Part shown: positions 1-64,000 of the stretch, one piece after another
Position numbering within the stretch: the stretch's first letter is position 1
How the letters are laid out: each line of letters opens with the position of its first letter
Source of the DNA: Ruminococcus sp.
Lineage (GTDB): Bacteria; Bacillota; Clostridia; Oscillospirales; Acutalibacteraceae
Assembly (NCBI GenBank): GCA_017411835.1
Contig: JAFQPG010000004.1
Coordinates: 1 to 64,000, forward strand
Direction of reading: 5' to 3'
DNA: 64,000 nt
Notes under the pieces: model-generated
What the model saw: only the letters and a program-made list of their open reading frames with translations
What the model was told of the DNA's origin: nothing
Database searches by the model: none
Translations under genes and position numbers: made by a program

Positions 1-1677
1 TGCTGCAATTTCATTACCAATAGCCTCTGCTTCTTTGCCACCTATTGTAGCGGTAATGTCAAGCCAATCGTCTGAATCTGTACTGAATTTATATCCATCA
101 TTTGCTCGAAGCCATACCTGAAGCTCGTATGTATGTCCTGCAAGGAAAACATCTGTTTCTTTGAGGTTAATGTGTTCTGATGTTGTTATATCTGTCCAAT
201 AAACGCCGTTTATGTAGTACATTGCTGTATCTGCAACGGAAAAGTCAGGGGTTGCACCTACACTTGGAGCTGTAACTCCTGTAACATCAACATGTGTTAT
301 AGGTGGATTGAGCTTCATCTCTTCGTAGTGAACTTTTACTACGTCTTCAATTTGTGTTTCGTCATCAAAAGTTATGAGTGCTCTGAAATACAAAGTTGTT
401 TCTTTCTCAGGTCTGAAGTTAAAGCGGAAAGGATTCACACGTCCTGCGTAATCAGCAAGCTCTGACCACACTGTATTTTCACCGTTAAAATGTGCTTCAT
501 CGCTGAAATACCACGAAACAGTTTTTACATTATCGGTGTTCTCAACCCACAAAAGCGGAGATTCTTCTATAGTTTCAGGAACTTCGATCGTGTCAACATG
601 GTTCAAGATAGCATCAATAGCTTCTTGGTTTTGCTGATAAACAGTGCCTTTTTTGCTGTAGTAAGATACTTCCTTTTTCATCAGTTTACTACTTAAGCGG
701 TCAAAAGAAGTTAAGTCTTCACTACCTATCATAGCAGGAGGGGTTATCTCATAGTAGTAACCGGATTTGCCCTCATATTCAACCGTGGTGAGATTTTTGC
801 TCACGCCATCAATATAATGCTGATCCGTACTATTAAGGCATTTATAAAAGGTTGTGCCGCCTGCAACGATAACCTGACCCCAGCCATTGTTACAGTAAGC
901 AAAGCCTGCATACTTATCATCAGGCTGTGCTATGTAAAACTCTCCGTCGCAAACATAAACGCTCGGATAAAAACATCCGTTTTTTGAATAATTATCAAAC
1001 GATGAAACTTCAAAGTTAGAGTATTTCCCGTAGAATGTACCCCCGTAAATATTACAGTGAGGCACGGTGTAGACAGGTGCGTTGTGGCGTAGCTCAATAG
1101 TATCTCCACCAAAAGCTGTATGCGAATCAAACACACCGTCGTAAATATCAAGGTAGCCTGTTTCCGCCAAGAAAACAACACCGCCGCCTACTTCGTACGG
1201 AGTTTTTATCTCAAAATTACCACCATAAATATCGACATTGCCGTTAGCAATGATAACCGAGCTTGTGCCTGCGTAGTTGCCACTGCTGAAAACCATCTTG
1301 CCGCTTTTCTCACTTGATGTATCCTCAACATAAAAATCTGCGCCATCATTCACCCTTATAAGGCACTCATCTATACCTCTTGTAGAACGGCTTAAGATGT
1401 AACCATTTAAATCAAGCGTACAGCTAGTAGAACTACCGACTATAAGCGTGTTATCATTTTCGTTATCATTAACGATAATATCGTTTTGTAAAACGTATCT
1501 TTCGCCGTTAGGTGAATTGTAAAGTAAGTTTTTGAGTTGCTGATAATCAGTGACAAATATCTGATAGCCTGTATCTGCTAGTTCACTTTCTTTTGCCGAT
1601 ACCGAAAAGCTCTGGGCAAACACCATACCCGCTAGCATCAGAAAACACAGTATCAAGCTAAGTACTCTTTTTTTCAT
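1..1677 (-). CDS. Secreted beta-helix-like surface protein, C-terminus cut by window edge
   Basis: At least 559 codons are visible, reading off the left edge with no stop. The start is the ATG at 1677. It opens with a Lys/Arg-rich signal peptide and a hydrophobic stretch ending near VFA/VSA, so the protein is exported. Roughly residues 60-220 carry repeated turns such as DIYGGNFE, DIYDGVFD and NIYGGTFYG, which resemble right-handed beta-helix (pectate-lyase-like) rungs. Further on there is a segment around VTAPSVGATPDF, a phrase I associate with repeat modules of clostridial surface proteins. No catalytic residues can be assigned. It follows the zinc-ribbon gene by 14 bases and is probably co-transcribed with it. 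An adhesin or carbohydrate-interacting protein is an inference only. Confidence 0.75.
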   Translation of the reverse strand, partial: MKKRVLSLILCFLMLAGMVFAQSFSVSAKESELADTGYQIFVTDYQQLKNLLYNSPNGERYVLQNDIIVNDNENDNTLIVGSSTSCTLDLNGYILSRSTRGIDECLIRVNDGADFYVEDTSSEKSGKMVFSSGNYAGTSSVIIANGNVDIYGGNFEIKTPYEVGGGVVFLAETGYLDIYDGVFDSHTAFGGDTIELRHNAPVYTVPHCNIYGGTFYGKYSNFEVSSFDNYSKNGCFYPSVYVCDGEFYIAQPDDKYAGFAYCNNGWGQVIVAGGTTFYKCLNSTDQHYIDGVSKNLTTVEYEGKSGYYYEITPPAMIGSEDLTSFDRLSSKLMKKEVSYYSKKGTVYQQNQEAIDAILNHVDTIEVPETIEESPLLWVENTDNVKTVSWYFSDEAHFNGENTVWSELADYAGRVNPFRFNFRPEKETTLYFRALITFDDETQIEDVVKVHYEEMKLNPPITHVDVTGVTAPSVGATPDFSVADTAMYYINGVYWTDITTSEHINLKETDVFLAGHTYELQVWLRANDGYKFSTDSDDWLDITATIGGKEAEAIGNEIAA

Positions 1678-1691
1678 AATCTTCATCTCCG

Positions 1692-2048
1692 TTATTCCTC
1701 GTTATTCTCTAATTTTTCTGCACATTTTTTGCAACAAATACCGCCGTTTAGTTTGTCAGTATATACGGAGCAATCCTCGCATATCATATCCCCGCATACC
1801 TCACAACGATTTAAGTTAAGCCTTATTTCGTTGTTAGCACGCTCATACGCTTTTTCATGCTCGTTTGCAAAGATAATCGATCTTGCTTCTTTCTCATCAT
1901 TTGAGAGGAAAATTTTCTTTTTAAATCCGCTACAAAAATCGTACGCCAATGTTGGCATCTCGTTTTTGCAGCAATCACAGTAAAATGTGAATTTGAACTG
2001 CTTCACCGTTGAATCGTCTGTATATTTTTTAGTAACAGGTTTTAGCAT
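1692..2048 (-). CDS. Small zinc-ribbon protein of unknown function
   Basis: This 118-residue protein has no signal peptide. It has an N-terminal CDCC motif near residue 26 and a C-terminal cluster of CxxC pairs (CEVCGDMICEDC and CCKKC), a pattern typical of structural zinc binding. The ATG at 2048 is preferred over an upstream GTG because AGGAGG sits 7 bases before it. It precedes the secreted beta-helix-like gene by 14 bases, so both are probably one transcript. The family is not recognised; a regulatory or protein-binding role is plausible but unproven. Confidence 0.7.
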   Translation of the reverse strand: MLKPVTKKYTDDSTVKQFKFTFYCDCCKNEMPTLAYDFCSGFKKKIFLSNDEKEARSIIFANEHEKAYERANNEIRLNLNRCEVCGDMICEDCSVYTDKLNGGICCKKCAEKLENNEE

Positions 2049-2173
2049 CACAGCACCTCCTAGTACCTAATATCTATAATTTAATTTTACTTATATTTGT
2101 AAGTTAATCTATTGCCCTTTAGGATACTTTCTATATATATTGGGGGTAGCCCTAGGGATACTATGTAAAAAAT

Positions 2174-2209
2174 CAACAAAAAAGCCGCCCGTTTTACAAC
2201 GGACGGCTG
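2174..2209 (-). terminator. Rho-independent terminator of the LuxR-type regulator
   Basis: A 10-bp stem (AGCCGTCCGT / ACGGGCGGCT, with one G-U pair) and a short loop are followed on the minus strand by a run of T. It lies just after the stop codon of the regulator at 2223. Confidence 0.85.
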
Positions 2210-2222
2210 CTTTAAATCACAT

Positions 2223-3218
2223 TTACATATATTGTTTTAACTTTGCAAAAAGTTCGTAGCGGTTTGTAACATCAAGCTTATTGTAAATAGATTTTGTGTG
2301 TTTTTTAATAGTGCTTTCGGTCACAAACAGCTTCTCTGCTATTTCTTTTCTCTGACAGTTTGTCAGCAGTTGTCTTAATACCTGCAGTTCTCTTTCTGTC
2401 AACAACGAGCTGACATCATCGCTTATACAGATATGCTCTATTTGTGTGTTTGAAAACAACGACGTCTTGTCAGCATCGGTGCTATAAACTCCGTGTGATT
2501 TAACCTCGTCTGTTTTACTTGCTTTCTGTGCAATAATCACGCTGCCACCTTCTGCTACAAGCCCATATTCTTGCAATATCCCATACAAAAGCAAAATGAA
2601 GACTTCGCTCATCACGTAGGAAATAGTAAGCAGTTCAAAGCCTCTTGGTAAAAACTGCTCCGCAAGCCAGATAACAATGCAACAAAGTACGGCACTAAGT
2701 AAAAATGATACGTGTAATGTAGACTTGATTTTCTTTTTTACTGTTGCATAAATGATAACAAAAAGCATCAAGCCAAAATATAAAAACAGGTAGACATAGT
2801 ACAAAAGGTGCAACGGACCATAGTCACGAATAAGCCTTGTTGTGCCATCAATAATTTCAATCGAAACGTGATTATAATATAAGGTCAGTATTCCAGGCGA
2901 CAGCGTAATAAGCAACACAGCAACGCTGACTGAGCTTAAAGCAATCATCGGCCACTTTTTATAATCTAAATTGCAAAGGTTGAGTATCATTTTCAAAAGT
3001 AAAAGTGGCAGAAAAACCTGCCCTAAGTATGTAATTCTGTTTGCATTCAGCGCAAAGCTGAGCGTAGGGGCTATTGACAGCAAATAATGTCCCAGATTAC
3101 ATACAAATACTGAGATGAACAAGAGTAGTAAACATATATTCTTTTTTCTATCAACTGCAAGACAAACGCCGATTAACACCAGCGATATAGCACAGATAAT
3201 TCCATAAGTAACAGACAT
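2223..3218 (-). CDS. Membrane-anchored LuxR-family transcriptional regulator
   Basis: This 331-residue protein has about seven hydrophobic segments in its first 220 residues, then a linker and a C-terminal LuxR/GerE helix-turn-helix (roughly 265-331). Recognisable pieces are LTERELQVLRQLL, KEIAEKLFVTESTIKKH and IYNKLDVTNRYEL. It probably senses a membrane or external signal and regulates DNA directly, without a separate kinase. The ATG at 3218 follows GGAGG by 7 bases; the codon before it (TTG) is less likely. It is transcribed divergently from the amylase gene, 300 bases away, so the amylase is a candidate target. This is inferred from position only. Confidence 0.85.
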   Translation of the reverse strand: MSVTYGIICAISLVLIGVCLAVDRKKNICLLLLFISVFVCNLGHYLLSIAPTLSFALNANRITYLGQVFLPLLLLKMILNLCNLDYKKWPMIALSSVSVAVLLITLSPGILTLYYNHVSIEIIDGTTRLIRDYGPLHLLYYVYLFLYFGLMLFVIIYATVKKKIKSTLHVSFLLSAVLCCIVIWLAEQFLPRGFELLTISYVMSEVFILLLYGILQEYGLVAEGGSVIIAQKASKTDEVKSHGVYSTDADKTSLFSNTQIEHICISDDVSSLLTERELQVLRQLLTNCQRKEIAEKLFVTESTIKKHTKSIYNKLDVTNRYELFAKLKQYM

Positions 3219-3284
3219 CAAATTTCCTCCGATATGTCTATGATGGTGCTAACTGAAGTCAAACTTTATTTTATATTAAATTAT

Positions 3285-3313
3285 ATTATAGCATAGTTTC
3301 TCATAGTCTTCAA
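3285..3313 (-). promoter_or_regulatory. Sigma-A-type promoter for the LuxR-type regulator
   Basis: On the minus strand TTGAAG is followed by a 17-base spacer and TATAAT. Predicted transcription begins about 60 bases before the ATG at 3218. Confidence 0.65.
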
Positions 3314-3414
3314 TGGATAATTTAATTACTTTTCATCTTGATGAATTTTTCATTCAAGGCTGATACATACCTATATGGTAATAAGTAAAGCTCATTGCCG
3401 TATTGCTATGTTAA

Positions 3415-3443
3415 TTGACAAAATAATATGCTGATTATATAAT
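3415..3443 (+). promoter_or_regulatory. Perfect consensus sigma-A promoter for the amylase gene
   Basis: TTGACA, a 17-base spacer and TATAAT match the housekeeping consensus exactly. The transcript would start near 3450, leaving a leader of about 78 bases before the ATG at 3528. The 306-base region between this gene and the regulator otherwise holds only the opposing promoter and AT-rich sequence. Confidence 0.85.
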
Positions 3444-3527
3444 TATTTTCAGATAAATTTTTAGCATTTTATGTTTGAATATCAAATGAGAATGCTTTTT
3501 CTTAATTTGCTTTAAAGGAGTGCTATT

Positions 3528-5000
3528 ATGAAAAAATTTCTGGCTTTATTTCTTGCAATAATTATGGTTTTCTCGCTTGCTTGCTGTGCAAGCACAAACA
3601 ACTCAGAAAACGCTAAAAACGACTACACCTTATCTGCTGATGCAAAAGAAGGTAGCGTAATCGACGGGCTTATGACCGACATATACGGCTCTGACCCAAT
3701 ACTTAAAAAGACCACCGCTTCGTGGCTTGATACCTGCGTTTTATACGAGGTTAACGTCAGACAATTTTCGCAAGAAGGCACCTTCAAGGCATTTGAAAAA
3801 CATCTCAAAAGACTAAAGGATATGGGCATCAATACCTTATGGTTTATGCCTATTCACCCTATCAGTGAAACTAAAAGAAAAGGTACTTTAGGCTCTTATT
3901 ATGCAGTCAGCGATTACACCGCGGTAAACCCTGAATTCGGCACTACTCAAGATTTTCAGCACCTTGTAGATAAAGCTCACGATATGGGCTTTAAGGTTAT
4001 CATTGACTGGGTCGCAAACCACACCGGCTGGGACAACCCTTGGGTTAGCGAGCACGACGACTGGTTTATGCACGACGAGAGTGGAAACATCACCTCTCCA
4101 TACGACTGGACAGATACCGCCGAATTAAACTTTGATAACTTCGAAATGCGTGCAGAAATGATTAAAGCTATGCAGTACTGGGTTGAAGAAGTCGGTATTG
4201 ACGGTTTTCGATGTGACCACGCTATCGGTGTGCCTGCATCATTTTGGAATGCCGCAGTATATAAGCTCAAGTCTATCAACAGCGAAATTATGATGCTTGC
4301 TGAAGTTTCAGCCGCACAAAGCCTTACTCAATACGCCTTTGACTGCTGCTATAACGACGCGCTCTACGGACAGTCGCTTGCTGTAAAAGGAGGCGTTGCT
4401 ACTTCTACAATTGAGCAGGGTATGAAAATAAATGCAAACTATGTTGATGGAAGCTTCCCTATGAACTACCTCGACAACCACGATAAAAATTCGTACGAAG
4501 GCAGTATCGTTGACCGCTTCGGCGATACTTATGAACCACTTTTAGCGCTGTCGTTTTTATCTCCTGGCTTCCCGCTTATCTACACCTCTAACGAGCAGGG
4601 CTACGACCACGAAATACAGTTCTTTGAAAAGGACGCTGTCAAATGGGAAGACGATAAAAAGTACGAAGACTTTATTGCAAAGTTATCTCAAATCAAAGTC
4701 GATAATAAAGCTCTCGCTTCCACAAATACTGATTTACAGTTTAATGACGTAAGCAACACCCACATCTTCGCTTTTTCAAGAACTTTAGAGAACAATACAG
4801 TCATTTATATAAGCAATATGTATTTTGAAGGCATAGAAGATGTAACAGTCGACTTAGGCGTTGAAAACGCAAACTGCGTTATGCACTACGACGGTGAAAC
4901 AATAAACACAGAAGAGTTCTCTGTTACCGGTTCAGACTTTGAAAACAAAGACTACAAACCATACGAATTTTATATCTTAACAGTCGACAATACACAGTAA
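3528..5000 (+). CDS. Alpha-amylase family (GH13) lipoprotein
   Basis: This 490-residue glycoside hydrolase starts with a lipoprotein signal peptide whose lipobox cysteine lies at about residue 19-20 (SLACC). It should be anchored on the outer face of the membrane. The GH13 signature regions are all present: DWVANHTGWDNPW (region I), GFRCDHA with the nucleophile Asp230, MLAEV with the acid/base Glu259, and YLDNHD with Asp319. The C-terminal ~90 residues look like the beta-sandwich usually found after the barrel. It should cleave alpha-glucans or alpha-glucosides outside the cell; exact specificity is not readable. AAAGGAG lies about 9 bases before the ATG. It is monocistronic, ending in a terminator. 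Confidence 0.93.
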   Translation: MKKFLALFLAIIMVFSLACCASTNNSENAKNDYTLSADAKEGSVIDGLMTDIYGSDPILKKTTASWLDTCVLYEVNVRQFSQEGTFKAFEKHLKRLKDMGINTLWFMPIHPISETKRKGTLGSYYAVSDYTAVNPEFGTTQDFQHLVDKAHDMGFKVIIDWVANHTGWDNPWVSEHDDWFMHDESGNITSPYDWTDTAELNFDNFEMRAEMIKAMQYWVEEVGIDGFRCDHAIGVPASFWNAAVYKLKSINSEIMMLAEVSAAQSLTQYAFDCCYNDALYGQSLAVKGGVATSTIEQGMKINANYVDGSFPMNYLDNHDKNSYEGSIVDRFGDTYEPLLALSFLSPGFPLIYTSNEQGYDHEIQFFEKDAVKWEDDKKYEDFIAKLSQIKVDNKALASTNTDLQFNDVSNTHIFAFSRTLENNTVIYISNMYFEGIEDVTVDLGVENANCVMHYDGETINTEEFSVTGSDFENKDYKPYEFYILTVDNTQ

Positions 5001-5006
5001 AAATAG

Positions 5007-5052
5007 ACACCGCATAAACCGACCATAGTTTAGGTTTTTGCGGTGTTTTTTA
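5007..5052 (+). terminator. Terminator of the amylase gene
   Basis: Nested stems ACACCGCA/TGCGGTGT and AAACC/GGTTT are followed by a T-rich tract directly after the amylase stop codon. Confidence 0.8.
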
Positions 5053-5146
5053 CAAAATCAATAAATTTTTATTCATATTATAAATATACGTTTTTAATTT
5101 TGCGACTATATATATGAGGGAATAAATTTACAAAGGAGGGTATCAG

Positions 5147-5704
5147 GTGGAAGATAAAGAAATTATAAGCTTGTACTTTGAACGAAATGAACAAGCGATA
5201 GAACAAACCGATATAAAATATGGTTTGCTATGTCGCAAGATAGCAATGAATATCCTTTGCAAAATAGAAGATGCACAAGAGTGTGTAAACGACACCTATC
5301 TTGCTGCGTGGAACAGTATGCCACCCCAAAACCCAACCTCACTAAAAACCTTTTTGGGTCGAATAACACGTAACATTTCTATAAGCAAATTCAGAGCTAA
5401 TCACGCTAAGAAAAGATACAGCACAATGGAAACTATGCTTTCAGAGCTCGACGACTGCGTACCTGATACATTTGATGTAGAAAAACAAGTCGAAGAAGCT
5501 ATGCTGTCGCAGTACATAAGCGAGTGGCTTGACAGCCTAACTGACTTGGACCGTACACTTTTTGTAAGGCGCTACTGGTATGGCGACTCAAACAAAACCT
5601 TAGCACGAAAGTGTGGCTTCACCCAAAATAAAATGGCTTCATATATGTTCAAGCTTCGTGTTGCGCTGAAATCTTTTTTAGAGAAAGAGGGTGTGTCATT
5701 TTGA
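5147..5704 (+). CDS. ECF-type RNA polymerase sigma factor
   Basis: This 185-residue protein has a sigma region 2-like half (CRKIAMNILCKIEDAQECVNDTYLAAWN, of which the acidic ECVNDTYL core is characteristic) and a region 4-like half (SLTDLDRTLFVRRYW, then a helix-turn-helix ending KNKMASYMFKLR-like). The start is GTG at 5147, 6 bases after AAAGGAGGG. It overlaps the following serpin gene by four bases (TTGA), implying translational coupling. In known ECF systems such a partner gene usually encodes the anti-sigma factor. No promoter match was found immediately upstream, which is compatible with self-recognition by an ECF sigma factor. Confidence 0.9.
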   Translation: MEDKEIISLYFERNEQAIEQTDIKYGLLCRKIAMNILCKIEDAQECVNDTYLAAWNSMPPQNPTSLKTFLGRITRNISISKFRANHAKKRYSTMETMLSELDDCVPDTFDVEKQVEEAMLSQYISEWLDSLTDLDRTLFVRRYWYGDSNKTLARKCGFTQNKMASYMFKLRVALKSFLEKEGVSF

Positions 5705-7197
5705 AAAGCAAAAAGCTATATAACAGCATCACTAATATCAGAGAAGAAATTATAGAGCAAGCAGATAATTACCGCTTTAAAAAGCATAATAAATCCGCTT
5801 GGATCTCTTCACTTGTAGCGGCTGTGTTGGTGTTTGCTATCGTATCAGGCATTATAATTCATAACGGTTTTTTTGTGCCAACTACTAAACCAATACAGAC
5901 AAATAATATCACCGATACTGAGCCTGCAAAAAATATTAAAGAAACAGTAAGCTCAACTGAAGAAGATTTGCCTGAATACGCGATTGCTTGTCCGCAGTAT
6001 CCGATTATGGCTCAGTATCCAAGCAACGGCTCGCAGATTGAGTATGATGTATGGTTTGAAGATGTGCAAAAGCAACGACGCAATCTGTACTTTACAGACG
6101 ATTTAAACTACTTTTTTACACAAAGCACACAAGAGTTTTTATCAAGCAACGGAAATGAAAACTATGTATACTCACCTTTAAATGTGTATATGGCACTTGC
6201 CATGCTCGCTGAGATTACTGACGGCAACTCAAGACAGCAAATTTTAGATTTGCTTAATTGCGAGAATATTGCAACTTTGCGTAGGCAATCGTCAGATTTA
6301 TGGAACGCAAACTACCGCGACGATGGTGCATCCTCGTGCGTGCTCGCAAGCTCGCTGTGGCTTAACGAAAACATAAACTACGTACAGGATACTATGGATA
6401 TTCTGGCACAAAAATACTACGCTTCTTCTTATAGTGGCAAAATGGGAAGTAACGAGTTTAACGATGCTCTGCATCAATGGCTAAACGAGCAAACAGGAGA
6501 CCTCTTAAAAGAGCAGGCAGGTGATATCAATTTTGACCCTAGAACTATCATAGCTCTTGCAACAACCGTTTTGTTTGAATCAAACTGGACTGATAAATTT
6601 GATGAAGAAAAGAATACAGAAGATGTTTTTCACTCACCAAACGGCGATGTTGACTGCACGTATATGAATCAGTCAAATTGTCAAAACCTTTATTACGGAG
6701 ATGACTTCACCTCAATCTGTAAGTATATGGAGCTTGGCTCAATGTGGTTTATCCTGCCTGATGAAAATATATCTGCACAAGAGCTCCTTTACAACGAGCA
6801 GGTTATGGACTTTATCCTAAAAGGTGAGGAATGGGAAAATCAAAAGTCTCTTGAAGTAAATGAAACTATCCCTAAATTTGACGTTGTCTCGGATATTGAT
6901 TTATCGCAGGGACTTAAAAATATGGGAATTACCGATGTGTTTGACTCTACTATTTCTGACTTTAGCCCTACCACAACAGACGTAGATGAAATAAGCGTTA
7001 CAAAAGCCTCGCACAGTGCACGAGTAGTCATAGACGAAGAGGGCTGTGTTGCGACAGCATTTACTGTTATATTCGCCACAAGTGGCGCTAAACTAGCAGA
7101 AGAAGAAATCGACTTTATATTAAACAGACCGTTTATTTTTGTAATCAAAGGCGAAAGCGGACTACCGTTGTTTATCGGAATTGTAAACACTCCGTAA
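5701..7197 (+). CDS. Membrane-anchored serpin with anti-sigma-like N-terminus
   Basis: This 498-residue protein starts at a TTG overlapping the sigma-factor stop. Residues 1-35 (starting KSKKLYNSITNIREEIIEQA) resemble the cytoplasmic arm of anti-sigma proteins paired with ECF factors. One transmembrane helix follows at about 38-60, then a linker and a serpin domain from about 135 to the end. Serpin hallmarks are YVYSPLNVYMALAMLAE, the hinge region DEEGCVATAFTVIFAT and the C-terminal signature RPFIFVIK...LPLFIGIVNTP. Serpins trap serine or cysteine proteases by reactive-loop insertion, and gut clostridia encode such inhibitors. The hinge is less alanine-rich than ideal inhibitory serpins. Sensing an external protease and relaying this to the sigma factor is an attractive but untested idea. 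Confidence 0.9.
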   Translation: MKSKKLYNSITNIREEIIEQADNYRFKKHNKSAWISSLVAAVLVFAIVSGIIIHNGFFVPTTKPIQTNNITDTEPAKNIKETVSSTEEDLPEYAIACPQYPIMAQYPSNGSQIEYDVWFEDVQKQRRNLYFTDDLNYFFTQSTQEFLSSNGNENYVYSPLNVYMALAMLAEITDGNSRQQILDLLNCENIATLRRQSSDLWNANYRDDGASSCVLASSLWLNENINYVQDTMDILAQKYYASSYSGKMGSNEFNDALHQWLNEQTGDLLKEQAGDINFDPRTIIALATTVLFESNWTDKFDEEKNTEDVFHSPNGDVDCTYMNQSNCQNLYYGDDFTSICKYMELGSMWFILPDENISAQELLYNEQVMDFILKGEEWENQKSLEVNETIPKFDVVSDIDLSQGLKNMGITDVFDSTISDFSPTTTDVDEISVTKASHSARVVIDEEGCVATAFTVIFATSGAKLAEEEIDFILNRPFIFVIKGESGLPLFIGIVNTP

Positions 7198-7216
7198 TAA
7201 TATATATAAAACACAG

Positions 7217-7247
7217 GCACCCTGCCAAAAGGCAGGGTGCTTTTGTT
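7217..7247 (+). terminator. Terminator of the sigma/serpin operon
   Basis: A perfect 10-bp stem GCACCCTGCC/GGCAGGGTGC with an AAAA loop is followed by TTTTGTTT. It lies between convergent genes and may also slow the minus-strand transcript. Confidence 0.9.
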
Positions 7248-8056
7248 TACAAAATCGAAAACCTTCTTTTGTAATTTCCGTTTAATACGAGTTGTAAAAA
7301 TTCATCCTTGTTGACAGCGCTGAAATATCCGCTTTTTTCAAACTCTTGCTTAAAATTTTCTTCGATATCTTTGAGAAAACATCTTAATATAAGTAATGTT
7401 GCAACCTCGTGCTTGCACGCACCTACACAGTAGCAATCACAAACAAGCTTACTTATCTCACCGTTTTTGTACTCAAACTCAACTGTATATGCTTTTGAGC
7501 CCTCGACAATCGCTTTGCCTGACGTACCATCGAGGCTTAAGTACTTCACTGCACCGTCATACGCATAATCTTTGCCACGCTCGAAAACATCAACGCTTGC
7601 GCCCATACCACCCAAATCGTCGAGCAAAAATGACTTGTCATCAACGCTATCAACAAATTCATCTTCATCTTTTACAGGCGGTATAAACCACGAAATCACT
7701 TTTTCAAATGGCAATGAGTTTTTATCAAACGACAAAAAATACATACTAGATGAAGCAAACTCACCCTTTATGTCGGTGTCTGCCTTTGCAATAACTCGTT
7801 TAAAATCGGATAACTTAACTTTAAAGCCATAGGAAATTTCCGTTACCCTGCCACGCTTTCCTTCAAGCTTTCCGTCGACAAAAACTATATCGCCTACCTC
7901 TAAATCAAATTTGTCGTTGTAGTAGGTGTACTCGCACCCGCAGTTTAAAAAGCGTACTTTTACAAGTGATTTTTTCGGTGGTACGGTTTTAATTACCTGC
8001 TTTTCTGCTCTGATTTTCTCGTTTTTTTCGTCTTTTACTGTGAATCCTATAATCAT
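7247..8056 (-). CDS. SWIM zinc-finger domain protein
   Basis: This 269-residue cytoplasmic protein has an N-terminal beta-rich region (about 25-90) and a C-terminal SWIM-type zinc finger at about 205-225: CDCYC followed by ACKH (CxC...CxH). SWIM fingers bind DNA or protein partners and are often found near SNF2-type helicases, but none is adjacent here. The ATG at 8056 follows AGGAGG by a suitable distance. A candidate minus-strand promoter (TTGTAC, 16 bases, TATAGA) lies just upstream. The specific role is unknown. Confidence 0.75.
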   Translation of the reverse strand: MIIGFTVKDEKNEKIRAEKQVIKTVPPKKSLVKVRFLNCGCEYTYYNDKFDLEVGDIVFVDGKLEGKRGRVTEISYGFKVKLSDFKRVIAKADTDIKGEFASSSMYFLSFDKNSLPFEKVISWFIPPVKDEDEFVDSVDDKSFLLDDLGGMGASVDVFERGKDYAYDGAVKYLSLDGTSGKAIVEGSKAYTVEFEYKNGEISKLVCDCYCVGACKHEVATLLILRCFLKDIEENFKQEFEKSGYFSAVNKDEFLQLVLNGNYKRRFSIL

Positions 8057-8188
8057 TTTTTGTACCTCCTTTTTTACTGTGTCTATATCATAGCAAATTT
8101 AAAGTACAATAAAACGGACTTTGCTCGCCGCTTTAGCAACGAGTTATTTAAAGTTTTATTATTAAATCAAAAAAATTTGTGAATTTTT

Positions 8189-8227
8189 CAAACAAATGTT
8201 TGATTTTTTGTCGAAATATGTTATAAT
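8189..8227 (+). promoter_or_regulatory. lexA promoter with overlapping LexA (SOS) box
   Basis: The palindrome CAAACAAATGTTTG (8189-8202) fits the Gram-positive SOS-box pattern, close to CGAAC-N4-GTTCG. It overlaps the -35 hexamer TTGATT (8200-8205). The -10 TATAAT is at 8222-8227 with a 16-base spacer. The arrangement implies LexA autorepression. Confidence 0.75.
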
Positions 8228-8246
8228 ATGTCACAGAGGTGATATT

Positions 8247-8855
8247 ATGAAACCACTAAGCAAAAGCCAGCAAAAGGTTTATGACTATATACTTAACTGT
8301 AGCGAGCAGGGTCGCGTGCCGTCGGTACGCGAATTATGCGACGCAACAGGGTTTAAATCTACTTCCACCGTCCACCTGCATTTAAAAACGCTTGAAGAAC
8401 GCGGACTGATTGAACGCGAAAGCGGACTAAACCGCTGTATCCGCATCAAAAACGACGAGCCTACCTCGAAAGTTCCGCTTTTAGGCCGTGTAACTGCGGG
8501 TGTGCCGATTCTCGCTGTCGAGGAAATTGAATCTTACATTCCTATTTCCCAGTCTGTCACCAGAGGACGCGAGATGTTTGCGCTCAGGGTTGTCGGCGAT
8601 AGTATGATTAACGCGGGTATTTTAGACGGCGACGTTATCGTTGTTCACCGCACACCGACCGCTTTAAACGGAGATATTGTCGTCGCTATGGTTGAGGACG
8701 AGTGCACGGGTGAAGCATCAGCTACCGTCAAGCGTTTTTACAAGGAAAAAGGGCACATCAGACTCCAGCCTGAAAACGACGACTACGAGCCGATTATCGT
8801 AAACGAAGCTGTACTGCTCGGCAAGGTCGTTACCCTTATCCGCAATTTTGAATAA
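8247..8855 (+). CDS. lexA: LexA repressor, SOS response regulator
   Basis: This 202-residue protein has the LexA winged helix-turn-helix (PSVRELCDATGFKSTSTVHLHL) in the N-terminal half, with the second half being the S24 autoprotease domain. The cleavage site is AG at GRVTAGVP; the catalytic serine is in VVGDSM and the lysine in ATVKRF. It represses DNA-damage genes until RecA filaments trigger self-cleavage. The ATG at 8247 is chosen over the upstream in-frame ATG at 8196, because 8196 lies inside the operator/promoter and GAGGTGAT precedes 8247. Its own promoter carries a LexA box. Confidence 0.96.
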   Translation: MKPLSKSQQKVYDYILNCSEQGRVPSVRELCDATGFKSTSTVHLHLKTLEERGLIERESGLNRCIRIKNDEPTSKVPLLGRVTAGVPILAVEEIESYIPISQSVTRGREMFALRVVGDSMINAGILDGDVIVVHRTPTALNGDIVVAMVEDECTGEASATVKRFYKEKGHIRLQPENDDYEPIIVNEAVLLGKVVTLIRNFE

Positions 8856-8871
8856 TTTTTGCAAAATTTAA

Positions 8872-8904
8872 AGCCAACACAGAACCTCTGTGTTGGCTTT
8901 TTTA
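8872..8904 (+). terminator. Bidirectional terminator between lexA and trpB
   Basis: A perfect 12-bp stem AGCCAACACAGA/TCTGTGTTGGCT is followed by TTTTTT on the plus strand. The minus strand also has T-rich sequence after it, so it can serve both convergent genes. Confidence 0.9.
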
Positions 8905-8918
8905 CTGTCTTTTTTTAA

Positions 8919-10136
8919 TCAGCGAATACCGTATTTTTCAATTACGTAGTCCATATCCTTGTCGCCACGACCTGAAAGGTTGACTAAAATCGAGCCTTTG
9001 CCCATTTTCTTTGCAAGCTTCATTGCGTAAGCAATCGCGTGTGCACTTTCAATAGCAGGAATGATACCCTCTAAACGAGAGAGCTCAAAGAATGCATTAA
9101 TTGTATCGTCGTCGCCGATTACGTCGTAGTTAACTCTGCCGAGTTCGTGCAAGAATGCGTGCTCAGGACCGGAAGAAGGATAATCAAGACCTGATGCTAC
9201 GGAGTAAACAGGAGCAGGCTCGCCGTTTTCGTCCTTGAGCATAATCGAGTTAAAGCCGTGCATAACGCCCTCTTCGCCATACTGCAGAGATGCCGCGTGG
9301 TCGCCAAGCTTTGTGCCACGACCGAGAGGCTCGATGCCGTAAATATCAACAGGGTCATTTAAAAAGCCTGCGAAAAAGCCTGCCGCGTTTGAGCCACCGC
9401 CAAGACAAGCAACGATAGCATCAGGAAGCTCGCCTGTCATTTTTGTGAACTGGTCACGTGCTTCGATACCAACAACACTCTGGAAATCTCTTACCATCAT
9501 CGGGAATGGGTGAGGACCAACAACAGAGCCGATGCAGTAGATAGCATCTTCGTATTCCTTGCAATATGCATCAAAAGCCGCGTCGACAGCCTCTTTTAAA
9601 GTCTGCAAGCCGTGAGTAACCTCAACAACATTTGCGCCTAAAATCTTCATTCGTGCAACGTTAGGAGCCTGCTTTTTGATGTCGACAGCACCCATATAGA
9701 TATCGCACTCAAGACCAAAGTAAGCCGCCGCAGTAGCAAGCGCAACGCCGTGCTGACCGGCGCCTGTTTCAGCGATAACCTTCTTTTTGCCCATATATTT
9801 TGCAAGTAAAGCCTCGCCCATACAGTGGTTTAATTTATGCGCGCCTGTGTGGTTTAAGTCCTCACGCTTAGCATAAATCTGCACGTTGCCGAGCTTGTTT
9901 GACAAACGCTCGAGATGAGAAATCGGAGTAGGACGACCCTGAAACTCTCTTCTGATGCGTCTTAACTCGTCGATAAATTTACGGGATTTGCAGATAGTAA
10001 AGTACGCCTCGGTAATCTGCTCCATTGCCTTTTGAAGCTCAGGTGAAACGTAAGAACCGCCGTATTTTCCAAAATAGCCCTGCTCATTTGGATAATTTTT
10101 TAAATAAGTGTTGAAATCAATATTATTAAATACCAT
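8919..10136 (-). CDS. trpB: Tryptophan synthase beta chain
   Basis: This 405-residue PLP enzyme condenses indole with L-serine to give tryptophan. The PLP lysine lies in HTGAHKLN, the substrate loop in AETGAGQHG, and the phosphate-binding loop in GGGSNAAG; length and termini match classical TrpB (TrpB1). No trpA or other trp biosynthetic gene is in the window, so the enzyme may act on scavenged or exogenous indole, or pair with a distant TrpA. It lies 17 bases after the ECF S-component gene and shares the T-box leader, so it should be induced when charged tRNA-Trp is scarce. CGGAGG precedes the ATG. Confidence 0.96.
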
Positions 10137-10153
10137 AATGTACCTCCGATATA

Positions 10154-10657
10154 TCAGTTAAGTTTGATTTTACTTTTTTCAAAAACTCTGACAAGTATTA
10201 TGCTAAGTATGATTCCCGCAACACCCTGCACAGCATTTGGTAGTATGTTTACTGCTGATGGCACAAAACCATACAGGAATCCTTCGAATACAAAATATCC
10301 GGCTACCATAAACACTTCTGCGACCACTGCCGCTATAATTTTTGACGGCAAATCTTTGAGATTTTTGCTTAACAGCTTAACGCCGAAATATGCAATAAGT
10401 GCCATAACACCCTTTATGATAAAGGTTGCAGGAGCATACAGCACATAGCCTGAAAAGATATCAGCAAGTGCTGAACCAATAGCAGCCGCTAAAAAGCCAT
10501 AAGGCATTGGCAATAAAAAGCCACTGAGCAAGACAATGCCGTCGCCTAAATTTATATAACCTTTTAAAGGTGATGGTATGCGTATGAGCATAGTAGCTAC
10601 ACAAACAAGTGCGGCAAGTAAAGATGCCATAACTACTCTTTGGGTTGTGTTTTTCAT
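10154..10657 (-). CDS. ECF transporter S component, probably for tryptophan or a precursor
   Basis: This 167-residue integral membrane protein has about five or six hydrophobic helices. It has the look of ECF S components: an Ala-rich start, [15 protein letters not shown] and [22 protein letters not shown] components bind a substrate and dock onto a shared EcfT/EcfA energy module, which is not in the window. Placement between a T-box with a tryptophan specifier codon and trpB argues for tryptophan, indole or a related precursor as substrate. That assignment is inference from regulation. TTTGGAGG precedes the ATG at 10657. Confidence 0.85.
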
Positions 10658-10669
10658 TATGCGCCTCCA

Positions 10670-10954
10670 AAAAAATAACGTCCTTGCAGAGCATAAGCTC
10701 TGTCAAGGACGAATAAGTCATATCCGCGGTGCCACCTTGATTCACGAAAGTCGTGCGCCTTATAGGGTACTGACATACCCCGTGCAACTGACGTATGCAC
10801 ACACGTTGCAGAATACTCTGCGACAAAAAGTCGCATTTGACTGCACCCTCAGCGGTCCATTTGACAACCTGTATCTTACCGTAATTCCAGCACCTACGGC
10901 TCTCTGTAAAGTCATTTGCTGTCTTTATCTCCGCGTCAACGGTTTAAAAAGTAT
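10670..10954 (-). promoter_or_regulatory. T-box riboswitch leader, tryptophan specifier (TGG)
   Basis: The leader carries the conserved T-box AAGGTGGCACCGCGGA (10723-10738 on the plus strand). A distal stem I hairpin has arms CCGTA/TACGG, and the expected context AAATGGACCGCTGAGG surrounds the specifier. The best-aligned specifier codon is TGG at 10857-10859. The leader ends with a strong terminator hairpin (10679-10711, CGTCCTTG/CAAGGACG arms) and a T-run before the S-component ATG. Uncharged tRNA-Trp should stabilise the antiterminator and switch on transport and trpB. Confidence 0.93.
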
Positions 10955-10960
10955 GGGTGT

Positions 10961-10989
10961 ATTATAGCACTATGAATTATGGGTGTCAA
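10961..10989 (-). promoter_or_regulatory. Perfect consensus promoter of the T-box operon
   Basis: Minus-strand TTGACA, 17 bases, TATAAT matches the consensus exactly. The promoter overlaps the last codons of the upstream gene ending at 10970, so the two transcription units are nested. Confidence 0.85.
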
Positions 10990-11761
10990 GTAATTTGTCC
11001 CACTTAAGCGCCTTTACATAATTAGGTGATAAATAAACCATCTCCTTGACAACGCTTGATTTTAGATCTACACCTTCTTCTTCAATATGATCATACGAGT
11101 TTTGACCGTATTTCTTGACAAATATTCTAAATTCCCTTTGATAGCTAAATTTGTTATCTTTGGTGAAAATCAATTTATTAAATTGTTGCTTTTGATAATA
11201 TCTAATTCTTTTTTCATAAGTATAATCTTCATAAGTAACCCTATCAAAATATACTTCATATCCTATTTTAGTCATATGTCGATAAAACATCTCTATAAAA
11301 CTTTGTGCTTCGTAAACACTTATGTATGTATATTTATCAGTATACATATTGAGAAAATGATAAAAATTATCCTTATAATCATATTTATCGTTAAATATGA
11401 TTTGATTATCAGAAAACTCAACAAATATCTTCGGTATTAAAGTAAAACAACTAATATATCCACATATAGACATTTCAAATTTCACTGTATCGATGACAAT
11501 AGTCTGGTCACTATTCGATGGTTCTATAGCAAGTTGTATTGCTTCTTTAAAAGTTAAATTATCTTTTGATAATATCAACTTTCCCCAATCAACCTGTTTA
11601 ATAATTCCACCCTCGAAATCACGCTGAAAATTATCTTCCAGATTATGATAATATTGTAAACACTTCATATAAACTTTATTGCCAGTGTTTAATTCCTCTC
11701 TGTGCTTTTCCTCTGAAAAGCATTTTAATAAGTAGTAGTTCTGTAAATTTGAAAAGTCCAT
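10970..11761 (-). CDS. Unknown protein partnered with the type IIL restriction enzyme
   Basis: This 263-residue soluble protein has no signal peptide or membrane helix and is rich in Tyr, Phe and Lys. The opening YYLLKCFSEE...VYMKCLQYYHN and the late QREFRIFVKKYG faintly resemble DUF2971-type proteins, but I cannot confirm a family. It begins 21 bases after the restriction-modification gene and is clearly in the same transcript, so a defence-related role is likely by association. Base composition is more AT-rich than in neighbouring housekeeping genes, consistent with horizontal acquisition. Its C-terminal codons contain the promoter of the T-box operon. Confidence 0.75.
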   Translation of the reverse strand: MDFSNLQNYYLLKCFSEEKHREELNTGNKVYMKCLQYYHNLEDNFQRDFEGGIIKQVDWGKLILSKDNLTFKEAIQLAIEPSNSDQTIVIDTVKFEMSICGYISCFTLIPKIFVEFSDNQIIFNDKYDYKDNFYHFLNMYTDKYTYISVYEAQSFIEMFYRHMTKIGYEVYFDRVTYEDYTYEKRIRYYQKQQFNKLIFTKDNKFSYQREFRIFVKKYGQNSYDHIEEEGVDLKSSVVKEMVYLSPNYVKALKWDKLLDTHNS

Positions 11762-11782
11762 ATAAACGTAACTCTTTCTAAC

Positions 11783-14551
11783 CTATTTCGTAAGTTCTTG
11801 ATACATTTTCATTAGCTCTGCTACGCAGGTGCTTTCGGTCATAGTTTTTACATCAAAGCCATAGGCGCGCATAACGGCACGATCATTTTCCTGATGTGCT
11901 TTTCTAAGCTCCACAGGCATGGTCAGCTCGTCGTAAAGGTCAGCAAGCGAGCAATCAGGATAGAGTGCTCGAGCGTCTAGTATCGCCTGTGCAGTCTGCT
12001 CGATTTTTTGTTTTTGCTCGTCTGTCGGACTAGGCCAAGGAAAGTTGTTGTAGACTATTCTAGCTGAATAATTATATCTTGTTTCCAATCTACCACAAAC
12101 TGTTCGCATCCAAGCCATATGAACATTTGAAATTAACACTCCAAAATCATACAAAGTGGCATCTGGTAATACCAAAAGGTGATTACTAGCTATAATTTCT
12201 TTTGACATATATCCCATTGGTATATATCTTCGTCTTTCTGATGAAGTTATAGGTATAGCTAAATAATTACTTTCAGGCTGTCTGATTTCAGCAAACAACA
12301 TAGGTGTATTTGCAGCTGCAACCGTCTCTTTCCTGTTGCTATTCAATCTCCAAGTTCTTACATTTTCAACTTTTCGAGTTAGTATTCTACTGTTTCTAAT
12401 AATTCTAGGGTCAGCATTTTTTAGCCATATACAATAACGTTTTTTGCCATTTATAAATTCTTCTGAACCTATAAAAAGTTTTAAATACACACTTAATTCA
12501 GGCTCTTTTTCGAGAATTTCCTTGTACTCCTGGGCGCTTATTGTATAGTTACCATCATCTAGAGCAAAGCTACCATATACTAATGACGAACAATTACTAA
12601 TAGGTTTACTTCTATTCTCAATAAATATATCATCCATATCCAAAAGATATGGATGGATATTAGATACATTTTGCACTCTATTATCGCTGTAGAATAGTTT
12701 TCTCTCTATTTGCTTTGTTTTTGATGCACTAAAACCTATAATAACACAGTGAACATGTGCTTTATTATTAGCCTCACTGTCCCAACGAAAATTTTGATAA
12801 GCAAAGCTAATTTTTATAGTGAACTTTTCATAAAGTGTTTTCCAAAAAAGAGGTATATGTTCGCCTTGCACAATACTACTAGTAGCAACAAATGCAACAC
12901 AAATGTCAGTTTCCTGTATAAATTCTATTGCTTTGCGGTACCAACCTGTAACATAATCTAAATTACCAACACCTTTTTGTTTTAAACCAAAAATGTTTTT
13001 CATGTCATCTTTTTGTGATTTAGATTGGTACTTTTTACCCACAAACGGTGGGTTACCCATAATGTAGTTGAGCTTGGTTTTATCTACAATTTCTTCCCAG
13101 TTTAAACGCAGGGCGTTGCCCTCGACAATGTACGCGTTAGACTTAAGCGGTAAAAAGTCGAGGTCTTTATGGATAATTTCTTCGGTTTCTTTCATCATCT
13201 GGGACTCTGCTATCCACAGCGCTGTTTTTGCAACAGTTACAGCAAAGTCGTTAATCTCGATACCGTAAAACTGGTCGATAGTCACCTTGATTGTATCGCC
13301 CATATCGAGTAGCATCTGGTCGCCCTCGATCGCTTTTATCGCTTCGTTTTCGAGTCGACGAAGAGATATATAAGTTTCTGTAAGGAAATTGCCTGATCCA
13401 CACGCAGGGTCGAAAAAGGTGAGTTGTGACAGCTTGTCTATAAACGCATTTAGTTTATCGACTCTTGTTTTGGTCACCTTAATTGCTTTGATTTTTTCGA
13501 GCTCGCTTTTTAAATCGTCTAAGAAAAGAGGATCAATAACCTTGTGGATATTTTCGAGTGAGGTATAGTGCATACCACCCGAGCGTCTAGTTTCAGGGTT
13601 AAGTGTACTCTCGAACACCGCACCAAAAATAGTAGGCGAAATATCCGACCAGTCAAAATCAGCAGAAGCTTTATTGAGTAATATATCGCGAATGTTGTCG
13701 TTAAACTGCGGAATGATAATATCGTCATCTTTGAAAAGTCCGCCATTGACGTACGGGAATGACAGCAGTCTCTCATCTTCGTACTCATCGCGGTCCTCTA
13801 ACTTTGTGTCGAGCATCTTAAACAGCTCGATTAATGCTTTACGCATATCTTTGGCTGAAAAAGCGGAAAGATAATTGTAAAATTTATTGTGACCGCCAAA
13901 CACCCCTGCGTCCTCTGCATACAAGCAGAATACAAGACGAACACAAAGCATATTTAAACTCTTTAGAGTTTCTTCGTCTTCTTTGTTGTGATACTGCTTT
14001 AAAATCTCGTCGTAGAGTATACCAACAAGGCGACCTGCTTTGATAGAAACTTCCATTTCACGTTTGATATTTTCGTCGCCTGTATCCACTAAAAACATAA
14101 GACGGTAGTATTCTTTAGGTAAGTCTTTAAGCAAAATCTGTTCAGGTTCGCTGTTTACCTTTTCCATATCGTAAACGAGAAATTCTTCGAAATTGCAGGT
14201 TACTATCCAGCGTGGTCGCTGAGAATATGGTAAAGCTGCAGAATAACGCTGTGCCTGCTGAAACGGGGTGAGTAGCGAGCCGTCCGACTGACGTATAGGC
14301 TTTCTTAAATCTTTGCCTTTACCTTTTTGCTCTATAAGCACGTGGGTTGACGGAATGTAGCCGTCGATAAAGCTTTGGTGATCAAGACGCACCTGCTCCT
14401 CAAACACTATAAACTGTTCAGGGGAAGTAACGCCTAAAACGTCTCTAAGCAATGATATCCAAAACGGCTGGGACTGACCCTTCTCGTAGCCTCTGTCTTT
14501 CCAGTATTGTGAAAACTCTTTCGCTTTAATTCTATGCTCGTTATCTGTCAT
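11783..14551 (-). CDS. Type IIL (MmeI-like) restriction-modification enzyme
   Basis: This 922-residue single-chain enzyme matches the MmeI-like plan: N-terminal nuclease, helical spacer, gamma-class adenine methyltransferase, target-recognition and C-terminal domain. Near residue 75 a D...EQK (VLIEQKGKGKDLRK) fits a PD-(D/E)xK nuclease core. Methyltransferase motif I is FFDPACGSGNFL at about 383 and motif IV is NPPF at about 500. Such proteins methylate one strand of their site and cut unmodified invading DNA some 20 bases away. The ATG at 14551 is preferred to 14557 because AGGAG lies 7 bases ahead of it. The recognition half (about 620-800) is AT-richer than the rest, as expected for an exchangeable TRD. 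Confidence 0.9.
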   Translation of the reverse strand: MTDNEHRIKAKEFSQYWKDRGYEKGQSQPFWISLLRDVLGVTSPEQFIVFEEQVRLDHQSFIDGYIPSTHVLIEQKGKGKDLRKPIRQSDGSLLTPFQQAQRYSAALPYSQRPRWIVTCNFEEFLVYDMEKVNSEPEQILLKDLPKEYYRLMFLVDTGDENIKREMEVSIKAGRLVGILYDEILKQYHNKEDEETLKSLNMLCVRLVFCLYAEDAGVFGGHNKFYNYLSAFSAKDMRKALIELFKMLDTKLEDRDEYEDERLLSFPYVNGGLFKDDDIIIPQFNDNIRDILLNKASADFDWSDISPTIFGAVFESTLNPETRRSGGMHYTSLENIHKVIDPLFLDDLKSELEKIKAIKVTKTRVDKLNAFIDKLSQLTFFDPACGSGNFLTETYISLRRLENEAIKAIEGDQMLLDMGDTIKVTIDQFYGIEINDFAVTVAKTALWIAESQMMKETEEIIHKDLDFLPLKSNAYIVEGNALRLNWEEIVDKTKLNYIMGNPPFVGKKYQSKSQKDDMKNIFGLKQKGVGNLDYVTGWYRKAIEFIQETDICVAFVATSSIVQGEHIPLFWKTLYEKFTIKISFAYQNFRWDSEANNKAHVHCVIIGFSASKTKQIERKLFYSDNRVQNVSNIHPYLLDMDDIFIENRSKPISNCSSLVYGSFALDDGNYTISAQEYKEILEKEPELSVYLKLFIGSEEFINGKKRYCIWLKNADPRIIRNSRILTRKVENVRTWRLNSNRKETVAAANTPMLFAEIRQPESNYLAIPITSSERRRYIPMGYMSKEIIASNHLLVLPDATLYDFGVLISNVHMAWMRTVCGRLETRYNYSARIVYNNFPWPSPTDEQKQKIEQTAQAILDARALYPDCSLADLYDELTMPVELRKAHQENDRAVMRAYGFDVKTMTESTCVAELMKMYQELTK

Positions 14552-14579
14552 AGCCATACTCCTAAAATATATTGATTAT

Positions 14580-14608
14580 ATTATAAACTTGCTTTAAAAA
14601 TATTGCAA
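14580..14608 (-). promoter_or_regulatory. Promoter of the restriction-modification operon
   Basis: Minus-strand TTGCAA, 17 bases, TATAAT lies directly upstream of the enzyme gene. Confidence 0.65.
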
Positions 14609-14614
14609 TATATA

Positions 14615-14644
14615 TTGAAAAACGCACGTGGGGTGCACGTGCGT
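14615..14644 (-). terminator. Terminator after the EF-hand small gene
   Basis: A 9-bp stem ACGCACGTG/CACGTGCGT is followed on the minus strand by TTTTTC. It separates the small gene at 14728 from the restriction operon. Confidence 0.8.
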
Positions 14645-14727
14645 TCTCCAAAAAAACAAAGCAAAAATGAAAGGAATAAAAACAAAAATGAAAATTAAAA
14701 CACTAAACATTTATAAGGCGGGCTGTA

Positions 14728-14871
14728 CTAAAAATCGTCTTCGTCTTCAGATAGATGTTCATTGTCTTCCATCATACCCATAATGAACGAAAATTCCGCC
14801 GACTCTTCAAGCGCGTCAAGCTCGCCGTTGTTATCAAAATCAAAAAATCCGTCGAAATTGTCAAACATCAT
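14728..14871 (-). CDS. 47-residue acidic protein with one EF-hand loop
   Basis: A short reading frame starts at tandem ATG codons (14871) and ends in TAG. It encodes a very acidic peptide with no signal sequence. Residues 11-22 read DFDNNGELDALE, an ideal 12-residue EF-hand loop (D1, D3, N5, G6, hydrophobic 8, D9, E12). The peptide ends in an Asp/Glu-rich tail. It has its own terminator about 85 bases downstream. Upstream, AAAGGG lies at ribosome-site distance. Calcium binding is predicted from the loop; no function is known to me. A single EF-hand would probably need to dimerise or partner another protein. Confidence 0.65.
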   Translation of the reverse strand: MMFDNFDGFFDFDNNGELDALEESAEFSFIMGMMEDNEHLSEDEDDF

Positions 14872-14967
14872 TTGCACGCCCTTTCTTTATCGTAACTATA
14901 TGTTACCACGTCTAGTGTCCAATAAAACGGACTTTGCTTGCTGTGTTTACGGCGTTTTTATAAATTT

Positions 14968-16680
14968 TCAATGTTTTTCAGAGCGTTTATCAATATCGTT
15001 TTTTATGCGCTCGAAAGTCACACCGTATTTAAGCGCAATGTCCTTTGCGTAGCTCATACCCTGTGGCTGAGCTATAAAAACCTTAAACGAACGCTTGCCG
15101 TTTTCGACACCTGTTACCATACTTTCGACAACCGAGTAGCCGTCTACAGACGAATTAACCTCGTCTAAATTGCGTGCAAGCTCGTGCATATGGGTATTGA
15201 ACACCGAACGTACACCTAAATATCTCATAGATTTGACTACGTCCTTTGCAATATACAAGCCCTCTGAAACATTAGTAGTAGCTAAACTCTCGTTGAGCAG
15301 AATTAGACTGTGCTTTGTTGCAACGTTGAAAATCTCTGACAGGCGCTTGCTCTCTTCGCCGAGTCTGCCTAAATCCACGGTGTCATTTTCGTCAGCAGGA
15401 AAATGCGTGAATATATTGTCGGCAGGCGAAAACTCCATTTGAGATGCAGGAACATATATGCCGTTTTGTGCAAGTAAAAAAGCTAGTCCGAGTGCCTGTG
15501 TAATTGTCGTCTTACCGCCACGGTTTGGTCCTGTAAGAATGTATATGCGGGCATTATCGCTAAAACAAAAATCGTTTGTAACAATCTCTTTTGCGCTGTT
15601 TTCATCTGCATTTATACCGAGTTTGATATTATACAGCTCTTTTATGTCACAGGTGCGCTCTTCTTTGCTTATTACTTTTGCTTTACAAAGTGGCATACCT
15701 TTTGCCTTTAACTTGTCACACAGTTGTGCAAAACGAATGTAGAAAATAATCTCGGGCATAAGCTCAACAAACGAGTACCCGCTTACATTCGTATATTTGC
15801 TTAAAATCGATTTAATATTATTGACTGTACGCTTTAAAATATCGGTAACTACATTAGCGAGTGCGTTTGACAACGGGTCTGCCCCTGTAAGCGAAGAATT
15901 TTGAATCTGGTTTAAATCCTGCTGTGCGCCTGTGACGGTCTTGCCGATGCCAAACGATGCGGTAGTAGGATTAGATGGATGATAAGAGGTAAATCCCGAA
16001 ACGTCGGTGCCCGAGTTTATCTCGCTTTGATTGCTTGTAAAATTCAAAAATCGTTTAAGCAATCCGCTATCGGTAAAAGGTTTATCGTTCAATGAAATGA
16101 CTCCGACAGTTTTCGGCTTTAGCATATTATCAAAATTTACACCCAGTGTGATGCTCTTTAAGTTTCGTGCTTTAGCAAGCGTTTCGTTAATATCCTCTTT
16201 TAAAACAGGAAATCCGCTTGAGTTATATATTTCTTGCACATTTTCTTTTAGTCTTAGTAAACCTTCTGACTTTATATCGAGTTGCTCTAAGGTGTTTTTG
16301 ATGCTCGTGATGCAATCGACATATCCGTCAAGCTCGCGCAGACGGTTGACAAGTTGCCAGATGGACGACGACTCCGTGTCCTTTTGAAAACGCTCAATCT
16401 CTCTTAAATCTTTGAGCTTTTCAAGAAGTGCCGTAAGGTCGCTGCGAAGCCTTGGAAAATTCAAAAAATCTTCGAAAACATCGCACCTGTATCGGATAGT
16501 TTCTTCGTCGTCAGTAACCTTTACAAGCAACTGCTTAATGCTGTTTAGTTCATACGCATCGTCAGTAAGTGCCGCGCATAAAAAATCGATAGACAGGTCG
16601 TTTATCGCTTCCTTATTTAGATTGTTGCAGACGACGTCTTTTCCCTGAGGAAAAAGCAGGCTGAATTTTTTAAGCTTCAT
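14968..16680 (-). CDS. MutS-related ATPase lacking the mismatch-recognition domain
   Basis: This 570-residue protein has helical core/lever regions followed by a MutS domain V ATPase. The Walker A is GPNRGGKTT at about residue 382, and the Walker B region is HSLILLNESLATT at about 460, with Asn in place of the usual Asp. The switch histidine is in NTHMHELA. The N-terminal mismatch-binding domain of true MutS is absent, so this belongs to the MutS-like side families of Firmicutes, distinct also from MutS2 since no Smr domain is seen. Its role is not established; DNA-structure processing is likely. It is transcribed alone with respect to known repair genes. Confidence 0.85.
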   Translation of the reverse strand: MKLKKFSLLFPQGKDVVCNNLNKEAINDLSIDFLCAALTDDAYELNSIKQLLVKVTDDEETIRYRCDVFEDFLNFPRLRSDLTALLEKLKDLREIERFQKDTESSSIWQLVNRLRELDGYVDCITSIKNTLEQLDIKSEGLLRLKENVQEIYNSSGFPVLKEDINETLAKARNLKSITLGVNFDNMLKPKTVGVISLNDKPFTDSGLLKRFLNFTSNQSEINSGTDVSGFTSYHPSNPTTASFGIGKTVTGAQQDLNQIQNSSLTGADPLSNALANVVTDILKRTVNNIKSILSKYTNVSGYSFVELMPEIIFYIRFAQLCDKLKAKGMPLCKAKVISKEERTCDIKELYNIKLGINADENSAKEIVTNDFCFSDNARIYILTGPNRGGKTTITQALGLAFLLAQNGIYVPASQMEFSPADNIFTHFPADENDTVDLGRLGEESKRLSEIFNVATKHSLILLNESLATTNVSEGLYIAKDVVKSMRYLGVRSVFNTHMHELARNLDEVNSSVDGYSVVESMVTGVENGKRSFKVFIAQPQGMSYAKDIALKYGVTFERIKNDIDKRSEKH

Positions 16681-16810
16681 ATAATCACGCTTTCGTTGTT
16701 TTATGAATATATTTTAGCACATCAGATAAGGCAATACAATTATAAATTGGGTCGCTAACTACGGACTTAGTCTTGATTTTGCGAGGTTTTCGGTGCACAT
16801 CGCTTAACAC

Positions 16811-16960
16811 AAAACAAAAAGCACTAAGCCCATAAGAGCTTAGTGCTTTTGTTTTTGTTAGGATAAAATCCAAAAAATGAGGGGTACAATGTTAGGCTTT
16901 CGCCTACATTGAGGAGGGTAGAACAATACAAAATCAAGTTGCGGTCCTTAACTTTGTACA
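16811..16960 (-). ncRNA. Candidate small RNA with C-rich anti-SD stretch and strong terminator
   Basis: The 390-base gap between MutS-like and mntP has no convincing gene. On the minus strand, TATAAT lies at 16966-16971 (the -35 is weak, TTCACA with a 19-base spacer). A short hairpin with arms AATGTAGGC/GCCTAACATT follows, flanked by C-rich single-stranded stretches ACCCTCCTC and ACCCCTC. A 13-bp terminator stem AAAAGCACTAAGC/GCTTAGTGCTTTT (16817-16850) with a T-run closes it. C-rich unpaired motifs complementary to ribosome-binding sites are common in Gram-positive regulatory RNAs. It remains a prediction without expression data. Confidence 0.4.
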
Positions 16961-17070
16961 ACTATATTATAACGCGTTAATTTTAAAATATGTGAATTAC
17001 CTGTGAACTGAAATTGAACTTTTTTCATATATTTTGTGAATGTTATAAAAGATGCTGTCGCATTAGCGTA

Positions 17071-17658
17071 TTAAATAAAAACTCCCGTCACAAATATCTC
17101 TATACCTATAAGCAAAAGTATAACACCGCCGAAAATTGACGCCTTGCTCGAAATCTTGGTGCCGAATTTTCTGCCGATGAGCAGTCCGCTTATACAAATT
17201 ATAAAGGTAACCAATGCAATAATCAGCGCACATACAAGTGCGTGCAGAAAATCATAGTCTGATATAGTAAAGCCGACCGACAGCGCATCAATCGAGGTCG
17301 CAATCCCTTGCAAAAGCAGTGCGGCAAAGCCTACCTTCTGCGCTGTTTCTTCTTCGTCCTTGTGTTTAAGCGCTCCATATATCATTGAAATACCGATATA
17401 AGAGAGTAAAAGCAAGGCTATCCAAGGGATAAATTTTTCAAATGCTTTAAACTGCTCGACGACGGTATGCACACATACCCAGCCGATAAGCGGCATAGCC
17501 GCTTGAAAAAATGCAAAAACAAACGCAATCAGACACATTTTTTTACGTCGCATTTTAGGCTCGTTCAGTCCGTTTGCAAGCGATACGGAAAACGCATCCA
17601 TCGCAAGCCCTACACCGAGCAAAACACTATTAAAAAAGAACATAAAATTATAGCTCAT
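17071..17658 (-). CDS. mntP: MntP-family manganese efflux pump
   Basis: This 195-residue membrane protein has six predicted helices in two repeated halves. Each half carries a conserved Asp motif: GLAMDAFSVSLANG near the start and ATSIDALSVGFT in the middle, as in YebN/MntP proteins. It exports Mn2+ to prevent toxicity. The ATG at 17658 is selected because AAGGTGG lies 8 bases ahead; the longer in-frame start at 17685 would cover that site. In several bacteria mntP is governed by a Mn2+ (yybP-ykoY) riboswitch, but none is visible in the short leader here. Confidence 0.92.
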   Translation of the reverse strand: MSYNFMFFFNSVLLGVGLAMDAFSVSLANGLNEPKMRRKKMCLIAFVFAFFQAAMPLIGWVCVHTVVEQFKAFEKFIPWIALLLLSYIGISMIYGALKHKDEEETAQKVGFAALLLQGIATSIDALSVGFTISDYDFLHALVCALIIALVTFIICISGLLIGRKFGTKISSKASIFGGVILLLIGIEIFVTGVFI

Positions 17659-17726
17659 TAAAATTCCACCTTGTTTTGTTCTCACTATATTAGCACATTT
17701 TTTGTGTTAAGTAAATCATAATAACA

Positions 17727-17755
17727 TAAAAAACAGGCTACAAAATGTAGCCTGC
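17727..17755 (-). terminator. Terminator of the DUF554 gene
   Basis: Perfect 9-bp stem CAGGCTACA/TGTAGCCTG followed on the minus strand by TTTTTTA, right after the stop codon at 17760. Confidence 0.88.
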
Positions 17756-17759
17756 AAAT

Positions 17760-18527
17760 TTATACTAAAGTCATTATAAACTGGCACAACGGACAAAGGA
17801 GTATCGGCATAAAAATAGCCGGAACATAGTTCATCACCTTTAGCTTTGTAATGCCAATCATATTAAACGCCAAGCCGATAATAATAATATAGCCGACACA
17901 GTTCATCGTATTTACTGTTATCATAAACGGCGACAGCTGCGCGGAAACGGCAAGCACATCAGCACTTTGGCTGAAGAGACTTGAGATAAGATACGAGCCA
18001 AACGACATAACGCCCTGATACACAAAAACAAAAAGTGCCGAAAACAAAACGCCAACACCCAGCGAGCTTGCAAAAATAATAGCCGCTACGAAGTCTAAAA
18101 TACTTTTAATAAAAAGAGTTGTGTGGTCATTTGCAAGACCGCTCTGAAGCGAACCGACAATCGTCATAGCCCCAACGCAAAACAAAAGACTTGCTGACAC
18201 AAAGCCCTGTGCTATGCTGACTTTACCATTCTCTTTTTCACCTTTGTTGTATTTATTTTCAAGCCATTTGCCTAAAGTATTAATACGTTTATCAAGGTCA
18301 ACACCCTCGCCAATTACAGCGCCTATTACTACCGATGCTATAACAACAAGCGTATTGACTCCCTCTTGAAACACACCCGTAATACCGATAAAAAGCGTGC
18401 AAAGTCCAAGCCCTTTGAACACGGTATCGCTAAGTCTTTGCGGTATCGCTCTTTTAAATAAAAGTCCTATCGCGCCACCGATTAATACAGCAATAGTATT
18501 AACAACTGTGCCTAACATTCCAAACAT
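17760..18527 (-). CDS. DUF554 (YdfK/YqgA-type) membrane protein
   Basis: This 255-residue protein has about seven transmembrane segments and conserved Gly-rich stretches at the N-terminus (GTVVNTIAVLIGGAIGLLFK) and the CVGAMTIVGSLQSG motif in the middle, both typical of the DUF554 family. A transport function is suspected for the family but no substrate is established. It is a single-gene unit with its own promoter (18589-18617) and terminator. Confidence 0.88.
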   Translation of the reverse strand: MFGMLGTVVNTIAVLIGGAIGLLFKRAIPQRLSDTVFKGLGLCTLFIGITGVFQEGVNTLVVIASVVIGAVIGEGVDLDKRINTLGKWLENKYNKGEKENGKVSIAQGFVSASLLFCVGAMTIVGSLQSGLANDHTTLFIKSILDFVAAIIFASSLGVGVLFSALFVFVYQGVMSFGSYLISSLFSQSADVLAVSAQLSPFMITVNTMNCVGYIIIIGLAFNMIGITKLKVMNYVPAIFMPILLCPLCQFIMTLV

Positions 18528-18588
18528 AATTCATCCTGCCTTTTGGGTTGAAATGTGAAAATTTCTATTTATTTCACCTATAGTTTGC

Positions 18589-18617
18589 ATTATACATCAA
18601 AGTAAAGCGTGTAGCAA
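18589..18617 (-). promoter_or_regulatory. Promoter of the DUF554 gene
   Basis: Minus-strand TTGCTA, 17 bases, TATAAT, about 60 bases upstream of the start codon. Confidence 0.6.
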
Positions 18618-18650
18618 GGTCGATTTTGTAATTTTTTTGTAATAATTATA

Positions 18651-18679
18651 TTGAAGTTTTTGATATATTGTGTTATTAT
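18651..18679 (+). promoter_or_regulatory. Promoter of asnB
   Basis: TTGAAG, 17 bases, TATTAT; divergent from the DUF554 promoter 33 bases away. Confidence 0.55.
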
Positions 18680-18748
18680 AAGGGTAATTATAATGTATAA
18701 TTATGATTATTTTCTGATATTAACGTCAACTCGAAAGGAGTTTTTCGT

Positions 18749-20968
18749 ATGTGCGGAATCTGCGGTTTTACCGGACAAATTGAACAGCGCGAAAATACAA
18801 TACAAAAAATGACGGAGGTCATTACCCACAGAGGTCCTGACTCCAGCGGCTTTTTTGCTGACGACTACATCTCAATGGGCTTTAGACGTCTTAGCATCAT
18901 CGACCTTGAGGAAGGCGACCAGCCGATTGAAAACGAGGATAAAAATCTTGTACTCACCTTCAACGGCGAAATCTACAACTACAAAGATTTAAGAAAAGAA
19001 CTCGAGGGCTACGGTCATAAGTTTTCCACCTCTTCCGACAGCGAGGTGCTTTTGCACGCGTTTGAGCAGTGGGACGAGGAGATGTTCGAGCATTTAAGAG
19101 GTATGTTTGCTTTTGCAATCTATAACAAGGACACGAAAGCGGTTTTCCTTGCTCGTGACTTCTTCGGTATCAAGCCACTCCACTACACTATGATTGGTGA
19201 CAACTTCTGCTACGCTTCGGAAATCAAGAGTATCTTAGAGCATCCTAACTTTATCAAGGAGTTCAACGAAAAAGCTCTTGACCATTACCTTTCATTCCAG
19301 TATTGTCCACAGCCTATGACATTCTTTAAAGGCGTTTACTGCTTATTGCCTGGTCATTTTATGTGGTTTAGAGACGGCGTAGTAGAAACACAGCGCTACT
19401 TCGAGGCAAAGTTTAAGCCGGACGACGATATGACCGAGGACGAAGCTGTCGACAAGATTGAAGCAGTTTTCGAAAACTCTGTCAACGCTCATAAAATCGC
19501 TGACGTTGAGGTTGGATGCTTCTTATCAAGTGGTGTTGACTCAAGCTATGTTTCAACCTACTTTAAAGACCAAAAGACATTTACTGTCGGCTTTGATTTT
19601 GGCGAAAGATACAACGAAATCAGCTGGGCTGAAAACCTTTCTAAAGAGCTCGGCGTTGAACACCATACAAAGCTTATATCAAGCGACGAATTCTGGGCGG
19701 CTGTGCCAAAGGTTCAGTACCATATGGACCAACCACTTGCTGACCCGTCTTGCATCGCACTTTACTTTGTAGCTAAGCTTGCTTCTGAATACGTTAAGGT
19801 TGTTCTCTCCGGCGAGGGTGCAGACGAGCTGTTCGGCGGGTACACCTGCTACAACGAGCCTCGTGTTTTCAACATTTATCAGAAGATAGTTCCTTACTGC
19901 ATCCGTCGTGCTATCTGCGCTATTTGCAAGAAGCTTCCTGACATCAAGGGCAGAGACTATCTTATCCGCGCTACCCATCCGCTTGAAAAGCGTTTTATCG
20001 GTAACGCGTATATGTATGACCAGAAGCAAAAGAAAGCTATCTTAAAGAACCCTGCTCTTGCTACTGACCCTACACGCCTTGTACGCAGACAGTACACCCG
20101 CGCAAGACGCTACGACGATGTAACAAAGATGCAGTACCTCGACATCAATATGTGGATGGTAGGCGATATCCTCTTAAAGGCTGACCGTATGAGTATGGCT
20201 AACTCTTTAGAGCTTAGAGTTCCATTCCTTGATAAAGAGGTGTTCTCTGTTGCTTCTACTATTCCATCACGCTTAAGAGTAAACAAGCAAAACACCAAGT
20301 ACGCTATGCGTCAGGCAGCGTTAAGACATCTGCCACAGGCAACTGCTGAAAAAGAAAAACTCGGCTTCCCTGTACCAACAAGAGTATGGCTAAGAGACGA
20401 GCATTACTATTCAGTTGTTCGTTCTATGTTTACATCTCCTACAGCAGAGAAATTCTTCAACACTAATGTGCTTATTGACTATCTCGATGAGCATTACCTT
20501 GAAAAAGAGGATAACTCACGTAAAATCTGGACTATCTACGTTTTCCTTGTATGGTATCAGATTTACTTCGGCGAAGTACCGGCACAAGCTCCTCACATCG
20601 AGCCTGCTCCTGCAGAAGACGCATTCGAAGATACAGATGCTCCTACATCAGACGACAAGACTCGCGTTTTCCGTCCTGTTGAAGAACCACAGGAAGAAGA
20701 AAGCTTTGTTGACAGCGAGGACGATGTTGAATTCGAAGAGATTTTCTCATCATCAAGTAAGACCGCAAAGCGTGTTAATATCCCTGCTGACGATGACGAA
20801 CCTGTAAAAGAAGCTCAAGAGGCTGAAACTGTTACTGATGATGACGAGGATATGAAGATTGTTGACGATAATAAGGTTAAGCCTTCATTTAAACCAACTA
20901 TCGAAAACCACGACGACTTCTTTGAAAACCTGAAAAATCAGCTTGCAGAAGATGACCTCGACGAGTAA
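18749..20968 (+). CDS. asnB: Glutamine-hydrolysing asparagine synthase with acidic C-terminal tail
   Basis: This 739-residue enzyme makes asparagine from aspartate, glutamine and ATP. Cys2 after the initiator Met (MCGICGF) is the glutaminase nucleophile; the N-terminal domain has LTFNGEIYNY and LLHAFEQW. The synthetase domain has the PP-loop SSGVDSSYV and the LSGEGADELFGGY motif, with LKADRMSMANSLELRVPFLD later. AsnB proteins usually end near 610-630 residues. Here about 125 additional residues from about 613 onward are dominated by Asp, Glu, Pro and Ser, likely disordered. CGAAAGGAG precedes the ATG. Confidence 0.95.
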   Translation: MCGICGFTGQIEQRENTIQKMTEVITHRGPDSSGFFADDYISMGFRRLSIIDLEEGDQPIENEDKNLVLTFNGEIYNYKDLRKELEGYGHKFSTSSDSEVLLHAFEQWDEEMFEHLRGMFAFAIYNKDTKAVFLARDFFGIKPLHYTMIGDNFCYASEIKSILEHPNFIKEFNEKALDHYLSFQYCPQPMTFFKGVYCLLPGHFMWFRDGVVETQRYFEAKFKPDDDMTEDEAVDKIEAVFENSVNAHKIADVEVGCFLSSGVDSSYVSTYFKDQKTFTVGFDFGERYNEISWAENLSKELGVEHHTKLISSDEFWAAVPKVQYHMDQPLADPSCIALYFVAKLASEYVKVVLSGEGADELFGGYTCYNEPRVFNIYQKIVPYCIRRAICAICKKLPDIKGRDYLIRATHPLEKRFIGNAYMYDQKQKKAILKNPALATDPTRLVRRQYTRARRYDDVTKMQYLDINMWMVGDILLKADRMSMANSLELRVPFLDKEVFSVASTIPSRLRVNKQNTKYAMRQAALRHLPQATAEKEKLGFPVPTRVWLRDEHYYSVVRSMFTSPTAEKFFNTNVLIDYLDEHYLEKEDNSRKIWTIYVFLVWYQIYFGEVPAQAPHIEPAPAEDAFEDTDAPTSDDKTRVFRPVEEPQEEESFVDSEDDVEFEEIFSSSSKTAKRVNIPADDDEPVKEAQEAETVTDDDEDMKIVDDNKVKPSFKPTIENHDDFFENLKNQLAEDDLDE

Positions 20969-20998
20969 ATCAGCAAAGACAACTAGTAATCAAACTTT

Positions 20999-21031
20999 AA
21001 GCGCACCGATAATCGGTGCGCTTTTTATTTT
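20999..21031 (+). terminator. Terminator of asnB
   Basis: 10-bp stem GCGCACCGAT/ATCGGTGCGC with a one-base centre, followed by TTTTTATTTT. The T-run overlaps the stop codon of the convergent peptidase gene. Confidence 0.88.
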
Positions 21032-21915
21032 GTAGATATGCTTAATAAATACCAAAGCATTTTAAAAACCTCTTTGTACTCGCAGTCAAATATCTCAGGC
21101 TCGAGCGGGTTTTCTCCTTTGCCGATTTCCAAGGTGAATGCAGGTCTGCCAAAGCAGTCGATAAACCAGTCTTTAAAGCCACCTCCGACAGCAATTCCTT
21201 GAGGAAAAGCAACCTTATACCCCGAAAGCCTTGCCATCGCCTTTGCAATAGCTAAGCTTTTAGGGTTTGTATTTTCTCCAAAATCGTAGTATATCTCGCG
21301 ACCTTGCGTATGTAAGGCAACAGCACACTTAAAGTCGACTTTTCTACATAAAGTACAAAGCGCCTGCGTTTCTCTCTCACTTTCTGCAAACTCGCCGCCG
21401 TATCTCGTAGGCGCAGGAGATTTTATCCCCATTTGTATTTCACGCTCTTTTACCTCATTATAGCCCGCATCAAAATTATGGTTTATGTCAACGCCTCTGG
21501 CATTTGCCTGCCAGCTTTTATGATTTGCTTTAGCTCTCTTTAAACTCTGGTTTACCAGCGATTTATAGCATCCTGCGGTTTTTTCTCCGTAAATGCTGAT
21601 TTGCACTCCGTCGGGGTTTACCATCGGAACAACAGTTAATCCGCATTTAAGTAACGCCCTTTTTATACGAATATTAGTGTCATATCTTAAGCAAACATCC
21701 TCTAAAAATTTATAGAGCATCTGAGAAGTTATGCGCTCCATACCATGAAAAGCTCCGCACATTAAAACTCCATTTTCATTTCCTACGGTATAAGCAGTAA
21801 TATCTCTTTGGCACACTGTTTTTGCTAACACCTTTCGTTTTATAAAAGGGAACTTTTCAAGTAAGCTTTGCTCATACTCCAAACAAGCGTTTACATCAAA
21901 TTCTCCACTATACAA
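21025..21915 (-). CDS. M14-family zinc carboxypeptidase
   Basis: This 296-residue protein has no signal peptide. It shows M14 landmarks: the zinc ligands in HGMER (HxxE) near residue 78, then MVNPDGVQ, RGVDINHNFDAGY with the substrate-binding Arg/Asn, a second zinc histidine in ALHTQGREIYY, and the catalytic Glu in FTLEIGKGENP. Firmicute relatives cleave gamma-D-glutamyl-diaminopimelate bonds in peptidoglycan peptides. A role in wall-peptide recycling is a reasonable inference. Absence of an export signal points to a cytoplasmic substrate. It is convergent with asnB and divergent from ribF. Confidence 0.85.
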   Translation of the reverse strand: MYSGEFDVNACLEYEQSLLEKFPFIKRKVLAKTVCQRDITAYTVGNENGVLMCGAFHGMERITSQMLYKFLEDVCLRYDTNIRIKRALLKCGLTVVPMVNPDGVQISIYGEKTAGCYKSLVNQSLKRAKANHKSWQANARGVDINHNFDAGYNEVKEREIQMGIKSPAPTRYGGEFAESERETQALCTLCRKVDFKCAVALHTQGREIYYDFGENTNPKSLAIAKAMARLSGYKVAFPQGIAVGGGFKDWFIDCFGRPAFTLEIGKGENPLEPEIFDCEYKEVFKMLWYLLSISTK

Positions 21916-21929
21916 ATAAATACCCCCTG

Positions 21930-21958
21930 TTGCAAAGATGTGTTTTTTGATTTATAAT
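21930..21958 (+). promoter_or_regulatory. Promoter of ribF
   Basis: TTGCAA, 17 bases, TATAAT. Its location excludes the upstream in-frame ATG at 21938 as a start codon. Confidence 0.7.
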
Positions 21959-21985
21959 CAATGTATATTATTTTCAGGAGTTATT

Positions 21986-22897
21986 ATGCAGATATTTGAT
22001 TCTATCAGAAAAACTGAATATAACACATCAGTTGCGCTCGGTTTTTTTGACGGAGTTCATAAAGGCCACGCAAAGGTTATAAATCAATGCGTTAATAACG
22101 CAAGCGATAACTGCAAGTCAGTGGTGCTGACTTTTAAAAACAGCCCGTCTGCTACCCTAGGCTTATCTCAAAAACCACTTTTGACTACAAATGAGCACAA
22201 GTTCGAGCTTTTTGAAAAGCTTAATATAGACATTGTCTTTTGCATTGATTTTGATGATATTAAAAATATGAGTGCAGAGGAATTTGTAAAAGAGGTGCTT
22301 TTTGAAAAGCTCAACGCAAAATTTGTTTGCACAGGCTTCAACTACCATTTTGGTAAAGGCGGTAATGCCACTGCTGACGATATGCTAAGGCTGTGCAAAG
22401 AGTGCGCTATAACCGCACAAAAATGCGAGCCTGTTATGTTTTTAAATGAGGCTATATCATCAACACGAATTCGAGATTGCATCATAAACGGCGAAATTGA
22501 AAACGCAAACGCTATGCTCTCTTATGATTTTACCTTATCAGGCGAAATTATAAGCGGAAATCATATTGGTACAACGCTAAACACTCCGACAATCAATCTT
22601 AGTTTAAACAGCGATATTGTCACTCCGCACTTTGGCGTATATGCGACTAAAGTGGTGCTTAATAATAAAACATATATAGGCGCTACAAACATTGGCGTAC
22701 ATCCGACGGTTGGCGGAGATACGCCTGTTTGCGAAACCCACCTGCTTGATTTTTCAGGCGGTGATTTGTACCACAAGCACGCTGATATTAAGCTTTTGAA
22801 ATTCATTCGTAGCGAGCATAAATTTGACAGCACTGACGAGCTTATGCTTCAGATTAATAAAGATAAAGCTACTATACTTGAATACTTTGGAGAATAA
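21986..22897 (+). CDS. ribF: Bifunctional riboflavin kinase / FAD synthetase
   Basis: This 303-residue enzyme phosphorylates riboflavin to FMN and adenylates FMN to FAD. The N-terminal nucleotidyltransferase domain has GFFDGVHKGH (HxGH) and later the SSTRIRDCI motif. The C-terminal flavokinase domain has GNHIGTTLNTPTINL and YIGATNIGVHPTV. The ATG at 21986 follows CAGGAG by 5 bases. It is monocistronic between a promoter and a terminator, away from truB/rpsO where ribF often lies. Confidence 0.94.
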   Translation: MQIFDSIRKTEYNTSVALGFFDGVHKGHAKVINQCVNNASDNCKSVVLTFKNSPSATLGLSQKPLLTTNEHKFELFEKLNIDIVFCIDFDDIKNMSAEEFVKEVLFEKLNAKFVCTGFNYHFGKGGNATADDMLRLCKECAITAQKCEPVMFLNEAISSTRIRDCIINGEIENANAMLSYDFTLSGEIISGNHIGTTLNTPTINLSLNSDIVTPHFGVYATKVVLNNKTYIGATNIGVHPTVGGDTPVCETHLLDFSGGDLYHKHADIKLLKFIRSEHKFDSTDELMLQINKDKATILEYFGE

Positions 22898-22900
22898 AAA

Positions 22901-22927
22901 AAGCACAGGCAATGCCTGTGCTTTTTT
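22901..22927. terminator. Bidirectional terminator between ribF and the asparaginase gene
   Basis: The stem GCACAGGCA/TGCCTGTGC has A-runs on one side and T-runs on the other, so it can terminate both convergent transcripts. Confidence 0.88.
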
Positions 22928-22928
22928 G

Positions 22929-23915
22929 TCACTTTATATGCTCGTATGCGATTTCTTTTTTCATAAATTCTTTTATATCAAGGTTATTGCTGTTTGCTAT
23001 CCACAGCTTCATATACTGCGACACAAAGGTAGAAAGCGGCAATGGCGTTATATTAAAACTTTCAAAGGCGCTGGTGCTTTCGTACTCCGCACCCAAGCCT
23101 GAAGTCATTATAAAAACAGGCACATTTTTGCTCTTTGCTTTTTCGCAAAATTTCTGTAAACAACCGTCTGCTGTGTTGATTGTACCAGAGTGGTACGGAC
23201 GGATAAGCACCGCTTTTGCTTCGGTCAAATCGTATGCAAACGAGTCGCCCGGTAAACTTGAAATAACCATAACACCTGTTTCGTTAAAGAATTTGTATTT
23301 AGCGTTTTGCTTAGAACAGCTTGTTTGCACGTAACCTTCGTTAAGCGTTATTTTACCATCTTCATAAAAAGCAAACGCCTGATCGCCTATACTATATACC
23401 TCGTCTGTATTTTCAAGATGGGTATACATTCGGGTGCCATAGTGAATATTTGTTTTATCTTCTTTTTTGTTTTTGTATGCTACAAAAACTGAGTTGCCTT
23501 TTCTTGCTTTTATAAACTCAACTGCTGCTTCAAAATTTTTATGTCCATTGCTGTTTTTGTTATCAAGCGGAAAGTTTGCTGACACCAAAACAACTGGGAT
23601 ATCAATATTTGGAAAGCAGTAGGACAGCGCAGATGCACTATACTGCAAGGTATCTGTGCCGTGTGTAATAATAATACCCTGATAGCCTTTTTTAAGGTTA
23701 TCACAGACACAATCTATAAGCTTATTTAACTCATCTGCTGTCAAATTTTCACTTAGTATGCTATACGGCGATACCGTTTCAAAGCTTATGTCGTCACTAT
23801 GATTTTTTGAAAACTCTTTAATAAGAGCGTAGTTTTTTTCCGCATCCAAAGAGGTGAAGCTACCGCTTGTTGTACTGCCGATAGTTCCTCCGGTAATTAC
23901 GACTAAAATTTTCAT
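22929..23915 (-). CDS. L-asparaginase (type I-like)
   Basis: This 328-residue cytoplasmic enzyme hydrolyses asparagine to aspartate and ammonia. The two catalytic threonine motifs are VVITGGTIGS at residues 5-14 and ITHGTDTLQYSASAL near 90. There is no signal peptide, so it is the cytoplasmic type. It could also be a Glu-tRNA amidotransferase GatD-type relative, but length and lack of an N-terminal extension favour asparaginase. It lies four genes' distance from asnB, so opposing steps of asparagine metabolism are near neighbours. AAGGAGTAG precedes the ATG. Confidence 0.9.
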   Translation of the reverse strand: MKILVVITGGTIGSTTSGSFTSLDAEKNYALIKEFSKNHSDDISFETVSPYSILSENLTADELNKLIDCVCDNLKKGYQGIIITHGTDTLQYSASALSYCFPNIDIPVVLVSANFPLDNKNSNGHKNFEAAVEFIKARKGNSVFVAYKNKKEDKTNIHYGTRMYTHLENTDEVYSIGDQAFAFYEDGKITLNEGYVQTSCSKQNAKYKFFNETGVMVISSLPGDSFAYDLTEAKAVLIRPYHSGTINTADGCLQKFCEKAKSKNVPVFIMTSGLGAEYESTSAFESFNITPLPLSTFVSQYMKLWIANSNNLDIKEFMKKEIAYEHIK

Positions 23916-24068
23916 AAAATAACTACTCCTTGAAAGCTATATCAATATTTTGCTGATAAAATATATTATTATCCTATTTGCAAAAAATATCTATGCTTAC
24001 ATTTTATGATAACATCTTCTCCTTTTCAAGGTTTTGTTTAAGATAATGCAGGTATTTGCAATAAACTG

Positions 24069-24097
24069 TTGCAAAACATAGATATGTGTTATATAAT
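24069..24097 (+). promoter_or_regulatory. Promoter of the sugar transferase gene
   Basis: TTGCAA, 17 bases, TATAAT. A GTG at 24086 lies inside this promoter and is therefore not the start codon. Confidence 0.7.
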
Positions 24098-24130
24098 ATA
24101 TTAGATTATTATGTGAAAGTGGGGGATTGT

Positions 24131-24838
24131 GTGACAGACATTACTGCTAATCAGGTTGACTCTATTAATGTTAATAACGCAAGCACCTCAAAGAAAATTA
24201 CATTTGATCGCGGTACGATTGACGACGGTAAAAAGAATTATTTAATAATTAAACGTATTACAGATATTACTTTGGCTTTAATTTCGCTTATTCTTCTTTT
24301 GCCTGTGTATATCATTATTGCACTTGTTGTGTTTATCGAATGCCCTAAGGCAAGTCCTATTTTTGTGCAGGACAGAGTCGGAAAAGACGGTAGAACTTTT
24401 AAATTCTTCAAGTTCCGTTCCATGATTCCGGACGCTGAAAAAAAGCTTGATGAATTGCTACATAGAAATGAGATGGATGGTCACGCGTTTAAAATTAAAG
24501 ATGACCCGCGTATTACAAAAGTCGGTAAATTTTTACGCAAAACAAGTCTTGATGAGCTTCCACAGCTAATCAATGTTTTAATCGGCGATATGAGTATTGT
24601 CGGACCTCGTCCTCCGCTCCCTCGCGAAGTTAAAAAATATAACGAGTACGAGCTCCAGCGACTTTATGTTACCCCAGGACTTACCTGCTATTGGCAGACC
24701 ACTCTTAACCGCAACGATATGACATTTGACGAATGGCTACAAATGGACCTTGAATACATCGAAGACCGTTCTTTAAAAACCGATTTGAATATTATTTTAG
24801 CAACCTTTATTGCTGTATTTAGAATGAACGGTATATAA
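24131..24838 (+). CDS. Undecaprenyl-phosphate sugar-1-phosphate transferase (initiating glycosyltransferase)
   Basis: This 235-residue bacterial sugar transferase has one strong membrane segment at about residues 45-70. The conserved cytoplasmic catalytic part includes [34 protein letters not shown] and [13 protein letters not shown]. It transfers a sugar phosphate to the lipid carrier, the first step of exopolysaccharide unit assembly. It reads opposite to the rest of the polysaccharide genes and is separated from them by a strong bidirectional terminator. The GTG at 24131 follows GTGGGGGAT; 24086 lies in the promoter. Confidence 0.93.
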
Positions 24839-24848
24839 CATAAAAACA

Positions 24849-24884
24849 AACCCCCTGCTGATAATCAGCAGGGGGTTATTTTTA
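24849..24884. terminator. Bidirectional terminator between sugar transferase and LCP gene
   Basis: A perfect 14-bp stem (AACCCCCTGCTGAT/ATCAGCAGGGGGTT) has T-rich tails in both directions, between convergent genes. Confidence 0.92.
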
Positions 24885-25868
24885 TTATTTTTCAACATAG
24901 AACAGTTTAAGAATTAACTCGTCAAGAGCTTTTTCATCAACATAAAATTCCATATAATTTTCTGTCAGAACGTTTTCACCTTTAGGTGTGACTATCTCTC
25001 TAAGCTCATAGTCTGCGTAACGATTGAGCATCGAGCTTAATGAGTTAACTGAACAATCAGAAACTATGTATGGGGCTACATCGTCGTAAGTTTCAAGTAC
25101 GAAGGTATCGTCCTCTCTGACTTTTGCACTAAATGCTTTGACGAAGTTTTCCATATATTCTTTATGTCTATCCATACGAGAAATGTTCATCTGGTTTCCG
25201 ACATCCTTACGTGTGTGCACATAAGCCAACGCTTGTTCACCGTTTAAGGTAACCTCACCCATAGGGATAGTGCTGTCAACTTGTGAGAAGTCGTCAACTA
25301 CATTAACGGTAACTCCGCCGACAGCGTCGTTAAGTATCGCTATGGCATCCATATTCATCGACAGATAGTAGTCAACCGTAACGCCTGATAAAAAGTCCGA
25401 TACAGTGCGGACTGTCAATTCACAGCTATCCTCAAGACCTGTGCCATAGGTATGAGCAAGTGCAAGCTGTCCGAAAATCGTGCCGGCAGGCTTTGCGCCA
25501 ATACCGAGCACATAGATATCCATCATCGTATCTCGGTTGAGCACAAGCACGCTGTATGACTCTTCAAGCTCGTCAAAAACTGCAAGCGCAACCATATCTG
25601 ATTCACCGGTGTTGGTGTAAGACTCAGATGCTTTCACCTCACCGCGCTCATCAATACCCATCAGCATAAACACCGTAATGTCCTGACGAGGGAAATACTC
25701 AACCCCATCAATAGTGACTGTTTTCTTAGACGACGCACTTTCACCGTTTTTTAATGTCGGGTTTATCGCCACGTCTAAAAGCTTAACCGCACTAAACAGC
25801 ACTACAACCGTGAGAATGATTATCAGCACAGTTATGAGAATATTTCTTTTTTTGCTTTTCTTAGCCAT
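24885..25868 (-). CDS. LytR-CpsA-Psr (LCP) family cell-wall polymer ligase
   Basis: This 327-residue protein has an N-terminal basic arm and one transmembrane helix (about 9-30), then an extracellular LCP domain. Conserved features are FMLMGIDERG, SDMVALAVF, SVLVLNRDTMMDI with the substrate-binding Arg/Asp, and NGEQALAYVHTRKDVG. LCP enzymes attach undecaprenyl-linked polymers such as teichoic acids or capsule to peptidoglycan. Here it is the obvious candidate to anchor the polysaccharide made by this cluster. It follows the next gene by three bases. Confidence 0.93.
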   Translation of the reverse strand: MAKKSKKRNILITVLIIILTVVVLFSAVKLLDVAINPTLKNGESASSKKTVTIDGVEYFPRQDITVFMLMGIDERGEVKASESYTNTGESDMVALAVFDELEESYSVLVLNRDTMMDIYVLGIGAKPAGTIFGQLALAHTYGTGLEDSCELTVRTVSDFLSGVTVDYYLSMNMDAIAILNDAVGGVTVNVVDDFSQVDSTIPMGEVTLNGEQALAYVHTRKDVGNQMNISRMDRHKEYMENFVKAFSAKVREDDTFVLETYDDVAPYIVSDCSVNSLSSMLNRYADYELREIVTPKGENVLTENYMEFYVDEKALDELILKLFYVEK

Positions 25869-25871
25869 ATA

Positions 25872-26630
25872 TTAACCGTTAACTTTACGACGGTAAATAA
25901 CAAGTGCAACAATAGCACCAAGTGCTAAAACAAGAATTGTGCTATACATAATGATACCTGATGCATCACTTGTTGTAGGAGAAACTGTGCTCATATTAAC
26001 ACCACTACCCGGTACTAAGAAAGCAACCGGACAAATCTGGTCAAACTTAACAGTAACTGTACCGTCGCCGTTGTTGATACAATCAACTACAGGCACCCAT
26101 TTGCCATCAACATAAACCATAGCTGTGATGAAAGTACCGCTTGCGATGCCAAGGTCGAATGTAAGGTCAAGGATAGAACCGCCTTTTAAGTGCTCTTTTA
26201 TGTCGTCACAGTAGTCAGTGATATCAAAGAGATCCTTTACAACGAGGTCATTAGCAGTCTTGTTCTCATCCCATTTTTCTTTTACGATGTCATCTAAATC
26301 AGGACAAACATCAGAAAGATCTACACCAGGTTTGTTGAGCTCTTCATAAACTTTGAGAAGTTCTTCTCTAGCGTCATCAGGAATATCTTTGTCGTCTTTA
26401 GCCTCTGCGATAGAAGTAATAATAAGGCACTCAAGATACTCTGTTGAGAGTTTTTCACCATTAGGACCTGTAATAAAGCCGACAACCTCTTTGCCGTCAA
26501 CAATATCAATAACTACAAGCTCAGGTGCGCCTTTGTTTGTGATGCTTTCTACAAATTCAGCAGCTGATGCTGAAACTGTAATTGTAAGCATTAATATAAT
26601 TGCAAGTGCAAGTGTGAGTAGTCTTTTCAT
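25872..26630 (-). CDS. Exported, C-terminally membrane-anchored protein of unknown function
   Basis: This 252-residue protein has a signal peptide (cleavage near SASA/AEF), an acidic extracellular region of about 190 residues and a C-terminal transmembrane helix with a basic tail (YRRKVNG). That layout resembles a sortase-type sorting signal without a clear LPxTG motif. An internal stretch (GSILDLTFDLGIASG...WVPVVDCINNGDGTVTV) suggests a beta-rich fold. It is expressed between the LCP ligase and the kinase/Wzz gene and may be a structural or accessory protein of capsule assembly. Not recognised as a family. Confidence 0.75.
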   Translation of the reverse strand: MKRLLTLALAIILMLTITVSASAAEFVESITNKGAPELVVIDIVDGKEVVGFITGPNGEKLSTEYLECLIITSIAEAKDDKDIPDDAREELLKVYEELNKPGVDLSDVCPDLDDIVKEKWDENKTANDLVVKDLFDITDYCDDIKEHLKGGSILDLTFDLGIASGTFITAMVYVDGKWVPVVDCINNGDGTVTVKFDQICPVAFLVPGSGVNMSTVSPTTSDASGIIMYSTILVLALGAIVALVIYRRKVNG

Positions 26631-26721
26631 TTAAACCATCTCCAATTTGTTTATATTAAATAGTGTACTATTTTAACCTAAGTTAATTTGTCAAAGAAAA
26701 GTCGATAATTAATTAACGATT

Positions 26722-28284
26722 TTAAATTGACTTATTGCTTTCTTCATTCACCTTTTGGTGCGCCTTAGCGTACACAGATTCGTACGGCTTAGAGTACTTT
26801 GAATATTTACTGTACTTTGAATAGTAGCCCTTACCGTAGCGCGAATACTTACCGCCTATTTCACCAACACAGTTCATAACAACACCGATGATGCGTGTTT
26901 CAATAAACTCAAACTGTGATATAGCGCTTGACAGAGCAATCGTGTTACAGAAATCTTGTCTTACAACAAGCAAGATTCCATCAACGAATCTGGCAGCAAC
27001 CATAGCGTCGCTGACCTCACCAACCGGTGGTAAGTCAATAATGATATAGTCATAAGCTTCTCTAAGCTTTGAAAGAACCTTTTCCATCTTTTTAGAGCTT
27101 AAAAGCTCGATTGGGTTAGGTGGGTTGTCACCCGATGCAATAACATCAAAAGAACAATCCTCATCCAGTGAGCACTTTTGAACTATCATATATATATCAG
27201 ACTGCCCTGTAAGGTAGTTAGATAAACCCGGCACTTTGCTTATAGGAAGCTTTGATGCAAGGGAAGGTCGACGCATATCGCAGTCGATTAATAAAACTCT
27301 CTTGTCAAGCTGTGCAAGTGAATACGCAAGATTAACTGAAGACAAGCTCTTTCCTTCTCCTGCAAGTGCGGAGGAAATACCAATAATAGGACAATTAATC
27401 TCATCAACAAATGAGAACTGCAGCTTTGTACGAAGCAGCTTGTAGGCTTCACTTGCCATAAAGCTGATATTCTTTCCGACAATGTTTGTTTTCTTTGTAT
27501 TTGCTATATGTCTTGAATGCTTCTTTTGACCGTAGCCGTAGTAATCGCCACTATACTGATTAGGATTTAACATATCAGGTACTGACGCGAGTATCGGATG
27601 CTCACAGCACTGCTCTATATCATCACTTGAGCGAATAGTAACATCAAACAATTCTCTTAACGCTACGATTAAAGTCATAACTATAAAGCCGAGTAGAAAG
27701 CCGATAACTGCATTAGTAGGATAGCTAGGTGAACTTGGCTTTGAAGGAACTACCGCATAGTCAACTATGTTAGCAGATGTGCCCTCAACAACTTTAGAAA
27801 TTCGTTTAGGTAATATATATGCAATAGAGTTTGCAAGTAGCTCTGACTGATTCGGATCATCGCTTGTAACAGTTACCTCAAAAATTTCTGTAGCATTAAC
27901 AGCCTGTGCAGAAATCATTTTTCTAAGCTGTGAGTAGCTTAAATCTACCGATGCGTAATCTATAACATCATTCAAGCAAGCTCTTGAATCTAAAATTACG
28001 ATGTAAGTATCAACCAAGCTTTTCTGTGCCTGAATGTCGCCCTGTGAAATACTAAACGATGTGTCGCCAACAGACAAAGAGTTGTTATTGACATAAAACA
28101 TCGCAGAAGCCTCATACTCCGGTGTAACTAAGAAAAATGTACCTGTCACAACCACTACTGCACAAAGAACCGCAGTAACAAGAATGAGCCAGATTTTTTT
28201 CCATATAGCACGCCATATACGACCAAAATCTATTTCAACTACGTCGTTAACATTATTGGTTTTTTTATTAACCTTATCTTGCAT
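26722..28284 (-). CDS. Polysaccharide co-polymerase fused to BY-type tyrosine kinase (Wzz-CpsD)
   Basis: This 520-residue fusion has a Wzz domain with transmembrane helices at about 33-53 and 190-212, then a cytoplasmic bacterial tyrosine kinase. Kinase motifs are Walker A SALAGEGKSLSS near 308, Walker A' LLIDCDMRRPS near 332 and Walker B DYIIIDLPP near 410. The C-terminal tail has a dense tyrosine cluster with (YSK)n repeats (about 478-508), the autophosphorylation zone. In many Firmicutes these are two proteins (CpsC/CpsD), so the single chain is like the Gram-negative arrangement. It controls chain length and export. A promoter sits about 110 bases upstream. Confidence 0.93.
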   Translation of the reverse strand: MQDKVNKKTNNVNDVVEIDFGRIWRAIWKKIWLILVTAVLCAVVVVTGTFFLVTPEYEASAMFYVNNNSLSVGDTSFSISQGDIQAQKSLVDTYIVILDSRACLNDVIDYASVDLSYSQLRKMISAQAVNATEIFEVTVTSDDPNQSELLANSIAYILPKRISKVVEGTSANIVDYAVVPSKPSSPSYPTNAVIGFLLGFIVMTLIVALRELFDVTIRSSDDIEQCCEHPILASVPDMLNPNQYSGDYYGYGQKKHSRHIANTKKTNIVGKNISFMASEAYKLLRTKLQFSFVDEINCPIIGISSALAGEGKSLSSVNLAYSLAQLDKRVLLIDCDMRRPSLASKLPISKVPGLSNYLTGQSDIYMIVQKCSLDEDCSFDVIASGDNPPNPIELLSSKKMEKVLSKLREAYDYIIIDLPPVGEVSDAMVAARFVDGILLVVRQDFCNTIALSSAISQFEFIETRIIGVVMNCVGEIGGKYSRYGKGYYSKYSKYSKYSKPYESVYAKAHQKVNEESNKSI

Positions 28285-28391
28285 AAAATCTCCTCATTTG
28301 TGACTTACAATTAAGAAAATAAAAATTTGCTGGTTTTATCGTAAAAAATAGGCATAAAAACCGATACTAAACCATTTTAATAACCCATACT

Positions 28392-28420
28392 AATGTAACA
28401 TACAAAAAGCGTATAGTCAA
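28392..28420 (-). promoter_or_regulatory. Promoter of the kinase/Wzz - LCP transcription unit
   Basis: Minus-strand TTGACT, 17 bases, TACATT in the 151-base gap before the kinase gene. Confidence 0.55.
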
Positions 28421-28435
28421 TATTTTTATGCGATT

Positions 28436-29434
28436 TTATAGCTCAAAGGAAGATTTTTCAGACAAAATTTCTTCAAATGCGTCAATAACCATTTTTTTGT
28501 GCTGTTCAAAGTTGTTTTCATTCTCCGTATCGTTGATGCAAACGACCTTTCCCTTTTGCTTCTTTATGTATTTTACAGCCTCGTCGCTATAGTCAAGCGT
28601 GTCTGTATGAAACAACTTTCCTATAGGCTTTTTAGGGAAAAATTCGCCACACATCAATCTCCAATATCGCACACACCATATGGTGATATCGTCTTTTGTG
28701 CGCACTTTATTCAAGCAGGTGTTGTGTATTTGCTCATACTCCTCGTCCCATAAAGTCTGAAAAACCGATTTTTTGTAGGAGTTTTGAATATGGTAGTCAC
28801 ATATACCGTAAACAAACGGCTGTCTGCCAAACCAGAGGTTTTTAAGAATTCCGTCGACAGACTGTGCTTTCAGCCATTTTTTGCGGTGTTTTTTCAGCGT
28901 GTCCTTCATCGAAAAATGTCGGTTTATCAAATAGTAATTATTAAACATCATATAGGAGAAAAAGCCTTTTGGCACCATTGGATAAAGAGTTGCACAATCG
29001 CACGGCAAATCTTCTTTGAAAAAGTCTTCCTCTTTTACATTATTAATAAGGAACACGTCGTCATTAAAATAAACAAAGTTTTCTGACAGACCTTCTATCC
29101 TGTGCAAATTCCACTCAATCGGGTTTGCACTAAAGGTCGGCAAATATTCTTTTGGTATAAAATCTTCGTGTTTTACCCACTTAAGCTTAGGGTGCTCCAT
29201 ATTAAGCCACTGCGGTTTCTGTCCGTCAGTAACAAAGTAAATATTTCGTACCCACGGAGCAAATTTTTCAACGCCACGAAACCAATATCTGAGAGTCTCC
29301 CAATCTCTGTAGCGAGCTTCTTCGTTGCCTTCACTCACATCGCAACCAGTATAACGATTTTTCTTTTCTCTCCATACAGGGTCTTTATCGTCAACCCATG
29401 GAACAATAAAATCAATTTCAAATTTATTTCCCAT
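28436..29434 (-). CDS. Stealth-family sugar-phosphate transferase
   Basis: This 332-residue protein contains the conserved regions of the Stealth family: CR1 IDFIVPWVDDKDPVW at the N-terminus, CR2 RYRDWETLRYWFRGVEKFAP with the adjacent IYFVTDGQKPQWL, and CR3 FVYFNDDVFL. Stealth proteins are hexose- or HexNAc-1-phosphate transferases that build phosphodiester-linked capsule polymers, related to eukaryotic GlcNAc-1-phosphotransferase. This implies that the polysaccharide has phosphodiester links. GGGAGCGG precedes the ATG. The giant surface protein in the same cluster carries a NAGPA-like phosphodiester glycosidase domain, the matching hydrolytic activity. Confidence 0.93.
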   Translation of the reverse strand: MGNKFEIDFIVPWVDDKDPVWREKKNRYTGCDVSEGNEEARYRDWETLRYWFRGVEKFAPWVRNIYFVTDGQKPQWLNMEHPKLKWVKHEDFIPKEYLPTFSANPIEWNLHRIEGLSENFVYFNDDVFLINNVKEEDFFKEDLPCDCATLYPMVPKGFFSYMMFNNYYLINRHFSMKDTLKKHRKKWLKAQSVDGILKNLWFGRQPFVYGICDYHIQNSYKKSVFQTLWDEEYEQIHNTCLNKVRTKDDITIWCVRYWRLMCGEFFPKKPIGKLFHTDTLDYSDEAVKYIKKQKGKVVCINDTENENNFEQHKKMVIDAFEEILSEKSSFEL

Positions 29435-29471
29435 TTTTACCGCTCCCAGTCTACTATATTTGAGTTTTTAA

Positions 29472-30758
29472 CTATCCTTTTATGGCATCCAAAAGATATT
29501 TAGGATTCAAGCCCTTAAGCATCAGCTTGTTGTTTTCTCTGAGCGGCTTTACAATAAAGCCTAAAATAAAGTTTGTGAAAATCTGTGTAAACAGAGAAGC
29601 TGCAGCAGCACCTACTGCACCCATTACAGGAATCAAAAGTGCGTTTATAGCAACATTCATCAACGCTCCTGCTAGGTTTATCTTCCATAATATACTTTGC
29701 TTTCCTTCCGCGAGAATCCAGATATTTCTGACAGGTCCCATATATGAAAAGATGATATACCAAGCTAGCACCTGTAGTACAGGAACGGTTGGCATAAACT
29801 CTGCACCATACATAATATATACCATCAGCTTTGCAAATATAGAAAAACCTATGCCCTGTGCTAATCCCATATAGATAGTCACGCAATATAGACGAGAGAG
29901 ATTTTTTTCATAGTCAGCAGAGCCTGTTTGCTTGCCTGCTAAAATAACCGGACGCATAGAATCAACAATAGCAATAAATACAAATTGAAGAATAGTTGCG
30001 CACGTAATTGCTGCGGTATAAAAGCCGTTTTCAGCATCGCCTGATATCAGCTTTAGCATAATATGGTCAGTATTCTGAAACAGGGTCATCATCATAGATG
30101 CCATAATATAGTACTTACTGCGGCTAAACAGAGTTTTTACTAAACCAAGTGAAAACTCAAGCTTCTGTGTCGATATTTTATTGTAAATAATCAGTAGTGC
30201 TATGCCGATAATCCCGTAGTCAACAGAGTTGACAACAGCAAACCAAAAAACATTTTTTGATGTCACCAGTAAGAAAATGCGATACAGCGATACTGCCATA
30301 TATGCACACAGCATTACGATAGAAGGAAATTTTGATTTAAGCTTGTACTGAAACCAACACTGTAAAAGTTCAAATGCTCTGAATATAAGCGATATGCTGA
30401 AAAGCAAGCATACGATAATAGTTTGAGTCTCTCCTGCATTTGCAACAGATACAAAAACCCCAACCATACCAATACAGAAAACGCTGGATACCAAATCCAT
30501 CACGAGTGCCGTGCCCATAATCTTGCCCTCTTCGTGTGGCTTCTCGGTAAACTCCTGTACCAAAGTAGACTGCAGACCAAGCTGCATAATAGGTAGTACA
30601 AACGCTACTATCGACGATGCATAATTAATAAGTCCATAGTTTTCAGGACCCAAATAACGTGCACAAAGCATACCAATCACCAACTGTAATAGTGATTGGA
30701 TAACTTTACAAATAATTATCCACTTTGCATTGTTAATTACTTTGCTTTTTATGCCCAT
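29472..30758 (-). CDS. Polysaccharide flippase (Wzx-like)
   Basis: This 428-residue integral membrane protein has about 12 predicted helices and the typical start (KVINNAKWIIICKVIQ...ARYLGPENYGLINYASS) of the polysaccharide transporter family of the MOP superfamily. It should flip undecaprenyl-linked repeat units across the membrane for polymerisation. The neighbouring genes (Stealth 37 bases downstream, acyltransferase 30 bases upstream) form one transcript with it. AGAGGAC precedes the ATG. Confidence 0.92.
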   Translation of the reverse strand: MGIKSKVINNAKWIIICKVIQSLLQLVIGMLCARYLGPENYGLINYASSIVAFVLPIMQLGLQSTLVQEFTEKPHEEGKIMGTALVMDLVSSVFCIGMVGVFVSVANAGETQTIIVCLLFSISLIFRAFELLQCWFQYKLKSKFPSIVMLCAYMAVSLYRIFLLVTSKNVFWFAVVNSVDYGIIGIALLIIYNKISTQKLEFSLGLVKTLFSRSKYYIMASMMMTLFQNTDHIMLKLISGDAENGFYTAAITCATILQFVFIAIVDSMRPVILAGKQTGSADYEKNLSRLYCVTIYMGLAQGIGFSIFAKLMVYIMYGAEFMPTVPVLQVLAWYIIFSYMGPVRNIWILAEGKQSILWKINLAGALMNVAINALLIPVMGAVGAAAASLFTQIFTNFILGFIVKPLRENNKLMLKGLNPKYLLDAIKG

Positions 30759-30788
30759 TTTGTCCTCTGAAAATTACTAAAAGTCTTT

Positions 30789-31502
30789 TTATTTATAACA
30801 TTCCTCTAAGAAAGCCTCAAAGCTTTCAAACATCGGTTTATGAGTTTGCATGTATTCTAAAGTTTCTAAAAAATTGTTGTTTGTTTCCATCTGTGCTTTA
30901 AACTGAGGTATTGCTAAAGCCTCGTCTGCTGTGCAAAACAGCATAAAATATTCTAAAAACACCTCAACAGGTGGGTTTTTTGAAAATCTTTTTTTATATT
31001 GTAACGCTAAAGTCTTTGCTTCTTCTAGCTGCTTATTTTCTCTTTTAGTGTAAAATTCATCTATAGTCATTATCTTTTTAGCAGGTGAGCCGGCATATAC
31101 GCTATTTGACTCACAGTCGTGTGTTACGACACTTCCTGCACCGATAATTACATTGTCACCTATTGTGACTCCTCTGGTAATAATTGCATTCATTCCGACA
31201 AATACGTTGTTTCCAATTATAACAGGGCTCTGTGCCCCTAAAATTTTGCCACCTTTGTGTGGCAATTTTTTAAGTACTGACCATGAATAGTCATGGGTAA
31301 GTATGATAACGCCGTGCGCAAAACGCGCATTGTTTCCAATACAAATAAGCCAAGGTGCTGACAAATCTACCAGTGTATGAGACGGAGAATAAAAACGAGC
31401 GTTTTCTCCGATTTCTACTCCTTGCTTTCTCAGATAAGCAACAAATTTTTCAGAACTTGCTTTTTCTCTGAGCAAAATGTTATGTATAAATTTCTTTATC
31501 AT
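30789..31502 (-). CDS. Hexapeptide-repeat acyltransferase
   Basis: This 237-residue protein has a left-handed beta-helix of hexapeptide repeats from about 30 to 150: VIIGNNVFVGMNAIITRGVT, then IGDNVIIGAGSVVTHD and YAGSPAKKI. The catalytic His is expected in ILTHDYSW. It probably O-acetylates a sugar of the exopolysaccharide. The C-terminal ~80 residues are helical and not needed for the family fold, so they may bind partners. It starts about 70 bases after the giant protein gene, behind a strong hairpin. Confidence 0.88.
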   Translation of the reverse strand: MIKKFIHNILLREKASSEKFVAYLRKQGVEIGENARFYSPSHTLVDLSAPWLICIGNNARFAHGVIILTHDYSWSVLKKLPHKGGKILGAQSPVIIGNNVFVGMNAIITRGVTIGDNVIIGAGSVVTHDCESNSVYAGSPAKKIMTIDEFYTKRENKQLEEAKTLALQYKKRFSKNPPVEVFLEYFMLFCTADEALAIPQFKAQMETNNNFLETLEYMQTHKPMFESFEAFLEECYK

Positions 31503-31534
31503 TTCATCACCTGTAACTTTAAATAAAAACGATT

Positions 31535-31564
31535 ACTGAGTCTCCCCAAAAGGGGAGACTCAGT
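31535..31564 (-). terminator. Strong hairpin after the giant surface protein gene, probable terminator
   Basis: A perfect 13-bp stem ACTGAGTCTCCCC/GGGGAGACTCAGT with an AAAA loop lies after the giant gene. The T-run is displaced (TAATCGTTTTT on the minus strand), so it may attenuate rather than end transcription into the acyltransferase gene. Confidence 0.6.
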
Positions 31565-31574
31565 TAATTTACTT

Positions 31575-34500
31575 TTAGCCGATAATCTGGCCAAGTTCGT
31601 TGAATGTGTATTCTTTTTCGATCATAAGATCATTTGTGTTCCATACATAGTAAGTTTTGTTTGTAACAAGCTTACCGTTTGCATTTACGAAGTAGAAGTG
31701 ACCGTCAATCTTGACTAAGCCTAACTCCTTGCCCTTACCATTGATGTAATAGTAACGTCCATCTTCTTTCTCAACGAAACCATTGAGCATCTTACCGTCT
31801 GCGCCAAACTCATAGTTTGAACATGGGAGATCACACTGTGTAGCCCAAGCATACTGTACGCCTGTTACGCAGTTACCCTTTGTACTTACAAAGTAGTAAT
31901 CGTCACCAATCTTCTTCAGACCCGGCTCACCACCTGCTGGCTTACCTTTTTCGTAGTAATAAAGAACGCCGTCTTTTTCTACAAATCCGTTAAGCATCTT
32001 ACCATCTTCGCCAAATACATAATTTGAACATGGAAGGTCACAGTTTGTTGCCCATGCGTACTGTTCACCTGTTACGCACTTACCTGTTGAGCCTACGAAG
32101 TAGTAGTCATCACCAAGTTTTGTCAAACCTGCGTGATTGCCACCAAGCTGACCGTTAACATAGAAATACAACTCGCCATCTTTTTCAACTAAGCCCTGGA
32201 GCATCTTACCGTCTGCGCCAAATTCATATTCAGCACAAGGGAGATCACAGTTTGTTGCCCATGCGTAGTACTTACCTGTTACGCACTTACCGGAACCGTT
32301 TACAAAGTAGTAGTCATCGCCAATCTTGTTAAGACCTGAGTGTTCGTATTCAATCTTACCGTTTACATAGTAGTACAGACCATCTTCTTTTTCTACGATT
32401 CCCTGGAGCATCTTACCATCTTCGCCAAATTCATAATTTGAACATGGGAGATCACAGTTTGTTGCCCATGCATAGTAACTACCAGTTACGCACTTACCGG
32501 AGCCGTTTACAAAGTAGTAATCGTCGCCGATCTTGTTAAGACCTGAGTATTCGTATCTGATCTTACCGTTTACATAGTAGTAAATTCCGTCTTCCTTCTG
32601 CACAAGGCCCTGAAGCATCTTGCCATCTTCGCCAAATTCATAGTTTGAACATGGGAGATCGCAGTTTGTTGCCCATGCATAGTAAGGACCTGTTACGCAC
32701 TTACCGGAACCATTTACGAAGTAGTAGTCATCGCCTACTTTATTAAGACCTGAATTTTCGTATCTGATCTTACCATTTACGTAGAAGTAACGTCCGTCTT
32801 CTTTTTCTACAACGCCCTGGAGCATCTTGCCATCTTCGCCAAATTCATAGTTTGAACATGGGAGATCACAGTTTGTTGCCCATGCGTAGTAAGGACCTGT
32901 TACGCACTTACCGGAGCCGTTTACGAAGTAGTAGTCGTCACCAATCTTGTTAAGACCTGAGTTTTCGTACTCAATCTTACCATTTACATAATAGTAACGT
33001 CCGTCTTCTTTTTCTACTATACCATTGAGCATCTTACCATCTGCGCCAAATTCATAGTTTGAACATGGGAGATCGCAGTTTGTTGCCCATGCGTATTTTA
33101 CGCCGTTCTTATAAACGCCGCCGTCATAATTAAAGAAGTAATAATCATCACCATACTTAGCTAAGCCTGGTAAATGCATACCATCTTTTATGTTATACAG
33201 CAGTCCGTCTTTTTCAAGTAAGCCGTCAGGCACAAAACCTCTGTCCTTACCATCTTCGCCAAAGTCATGCCATTCTCTGATAGAACGGTTTTCCATATTA
33301 GCGACCTCAGAAACGCCCTTTACAACGTAACCATTTCTGAAGTAGTACCAGTCACCGTCAATTTCCTGCCAACGTGACTCATAATAACCAGGACCATAGT
33401 AGTAACGAGTACCCTCTAAGTTTTCAATCCATTTTCCGCCAAGCACTTTGCCCTTTGTATCAAAGTCGAAGTAAATACCTTCTACTCTCTGACGTCCGGA
33501 AACAGCTGCTTTTGTAGATGTGCTGAAGTAATGCCAGTTGCCATCAACCATCTGCCAACCTGATTCCATAACGCCGTTCTTTGTATAGTGGTATGTACCT
33601 TCTTTTGAATCGAAGAAGAGACCCGTGTACTTTGTTTTACCGATGTTTATACCTTTATCGCCAAAATCATAGTAATAACCTTCAGCTTCTCTTATACCAT
33701 AGAGTTTTGTTCCCTCAATGTAATAAGCAAAACCGCCGTCTTCGTTATACCAGCCGTTCTTAAGTGCATTTACAAGTGTAAATCTATCTTCAAACTCTTT
33801 ATAAACTGCACCGAATGAAGCACCTTTTTCGTTCGGATCATCAGGATTAACAAATGGTAAGAGACCATAGATTTCCTGGTTTTCAGGTTTGCTAGCGAAT
33901 GAATACAGCGCACTTGCTCTTAAGAAGATGTTATAGCTAATTTTACCTGTGCTAACAGCAGTTAATTTGTTCTTTGCATCCCACTTTGCGTCGTCCTTTG
34001 GAGTAATCTTGATGCCGGTTACAAGACAAAGTGGATTTGCTGTTGCAGGGTCAATAGCCTGTGTCTGGTCGTTCCATTTAAGGGTCATCTTAATTGTGTT
34101 TGTTTCTTCATCAAACTCAGTCTTCTGGAGTGTAAAGTACTCTGACATAATATCGAGGTCTGTTAAATCAACATCGAAGTTAGGGTCAACCTTAACCTCT
34201 GGAGTAACCTCTGTAAGAGTTGATATACGTTCTGCAAGCTGAAGCAGGAAGTCCCAAGCGGTAACGCCTTCGATATCTGCACCAGGGAGCATATATGTAA
34301 GGTCAGCAAGCTCTCCCGGAATTGGAATCTGAGTCATATCCATAGCAAATGTGTAAGATGTGACCATATCCTCGTTTGTATCTATTGCAAGATAAGTTGA
34401 ATTATCATCAGTTGTAGAGTTAGATACAACCCTGTCCCAAGCAAGCATTCTGTCGCCGCCTGTAGCCTGTTCGAAGTCGAATGAATTTTCACCCTGTCTG

Positions 34501-37500
34501 AAGAGGTTAATAGTAGCTTCACCGAATATGCTTGGATCTGCATTAAGTGTTGCAGTAGCTCTTACAACCTTGATGCCTGAGCTTTCGATACCTGTAAATG
34601 TAAATCCATCTATAGTACCAGCAGTTTCATTATCTAATGTGATAGTAACATCATTTTCGTTGATTGCTACCTTCTTGCCTTCATAAAGAGCAGCAACAGG
34701 AAGATTAACTGAACCGCCATAAACAGCGTCGATTGTAGATTTTGTGAAATATACACTTTCCGGAGTAACTACTGTCATAGTTTTTGAACCAACAACGATG
34801 TCGCCACTCATAAGGTAAATTTCAACTTCACCGTTTCTAAGACCGGTAAACACGCCGTCCTCAGTTATGCTACCCCATCTCTCATCAGAAACTGACCATG
34901 TGAGGTTTTCAGGAAGCTGTGCTACATTACCTGTTGCACTGATACCTACAGGAGTAACCTTAACTTCTGTCCCGATTGTTGAGTAGTTGTAATCTGTATC
35001 AAGTCTAGCATGATCAAATTTAGTTGACGAAGGAGCAGTGGAAACCATCATAAGAGATGTACTTACTGAACGAGCAGCACCGTCTGATGGACTGTTTACA
35101 ACACTTAATTCTTCGTCGCCTTCCTGTTTAGCAACATAAGTTGTAGAACCGCCACCGTCAAGGTTTACAGCGTGTATGCAACCAGCTTCACGCATAATCT
35201 GTGCGATTTCTTCCATACTACCGCCGCATGAGAATGGTTCCTGTCTGCCGTCAAGACACATAAGTACTACCTTACCTGTCTTTGTGATACCAACCGCAGT
35301 TCTTGGAGCACGGTCAGTGTAGTAAGAGTCGGTTCTTGTAACGCAGATTTCGCCGTCTTTAATAAGTGTTGTACCAAAGCCGCCGATACCTTCCTGAACC
35401 TGATCTTTGTATGTGTTCCATTCATCCTTTGTACCGATAATAGCTGTGCCGTCTTTGAGAATAGCAAAGAAGCCACCCTTATCAACCGGATGATATTCTA
35501 CACCCTTCATTACAAGCAAACCACCAGGCTCACCTGTTCCCATATTATAACCGTCACCGTTAGTACTTACGATTACATTATAGTTTTCGATGTAGTCAGG
35601 GGATTCTGGATCACCGTATTTAAGCTGTGCAGCATTTGCCTGATCCAAAACTCTCTGCATTGCCCAACCCTGTGCAGGGTCGTTGTTGTGATAGTTTGCA
35701 TAGACATCAACATCGTCTCTTGTGATATCTGCTGTTGCAACATAATAAACTATCTGTTTACCATCAGATGTTGTAGCATAGTTGATTTCCTGTGTAATAC
35801 CAGGAGCAAGAACTGATGTCTGTGTGCTGAAGTTTTCGTAATAAGGGTTATCTGTTACACCAACATAGTCACCTGCAAGCTTACAGATATAATCTGCAAA
35901 TGTGTAGCAAGCAGTAAGTCTGAGTTCAGAAATATCGTCATTCTTGAACTCTCTTGTGCCCTCGAGTGTTGATATCATCTTATTACTTGTGTACGCATTA
36001 TATACAGCAGTACGTACCTGTGAGCGTGTGTTTACGCCGTTGAGTCTGTTTTCTAAGAAGTAGCTTGCACGATCTTCTTCTGTAAGCTCTTCTGTAAAGT
36101 ACTCAGCACAAATCTGAGCAAGCACGCCTGCGCTGTAATCAGAATCGTACAGAGTCTCCATTACGTAATATGCATCTAAGTCACCGTACAAGTCAGCTTC
36201 ACTGAATGAACCCTCATTGTACAGATATGCTGTTGGTAAATAGTAATAGCCTGATGACTTGAAGAAATACTCGTTTGAATACTCAATACGCTCTTCCATA
36301 GTTGTGCTGTCGCCAAAACCAAAGAAGTCTGTAAGACTTACAAGGTCAACAAGGTCGCCGGCCCAACCAGCTACGTCAGCGTGGTTTTCAGAACCTGTAT
36401 TGTGATATGTAATATCCATAGCGCCAAACATATGACCAAAGTCAACTGAATTGCCGTTAGGAATCTTGAATGATTTTATGTTCTTTAAGCCTGTGATTTC
36501 AAGAAGCTCTTCTCCGTTTGCTGAAAGCTCTGCGTTGAGCTCATTTTCCATATTCTTAACGAATTTAGCAAAGCCTTCGTCTTCGTAACCTGCCATGATA
36601 CCCCAAGATGCGCTGTTGTATCTTTCAACACCTGTACGGATATATTTGATTACTAAGCCGGCAGGGTCTTTACCCGGATTTTGTCTTGCATACTCGCTTG
36701 CAAGCTCTTCTAAAAGTGCAAGGTTTTCTACAAACTCTTCATAAGAGTTAATCTCAGGCTCGCCAAGAGCCGGAATAACCTTAAATGTTGAGTAATCGCA
36801 GTTTTCGCAAGAATCGTAAGCTTCCCAACCGTTATCTGTATATGTAGGAGCCTTTGCCTCGTGATGAACGAGCACGTGATCTGCAATTGGAGTTTCCTGT
36901 TGAACAACAAGAACTTCGTGACAAACGCTACAGTACTTACCTTCTGTAAGACCTGTAGATGTGCAGGTAGCATCAAGTGCAGGCATAATAACTTCAGTAT
37001 GTCCTAAAGCATCAACAGTTTCCTGTGCAACAAGTATCTGGCTACATACTAAGCAATGCTTACCTTCTGTTAAACCTGTATTTACACAGTCAGGTTCAAC
37101 TGCTTCGTCGATAACTTCTGTATGACCAATAGCAGGAATGATTTCCTGTTTTACGAGTGTTTCGCCACAAGTTTCACAGTGTTTACCTTCTGTAAGACCT
37201 GTGTTCTCGCAATCAGGAGCAACTGCATTGTCAACAACTTCCTTATGACCTAACGCGTCTACAACTTCCTGTTTAACAAGTACTTCGCCACAAGTTTCAC
37301 AATGCTTACCTTCTGTAAGACCTGTATTTACACAGTCAGGTTCAACTGCGTTGTCTACAACTTCCTTATGACCTAAAGCAGGAACGATTTCTTGTTTTAC
37401 GAGTGTTTCGCCACAAGTTTCACAATGCTTACCTTCTGTAAGACCTGTATTTACACAGTCAGGAGCAACTGCTTCGTCAACAACTTCCTTGTGACCTAAA

Positions 37501-40500
37501 GCGTCTACAACTTCCTGTTTAACAAGTACTTCACCGCAAGTTTCACAGTGCTTACCTTCTGTAAGACCTGTATTTACACAGTCAGGTGCAACTGCTTCGT
37601 CAACAACTTCCTTGTGACCTAAAGCATCAACCTCGCTGTCAACATAAGTATCACCACAACGTGTACAAGTGTGTGTTGTGTATCCACCCTTTGTGCAAGT
37701 AGGTGGTGTTACTGTGCCTTTGTATTCGTGACCGAGAGCCGCTTCAAGTGTCTCACCACAAACTGTACATGTCTGTGCATGTGTACAGTCAGCATCTTCG
37801 CCGAGTGAGTGTCCCTTTGCAGGAATAACTTCAGCCTCTTTTATTACATCACCACAAAGAGTACAGTAAATTTTATCTGTAAGGCCGTCCTCAGTACAAG
37901 TAGCCTCATAACCTTCAACAACAGCAGTCTGATGCTCTAAAGCAGGCTGCTCATCATCAGTATATGAGTCATTACAACGTGTACAAGTATATGTTGTGTA
38001 ACCCTTGCTATGACAAGTTGGAGCAGTTACAACAGCCTTGTAATTATGACCAAGTGCCGCTTTAAGTGTCTCACCACAAGTTGTACAAGTCTGCTCGTTC
38101 TCACAATCAGCCTCGTCGCCTGCAGTATGACCTAAAGCATCAACAACTTCCTGTTTAACAAGTGTTTCACCGCAAGTTTCACAGTGCTTACCTTCTGTTA
38201 AACCTGTGTCTGTACAAGATGGAGCAACAGCCTCATCAACTACTTCCTTATGACCCAAAGCAGGAATTACTTCCTGCTTAACGAGTACTTCGTGACAGAA
38301 TACACACGCTTTACCGTCTGTAAGTCCGTCTTCTGTACAAGTAGCTTCTTTTCCAGGCACAGGGCCTTCTGTGTGGCCGTTTGCAGGGGTTTCAGAATCT
38401 GTATATGAATCACCACAGCGTGAGCAGGTATGTGTTGTATAACCGCCCTGTGTACAATCAGGATTTGTTACAACATCCTCGTATTCGTGACCGAGTGCCG
38501 GTGCAAGCTCGATGCTACAATCTATACAAGTCTGAGGTGTTGTACAGGTTGCCTCGTCACCTGCAGTATGACCCTTTGCATCAATAACTTCCTGCTTAAC
38601 GAGTATTTCGCCACAAGTTTCGCAGTGCTTACCTTCTGTAAGACCTGTGTCTGTGCAAGATGGAGCAACAGCCTCATCAACTACTTCCTTATGACCCAAA
38701 GCAGGAATAACTTCTTCGTAAGAATCGCCACAAGGACAAGTAAATGTCTTTAAGCCATCTGTTTCGCAAGAAGCTTCTGTTGTGATTTCTTCTTTGTATT
38801 CATGGTTGCAAGTCTTGTTCCATACACCGTCAATATAGTTGTATGTACCGCTTGTCTTTGTAGACTCAACAAAAGTACCGTCTGCATTCTTAAGTCTAGC
38901 AGGTGTAATCGGAATATTCGGATATGTAGAGTTATTTTCATCCGCAGCCTGAACAATCTGATATGTTACAGTCTGAGTACCAGGCTGGAGTAAAGCTTCA
39001 CCGTTTTTAGTTGAATATACATTTGCACCGCCGGCAGTTGTATAAATATAACCCTTACTTGCTTCAACCTTACCGTCAACTTTGATAGTTGCGTCAACAA
39101 GGTCTGCGTCTGTACGGGTATATTTCTGACCAGGAGCATAAGATACCGGTATAAATGTCTTGTTTGCAGGAGCAGCATAACCACCCCACTCATCGGCATC
39201 ATAGATGTATACATTATATCCACTATTAAGTGTACAGGTAGCGCCCTCTTCAATAGAAATACTTGAACCAGGGAGGAACGCGATATCCTGTGAAATAGAG
39301 ATATTACTTCCTGCGTTCACCAGAATACTCATATTGCTGTTAACAGGAAGCTCGTAGTTTTTAGAGTTGATTGAACTTGTACCAACTGTGAGGTCGATAG
39401 AAGAAACGTTCATTTCACCGTTAAGCTCAACTATAAGACGGTCAGTAGTGCCATCATATCTCTTTGTAACACTACCTGATGTCAAATTGAACATTGCGTT
39501 ACTTGGTGCGATAAAACCAACGGAAGAACCAAAGTCCGCACTTGACATATATATTGTTGTATAACCGTATTCTGTAGCACCGCTTTCGATAGTGAGCGGA
39601 ACCTCAATGTTCTGTACATAGTACTGAGAAATTGGGAATACACCGTTATTCATACTAGTAGACTGAGAACCACCTCTGAAGTCTGCTATCTGGAAGTTCT
39701 CGTAAACTTTAGCGCCACTTTTTGCAGTAACGTTACCGTCACCTGTAATAAAGCCGTAAGCATAAAGTGTACCACCATTATTTACAGTAATAGCACTGCC
39801 TTCGTTCATAGTTACAAAGCCGACAGAACCGGTAGGTGCACCACCATGGAATTTAGATCCCTGTGCATAGCAATGCTTTGCAGATACGCTTATTGCACCG
39901 TTTACTGTAATGTTTGCACCCTCTGCCAATGTAAGATTACGATATGCTGTAGGTTTTGCGTAACTTGCATCACCAACAGTTGTAACCTGTGTAGTAAACA
40001 TTGTGTTATCACTGTCAAAAGGTACTAAAAGTGTAACACCACTCGGAATTGTGTAGTCACCAGCTGTAAGTGTACCGCTGTTTAAGAGTACAACTGTCTT
40101 CGAAGCCGCACTAGCTGCAGCAGCAGCCGTAGCCTCATTAAGGTCACCAAAGATGTGGGTATTGTTTACTGTGTAGTAGTTAATTTTTGATAATCCCAAA
40201 AGACCTGAACTAACAGACTTCTGAGTAGCCGCACCAATAGCAAAGTGAGGTGCTGAAGAAGCGCCTAAGAACATAGCCTTAACTGTCATATCAGATGCAG
40301 GCTTTAATTCATAAGTAGTTGCAGTAGATACGATTTCGCCTTCTTCATTTACAAAGCCACAGAAAGTAGCCCCTGAATTAGGTGTCGCAACAAGTGTTGC
40401 GCCTTCAGCAAGGCTTACTTCTTTAGTTGTGCCGCTTGAAACTGCCTCGCCATTTACGCTGACACTACCTAATGTGTCGTCATACTCAAATGTAACATTT

Positions 40501-41267
40501 GAAGATGTAGCAGCAGCCTCTAAGCTGATGTTGCTCATAGTAAGAGTAACTGTCAGATTAGAAAAACCACTGTTAGATGTGATAGCAAGCGTCATTGATG
40601 CTCCAGCTTCTAAGAGCTGTGAGTACGAACCGCTTGTTGCGGCAGTAGCACCATTGATTTTAAATGCGCTTGATTTGTCTACGCTATAATCGAAGCTGAG
40701 CTGTGCTGTACTGCCAGTTTCGTTAATGAGCGTAATTGTGTTTGTCTTTTTAGAAAGAAGACCACCTTTTGCAGTAGCAGTAACAGTACCATTTGAAACC
40801 TTAATGGTATTCTGTGTGTCCTGCGCCGATAGAGCTCCATCTAAAAGATCTAACGTTGATAAAAGCATAACCGGCGGGTTAATCATCTGCTCGAGTATAT
40901 CGTACAGATAACCAAACACCTGTGTGCTCTCATGCTTTTCAATAAGAGCAAGCTCTTCCTCATTAATAGATGCTTCAAGCTCTTGTACCAATGCGTCAGA
41001 ATCTAACCACGCCTGATAAAGAGTATCACCATCTAAAGCAAAAACTGCATTTTGAACTTCCTGCTGTGTCATATCGGAAGTCATTTTACAGTTGTCCAAA
41101 ATCTCGTCTATCTTAGCTGTTGCTTTTTCTACAGCTGAAGATGACTGACTTTGAGTTTGAGCGATGTCCTCAATGCTCTGTGCAAATGTGCTTAGTGGCA
41201 TAATAGATAAAAGCATCATAAGCGCAAGAACTACTGATAGACATCTTTTAGTAAATTCTTTGAACAT
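31575..41267 (-). CDS. 3230-residue surface protein with phosphodiester glycosidase and two repeat arrays
   Basis: The chain begins with a signal peptide (about 29 residues). An N-terminal beta-rich region runs to about 815. Next is an array of 18 Cys/His modules (about 817-1500), then a helical region (1500-1850). A NAGPA-type phosphodiester glycosidase domain (about 1900-2060) has [28 protein letters not shown] and [11 protein letters not shown]. Ig-like segments follow (2080-2320). Last come choline-binding-like YY/DG repeats (about 2500-2720) and seven 69-residue repeats (about 2720-3210). NAGPA domains remove GlcNAc from phosphodiester links, so it may trim or recognise phosphate-linked glycans. 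The C-terminal repeats likely hold it on the wall. It is embedded among capsule genes. Confidence 0.92.
31660..33097 (-). repeat. Seven tandem 69-residue (207-base) cell-surface repeats
   Basis: Each unit begins [17 protein letters not shown], continues with GKML(N/Q)G(V/I/L/F)VEK, a YYYVNGK segment, a [12 protein letters not shown] segment and ends GKCVTG. Three cysteines (CDLPC and GKC) are conserved in most units. The four central units are nearly identical; the last two and the partial seventh diverge. The DNA repeat is 207 bases, so copy-number change by recombination is likely. Confidence 0.9.
36745..38830 (-). repeat. Eighteen Cys/His modules of 27-41 residues
   Basis: Modules share the frame H-x(8-15)-C-x(6-10)-C-x2-C, e.g. 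[13 protein letters not shown] then GKHCETCGE, and end in ALG. They come in three kinds (about 41, 38 and 27 residues) in an ordered series. Five consecutive 41-residue modules (about 36990-37640) are near-identical at DNA level with a 123-base period. One His and three Cys per module could bind a metal ion. Confidence 0.85.
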
Positions 41268-41299
41268 CTTTATCCTCCATTCAAAAAAAATTATTGATA

Positions 41300-41327
41300 T
41301 ATATAATACGCCTTGGCATAATTACAA
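41300..41327 (-). promoter_or_regulatory. Candidate promoter of the giant surface protein gene
   Basis: Minus-strand TTGTAA, 16 bases, TATATA, about 33 bases before the start codon; TGGAGGATAAAG provides the ribosome site. Confidence 0.4.
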
Positions 41328-41360
41328 CTTACGTTGCGTGCTTTGACGTTAATTTTTATA

Positions 41361-42644
41361 CTACGGATTAAGTCTGCTTATTTTAGACCTTGAATCTATA
41401 AATGGTAGTGCTAAAACAAAGTAAACCATATATGCAACCTCGAATCGAAGTGAACCATTATAGAAGGTTAACGCTAAACAAATAATCGACATAATAACCG
41501 CCATCTGGCAATAAAGCTTGTTTGCGTCTTTTTGTCTGCGCTGATTAAGTGAAAACACTAAACACATCACAAAAAATATCAAATACATCGTAAGCCCCAC
41601 AAAGCCGGTTTCCAAAAACAAAAATGCGCTTGAAAACCACGAATAATGCAGGTAAGAGTAGGTCTGATAAAAAGGTGTATTGCATATCGCAAACGTCGAG
41701 GTGTCACAGTTGCCCAGTCCCATACCGAATATCCTCTCTAAATCAGAATGCATTACAGATTCAGACAACGTAGGGATAGCCGTAAATCGGCTCAGGTCCT
41801 CCTGCGAGGAGTAGTTAGTCGAAAAAGTCAGCTCCATTATTCTCTCAAACGAGACATTACTACTTTCGCCGAACAACTCGGTAAGAATCGAGCTTGCAAA
41901 AGTAAATAAAATCGCCGATAGCAATATTATTAAAAATTTGCGCCAGGAAAAAGACGTGAAAATTGTTGACAGCAACAAGATGATTACAAATATTACGAAG
42001 AAAAACTTGAGCTCTGCCATAGCTGAAATAACAAGAGTTGCTCCGCATTTCAAAAAACAATTAAGAGCAGTTTCTTGTTTGCTCATAAACATCAATATGG
42101 ATTTTGATAAAACGATGCTAAAAAATATTATCGAGTAGGAGTTACATCCGCGTTCGATACCAAATATACCGCCCAGATAATCCTGCTCCAAACCTAAAAC
42201 AAAAAACTGGAATAGTGATACCGCTATGTTTACCCAAAACATAAAGTCCAGAAATTTCATACAAAATTCAACGTCATCTTCGGTAAACAGCATACAGAAA
42301 ATAATAAACGCACTGAAAAACCTGAAGTTATTTCTAAACCCCCACAAATAGAAGAAGACAGACTGATAATTAAACATATAGCCTATCAGAGTATATAGAA
42401 AAAATACGCCTATGAAGATAAAAAACGGCATAAATTTTCTATCAAAAACTATGTGACGTTTCATAAATAGCAAAGCTATACAAAGCACCCACGCAAGATC
42501 AATAGTATATTTGATTAAATTCGGTGCTCTGAGAATGTCCATAAGAAACGCAATCAAAAACGGCATAACAAAAATGAACAATGCGAGCCATTGCACAAAA
42601 GGGCGTTTTTTAATATGTAAATTTATATTTGATATTTGCGCCAT
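41361..42644 (-). CDS. O-antigen polymerase/ligase-like membrane protein (Wzy-type)
   Basis: This 427-residue protein has about 10-11 transmembrane helices and one large external loop around residues 255-320 (containing FGESSNVSFERIMELTFS). That layout is typical of the Wzy/WaaL family. Sequence conservation in this family is low, so assignment rests on topology and context. It should join flipped repeat units outside the membrane. It is the last gene of the six-gene operon that starts near 48413. Confidence 0.8.
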   Translation of the reverse strand: MAQISNINLHIKKRPFVQWLALFIFVMPFLIAFLMDILRAPNLIKYTIDLAWVLCIALLFMKRHIVFDRKFMPFFIFIGVFFLYTLIGYMFNYQSVFFYLWGFRNNFRFFSAFIIFCMLFTEDDVEFCMKFLDFMFWVNIAVSLFQFFVLGLEQDYLGGIFGIERGCNSYSIIFFSIVLSKSILMFMSKQETALNCFLKCGATLVISAMAELKFFFVIFVIILLLSTIFTSFSWRKFLIILLSAILFTFASSILTELFGESSNVSFERIMELTFSTNYSSQEDLSRFTAIPTLSESVMHSDLERIFGMGLGNCDTSTFAICNTPFYQTYSYLHYSWFSSAFLFLETGFVGLTMYLIFFVMCLVFSLNQRRQKDANKLYCQMAVIMSIICLALTFYNGSLRFEVAYMVYFVLALPFIDSRSKISRLNP

Positions 42645-42660
42645 ATTAAAATCTCCATAA

Positions 42661-43674
42661 CTAATTATGTGCTTTAAGCCACAATAATAAATAACTCAAA
42701 AAATAAAGATGCAACTTTACACAGCCATAAAATAATCTTAAAGTCCATTTTTCAACAGCAAAGACTTCTTTCTTCAAAGTGCTCTGTAATAATTTGTTGT
42801 TGTATTTAGACTTTAAAATTTTTGTTTTTTCTGAAAACGACAGATCAGACAAAACTATCCTCTTATATTCAACCATAGCAGCTCCATGATATCGTGCCAT
42901 TATATGAAGACCAGCAGTATTTGGGAGCTTTTCTTTCTGCGTGATTTTCAGTGCCTTAACTAAAAAATCGTCTAGTTTTTCTTCTCTCTCTTTTTTATAT
43001 GCTCTTGAGAGCGAAGCGTTATTTTCATAACACTTGTACAAATTTTCAGGAACGATAGATGCACTCTCGCATCTTGAAAAGTACTGTAGCAAAAACAAAG
43101 CGTCTTCAGAGTAAATATCTCTTTCGCTCATGAATCTAAGTGAATTGTCATCAATAATTTTTTTATAAAAAATCTTACAAACAACACCAATATCAAAACC
43201 AAAGCTGGTGGTAAAAAAGCTTGGAATAAGCTCGTTTTTTATAGCCGCTTTGTCAAAATAGGTTTTGTCCACACTGATATTAACCGGGGACAGAGTGCCG
43301 TTGTCGTTAAAATGCGACAACCCAAAAACTGCGGTGTTTGTTAAGTCCTTTTTGATAAGGGTCATACATTTTTTTATAGTGTCTTCTTCTATGTAATCAT
43401 CACTGTCAACAAAACAAACAAACTCGCCTGTTGCATTATCAAGACCGGTGTTTCTAGCTTCTCCTGCGCCGGCATTTTCTTTATGTATAACCTTGATGCG
43501 AGAATCTTCTTTTGCAAAGTCGTCGCACATTTTCGGACAATTATCAGGTGACCCATCATCAACCAAAATAATCTCTATGTTTGTATAAGTTTGTTTTGCA
43601 ATGCTTTTTACACATCTGTCAAGATACTTTTCGGCATTGTAAACAGGAACTATGATAGAAACTATCGATTCCAT
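42661..43674 (-). CDS. Family 2 glycosyltransferase
   Basis: This 337-residue enzyme has a GT-A fold N-terminus: SIIVPVYNAEKYLDRCVKS, ILVDDGSPDNCP and FVDSDDYIEED with the DxD-type metal-binding motif. It uses a nucleotide-sugar donor and should act on the cytoplasmic face during repeat-unit synthesis. The C-terminal region is helical and ends in a hydrophobic stretch (FYGCVKLHLYFLSYLLLW) that may associate with the membrane. It begins eight bases after the preceding GT4 gene. Confidence 0.92.
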   Translation of the reverse strand: MESIVSIIVPVYNAEKYLDRCVKSIAKQTYTNIEIILVDDGSPDNCPKMCDDFAKEDSRIKVIHKENAGAGEARNTGLDNATGEFVCFVDSDDYIEEDTIKKCMTLIKKDLTNTAVFGLSHFNDNGTLSPVNISVDKTYFDKAAIKNELIPSFFTTSFGFDIGVVCKIFYKKIIDDNSLRFMSERDIYSEDALFLLQYFSRCESASIVPENLYKCYENNASLSRAYKKEREEKLDDFLVKALKITQKEKLPNTAGLHIMARYHGAAMVEYKRIVLSDLSFSEKTKILKSKYNNKLLQSTLKKEVFAVEKWTLRLFYGCVKLHLYFLSYLLLWLKAHN

Positions 43675-43682
43675 AAGAACTC

Positions 43683-44939
43683 CTATTTGTTCATAACTTG
43701 TTTGTAAATTGAGTTATAATACTCAACCTTTTTACTCCACAAATGATTTTTTGCTCTGTGTGTGAGCTGTTCGCTCATAAGGTGCAACTCGTGTGGATTT
43801 TTTGCACATTGAATTAATATATCTCTCAGATTGCTTTTATATCTCTCAAGTGAATCTCCGTCGTATAAATACGAAACAGAGCTGTCAAGCAGCATCGGTC
43901 CGCCAAAATGATTGATAGTGACTACAGGGAGTCCTTTCGACATAGCCTCAAGCAAAACCGAACCTGTTGTTTCCCTTAAACTCGGCATAATAAAGACATC
44001 CGCGTTTTCGTACTCGTGTGCCATTTTGTCAAATGGTATGCTACCGACAAAAGTAACCTTGTCTTCCAAACCCAGCATCCTAACCTTGTCCTTGAGCTTT
44101 TTCTCCATCGGACCATCACCGATGAATTTGCATTCATAATCAAGGTCTTTTGGTAATAGCTTAAGCGTATCAAGCAAAAAGCTGTGACCTTTGCGATATG
44201 TAAGCCGCCCTGCCACCATCATAGTAAATTTACTGTGATTTTTCGGTGTGGGAATGGTGATATCGTTTTCTCCGATGCCGATTTCAGTAAATAAGCTAAA
44301 CGGAGCTTCACTGACTAAATCTGATAAATACTCCTGTGTCTCCTTGTTAGCAAAAAAGACATGGTCACATTTTTTGAATGTATGAAAAAATCTGTGTTTA
44401 AATCTGAACCATCTGTTGAGGATACTTCGAGAAACCTCAACCAGCTTGTTTCCTTTTATGTAAGGCTTAAAGGCATCGGGCAAAACCTCGCCACCGCCAA
44501 GCGGTCCGCATACGAATTTCGTGTTTTTAATTTCGTAGTATTTTCCAATACTGCGAAATTCAATCGGCGTTATCTGGTGAATAATGTCGATATTTTTTTC
44601 TTCACATATTTTTTTAACTATCGGAAATGCTTTTTTGTGCCAGATGTTCAGTCGTATGGAATATGTTGGTCCTTTAAAAAGTTTTTTGTATATTTTGTTT
44701 ATGTCAACAAAGTGAAATTCAATGTTTGGTATATCATTTTGCGCAAGATACTCTTCTATGCCTTTTTTGTGTTCTTCTTTAGTAACAACAACCACCTTGT
44801 TGTGTTTTGCACATTCAAGCGGAATATTCCAGCCTATCTTATCTTCACTGCCACTGTCAGGCATACAAGAATAAGCGATAAAAAGAATATTCAGCTTATT
44901 TTGAGTTGTATCAGAAAAGCTGTTTGATGTACTTTGCAA
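43683..44939 (-). CDS. Family 4 glycosyltransferase
   Basis: This 418-residue GT-B enzyme has an N-terminal acceptor domain (LNILFIAYSCMPDSGSEDKIGWN) and a C-terminal donor domain with MMVAGRLTYRKGHSFLL and the E-x7-E signature MPSLRETTGSVLLEAMSKG. The start is a TTG at 44939 preceded by GTGGTGAT. It should add a sugar to the lipid-linked repeat unit. Donor and linkage cannot be read from sequence. Confidence 0.9.
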   Translation of the reverse strand: MQSTSNSFSDTTQNKLNILFIAYSCMPDSGSEDKIGWNIPLECAKHNKVVVVTKEEHKKGIEEYLAQNDIPNIEFHFVDINKIYKKLFKGPTYSIRLNIWHKKAFPIVKKICEEKNIDIIHQITPIEFRSIGKYYEIKNTKFVCGPLGGGEVLPDAFKPYIKGNKLVEVSRSILNRWFRFKHRFFHTFKKCDHVFFANKETQEYLSDLVSEAPFSLFTEIGIGENDITIPTPKNHSKFTMMVAGRLTYRKGHSFLLDTLKLLPKDLDYECKFIGDGPMEKKLKDKVRMLGLEDKVTFVGSIPFDKMAHEYENADVFIMPSLRETTGSVLLEAMSKGLPVVTINHFGGPMLLDSSVSYLYDGDSLERYKSNLRDILIQCAKNPHELHLMSEQLTHRAKNHLWSKKVEYYNSIYKQVMNK

Positions 44940-44963
44940 ATAATCACCACTTTGTCTATCTAA

Positions 44964-46040
44964 TTATTTCGCACATTTTTCACAAGTAGAACAACGGTCG
45001 AGTTCTTCTTTTACTACTTTACCTGCTTTAAAATCACGAACAATTTTCAGCTCGTCCATAGAGTACTTCTTCTTTTTGAAAAATCTTAAGAACTTATGTT
45101 TAAGCACCCAGAAAAACGGTACCCAGATATACTTGTGCATAGCAGGGGATACTGAACCAATCATCCAGCAGTTTCTATCGCAGTTGCGTACGCAGTTGCG
45201 AACACTCTCTGCTTGAGCACTTCCCCAAAGCTCTTCGAAACTCTGCTCTTTTAAATTACCCATAACGAGCTTTTCTTTTGTACCGTTGCACGGCATAACA
45301 TCACCGTACGGGTCGATAAAGAAGGTGTCAAAGCTCATATCGCAAGGAAGCAGACGTTTTTGAGAGAATATGTAGTTAATCAGACCGTGGTTAAAATATG
45401 CTCGAAACCATTTCTTTGGTGAATTGGAAGAAAGCAATTTATTGACTAAATCTTCAAAATTCTGTGCAACCATAAGACGATCGTGAATAATGTTGTTTGA
45501 CTCAACAAAGTAGAAGCTGTTGTGGAGTGACGCTGTCGCAAACTCCATATTAAGCTCGTCGGAAATATCATAAAGCGCACACAAGTCAGGAGCATTTTTA
45601 TCCTGCACCGTCATACCGAAACCGACGTCCTGCATACCCATTTCTTTAAGAGTCTTTAGGGTTTGATAACCCTTTTGGTATCCGTCGTCGAGTCCTCTTA
45701 TCTCGTTATTTGTCTGCTCTAAGCCTTCGATAGAAATGCGGATACCGACCTGCGGAAACTCTTTGCACAAATCAACTATACGGTCGGTAAAAAAACCATT
45801 TGTCGAAATGACGATACGGTCGCTTTTTTTATAAAGCTCTCTGACGATATCTTTCAAATCTTCTCGTATAAATGGTTCGCCACCTGTGATGTTAGTAAAA
45901 TACATCTGCGGAAGCTTCTTTATCGTTTTGATTGAAATTTCGTCCTCTGGTTTTGATGGTACCTTGTATCTGTTACACATTGTACACTTTGCATTACATC
46001 GATATGTGACGATTACTGTACCGTTTAATTTTTTCGCCAT
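44964..46040 (-). CDS. Radical SAM protein with C-terminal SPASM-like cysteine cluster
   Basis: This 358-residue protein has the radical SAM motif CNAKCTMCNR (CxxxCxxC) at about residue 15, followed by TGGEPFIRED. C-terminal cysteines at DMSFDTFFIDPYGDVMPCNG and around NCVRNCDRNCW, plus a last group CSTCEKC, suggest one or two auxiliary iron-sulfur clusters. SPASM proteins modify peptides or small molecules. Its position among glycosyltransferases suggests chemistry on a sugar or lipid intermediate of the polysaccharide. Its substrate is unknown. Confidence 0.88.
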   Translation of the reverse strand: MAKKLNGTVIVTYRCNAKCTMCNRYKVPSKPEDEISIKTIKKLPQMYFTNITGGEPFIREDLKDIVRELYKKSDRIVISTNGFFTDRIVDLCKEFPQVGIRISIEGLEQTNNEIRGLDDGYQKGYQTLKTLKEMGMQDVGFGMTVQDKNAPDLCALYDISDELNMEFATASLHNSFYFVESNNIIHDRLMVAQNFEDLVNKLLSSNSPKKWFRAYFNHGLINYIFSQKRLLPCDMSFDTFFIDPYGDVMPCNGTKEKLVMGNLKEQSFEELWGSAQAESVRNCVRNCDRNCWMIGSVSPAMHKYIWVPFFWVLKHKFLRFFKKKKYSMDELKIVRDFKAGKVVKEELDRCSTCEKCAK

Positions 46041-46058
46041 AAGTTTGTCCCTCGTTGC

Positions 46059-47255
46059 TTATCTGTAAATATCAAGTAGTTTTTCTACATACTGCTCAAT
46101 GGTAGAAAATTGAACTTTTTTGCAGTTTTGTGTGTATTTCTTGGTTATATCTTCAAAAGACCACATTTTCTCTATTTTTTCTTTAAGCTCTTTTGCGTTT
46201 GCGCTTTCAAACAGCTCGCCCGTGATGCCGTCTTGAATAAGCTCCGGAATACCGCCGATATCCGCACCCAAAACAGGTGTTGAGTATAGCTGGCTTTCCA
46301 TTACGGAAAACGGACAGTTTTCGTACCATTGCGACGGATATATCGTAAAGCGCGCCTGTGATATAAGGGTCTTTAAATCTTCCCCTGTTTTAAAACCGAC
46401 ATTGGTTATATTGCTTATGCCGTTAAGCTCGCTTTCAAGCGGACCTGTTCCTGCAAACACAAAATTTATATCAGGTAAAGACTTACATACATCAACAAGT
46501 GTCTTTACGCCCTTTTCTTCAGAATATCTGCCAAAATACAAAACATAATCTTTTTTTGTCAGATTTTGTGGCAGTTGCACTTTATCGACAAAGTTATGCA
46601 TAGCAACTGTTTTTGCTCTTAGCAGCTTGTTTGTGTCAAGCTTCGTCTTCAAAAAATTTGAGCAACAGATAATCGCATCAATATGCTTGTAAACCTTAGT
46701 CGCGTTCCAGATAGACGCCTCTAATGTACCGATAACAGATTTAGCGGTACTACCGTGAATGCATTTGTTTTTTAAGCAGTTGATAAAACTGCCGTTCAAA
46801 CACTTTTCGCAGTTTTGTCCCATATTGTTGCACATATGGTTCGGACAAACCAACTGATAATCGTGAGCTGTGTAAACGATTCTGCATTTTCTGCCTGTCT
46901 GCTTACGCCACTTAACTATTTCCAAAATGATGCTCGGTGTCAGCTGGTAGTTAAAATTATTCAAATGACACACATCAGGTTTAAAATCGTCGAGTACTTG
47001 TCTGATTTTTTTCCTGGCTTCAGATGAGTAAATAGTCTTTATCGGATAGGTAAGCTTTTGTAGCTTTGAACCTGTGTGAAAATCCATATCGCTTGTGTAA
47101 GCGTCAACATCATTTCCAACAATTCTCCCCTGATGCTCCATACCAAAGTACTGCACCTGATGTCCGTTAGCGTTTAAATATTCACCTAGTTTGAATATGT
47201 AAGTTTCAGAACCGCCGTTAGGGTGCAGAAACTTGTTAATCATCAATATTTTCAT
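46059..47255 (-). CDS. Family 4 glycosyltransferase with cysteine-rich insertion
   Basis: This 398-residue GT-B enzyme starts MKILMINKFLHPNGGSETY and has the donor-site motif YPSQWYENCPFSVMESQ with E-x7-E spacing. Between about residues 130 and 175 it contains seven cysteines (CPNHMCNN, CEKCLNGSF, CLKNKC), which probably bind a zinc ion. Similar insertions occur in other capsule GT4 enzymes. It is the second gene of the operon, 18 bases from each neighbour. Confidence 0.9.
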   Translation of the reverse strand: MKILMINKFLHPNGGSETYIFKLGEYLNANGHQVQYFGMEHQGRIVGNDVDAYTSDMDFHTGSKLQKLTYPIKTIYSSEARKKIRQVLDDFKPDVCHLNNFNYQLTPSIILEIVKWRKQTGRKCRIVYTAHDYQLVCPNHMCNNMGQNCEKCLNGSFINCLKNKCIHGSTAKSVIGTLEASIWNATKVYKHIDAIICCSNFLKTKLDTNKLLRAKTVAMHNFVDKVQLPQNLTKKDYVLYFGRYSEEKGVKTLVDVCKSLPDINFVFAGTGPLESELNGISNITNVGFKTGEDLKTLISQARFTIYPSQWYENCPFSVMESQLYSTPVLGADIGGIPELIQDGITGELFESANAKELKEKIEKMWSFEDITKKYTQNCKKVQFSTIEQYVEKLLDIYR

Positions 47256-47273
47256 AAGCTTCTCTTTTAAAGT

Positions 47274-48413
47274 TTATTTTTCATAAAGGGCAAGGGTTTT
47301 CTTCGCCACATCATCCCAGTTGTATTTTTTAAGCACAAACTCCTGTGCGGTTTCTTTGTATTTATCGACAAGTGCTTTATCGTCACACAGTTTTTGTAAT
47401 GTGTTGTAGAGTGCATCTACATCACCCGCTTTTACAACAAAAGCTTTGTCTTCAACAACTTCCTTGCATTCTTCAATATCGGATACAACACAGCAGTTTT
47501 TATAACTTAAAGCTTCAAGTAGCGAAAGCGGCATACCCTCCAAAAGTGACGGTAGCACATACACATAAGCGTTTGAGTAAAGCTCGCTCAAAAGCCTGCC
47601 TTGTGCAAAGCCTGTGAATATTATCCTGCTGTCATCTCGCGCAAGATTTAAAAGCTCTTTTACGTAGTCGTCTGTATCAGATGCCCCACCGACTATGACA
47701 AGTCGTTTATCGCTCTGAACTTTTTTAAATGCTTGTATCAGGTGGTGCACGCCCTTTTCAGGAACAAGTCTGCCTAAAAACAAAAGGTAGCCGTCTTTTT
47801 CAAGACTATACTTTTCAGCGATTTCGTCAGCGCTCAGAATATCCGGCATATTAACCGCATTAGGTATATAAACGGTTTCGCGATTATAAGCATCTTTAAA
47901 ATACTTTTGCACTCTTTTACTAAGCACTATAATCTCATCAGCGTATTTGACCGCCATCTTTTCACCGAACTTAATATATTTTTTTGCAAAGCCCTCGCTC
48001 CATTTGTCCCTCTGCCAGTCAAGACCATGTACAGTAACAATCACGCGTTTGTTAAAAAGCTTTAATATCGGCGCCATTGCGGCAGGGCCTTCGGCGTGTA
48101 TATGCACAACGTCGTATTTAGAAAACGCACAACGAACAGCCGCAAAAAAACTCGATGTCACTGCAGCGAGCCCTTTTTTGTCTATCGTTAAAACCGACTT
48201 GATTTTCACACCCTTGTGCTCTTTAATATTTTTCACATCAAAGCTTTTATCGCTTACATGGTGACCTTTTCGGTTATAGCAGGTAACAAAGTGACCGTTA
48301 GAAACCATTCTGCTTGAGAGCTCTTCGACGACTATCTCGACGCCGCCCTCGCGTGAGGGCACTCGCTTGTGGCCAAACATAGCAATATTCAATTTGCTTT
48401 TTGTATCACTCAT
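47274..48413 (-). CDS. Family 4 glycosyltransferase (DUF1972-type N-terminus)
   Basis: This 379-residue enzyme has HKRVPSREGGVEIVVEEL at its N-terminus, the GG-type acceptor motif of rhamnosyltransferase-like GT4 proteins. The donor domain has LFLGRLVPEKGVHHLI and LPSLLEGMPLSLLEALSYK. The ATG at 48413 is chosen because GGTGG lies upstream and because the longer in-frame start at 48593 is upstream of the promoter at 48514-48542. It is the first gene of the six-gene polysaccharide operon. Confidence 0.9.
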   Translation of the reverse strand: MSDTKSKLNIAMFGHKRVPSREGGVEIVVEELSSRMVSNGHFVTCYNRKGHHVSDKSFDVKNIKEHKGVKIKSVLTIDKKGLAAVTSSFFAAVRCAFSKYDVVHIHAEGPAAMAPILKLFNKRVIVTVHGLDWQRDKWSEGFAKKYIKFGEKMAVKYADEIIVLSKRVQKYFKDAYNRETVYIPNAVNMPDILSADEIAEKYSLEKDGYLLFLGRLVPEKGVHHLIQAFKKVQSDKRLVIVGGASDTDDYVKELLNLARDDSRIIFTGFAQGRLLSELYSNAYVYVLPSLLEGMPLSLLEALSYKNCCVVSDIEECKEVVEDKAFVVKAGDVDALYNTLQKLCDDKALVDKYKETAQEFVLKKYNWDDVAKKTLALYEK

Positions 48414-48513
48414 ATCGTCCACCGCGTTTAGTTTATACCCAACTATCCCAACAAATTGTGGCTTGATTTTGAGCCACCACAAAATATCGCATTTTAAATA
48501 TTTATTCAGTATA

Positions 48514-48542
48514 ATTATACTATATAATGCAAAAAAATACAA
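48514..48542 (-). promoter_or_regulatory. Promoter of the six-gene polysaccharide operon
   Basis: Minus-strand TTGTAT, 17 bases, TATAAT. The transcript would start near 48507, giving a leader of about 94 bases. Confidence 0.7.
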
Positions 48543-48632
48543 TGTTTTGAGCAAAAAAACTGTGTTAATTTTATATCGATATTTTTTCGACAAAAAACGT
48601 TATTTTAAGCCATTTTGCAAGGATACAAAAAC

Positions 48633-48665
48633 AAAAAGGAGCGTTATTTAAAACGCTCCTTTTTG
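48633..48665 (-). terminator. Terminator of the cobalamin-regulated pair
   Basis: Stem AAAAAGGAGCGTT/AACGCTCCTTTTT with T-runs on both strands, immediately after the S-component stop codon. Confidence 0.88.
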
Positions 48666-48668
48666 CTG

Positions 48669-49247
48669 TTAAAGTTTTCCTATTTTTTTGTTTAAATTAT
48701 TAAGCAAAACCGACAACGGATGAATCAGCAAACCCAAAACTAAATTCGTGACCGCGTGGATAAAATCCCACGGTAAACCAGCTATCACCCACGCGACCGC
48801 TTGTTCAAATGAAAAAGAAAACATAAGCACCTGCGCTGGTGCGTAAAGCAAACCAAAGCACAAGCCGTGCAATGCACACACAATCGGGTACACTATCATC
48901 TTTGCTGTTTTGCTCATTTTTTTCGGCAGTAGCATCGTCACCGCCCACAGCACAGTCCAGATGTAAAGATACGGCACCCACCACATATTAAAGCCTGCAA
49001 ATATGCCATTGAGTAAGACATAAATGTAAATTGGTATCAACGCTTTCTTGCGATATACAACTGTCAAAAGCATCGTAAACATACCAAGCAAATGCACATT
49101 CGGCAGAAACTCCATAACAATTTTTGAGATAAACATCATTGCACCAAACATCGCAAAAAGTGTCATCTCAAACAGGGTGAGTTTTACACGCGTTTGTCGT
49201 TTTTTGTCCTGTGGCTGTTTTTTGTTTTTCATCAAAATTTCACTCAT
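48669..49247 (-). CDS. ECF transporter S component, predicted cobalamin or corrinoid precursor
   Basis: This 192-residue protein has a basic N-terminal arm of about 22 residues and six hydrophobic helices with ECF S-component features (FAMFGAMMFISKIVMEFLPNVHL, ALIPIYIYVLLNGIFAG). The start ATG lies one base from the stop of the lipoprotein gene and lacks a good ribosome site of its own, so it is translationally coupled. Control by a cobalamin riboswitch predicts uptake of cobalamin, cobinamide or a lower-ligand precursor. The shared energising module is elsewhere. Confidence 0.85.
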   Translation of the reverse strand: MSEILMKNKKQPQDKKRQTRVKLTLFEMTLFAMFGAMMFISKIVMEFLPNVHLLGMFTMLLTVVYRKKALIPIYIYVLLNGIFAGFNMWWVPYLYIWTVLWAVTMLLPKKMSKTAKMIVYPIVCALHGLCFGLLYAPAQVLMFSFSFEQAVAWVIAGLPWDFIHAVTNLVLGLLIHPLSVLLNNLNKKIGKL

Positions 49248-49248
49248 T

Positions 49249-49722
49249 TTACTTTGTGTAAACTAACTGATAACGCTCACCGTCTTCTATCTGTGCAGTG
49301 TTTGCACCTTCCATCATATACTCGCCGTCTTTATTGATTGCCCAGTAAGACTGGTCGACGTCATAGTCAGCTAAAATACCGTTTACGGTCTTGATATAAA
49401 GCCCGTATTCGCTCTCGTCACCCTGCACAAGGTCAACACCCGTCAAGGCATCTTCAAGGTTTTCTGCATCCGTGTTGATGGTGACTGTGATTGCTTTTTC
49501 GCCTGCCTGCACCTCTACCTCGATTGCAGTCTTGCCCTCGCCGAGCGTCACGTCTTCAAGGTATGTAGCGTCCTTCCACAAAGGGTCAATAGAGTCAGTC
49601 ACAGCTTGTGTCGCGATCTCTGTTGGTTTTGTTTGTTCGTCACCAGAGCACGCGCACAAAGACGTAGCGAGCGTCAAACACAATGCAAATGCTAACAACA
49701 GTGATAAAATTCTTTTCTTCAT
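49249..49722 (-). CDS. DUF4430-domain lipoprotein, predicted corrinoid-binding
   Basis: This 157-residue lipoprotein has a lipobox at LCACS. Its C-terminal ~75 residues match the DUF4430 (transcobalamin C-terminal-like) pattern: ITVTINTDAENLEDAL, a YGLYIKTVNGILADYD segment and YWAINKDGEYMMEGANT. The ATG at 49722 follows GAAGGAAGGA; the ORF can be extended to 49740 but without a better ribosome site. It lies directly downstream of a cobalamin riboswitch and upstream of an ECF S component, so it likely captures a corrinoid outside and hands it over. Confidence 0.88.
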   Translation of the reverse strand: MKKRILSLLLAFALCLTLATSLCACSGDEQTKPTEIATQAVTDSIDPLWKDATYLEDVTLGEGKTAIEVEVQAGEKAITVTINTDAENLEDALTGVDLVQGDESEYGLYIKTVNGILADYDVDQSYWAINKDGEYMMEGANTAQIEDGERYQLVYTK

Positions 49723-49764
49723 AATAATTCCTTCCTTCATCAGAATAGTTTTCTATTCTCAATG

Positions 49765-49797
49765 AATAAAAACAAACGCGCCCTCCAAGAGGACGCG
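49765..49797 (-). terminator. Riboswitch expression-platform terminator
   Basis: Minus-strand stem CGCGTCCTC/GAGGGCGCG followed by TTTGTTTTTAT, between the riboswitch aptamer and the lipoprotein gene. Confidence 0.82.
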
Positions 49798-49799
49798 AT

Positions 49800-49999
49800 A
49801 AAGTCATAATCACATCGTAGTCCTCCATTGCCCGAAAACCGTCTGCACTTCACGATATGACAAGCATTCCGACTTATCTTACGAAATACGGTAATGGCTG
49901 TTGCGGTGGATTCTCACCACGCTTCCCTTGTCCTCTTTTACACCGTCGTGCGGTACAATCAAGCGTATAAACAATATCGCGATTTATTCTATTGTGAAC
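49800..49999 (-). promoter_or_regulatory. Cobalamin riboswitch
   Basis: On the minus strand the leader contains GGGAAGCGTGGTGAGAATCC, the conserved aptamer core, continuing into an ACCGCAACAGCCATTACCGT segment (49886-49927 overall). The B12-box-like AAGTCGGAATGCTTGTC follows at 49859-49875. A terminator is downstream. Ligand binding should shut off the lipoprotein and S-component genes. The CAGCCATTACC segment departs from the usual CNGCCCCCGC. Confidence 0.88.
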
Positions 50000-50005
50000 A
50001 CGTCT

Positions 50006-50034
50006 ATTATGCGATAAAACACGACTTTTGTCAA
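50006..50034 (-). promoter_or_regulatory. Promoter of the cobalamin riboswitch transcript
   Basis: Minus-strand TTGACA, 17 bases, CATAAT; transcription would begin near 49999. Confidence 0.75.
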
Positions 50035-50110
50035 CACATAAGCGCCACATCATCGCTTTAGCGCAATAGCGTAGAGGCTATATCCCCAAAAAGGGGATAT
50101 AAGGGGGCAG

Positions 50111-50383
50111 ATGAGCGGTGAGGAACTCAAGTATGTTGGCACATGGAACGCAGTATATAATGATAAGTTCTTAATATTGCGTTTATATGACGACGGAGTT
50201 GCTCTTTTTTGTTCAAGTGACAACGACAAAAACGAAATGGGTTATGGTGACTATGGCACATGGGAAATTCGTGAAAATCATATCATTTATTACTATAATA
50301 CTATGGGCAACTCTTCTTACATAGCCTACGAAATTGATGGTGAAATGTTAAAACGACAAGACGGAACAACCTTTATGAAATAA
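50111..50383 (+). CDS. Small hypothetical beta-rich protein
   Basis: This 90-residue protein without signal peptide has a lipocalin-like look: GTWNAVYNDKFLILRLYDDG, then GTWEIRENHIIYYYN and ending in DGEMLKRQDGTTF. Such small beta-barrel-like sheets occur in many clostridial hypotheticals with a GTW motif. AAGGGGG lies 3-4 bases before the ATG. A TATCCCC/GGGGATA hairpin sits directly upstream of that ribosome site and could limit translation. Function unknown. Confidence 0.65.
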   Translation: MSGEELKYVGTWNAVYNDKFLILRLYDDGVALFCSSDNDKNEMGYGDYGTWEIRENHIIYYYNTMGNSSYIAYEIDGEMLKRQDGTTFMK

Positions 50384-50386
50384 ACA

Positions 50387-50415
50387 AAGGGAGCAGAAAA
50401 CTGCTCCCTTATGTA
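50387..50415 (+). terminator. Hairpin after the small hypothetical gene
   Basis: 10-bp stem AAGGGAGCAG/CTGCTCCCTT with an AAAA loop and a weak T-tract. Confidence 0.6.
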
Positions 50416-50496
50416 TACTCCAAAAGAGAAATGTATTTATAGAGTGGTTCTGTGGAATATCGTCTGCTGTTGCTAAGCTTATAATACATAAAATTT

Positions 50497-50530
50497 AAGG
50501 CGGTGTACCGATTGGTACACCGCCTTTTTT
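50497..50530 (+). terminator. Strong terminator in the nifJ 3' gap
   Basis: 13-bp stem AAGGCGGTGTACC/GGTACACCGCCTT followed by TTTTTT on the plus strand. The remaining gap to nifJ (50531-50703) has no recognised gene; on the minus strand a 50-codon open stretch without a start codon is present. Confidence 0.75.
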
Positions 50531-50703
50531 ATTAAAGCGTATTAACTTTAATGTTATTGGTACTGCGTACAGCGATATCACGCCTCGTTGCTCTGCGCTG
50601 ATCCTCAAAAGTCCACAGTCTCGCATTGATTTTCTGCGTTGACTTAGGGGCTACAAAAATGCAGACTCGTCTTCGACTTTATGAGGGCTACGAGCCTCAG
50701 CGC

Positions 50704-53700
50704 TTATTCTTTACCTGCACGCTTTGCAAGAGCTTCGTATCTCTTCATTGCTGTTTCTTCAGCCTTTTCGAAGAGTTCGTTTGCTCTGTCTGGGAATGAA
50801 CGTGTGAGTGAGCTGTAACGAGCTTCGTTAAGGATAAAGTCACGATAAGAAGCAGATGGAGCCTTAGAGTCAAGAATGAATGGGTTTTTGCCTTCAAGAG
50901 CGAGGTCTGGGTTGTAACGGAAGTTGTTCCAGTAACCGCAAGCGATAGCTCTTTCCATTTCCTTCTGACAGTTAATCATACCGCCCTTGATTGAGTGCAT
51001 CTCACATGGAGCATAAGCGATGATGATTGATGGACCCTTGTAAGCTTCAGCTTCTCTGATTGCTTTGAGTGTCTGGTTCATATCAGCGCCCATAGCAATC
51101 TGAGCAACGTAGATATAACCGTAAGACATAGCGATGTCAGCAAGTGACTTCTTCTGGATAGCCTTACCAGCTGCTGCGAACTGTGCAACCTGACCGATGT
51201 TAGAAGCCTTTGAAGCCTGACCGCCTGTATTTGAGTAAACTTCAGTATCGAATACCATGATGTTTACGTCTTCGCCTGTAGCAAGAACGTGGTCAACACC
51301 GCCGAAACCGATGTCGTATGCCCAACCGTCGCCACCGAAGATCCAAACTGACTTCTTAGATAAGAACTCTTTTGAATCGTAGATAGACTTGCAGTTGTCG
51401 CACTTGTCCTTGATTGGCTCGAGCGCCTTAACGAGAGCCTTTGTAGCCTTAGCATTCTTGTCGCCGTCGTCTACTGTGTCGAGATATTCTTTAGCTGCAG
51501 CCTTAGCTTCGTCTGTAGCACAATCAGCAGTAAGGAGCACCTTAACCTGCTCGATAAGTCTATCTCTAACTGCCTTCTGACCAAGATACATACCAAGACC
51601 GTGCTCAGCGTTGTCCTCGAACAATGAGTTAGCCCATGCAGGACCAAAGCCGTCTTTGTTTGTTGTATATGGTGATGTAGCAGCAGGACCACCCCAGATT
51701 GATGAACATCCTGTAGCGTTAGAAACGTACATTCTGTCACCGAAGAGCTGAGTGATAAGTCTAGCGTATGATGTTTCAGCACAACCTGCACAAGAGCCTG
51801 AGAACTCTAAAAGTGGCTGTTTGTACTGAGATGAAATTACGTTGATGTTAGCAGTTGTTTCTTCTTTCTCAGTTACATTAGCTACACAGTAATCAAATAC
51901 TGCCTGCTCAGCATCCTGAGACTCTCTTGGAACCATAGTGAGTGAGTTTGTAGGACAAACGCCGATACAAACACCACAACCCATACAGTCAAATGGAGAA
52001 ACAGCGAGAGTGTACTTGTAGTCAGTCTTAACGATTGGCTTCTCACAAACTCTCATGTTTTCAGGAGCGTTAGCGAGTTCTTCTTCATTAAGAGCAAATG
52101 GACGGATAGTAGCGTGTGGACATACAAATGCACACTTGTTACATTTAGCACAAGTAGCCTCATTCCACTTAGGAACCATAACAGCTACGCCGCGCTTCTC
52201 GTAAGCAGAAGCACCCTGCTCGAATGTACCGTCAGCATGATCCATAAATGCTGATACTGGGAGTGAGTCGCCCTCCATCTTACCAACTGGGAGCATGATG
52301 TTGTCTACCATCTTAACGAGCTTCTCTTTACCTGTTGAAGCAACCTTAGCAGCATCGTCAGTAACGTTTGCCCAAGTGCTAGGAACATCAATCTTTGTAA
52401 ATGCTGATACACCGGCGTCGATAGCCTTGTGGTTCATATCAACGATGTCCTGACCCTTCTTGAGGTAAGACTTAGTAGCAGCGTCCTTCATATACTGAAC
52501 AGCCTCTTCGATTGGCATAACCTTTGCAAGTGCGAAGAAAGCAGCCTGAAGGATAGTGTTTGTACGCTTGCCCATACCGATTTCTACAGCAAGGTCGATA
52601 GCGTTTACTGTGTAGAGCTGAATGTCATTTTCAGCGATATATTTCTTAGTAGCAGCGTCTAAGTGGCTGTCAAGTTCGTCTGCAGACCACTGGCAGTTGA
52701 TGAGATATACACCGCCCGGTTTAACGTCCTGAACCATCTTGTAACCCTTTAATACGTATGAAGGGTTGTGACATGCTACGAAGTCAGCCTTATTGATGTA
52801 GTATGGGCTCTTGATTGGGCTGTCACCAAATCTTAAGTGAGAAATTGTGATACCGCCTGTCTTCTTTGAGTCATACTGGAAGTAAGCCTGAACGTATTTA
52901 TCTGTGTGGTCACCGATAATCTTGATAGAGTTCTTGTTAGCACCAACAGTACCGTCACCGCCAAGACCCCAGAACTTGCACTCGATTGTGCCTTCTGCAG
53001 CTGTGTTTGGTGATGGAACTTCTGGAAGTGAGAGCTCTGTAACGTCGTCGACGATACCGAGTGTAAACTGTGCCTTAGGAGCATCCTTTTTGAGCTCCTC
53101 ATATACAGCGAATACTGATGAAGGTGGTGTGTCTTTTGAACCAAGACCGTATCTACCGCCAACAACTGTAGCCTGTCTGCCCATTTTAGCAAGAGCAGCA
53201 ACAACGTCGAGGTAAAGTGGCTCGCCGAGAGCACCTGGCTCTTTTGTTCTGTCAAGTACTGCAATCTTCTTAGCAGTAGCTGGGATAGCTTCAACAAGCT
53301 TTTCAGCAGAGAATGGTCTATAAAGTCTAACCTTAACAAGACCAACCTTCTCGCCGTTTGCATTCATATAATCGATAACTTCTTCTGCAACGTCACAGAT
53401 AGAACCCATAGCAACGATAACGCGCTCAGCGTCTTCAGCACCATAGTAGTTGAAGAGCTTGTAGTCTGTACCGAGCTTTGCGTTAACCTTGTTCATGTAC
53501 TCCTCTACGATGCCAGGAACTGCATCATAGTACTTGTTACATGCTTCTCTGTGCTGGAAGAAGATGTCGCCGTTTTCGTGTGAACCACGCATTACAGGAC
53601 GCTCTGGGTTTAAAGCTCTCTTTCTGAAGCCTTCAACTGCGTCCATATCGCACATTTCTTTGAGGTCATCATAATCCCAGATTTCAATCTTCTGGATTTC

Positions 53701-54234
53701 GTGTGATGTTCTGAAACCGTCGAAGAAGTTGATAAATGGAACTCTAGATTTGATTGTTGCAAGGTGAGCAACAGCGCCAAGGTCCATAACTTCCTGTGGG
53801 TTTGTTTCTGCGAGCATAGCAAAACCTGTCTGACGACAAGCATAAACGTCTGAGTGATCACCAAAGATGTTTAATGCGTGTGATGCTACACAACGAGCAG
53901 ATACGTGGAAAACTGATGGGAGCAGTTCGCCCGCGATTTTATACATGTTAGGGATCATAAGGAGCAGACCCTGTGAAGCTGTGTATGTTGTAGTAAGCGC
54001 ACCGGCGTTGAGTGAGCCGTGAACTGTACCAGCAGCACCTGCTTCAGACTGCATTTCCTCTACCTTAACTGTTGTGCCAAAAATGTTCTTGACACCCTGT
54101 GCTGACCATTGGTCAACGTAGTCTGCCATAGGACTTGAAGGTGTGATAGGATAAATACCAGCAACCTCAGTAAACGCATAAGAGACATAAGCCGCAGCGT
54201 TATTACCGTCCATGGTCTTCATTGTTCTTGCCAC
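50704..54234 (-). CDS. nifJ: Pyruvate:ferredoxin (flavodoxin) oxidoreductase
   Basis: This 1176-residue enzyme oxidises pyruvate to acetyl-CoA and CO2, passing electrons to ferredoxin. All domains of the homodimeric PFOR are in one chain. They are the N-terminal pyrimidine domain (AYVSYAFTEVAGIYPITPSSPM), the gamma-type domain (WGLGGDGTVGANKNSIKI), two 4Fe-4S motifs (CAKCNKCAFVCP at about 695, CMGCGVCIGVCP at about 755) and the TPP-binding domain (GGDGWAYDIGFGG at about 975, and VYSNTGGQ). A cysteine in SGSCAGCAETSY supports the proximal cluster. It is the central enzyme of anaerobic carbon metabolism. It has its own promoter. Confidence 0.98.
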   Translation of the reverse strand: MARTMKTMDGNNAAAYVSYAFTEVAGIYPITPSSPMADYVDQWSAQGVKNIFGTTVKVEEMQSEAGAAGTVHGSLNAGALTTTYTASQGLLLMIPNMYKIAGELLPSVFHVSARCVASHALNIFGDHSDVYACRQTGFAMLAETNPQEVMDLGAVAHLATIKSRVPFINFFDGFRTSHEIQKIEIWDYDDLKEMCDMDAVEGFRKRALNPERPVMRGSHENGDIFFQHREACNKYYDAVPGIVEEYMNKVNAKLGTDYKLFNYYGAEDAERVIVAMGSICDVAEEVIDYMNANGEKVGLVKVRLYRPFSAEKLVEAIPATAKKIAVLDRTKEPGALGEPLYLDVVAALAKMGRQATVVGGRYGLGSKDTPPSSVFAVYEELKKDAPKAQFTLGIVDDVTELSLPEVPSPNTAAEGTIECKFWGLGGDGTVGANKNSIKIIGDHTDKYVQAYFQYDSKKTGGITISHLRFGDSPIKSPYYINKADFVACHNPSYVLKGYKMVQDVKPGGVYLINCQWSADELDSHLDAATKKYIAENDIQLYTVNAIDLAVEIGMGKRTNTILQAAFFALAKVMPIEEAVQYMKDAATKSYLKKGQDIVDMNHKAIDAGVSAFTKIDVPSTWANVTDDAAKVASTGKEKLVKMVDNIMLPVGKMEGDSLPVSAFMDHADGTFEQGASAYEKRGVAVMVPKWNEATCAKCNKCAFVCPHATIRPFALNEEELANAPENMRVCEKPIVKTDYKYTLAVSPFDCMGCGVCIGVCPTNSLTMVPRESQDAEQAVFDYCVANVTEKEETTANINVISSQYKQPLLEFSGSCAGCAETSYARLITQLFGDRMYVSNATGCSSIWGGPAATSPYTTNKDGFGPAWANSLFEDNAEHGLGMYLGQKAVRDRLIEQVKVLLTADCATDEAKAAAKEYLDTVDDGDKNAKATKALVKALEPIKDKCDNCKSIYDSKEFLSKKSVWIFGGDGWAYDIGFGGVDHVLATGEDVNIMVFDTEVYSNTGGQASKASNIGQVAQFAAAGKAIQKKSLADIAMSYGYIYVAQIAMGADMNQTLKAIREAEAYKGPSIIIAYAPCEMHSIKGGMINCQKEMERAIACGYWNNFRYNPDLALEGKNPFILDSKAPSASYRDFILNEARYSSLTRSFPDRANELFEKAEETAMKRYEALAKRAGKE

Positions 54235-54342
54235 TATTAATTCCTCCCTTTTTAGTGGTTGCCACTGTAAGATGAGCTCTTTCTTACACCGGCATAAATT
54301 TTAGGCTGTCGAGAAATTAAATTTCTCGTCTTACCACCGTTT

Positions 54343-54371
54343 ATAATATCACTTTTTGTCCTCTATGTAAA
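54343..54371 (-). promoter_or_regulatory. Promoter of nifJ
   Basis: Minus-strand TTTACA, 17 bases, TATTAT. The leader of about 100 bases contains an 8-bp hairpin (GAGAAATT/AATTTCTC, 54311-54327). Confidence 0.6.
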
Positions 54372-54486
54372 GTGTAAAAGACATGAATTATGACAAAAAT
54401 TTAACAAAATTTTTGCCGTCTTGTGGTATAAAAAATACCACACACTATATATAGAAATTTACATATTTATGTGACAAAACTGTTAT

Positions 54487-54515
54487 TTGACAATGGGTGC
54501 ATATTTTTGTACACT
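54487..54515 (+). promoter_or_regulatory. Promoter of the CBS-domain protein gene
   Basis: TTGACA, 17 bases, TACACT. With the opposing nifJ promoter it accounts for the 322-base divergent gap. Confidence 0.6.
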
Positions 54516-54556
54516 TAACGTGTGTAAAAATATACTTTTTGAGAGGATGACCAAAT

Positions 54557-55414
54557 ATGCCTGACGATTCAGGTAGTAACAAATACAATAAGAAACACAG
54601 CTTTATCGGGCGTCTTTTTAACAAAAAATCTGACACCGAAATGGTGCAGGAAACCGAAGACGAGATTATGTCTTTGGTCGAGGAGGGTCAGGAAAGAGGC
54701 TTTATCGACGACGACACTAGAGATATTATCGAAAACGTCTTTGATTTCGACGACACCGTTGCGTACGAAATTATGACTCACCGTAGAGATATGGTCGCTA
54801 TCGAGGACACCGACTCACTTGAAGAGGTAGTCAAAATCGCGGTGGAATCGGGCTACTCGCGTATTCCTGTTTATCACGACGATATCGACTCTATTATCGG
54901 CGTGCTTTATGTCAAAGACTTGCTCAAATATGTAGTCGACGAGGTTCCGAAAAATTTTAAAATTTCTGACATCGTCAGAAAGGTGCTTTTTGTACCGCGT
55001 ACAAAAGACTGTAGCTCGCTATTTTCCCAGATGAACAAAGAGAAGATTCAGATTGCTATTGTCGTTGACGAGTACGGCGGAACCGAAGGTCTTATCACGC
55101 TTGAAGATTTAATCGAAGATATTTTGGGCAATATTCAGGACGAGTACGACAACGAGGAAGAGGAAATCAAGCAGATTTCCGATAAAAAGTTCACGGTTGA
55201 CGGCTCAACCTCGATTGAAGATATCGAGGAGCTAATCGGCGAGGATATCCACGACGACGACTCTGATACAATCGCAGGATTTTTGCTGAATATTCTCGGC
55301 AGGGTTCCTGACGAAAACGAGCTGTGTTTTGTTGAAGACCGTCATTTTAGATTCACCGTACTCTCGGTTGAAGATAGACGTATCGAAAAAATTCTGATAG
55401 AAAAAATCGATTAA
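54557..55414 (+). CDS. CorC/HlyC-type protein with CBS pair and transporter-associated domain
   Basis: This 285-residue soluble protein starts with an acidic/basic arm, then a CBS pair (about 75-190: IMTHRRDMVAIEDTDSLEE, GYSRIPVYHDDIDSIIGVLYV, IQIAIVVDEYGGTEGLITLED) and a C-terminal CorC_HlyC domain (about 205-285, with DTIAGFLLNILGRVPDENE). Full members of this family also carry a DUF21 membrane domain, which is missing here, as in the E. coli CorC type. Such proteins modulate Mg2+/Co2+ efflux. GAGAGGATG lies before the ATG. Confidence 0.9.
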   Translation: MPDDSGSNKYNKKHSFIGRLFNKKSDTEMVQETEDEIMSLVEEGQERGFIDDDTRDIIENVFDFDDTVAYEIMTHRRDMVAIEDTDSLEEVVKIAVESGYSRIPVYHDDIDSIIGVLYVKDLLKYVVDEVPKNFKISDIVRKVLFVPRTKDCSSLFSQMNKEKIQIAIVVDEYGGTEGLITLEDLIEDILGNIQDEYDNEEEEIKQISDKKFTVDGSTSIEDIEELIGEDIHDDDSDTIAGFLLNILGRVPDENELCFVEDRHFRFTVLSVEDRRIEKILIEKID

Positions 55415-55434
55415 GCATAAAACCTGATATTGTA

Positions 55435-55463
55435 TTGAATTTTTAAAAATATCGTGCTATAAT
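55435..55463 (+). promoter_or_regulatory. Promoter of the small lipoprotein gene
   Basis: TTGAAT, 17 bases, TATAAT. Confidence 0.7.
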
Positions 55464-55507
55464 TAGCACCATCGCAACGATGTTTTTTTGTATCACAGGA
55501 GGATATT

Positions 55508-55984
55508 ATGAAAAGAGTAATTTGTTTAATTTTAGCTGTTTTAATGATGGCTGTTTTATTTACAGGCTGTAAGGTTAAAACCACCGTAGCGCCTGAGTAT
55601 GTTGACGATTTCGTAAATAACTACGCAACCCCTGAAATTGAAGAAGACGGTGCGGTTACATACGAATTTGAAAGCAAGAAAAAATATGAAGAATTCCTTT
55701 TTGACTACCACGAGGTAATCGAAGAAGAATCTAATGTTAAAATCGAGTCTGTAGGACAGTACTCATACTACAACCCTGAAGTCACAGAAGTTATTGTTGG
55801 TATCACTCCTGAATCTTACGAAGAGTTGGGCGAAGAGGCTGTAAAAGCTGAGGCACAAGAGGTTGGTAAAGAAGCTTTAAGATTTCAGATGAACACCAAA
55901 AACCCTAAGGGCGAGCTTACTGTTACATACAGAAACGCTAATACTTCTGAAGAGTACTTCACTATCACAGTTAAAGCTGAATAA
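55508..55984 (+). CDS. Small lipoprotein of unknown function
   Basis: This 158-residue protein has a signal peptide with lipobox LFTGC (Cys about residue 21) and an acidic, soluble remainder of about 135 residues. The body is rich in Glu, Tyr and Val (VIEEESNVKIESVGQY, ESYEELGEEAVKAEAQE) and appears alternating beta/alpha. No family is recognised. AGGAGG lies 6 bases before the ATG. It is flanked by its own promoter and terminator, so it is a stand-alone gene. Confidence 0.82.
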   Translation: MKRVICLILAVLMMAVLFTGCKVKTTVAPEYVDDFVNNYATPEIEEDGAVTYEFESKKKYEEFLFDYHEVIEEESNVKIESVGQYSYYNPEVTEVIVGITPESYEELGEEAVKAEAQEVGKEALRFQMNTKNPKGELTVTYRNANTSEEYFTITVKAE

Positions 55985-56006
55985 TTCTAAACCAAAGACA
56001 AAATTT

Positions 56007-56036
56007 AAGGGACGCGATATCGCGTCCCTTTTTTAT
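56007..56036. terminator. Bidirectional terminator between convergent genes
   Basis: Perfect palindrome AAGGGACGCGATATCGCGTC continuing to CCTT, followed by TTTTATTTT; A-rich on the other side. Confidence 0.88.
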
Positions 56037-56037
56037 T

Positions 56038-56238
56038 TTAATCTTCTTTATATTCCATTATATCACAGACATCACATTTGAGTATTCTGCAAAACATTTC
56101 AATCGTATGGGTACTGACACTTTCGTTTCGCTTGAGGCGAGTTATCTGTGCAGGGCTTATTTTGTATGTTTTGATTAGTGCGTATTGCGTTATTCCTTTT
56201 TCTTTCATTGTTTGCCACAGCTTATCGTACACAATCAT
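56038..56238 (-). CDS. Small Xre/Cro-type DNA-binding protein
   Basis: This 66-residue protein is essentially one helix-turn-helix (ITQYALIKTYKISPAQITRLK) followed by a second pair of helices (STHTIEMFCRILKCDVCDIM), as in the YozG/Cro family. The ATG at 56238 is preferred because the longer GTG start at 56253 overlaps the ribosome site GTGAGG. It is divergent from a PH/SHOCT protein gene. The gap holds a 24-base inverted repeat suited to a dimeric repressor, so it likely represses that gene. Confidence 0.88.
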   Translation of the reverse strand: MIVYDKLWQTMKEKGITQYALIKTYKISPAQITRLKRNESVSTHTIEMFCRILKCDVCDIMEYKED

Positions 56239-56260
56239 TTTTGCAAGCCTCACTTTCTAC

Positions 56261-56314
56261 TTGCATATTAACCGATTGCGGTGTATAATCATATTAACCA
56301 ATATCGGTTAATAT
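56261..56314 (+). promoter_or_regulatory. Promoter and palindromic operator of the PH/SHOCT gene
   Basis: TTGCAT, 17 bases, TATAAT (56284-56289). Directly downstream, over the predicted start point, is the inverted repeat ATATTAACC-AATATC-GGTTAATAT (56291-56314). A third half-site ATATTAACCGAT lies at 56265-56276 within the spacer. This fits repression by the adjacent Xre protein. Confidence 0.75.
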
Positions 56315-56343
56315 GACAAAGTAAAAATTTGGAGGTTGTTAGA

Positions 56344-57036
56344 ATGGAAGAAAAAGTTTTAATCAAAAGTGAAAAGTATAATGTCAAAAAGCTTTTCAAA
56401 ATCTTATCTCTTATCGGACTGGCTATTACTATCATAACGTTCATTAGGCGCTTTGTAGTTAAAGTTGTAGATTATATCATAGGCTATAACCAATGGAAAG
56501 AAGGTACCCATTCTTATGGTAAAGGATTCATCCAACCAGACTCATTCGATAATTCATTTTCTTTTGCGATGGCAAATGCATGGGATAACTTCATAGATGG
56601 TTATTGGTGGATGTGTTTGATTCCTATTATATCCCTTACTTTAATCGGTGGTTTAATTTATCTATGGCTTAATAGCTATGAACTTACTATTACTGATAAA
56701 AGGGTTTATGGTAAAGTTGCTTTCGGTAAAAGAGTAGATTTGCCGGTTGACTCGGTTTCTGCTACTTCGACAATCAGTCTTTTCAAAGGTGTTTCTGTTT
56801 CTACATCATCAGGCAAAATTAGTTTTCTTGCTATTAAAAACGCAAATGAAATTTATGGGGTTATTAACAACCTACTAGTAGATAGACAGAAAGAAAAAGC
56901 TCAAAGTGCAGGCACAACCATCGTTCAAAACAGCGATGAAGCAGATAAGCTCAAAAAATACAAAGAGCTGCTTGATACTGGCGTAATCACACAAGAAGAA
57001 TTTGATGCTAAGAAAAAGCAGTTATTAGGTTTATAA
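56344..57036 (+). CDS. Membrane PH-like protein with C-terminal SHOCT domain
   Basis: This 230-residue protein has membrane helices at about 22-42 and 96-120, then a bacterial PH-like segment (NSYELTITDKRVYGKVAFG, VDLPVDSVSATSTI) and a C-terminal SHOCT helical hairpin (KLKKYKELLDTGVITQEEFD, then KKKQLLGL). Proteins of this plan are common in Firmicutes and may respond to membrane stress; no precise role is established. The ATG at 56344 follows GGAGG by about 9 bases. An earlier TTG at 56329 overlaps that site and is rejected. Confidence 0.88.
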   Translation: MEEKVLIKSEKYNVKKLFKILSLIGLAITIITFIRRFVVKVVDYIIGYNQWKEGTHSYGKGFIQPDSFDNSFSFAMANAWDNFIDGYWWMCLIPIISLTLIGGLIYLWLNSYELTITDKRVYGKVAFGKRVDLPVDSVSATSTISLFKGVSVSTSSGKISFLAIKNANEIYGVINNLLVDRQKEKAQSAGTTIVQNSDEADKLKKYKELLDTGVITQEEFDAKKKQLLGL

Positions 57037-57050
57037 TACATAAAAAATCA

Positions 57051-57083
57051 AAAAGGCTTCCGAAAACTCGGAAGCCTTTTTAT
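57051..57083. terminator. Bidirectional terminator at the chromosome/element boundary
   Basis: Stem AAAAGGCTTCCGA/TCGGAAGCCTTTT with T-runs in both directions. It lies between the PH/SHOCT gene and the minus-strand gene remnant at 57100. Confidence 0.88.
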
Positions 57084-57099
57084 TATACCCTACGGTAAA

Positions 57100-57168
57100 T
57101 TATTTTAATGCATTGTAAACTGCAACTGCACAAGCAACTGTAGCACCAACCATTGGGTTGTTACCCAC
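57100..57168 (-). pseudogene. Remnant: last 22 codons of a conserved gene, cut off by an insertion
   Basis: On the minus strand an open frame ends in TAA at 57100 and encodes GNNPMVGATVACAVAVYNAL plus a Lys. It reads like a genuine protein end and is followed at the right distance by a terminator. Upstream, the frame meets an in-frame TAA at 57169-57171 and the sequence becomes unrelated and AT-rich. The likely parent is a conserved clostridial protein (my best guess is the GGGtGRT family, not verified). The break coincides with the start of mobile-element genes. Confidence 0.6.
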
Positions 57169-57379
57169 TTAATCAAAACATGGTTTTTTCTTCCTCATAC
57201 CCTTTTTTCTGCCTCATAGCCTTTTTTACCCGAAAAAACGGTGTTTTTGGGGTGTTTTTAAAATCCCAAATCCTTATTTGTCCCTATCTGTCCTGGAATA
57301 ATGTAGAAAAAATGTTGAAAATTTTATTTTCTACATTTATCAAAATAGTTATGAGTAAAAAATTACTGCATACATTATT

Positions 57380-57419
57380 TTTTAAGTAAAGGCGTCCGCT
57401 AAAAATAGCGACGCCTTTA
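57380..57419 (-). terminator. Hairpin at the 3' end of the element's Xre gene
   Basis: Stem TAAAGGCGTC/GACGCCTTTA around the Xre stop codon; T-tract modest on both strands. The remainder of 57169-57380 is AT-rich with a second inverted repeat (ATGTAGAAAA...TTTTCTACAT, about 57302-57339). Confidence 0.5.
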
Positions 57420-57743
57420 ACTTTTTTCAGACATATAATTTATTATACTACTGATAATTTTTAACTCGTTTTCGGAAAGTTCCATCAGCTTTTCAATCAG
57501 AATATTTACTTCCTCTTTTTGTCTTTTTGCACCTGTTAATACATAGTCTGCACTAACATCAAGAACATCACACACTTTTGCTAAGTTTTCTGGGCGAATT
57601 GCTTTTTTGCCAAGCTCCAAATTTGAAATCATCTGTGTAGAAACATCTATCTTTTCAGCAAGTTCTTCTTGGGTTAAACGGAGAGATTTTCTGCGAAGCA
57701 TAATTCTTTGTCCCATTTCTTTGAGAAATGCAGTTTCACTCAT
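57417..57743 (-). CDS. XRE-family transcriptional regulator of the element
   Basis: This 108-residue protein has an N-terminal helix-turn-helix (RLTQEELAEKIDVSTQMISNLE) and a C-terminal helical tail. It resembles immunity-type or phage-like repressors of mobile elements. The ATG at 57743 follows GAGGTGATT; the longer start at 57752 overlaps that site. It is divergent from a two-gene cargo operon, and the gap contains two copies of one palindrome located in both promoters. Confidence 0.9.
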   Translation of the reverse strand: MSETAFLKEMGQRIMLRRKSLRLTQEELAEKIDVSTQMISNLELGKKAIRPENLAKVCDVLDVSADYVLTGAKRQKEEVNILIEKLMELSENELKIISSIINYMSEKS

Positions 57744-57775
57744 AGCAATCACCTCAAAAAGTTTAATATATTTAA

Positions 57776-57855
57776 ATTATACTACCCATAGGTGATATAT
57801 TTTATATCTTATAGCGATAGTTTTATTGACTTTTATCACCTATAAGTGATATAAT
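57776..57855. promoter_or_regulatory. Divergent promoters with paired XRE operators
   Basis: The plus-strand promoter is TTGACT (57826), 18 bases, TATAAT (57850-57855), with the palindrome TATCACCTATAAGTGATA (57834-57851) filling the spacer. The minus-strand -10 TATAAT is at 57776-57781, with a related site TACTACCCATAGGTGATA at 57780-57797. One bound repressor species could therefore shut both directions. Confidence 0.75.
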
Positions 57856-57916
57856 TCTTCTTGATAGGAGTTCAAAACTCAATATTTTCAAAAACAACAG
57901 AAAGAGGGAAGTTTCT

Positions 57917-58627
57917 ATGGCAAAAACAAAAGTATGTCCGTTTTGCGGCAAGGAGTATCAGGACAAATTTTTCGGTTCAAGTGAGGCAGGAACACTTCAA
58001 TTCGGAGATGGTCTGACTTATCTAAGTTTAAGTTGTTGTAGCGAATGTAGCAATAAATACGAAAACGAAGCTAAACAAGAAGGTCAGAGATTTTCAGTAA
58101 AGGTTGCCAATCTAAAAGCTGCAACAAGGAAAAAATACAAAGATGTGGATATTGCAAAAATGTTTTGCACTTACTTAGCAGAAAAAGCAACCTATCCCAC
58201 ATATACAGGAGAAGAAGCACTCCCGATTAGTTTTTGTTACATTACCCCTGACGGTCATTTCAGTATGACCGAATTCCATACTGCAAATTCAGAATACAGC
58301 GTCAAGCAATACGAGAAGTCTATGAATAAAATCTTTTCTTATGACAAATATCATATGTTTTCTGCCCGAGATGTATCAAAATTAGAATTTTGTCAAGTTG
58401 GTATGAAAGATGTTACAGGTTTGTTTTCAGCTGTTCTCACATACGATGTTCGTCTGAATGATGAAAAGGTTATGACATATAAACCTTGTATCGCACGTTT
58501 TTTCGTAAGGGGAAAAGGTATCCGACAGGCTCATTCAGCTGAAAAAGAAATGAGAAGACTTTTAGAAGTATTTAAAACAAAAGTCGGAGTTAATTTGCCT
58601 ATAACAAAAGTCAAGAAGTTCAAGTAA
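57917..58627 (+). CDS. Unknown zinc-ribbon protein, first cargo gene of the element
   Basis: This 236-residue soluble protein starts with a zinc ribbon (CPFCGKEY ... CCSEC at residues 7-40) followed by a mixed alpha/beta region of about 190 residues with no recognised domain. It is the first gene of an operon controlled by the divergent XRE protein and is 14 bases upstream of a membrane protein gene. AAAGAGGGAAG precedes the ATG. Function is unknown; it could be defence, toxin or regulatory cargo. Confidence 0.75.
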   Translation: MAKTKVCPFCGKEYQDKFFGSSEAGTLQFGDGLTYLSLSCCSECSNKYENEAKQEGQRFSVKVANLKAATRKKYKDVDIAKMFCTYLAEKATYPTYTGEEALPISFCYITPDGHFSMTEFHTANSEYSVKQYEKSMNKIFSYDKYHMFSARDVSKLEFCQVGMKDVTGLFSAVLTYDVRLNDEKVMTYKPCIARFFVRGKGIRQAHSAEKEMRRLLEVFKTKVGVNLPITKVKKFK

Positions 58628-58641
58628 AGGAGATATACATA

Positions 58642-59811
58642 ATGAACGAGCTTGAAACACAAGTAATGGAAACAGAAGTGATTTCTAATGAACAGCCTGC
58701 TGGTGCTTGGCACTATATAAGAGCATTCTGTGCTTTCTTTGCAATTATTACTTCTTTTGCCCCTATTATAGTAATGACCGAAATGAGAACTCACTTTCTT
58801 GGTTTTGCAGGGGTTTTGTGGGTATTAGGTATCATATCCGCATTGTTGGTTTCACCATTAAAATTTTTAAAATTTGGTTGGAATATATTATCCAGATGTG
58901 CTATATTCGGTTGGTTTCTCCTTCCGTTTCCTTTTGATTTAGTAACTGTTGCCGTTTCCATAGCAGTAGGTATCCTCGGTGCAGTTTTGGCGCTGATTGT
59001 ATGTCCTGCTATCTTTACTATTTATACATACTTTACAGATATTCGTTATTATTGTGTTAATAATAAAAAAGAGTTTATAGCGATTGGTTCTGCTATTGCA
59101 ATCGTCCTTGTTTCTGTCGGACTTTTCTTTGCAATGCACGGTATCACAACAGCCATAGAGGCACCTATGGTTAAAAACAAGTTTGATGCTGTCAGTTGCT
59201 ATAACACTTATTCAGAAGAAAACACAGATGTAAAGCAACTGTCTGAGGACATTTTAAGCAATCCTAAATCAAGCGAATTCTCAGAAGGTGGCTATGTTTG
59301 CACAAATGTATATGAATATGAAGGTAAAGAAGGCTTTGTTAATTTCACATACACAGACACCGTTAAGTTTGAATACTTAAATAATATATGGAAAGTTATT
59401 GATATAGATGAAACCAAAGAGGCAGGTACAGTCGATACAATTAACGGCACTTGGAAAGGCACTGGATATTATCCTGCAAACTTTGCTTCTAACAACGAGT
59501 TTGTTTTCAATATTAAGAATCTGACTAAAAGCGGTGGCACGGGCTCGCTCAGCGTTTATCTTGAAGGAACTACTGACGACCATTCGGATTTTACTATTGA
59601 AATGGGAGAGATAGAAACACAAGTACTTGACCCTGTAACACAGGAAACGGAAGTAGTTGCAAATCTCACTTTGATTTTGGATAGTCCTTTGACTTGTGAT
59701 AATTTTGTAAGTCAAACATTTTCTGAGGTAGAGTGTGAATTTTCACTTACTGAAAATGAAATCAGAACCTATACATTTGATGTGGGTGGCGTAATTTTAG
59801 AATATCAATAA
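58642..59811 (+). CDS. Unknown membrane protein with large extracytoplasmic domain
   Basis: This 389-residue protein has about four or five membrane segments (about 25-45, 52-70, 78-130, 145-170) and then a C-terminal domain of about 210 residues. That domain contains conserved-looking beta segments (INGTWKGTGYYPANF, then FVFNIKNLTKSGGTGSLSVY). It starts after the very strong ribosome site AAGGAGATATACATA. With the preceding gene it forms the cargo unit of the element. No family is recognised. Confidence 0.78.
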   Translation: MNELETQVMETEVISNEQPAGAWHYIRAFCAFFAIITSFAPIIVMTEMRTHFLGFAGVLWVLGIISALLVSPLKFLKFGWNILSRCAIFGWFLLPFPFDLVTVAVSIAVGILGAVLALIVCPAIFTIYTYFTDIRYYCVNNKKEFIAIGSAIAIVLVSVGLFFAMHGITTAIEAPMVKNKFDAVSCYNTYSEENTDVKQLSEDILSNPKSSEFSEGGYVCTNVYEYEGKEGFVNFTYTDTVKFEYLNNIWKVIDIDETKEAGTVDTINGTWKGTGYYPANFASNNEFVFNIKNLTKSGGTGSLSVYLEGTTDDHSDFTIEMGEIETQVLDPVTQETEVVANLTLILDSPLTCDNFVSQTFSEVECEFSLTENEIRTYTFDVGGVILEYQ

Positions 59812-59815
59812 ATTA

Positions 59816-59855
59816 AACAGGACATTTTGCCTACGGCATTTTGTCCTGTTTTTTC
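59816..59855 (+). terminator. Terminator of the cargo operon
   Basis: Long stem ACAGGACAtTTTGCC/GGCA..TTTTGTCCTGT with TAC loop, then TTTTTTC. It may also serve the convergent relaxase gene. Confidence 0.82.
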
Positions 59856-59862
59856 TTTGTCC

Positions 59863-61311
59863 TTATCGCTCGGGAGTATCATTAGAATGAGTCTTATATA
59901 TGGTGATTTCATTTATCTGTTGTATTGACTTTTCTAATTGCTTTTCGTATTCAATCAAGGATTGTTCTATCATATCTAAATCTTTATTTCGTAGTTTATC
60001 TCCGATTGTTTGACCATCAGTGATTATTTGTTTTGCTTGTATTTTTATTTCTTGATTTTTCTTTTGCAATTCCTGAACATCTTGTTCTAATGATTTTGTT
60101 TCTATCGCTATAAATAATGCGAACACCAACTTGAACATCTTTATAATGAAAAAGTCATTACTATATGCAATATTATTCAAAATACTTTTTAACCTTTTTC
60201 TGCTGTGATTTGCGTCTTTTCTTGCTCTTTCGATTTCATCAAAGAGCATTTTCTTTTTTCTGCGATATTGCTCAAAGTATTCAGACGTAGCAGTATTGAA
60301 TTCTTGCCAGGCCTCTGATAACACTTTTTCACTTCTCTGTTTTATTCTCTCGTATTCAGAAGCAGTTTTTCTCAACTCTTCATTTTCAAGATGTTCCAAA
60401 TAAAAAACTTTCTGATTGCTGTTTTTTACAAAATTTATGAACTTATCTTGTAGTTGCAACAACTCTCCTGCTTCTTGTTCTACAAGTTCTGCACTTGCTT
60501 TTGAATTTTCCTGCTCCTGACGAAGTATATATTCTTCTTTTGATAAATGCTTTTTAGAATGCTTGCCATCAACAATATTGATACCATATTCTTTTGCAAT
60601 TTCTTTTATAGCTTCTCGTTCCTGTTCCTGAAAACGAATAGTCCCCATATCTCCAAGTTTTCCAGAGGTTAGTCCCTGTTGTTTAAATGCACCATTTTCC
60701 GATATTCGCACTGCCAACCCTCTAACCGCCTCTGAATCTGTCCAAGGTATGTAACACAGATGAATATGTGGCACTCCACCTTTACTTGTAGTTCCATTTC
60801 CAACCTCATCTCTATGCAAATGGGCAGAAAACACAAACAAATGTGGATTTCGTTTTTGAAAATCGGACATATACTCATTAAGCACATCAACAGCAAGTTG
60901 TTCTTTATCATTGCCACATTTAAAAATTCCATCGTATGTATCACAATTACCAACTGTGATTATAACCTCATAATAGGGTTTAGGGTATTTAGATTTAATT
61001 CTTCTCTGTTCAGCTTTTGAAGCTCCTGATGAAATTGCTTCTTGAAGTTTTGCTTCCCCTTTTAAATACTGTCCCATTATATGTTGATAATAGTCTTTGA
61101 TTTGGCGACAAGGTTTTTTACCTTTGTTGTACTCTGCCAGAGCATCATCAAACAGGTAGTGATATGCTTCTTCTACTGTCATATCTATATAACAAACATT
61201 AAGATGTTTTCTCTTAGGGTCAGCGTGTGGAACAAATACGGTTCTATTGTTGTGCCCAAGATGTGAGAAAGCACATGTGCCTTTATGGAAACTACACGTT
61301 AAATCATACAT
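59863..61311 (-). CDS. MobV-family (Mob/Pre-type) relaxase
   Basis: This 482-residue protein has the relaxase core in its first half. The metal-binding histidines are in HLHRDEVGNGTTSKGG followed by VPHIHL at about 165-190. The second half is a long coiled coil (about 245-420) for DNA or partner interaction. Such proteins nick oriT and start transfer of mobilisable plasmids and elements that borrow a helper conjugation system. The ATG at 61311 follows GAAAGGAG by 9 bases; the ORF extends 23 codons further up to 61380 without a ribosome site. No coupling protein or type IV secretion genes are seen, so it is mobilisable, not self-transmissible. Confidence 0.88.
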   Translation of the reverse strand: MYDLTCSFHKGTCAFSHLGHNNRTVFVPHADPKRKHLNVCYIDMTVEEAYHYLFDDALAEYNKGKKPCRQIKDYYQHIMGQYLKGEAKLQEAISSGASKAEQRRIKSKYPKPYYEVIITVGNCDTYDGIFKCGNDKEQLAVDVLNEYMSDFQKRNPHLFVFSAHLHRDEVGNGTTSKGGVPHIHLCYIPWTDSEAVRGLAVRISENGAFKQQGLTSGKLGDMGTIRFQEQEREAIKEIAKEYGINIVDGKHSKKHLSKEEYILRQEQENSKASAELVEQEAGELLQLQDKFINFVKNSNQKVFYLEHLENEELRKTASEYERIKQRSEKVLSEAWQEFNTATSEYFEQYRRKKKMLFDEIERARKDANHSRKRLKSILNNIAYSNDFFIIKMFKLVFALFIAIETKSLEQDVQELQKKNQEIKIQAKQIITDGQTIGDKLRNKDLDMIEQSLIEYEKQLEKSIQQINEITIYKTHSNDTPER

Positions 61312-61546
61312 ACAAAAAATCTCCTTTCTATCTTTATATAAAGGATGATTTTTTACATTTATATTGAAAGCGTTGTTCAATATAAATTACTCAATATTAT
61401 GAATGAACCGTAATAAATTCCAGTCATTCATTTGAGCTCTCCGAGGGTTCTCTCTTACTTTCGCACAGTACATTTTTTGATTATTATATCTATCTGTCAT
61501 ACTTATATTAAGCGAAAAAGCAAAATCGCAGAAAGGAGATTTTAAA
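61312..61546. other. Candidate oriT region between relaxase and accessory genes
   Basis: This 235-base non-coding gap separates the relaxase from the ribbon-helix-helix gene, the usual position of oriT. It contains short inverted repeats, e.g. GAATGA...TCATTC (61401-61432) and GCGAAAAAGCAAAATCGC (61513-61530). A nick site cannot be pinned from sequence alone. Confidence 0.4.
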
Positions 61547-61831
61547 ATGACAGATGTGAGAATTTATTGTTCAGAAGATTATAAGAAACAAATCAAAATT
61601 ATGGCGGTCAGTAAAGGCACAACTATCAGTGAGTTGCTTTTAGAAATTATCAGTAAAGTAATTCCGGAAGCAACTACCAATCTGCAAAAAGAGATTGAAA
61701 CTATCAATAACACCCTTGCAAAAAACGGAAGTAAAATGTCAGCAGAAGAAAGACAAGTGCTAAAAAACCGCAGAAATGAAATTAAGAAAATATTGGAAGG
61801 AGGAAAATGTTATGAGCAAAATAAATCGTGA
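61547..61831 (+). CDS. Small ribbon-helix-helix-like mobilisation accessory protein
   Basis: This 94-residue protein begins with a beta strand and helix pair (VRIYCSEDYKKQIKIMAVSK, then GTTISELLLEII) that fits a CopG/MobC-type ribbon-helix-helix. A coiled C-terminal half contains MSAEERQVLKNRRNEIKK. These proteins bind oriT and assist the relaxase. It is divergent from the relaxase. AAAGGAG precedes the ATG. Its 3' end overlaps the next gene by 20 bases. Confidence 0.78.
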   Translation: MTDVRIYCSEDYKKQIKIMAVSKGTTISELLLEIISKVIPEATTNLQKEIETINNTLAKNGSKMSAEERQVLKNRRNEIKKILEGGKCYEQNKS

Positions 61832-62144
61832 AGGAACGATTAACAATATTGAATGGCTTGAATCCGAGGAAAAAGAAAAGGTTCGCAAAGCCGAAAAATC
61901 TAAACTTAAACTTGAATTGGAAAGACTAAAAATGGAAAAAGAAAAGCAAAGTAGTGTTGCATTGTATGAGATGTATAATGCAGTGGCTCGCTGTGGAGAA
62001 GATTTTGCTACTGATACTTATGGCATCAGATTGTGCCACTATGCAACTGCAATGGTATATCTCTGCTATAAATTGAGATATATAGACCGACAAACTTATA
62101 AACGATTAACTGATTATCTTGATATAAAAACTAAAAAGTGTTAA
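61812..62144 (+). CDS. Small unknown element protein coupled to the accessory gene
   Basis: This 110-residue protein has a charged helical N-terminal half (NIEWLESEEKEKVRKAEKS) and a Cys/Tyr-containing C-terminal half (LCHYATAMVYLCYKLRYID). It starts at an ATG (61812) within the preceding gene, 8-9 bases after GGAGG, so translation is coupled. The longer in-frame start at 61776 lacks a ribosome site. It ends before a clear terminator. No function known; probably an accessory of mobilisation. Confidence 0.72.
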   Translation: MSKINREGTINNIEWLESEEKEKVRKAEKSKLKLELERLKMEKEKQSSVALYEMYNAVARCGEDFATDTYGIRLCHYATAMVYLCYKLRYIDRQTYKRLTDYLDIKTKKC

Positions 62145-62149
62145 GAAAA

Positions 62150-62181
62150 AGTCCGTAGCAAAAACTACGGATGTTTTTTTG
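62150..62181 (+). terminator. Terminator of the mobilisation accessory pair
   Basis: Stem TCCGTAG/CTACGGA with CAAAAA loop, followed by TTTTTTT. Confidence 0.85.
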
Positions 62182-62285
62182 CAAAAAAGCTATGAGCTAA
62201 AACTTAAATCTAAATCACTTCTTACATACTTATATCGCAAAACAGCGAAACCGCTAAAGTGCGAAAAAATGAAAAGGAGAAAACT

Positions 62286-62783
62286 ATGAGTATTAAAGAT
62301 TTAGATGAAAAGGACAGCTTTCTTTTGTATTCCTCGTTTGATGAATTGTACTTCTCAGAACTTGATTTTCACGAAAAAGGAATTCTGATTGACTGTATCT
62401 TTAAGTATGTAAAGGATGGCAGAATGAACTTTGAGGCACTTGAAAATGATAGAGCAATGAGAATTTCGTTCAGAGCAATAGTCGATGTAATTAATAGGAA
62501 TAACAAAAAGTGGGACGAGAGCAAAGAGAGAAGACGAAACGCAGCTCGTAAAAGATGGGACAAAGAAAAGAATCTGGACACACGAACAATAGAAATGCCA
62601 GGCGACAGCAGTTTAGTGATGACAGGCAATATAAACAATATGCCAAAAGATTACGAAGAGCTTAAATCACGAACCCAAATTGCTAACTACGAAGAGTTGA
62701 GAAAACTTGTTGATTTCTGTAATTTCAATAAGTGGGAAGCACCCTTGGAAGAAATGCAATCATCTTATGAAGATACAATGTAG
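62286..62783 (+). CDS. DUF6291-like plasmid/phage protein
   Basis: This 165-residue protein has the shape of DUF6291-type proteins found in phages and plasmids: FLLYSSFDELYFSELDFHE, KGILIDCIFKYVKDG, and SFRAIVDVINRNNKKWDE followed by ERRRNAARKRW. These are suspected replication-associated proteins. The ATG at 62286 follows AAAAGGAG; the longer start at 62259 has none. It is the only replication-type gene visible in the element. Confidence 0.8.
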   Translation: MSIKDLDEKDSFLLYSSFDELYFSELDFHEKGILIDCIFKYVKDGRMNFEALENDRAMRISFRAIVDVINRNNKKWDESKERRRNAARKRWDKEKNLDTRTIEMPGDSSLVMTGNINNMPKDYEELKSRTQIANYEELRKLVDFCNFNKWEAPLEEMQSSYEDTM

Positions 62784-62838
62784 TGCTATTTATAAATTGC
62801 ATTGCATTTTATAGAATGTATTACAGAAATCACTCCCC

Positions 62839-62892
62839 CATATACATTGACAATATCATATACAAAGACATTTACATACACATTACCATTGG
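62839..62892. repeat. Three degenerate 18-base direct repeats (iteron-like)
   Basis: Units CATATACATTGACAATAT, CATATACAAAGACATTTA and CATACACATTACCATTGG follow head to tail, 56 bases after the DUF6291-like gene. They could be replication iterons. Alternatively they are codons of a low-complexity 33-residue frame at 62816-62917 that alternates Ile with Asp/Asn/Tyr. Confidence 0.35.
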
Positions 62893-62992
62893 CAAGAACA
62901 TAGACATTTTTCATTGACAATCACAGCAGGGTCTTTAAGGTGGAGTAATTGTATATGTGGTAAAGAAAACTCTAAGCATTCAAAGTTATAAG

Positions 62993-63260
62993 GCGACTGG
63001 ACTGAACCAGTCGCTTTTAATTTTGTATAGGTTATTTTAAGAGTTTGCTTAGCACACTTTTTATGAATGTCGCTTAATGTTGTGTATGCACATCTGCATT
63101 AACCGTTCCTAGAAAAAAGACTTCTTTGGGGTGGTTATTGATGACATTTGGGTTGTCAGGTTATTGGCAACTTTCTGACAGCCACACGCTTACCGCCAGT
63201 GAAACGAAAATGCCTCACAAGGCATTACAGTGGCACGACCGACTGGCTCAGTCCAGTCGC
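62993..63260. mobile_element. MITE-like segment with inverted hairpin ends
   Basis: The segment begins with GCGACTGGACTGAACCAGTC (62993-63012) and ends with CGACTGGCTCAGTCCAGTCG (63240-63259), which is its near-exact inverse (one mismatch). Each end is also self-complementary. The left copy is followed by TTTTAATTTT and could act as a terminator. The interior contains further inverted repeats (GGTTGTCAG...CTGACAGCC, ATGCCTCACAAGGCAT) and no convincing gene. The gap 62784-63384 otherwise holds only the iteron-like repeats and a promoter. Confidence 0.45.
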
Positions 63261-63311
63261 AATAATGAAACATATTCTTATAGTCAATTAATTTATTACA
63301 CAAATATATTG

Positions 63312-63340
63312 TTGAAACTTATCACTGTTAAAGGTATAAT
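63312..63340 (+). promoter_or_regulatory. Promoter of the terminal unknown gene
   Basis: TTGAAA, 17 bases, TATAAT, 45 bases before the ATG at 63385. Confidence 0.7.
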
Positions 63341-63384
63341 TTTATAAGGATATATAACTAAAAAATCCAAACACGAGGTATATT

Positions 63385-64000
63385 ATGGATTTAGTAGAAT
63401 TAAGCAAAAAGTGGGTAGAAGTTACTGCATCAATAGACTTCGGTAAGATTAACGAAGCCCTTAATAATTTAGCAAAATACAATGCAATGTTTGTTGAACG
63501 ATATAATGCATTTGATAAATGGTGGCAAACAGCTGGTGCTAAAATAGTTGAAACTATTCAAAAAATTAACACCCCAGGTTATTCAGAAGAGAAGAAAAAA
63601 GAATTAGTGAAAAGTTATAAAAAGTGGGGCGAATACGCTTGGACCACAAATTCTATATTGAAATTCAACTATTTTTCTTCATTACCAAATTCATTAGAAG
63701 ATGCAGACAAGAGAATGGAAAAATACTGCACACTAGATAATGTAATTGATATAAAAAACAAGTTAATAGATAAAGGGGTTAATGTTGCTGATTTAGAAGA
63801 GGCTTTATTTAACTTTGAAAAAGGTAAATATAAATCTTGCACTCTAATTTTGTTTGCCTTAATTGACCATGAACTCATCTTAAAGGGGTTCAAACATCCG
63901 CCAAAAGAAAACCAGTTGGAGGGAGATTTTAAATTAGGATTTTCTGCTATCTGTGAATATAAAAAGCAAAATAAAAAGGATTATGATAAGAGTTTTCTCT
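63385..64000 (+). CDS. Unknown, helical protein; C-terminus beyond the window
   Basis: At least 205 codons are visible without a stop. The ATG follows ACGAGGTAT. The N-terminal part is helical and Trp/Lys-rich (KWVEVTASIDFGK, YNAFDKWWQTAGAK). Further on, FEKGKYKSCTLILFALID has the look of the central helix of HEPN-type ribonuclease or abortive-infection proteins, but without an RxxxxH motif in view. It has its own promoter on the mobilisable element. A defence or toxin role is speculative. Confidence 0.65.
   Translation, partial: MDLVELSKKWVEVTASIDFGKINEALNNLAKYNAMFVERYNAFDKWWQTAGAKIVETIQKINTPGYSEEKKKELVKSYKKWGEYAWTTNSILKFNYFSSLPNSLEDADKRMEKYCTLDNVIDIKNKLIDKGVNVADLEEALFNFEKGKYKSCTLILFALIDHELILKGFKHPPKENQLEGDFKLGFSAICEYKKQNKKDYDKSFL

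Follow-up and report, generated by a model that had tools for sequence, protein, structure and literature searches.

The Ruminococcus sp. genome studied here encodes an ECF sigma factor together with a membrane-spanning partner that carries a complete serpin domain. The short cytoplasmic arm of this partner is very probably an anti-sigma contact, for which sigma region 4 is the main predicted target, and one interchangeable head on that arm is very probably what the serpin represents; both assignments are drawn from sequence comparison. On balance, we think it probable that the two genes form a one-operon transmembrane protease sensor, in which the serpin would serve as bait and inhibitor and its engagement would release the ECF sigma factor. 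The anti-sigma role of the arm and the anatomy of the protein are well supported, and protease sensing by the serpin head is our best guess. The window, i.e., the whole stretch of DNA analyzed, comprises 64,000 nt (GCA_017411835.1, contig JAFQPG010000004.1, positions 1–64,000 of the forward strand), and its relevant features are collected in Table 1.

Table 1. Features of the sigma factor gene, its upstream region, and the serpin-headed partner; positions are those of the window.
Feature	Position	Strand	Description	Basis
-10-like element of the family upstream motif	5101..5118	+	TGCGACTATATATATGAG	Motif search
ECF sigma factor gene	5147..5704	+	GTG start; 185 aa with only regions 2 and 4	
Serpin-headed anti-sigma factor gene (very probable role)	5701..7197	+	498 aa, TTG start, 4-nt overlap with sigma	
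Cytoplasmic arm	5701..5799	+	Residues 1–33 (MKSKKLYNSITNIREEIIEQAD...)	Constant partner and coevolution
Candidate sigma-binding helix	within 5701..5799	+	About arm residues 6–20	Coevolution
Transmembrane helix	5800..5862	+	About residues 34–54, positive side inside	Hydropathy, K/R bias; limits by eye
Extracellular stalk	5863..6114	+	Residues 55–138	
Conserved YPxMxxYP segment in stalk	5998–6021	+	Residues 100–107	
Serpin domain	6115..7194	+	Residues 139–498	PF00079, E 1.4e-56
Reactive-center loop region	7036..7134	+	Residues 446–478: EEGCVATAFTVIFATSGAKLAEEEIDFILNRPF	Hinge comparison with linked serpins

The gene pair and the anatomy of the serpin-headed partner

The start codon of the sigma factor gene is preceded by AAAGGAGGG, and its stop codon shares the nucleotides TTGA with the start of the downstream gene. 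In profile searches, the encoded protein scored 57.4 bits against TIGR02937 (cut-off 42.9) and 30 bits against Sigma70_r2 (cut-off 24). With regions 2 and 4 only and a size of about 20 kDa it belongs to the ECF sigma factors, Sigma70_r4_2 alone remaining under its cut-off (19.2 of 25.7 bits). The next sizeable open reading frame (ORF) downstream of the serpin gene lies on the opposite strand. Just upstream of the sigma factor gene, on the same strand, is an alpha-amylase family protein with a lipoprotein-like N-terminus (3528–5000), and on the minus strand (2223–3221) a HisKA_7TM membrane region is fused to a DNA-binding domain of the LuxR type, a combination that may act as a one-component regulator in the membrane.

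The partner matches PF00079 with 192.8 bits (cut-off 27) over positions 7–370 of the 370 in the profile, which places a complete domain in the serpin superfamily; its best relatives by sequence in the PDB are the conserpins, Serpin-ZX, and tengpin. It is the sole serpin found in this 1.72-Mb genome. By eye, residues 1–33 are charged and residues 34 to about 54 form a hydrophobic helix. The first-pass annotation had described a sigma factor gene overlapping a membrane serpin gene of which roughly the first 60 residues resemble an anti-sigma arm and helix; the overlap of 4 nt and the combination of arm, helix, and PF00079 domain were confirmed, and the extent was revised, as arm and helix together span about 54 residues and a stalk of 84 residues separates them from the serpin, which starts at residue 139.

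The same order of parts recurs across the family of arm-bearing proteins. Among partners of at least 120 residues (8 of 273 are shorter and were left out of this count), a membrane helix follows the arm in 85/86 of the serpin type and in 176/179 of the others, and in both of these sets Lys and Arg are in excess on the arm side of the helix. The positive-inside rule is the established basis for orienting membrane helices, and by this rule the Lys/Arg excess on the arm side places the serpin outside the cell. The YPxMxxYP segment precedes the serpin domain in 79 of the 86 linked proteins (YP being sought) and is also present in serpins that lack a linked sigma factor, so it is a feature of the serpin rather than of signaling. 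An AxA motif of the signal-peptidase type follows the membrane helix in 59/86 serpin-type and 65/179 other partners, a motif too simple to carry a claim.

The arm as a constant partner of a sigma factor family

A search model built from an alignment of 12 sigma factors was applied to 100 genomes of the taxonomic family, yielding 44 listed places of at least 176 bits, with the next at 86 bits; given this gap, the sigma family is sharply bounded. At the 38 family loci displayed, an arm-bearing ORF comes next in every case (by eye), with very different outer parts. When family sigma ORFs were counted (>150 bits and nearly full length; 325, of which 274 are distinct), an arm match was found directly downstream of 273/274, a co-encoding with the cognate sigma factor that is the general mark of anti-sigma factors, at a lenient threshold: the arm model was trained on the same loci and applied without a score threshold (lowest match 16.2 bits, fifth percentile 32.7). 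The sole family member without an arm match (L242) is also without a candidate start. In 235 of the 273 arm partners, the gene overlaps the sigma stop by 4 nt and uses the same start base. Serpins form the outer part of 86/273 arm proteins overall and of 19/203 pairs from loci that were fetched via the sigma factor, and they are possibly undercounted among the partners because 41/273 partner ORFs are cut by an end.

Beyond the taxonomic family, the sigma factor occurs (E ≤ 1e-45) in 213 of 394 genomes of the order, and some genomes of the order carry many copies, up to 16 (E ≤ 1e-50; G569); such multi-copy genomes hold many parallel sigma–arm pairs with differing, mostly unnamed outer domains. 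A second pair of the same family is present in the genome of the window (contig C20, sigma at 434–985 of the contig), and its outer part has no Pfam family match at E ≤ 0.01. At one locus (L105) the sigma and partner genes share a reading frame and are separated by just one stop, and at another (L160) two sigma factor and serpin-headed anti-sigma pairs stand in tandem. Three further genomes of the genus were searched (G074, G185, and G509), and none matches the sigma factor at E ≤ 1e-45, which makes the distribution of the pair in the genus patchy. Cultured relatives that share the layout include Flavonifractor sp. AGMB03687 (L131) and Cuneatibacter sp. NSJ-177 (L135).

Coevolution between sigma factor and arm was analyzed across these pairs. 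The strongest coupling examined is an inter-protein one, between sigma residue 140 and arm residue 13, and lies far above all shuffles. Couplings learnt from pairs without a serpin recognize the serpin pairs, with 0/2000 permutations performing equally well, and among the top 25 couplings of the non-serpin and serpin sets only 3 are common, with 0.09 expected by chance. These couplings point mainly to sigma region 4 and more weakly to region 2. For the pair in the window itself, the held-out model does not discriminate in this way, as 50–63% of other serpin arms score higher. It is the constant partnership, along with the coevolution, that makes an anti-sigma contact by the arm very probable.

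Known anti-sigma factors offer two templates: the class I domain has four helices and about 70 residues, contacting sigma 4 and sigma 2, and class II (CnrY-like) factors have two short helices that wrap sigma 4 and sigma 2. Among the serpin-type partners, a median of 35 residues precedes the membrane helix, so these arms are too short for four helices. The window arm, at about 33 residues, thus differs from the four-helix domain of class I (RseA, RsiW, RskA, and ChrR), which is the longer of the two in the available portion of the source (PMC7406223). A short arm, predicted to be helical here, is a feature shared with anti-sigma factors whose helical arm places its first helix on sigma 4, as given in that same portion (PMC7406223).

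Serpins with and without an ECF neighbor, and their reactive loops

Serpins are present in 65 of 200 genomes of the same taxonomic family. The set compared comprises 84 distinct serpin genes from 62 genomes of this family, of which 19 adjoin an ECF gene, and among the unlinked genes 7 have less than 600 nt of upstream DNA; domains shorter than 300 residues and duplicates (including L056 and L084) were dropped from this set, and the fragments G196:C96 and G055:C215 were left out. Two of the loci dropped appear decayed: L056, at a contig end, holds an arm-bearing serpin interrupted by stops, and at L084 a serpin fragment adjoins a sigma fragment. In a quick tree of 85 rows (one gene entering twice, as L032 and L034), 13 of the 19 ECF-linked serpins, including that of the window, share the same layout and fall in one group of 19 rows with support 94, the other 6 rows of which are not ECF-linked. 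The 6 remaining linked serpins are placed elsewhere on the tree (L007, L013, and L026; L002 and L032; L040). The sigma factors of L007, L026, L032, and L040 have 21–28% identity to that of the window in local alignments, with arms that look different, and at L127 a serpin of the window's clade sits on another ECF and arm; serpins therefore meet ECF systems on several chassis. Each of 30 homologs of the L007 sigma factor has an ORF after it; most of these ORFs carry, by eye, a short arm together with a hydrophobic stretch, and a single one encodes a serpin. When 50 serpins were sampled across the class (30 loci, one per genome, and 20 hand-chosen from the same list), none of the 46 with enough upstream DNA was ECF-linked by three sigma models, the other 4 having too little.

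A wider set, the best 80 of 534 loci, was retrieved with a query that carried arms and so favors arm-bearing relatives, and ECF genes were called where the sigma model of the family scored ≥30 bits. Of the 83 serpin ORFs in these best 80 loci, 56 have both arm and ECF and 25 have neither (4 of them at contig ends); the remaining 2 are L127, with its different arm and ECF, and L110, where an arm was called without an ECF. The arm of L110 was rejected as a false match, the protein having a lipoprotein signal by eye. Within the same best 80 loci, arm-less relatives are by eye mostly lipoproteins, with a simple membrane helix in some of the others. A quick 106-row tree, which carries a long-branch warning, requires 18 changes of the arm state, and well-supported branches force at least 6 of these. 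As the clade lives without arm and ECF and its state changes repeatedly, the serpin is useful in its own right.

These results bear on the first-pass annotation in several ways. Its proposal that the arm acts as an anti-sigma domain is upheld by the constant pairing with one ECF family and the strong inter-protein coevolution, and the association of serpins with ECF genes exceeds chance, with 19 linked serpins among 84 and several unlike ECF types to which serpins are coupled. It had also named two observations that would together speak against a serpin anti-sigma factor: no predicted interaction between arm and sigma factor, and the same type of serpin without an ECF neighbor. Coevolution contradicts the former for the family, although it does not single out the window's own pair. 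The latter is what we observe, in 25/83 ORFs plus L110 among the best 80 of 534 loci and in 6 of the 19 tree rows; because both observations had been called for and one was made, the idea is not refuted.

Whether such a serpin could trap a protease depends on its reactive loop, of which the even-numbered P residues must enter the sheet upon insertion. The loop was parsed in 79 of 86 linked and in 78 unlinked serpins (7 linked and 31 unlinked rows could not be parsed); the parse itself demands an acidic residue or Lys at P17 and Gly at P15, and these two positions therefore carry no evidence. Among the 79 linked serpins, Ala occupies P12 in 75 and P10 in 75, Thr occupies P8 in 72, Cys or Val is found at P14 in 73 and Phe or Tyr at P9 in 75, and the loop region measures 33 residues in 59. 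Sheet-entering residues are thus small or fitting, with P14 and P9 off the usual consensus. The hinge of the window serpin, EEGCVATAF, fits the inhibitory consensus ExGTEAAAA (P17–P9, as given in the available part of PMC8233489) at P17, P16, P15, P12, and P10 and deviates from it at P14 (C), P13 (V), P11 (T), and P9 (F). With a hinge that is partly canonical, protease trapping by this serpin is plausible.

A possible protease sensor and its alternatives

In the mechanism that we propose, the arm helix (about residues 6–20) would dock on the ECF sigma factor, mainly on region 4, and tether it to the membrane, a step strongly supported by coevolution. Outside the cell, the serpin on its stalk would act as bait and inhibitor: a serine protease attacking the reactive loop would be trapped, or would at least cut the loop, and the resulting change in serpin or stalk may expose the protein to stepwise intramembrane proteolysis, with cleavage at site 1 and site 2. 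Destruction of the arm would then free the sigma factor, which would transcribe at least its own operon and so supply more sensor and inhibitor. The protein would both sense and neutralize the protease, much as RsiV does with lysozyme.

Self-regulation of the sigma factor is suggested by a motif upstream of the family's genes: TG[CT]AACC, then 15–16 bases, then CGTCTATATAGGTGAA. The -10 part was called in 187/269 family upstream regions and the -35 part, at a strict threshold, in 58 of those 187, with 55/58 at two neighboring spacings. The same procedure yielded 91 and 121 sites in shuffled controls, with other consensuses, so the number of sites alone is weak and the evidence lies in the agreement of pattern and spacing. 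The window has no convincing -35 (posterior about 2e-5), and a genome-wide regulon search with a fixed promoter pattern gave 87 matches, not enriched over the 189 of the reversed control. Directly 3' of the -10 part is a conserved TATAGGTGAAAGG stretch (GTGAAAGG occurs in 54/269 regions vs. 1.6 in shuffles), which could represent an element of the start site or the leader, outside the promoter proper. Proteases of the kind that the mechanism would call upon are encoded in the genome of the window, namely M50 proteases (best match 1.5e-58) and signal peptidase I (two over the cut-off); to our knowledge, nearly all bacteria possess both.

The closest known system in logic is SigV–RsiV of Bacillus subtilis (ECF30), an ECF sigma factor with a membrane anti-sigma factor whose outer domain binds and inhibits an enzyme, as the serpin head would do. 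RsiV binds and inhibits lysozyme and thereby senses it, and is cut by signal peptidase and RasP, according to the available portions of the reports (PMC5014341; PMC6066255). The two differ in the outer domain, which is a lysozyme-binding fold in RsiV and a serpin here; the window protein has no match at E ≤ 1 to DUF4179 (PF13786), the domain located in RsiV-type factors at the membrane helix and beyond it, and so is not of that type. One arm protein without a serpin (L215) comes near the DUF4179 cut-off (29.8 of 30.1 bits). RsgI proteins of Clostridium thermocellum and relatives are also anti-sigma factors with an outer sensor domain, and differ in their type of sigma factor (SigI) and in their sensors, which are carbohydrate-binding in the part of the source available (PMC12484212). 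Gut and clostridial serpins share the fold: in the accessible portions of two sources, siropins inhibit neutrophil elastase and proteinase 3, Clotm-serpin 1 and PinA inhibit subtilisin-like proteases, and Clotm-3 is termed a membrane protein, and these portions give no anti-sigma role for siropins, PinA, or Clotm-3 (PMC6718151; PMC12484212).

Other explanations of the pair differ in what they ask of the serpin. It could be an effector, a surface-anchored inhibitor mounted on an anti-sigma arm, with the signal being read by the stalk, the membrane helix, or the site-1 protease and with the linkage mainly coupling inhibitor supply to the protein's own sigma factor. This fits the members of the same clade that do without arm and ECF and are mostly lipoproteins (by eye), and it fits the lack of a conserved third gene after the pair (a same-strand ORF comes next at 24 of the 56 arm-and-ECF loci, in clusters of at most 2, by mechanical ORF calls), which leaves the serpin as the main known product. 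The outer domain is, however, the part of the arm proteins that varies, as expected of a sensing part, and serpins sit on several unlike ECF and arm types; we regard a pure effector as rather unlikely, though it deserves some weight. That the neighborhood arose by chance, the N-terminal segment being a mere membrane anchor that makes no sigma contact, is highly improbable in view of the arm matches at 273 of 274 family sigma factors and the coevolution tests, and the only point found in its favor is how poorly the pair in the window is discriminated.

It is also conceivable, at a lower probability than for the effector, that the serpin is non-inhibitory and its loop a cleavable bait or binding site, which would signal without a covalent protease complex. 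The departures from ExGTEAAAA described above, shared by the window serpin and the linked set, are what such a loop might look like, and the unlinked serpins come closer to the consensus, with Thr at P14 in 29/78 and Ala at P9 in 13/78, vs. 1 and 1 of 79 linked ones. Yet P12, P10, and P8 are as in insertable loops, the length of the loop region is largely constant, and by eye the unlinked members examined from the same clade likewise carry C/V and F/Y, residues that therefore mark the clade and not a signaling role.

The protease sensor, with a serpin that both captures and reports, remains the explanation we favor. Systems of an ECF sigma factor and a membrane anti-sigma sensor are already known, and a serpin sensor head is unreported as far as we searched: no description of a serpin anti-sigma factor was found in the literature covered, mainly outside subscription journals. 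More tentatively, and with somewhat less than even confidence, the serpin may be a bacterial transmembrane receptor in the full sense, in which protease capture would drive the stressed-to-relaxed change, the anti-sigma factor would be dismantled, and the ECF sigma factor would raise the supply of inhibitor; ECF systems would then have acquired serpins in several independent events, and one clade would keep switching between sensor-inhibitor and plain lipoprotein inhibitor. If true, the pair would sense proteases directly, by a trigger that can be put to the test, would be a case of a suicide inhibitor reused as a receptor, and would add a widespread ECF family with interchangeable outer heads.
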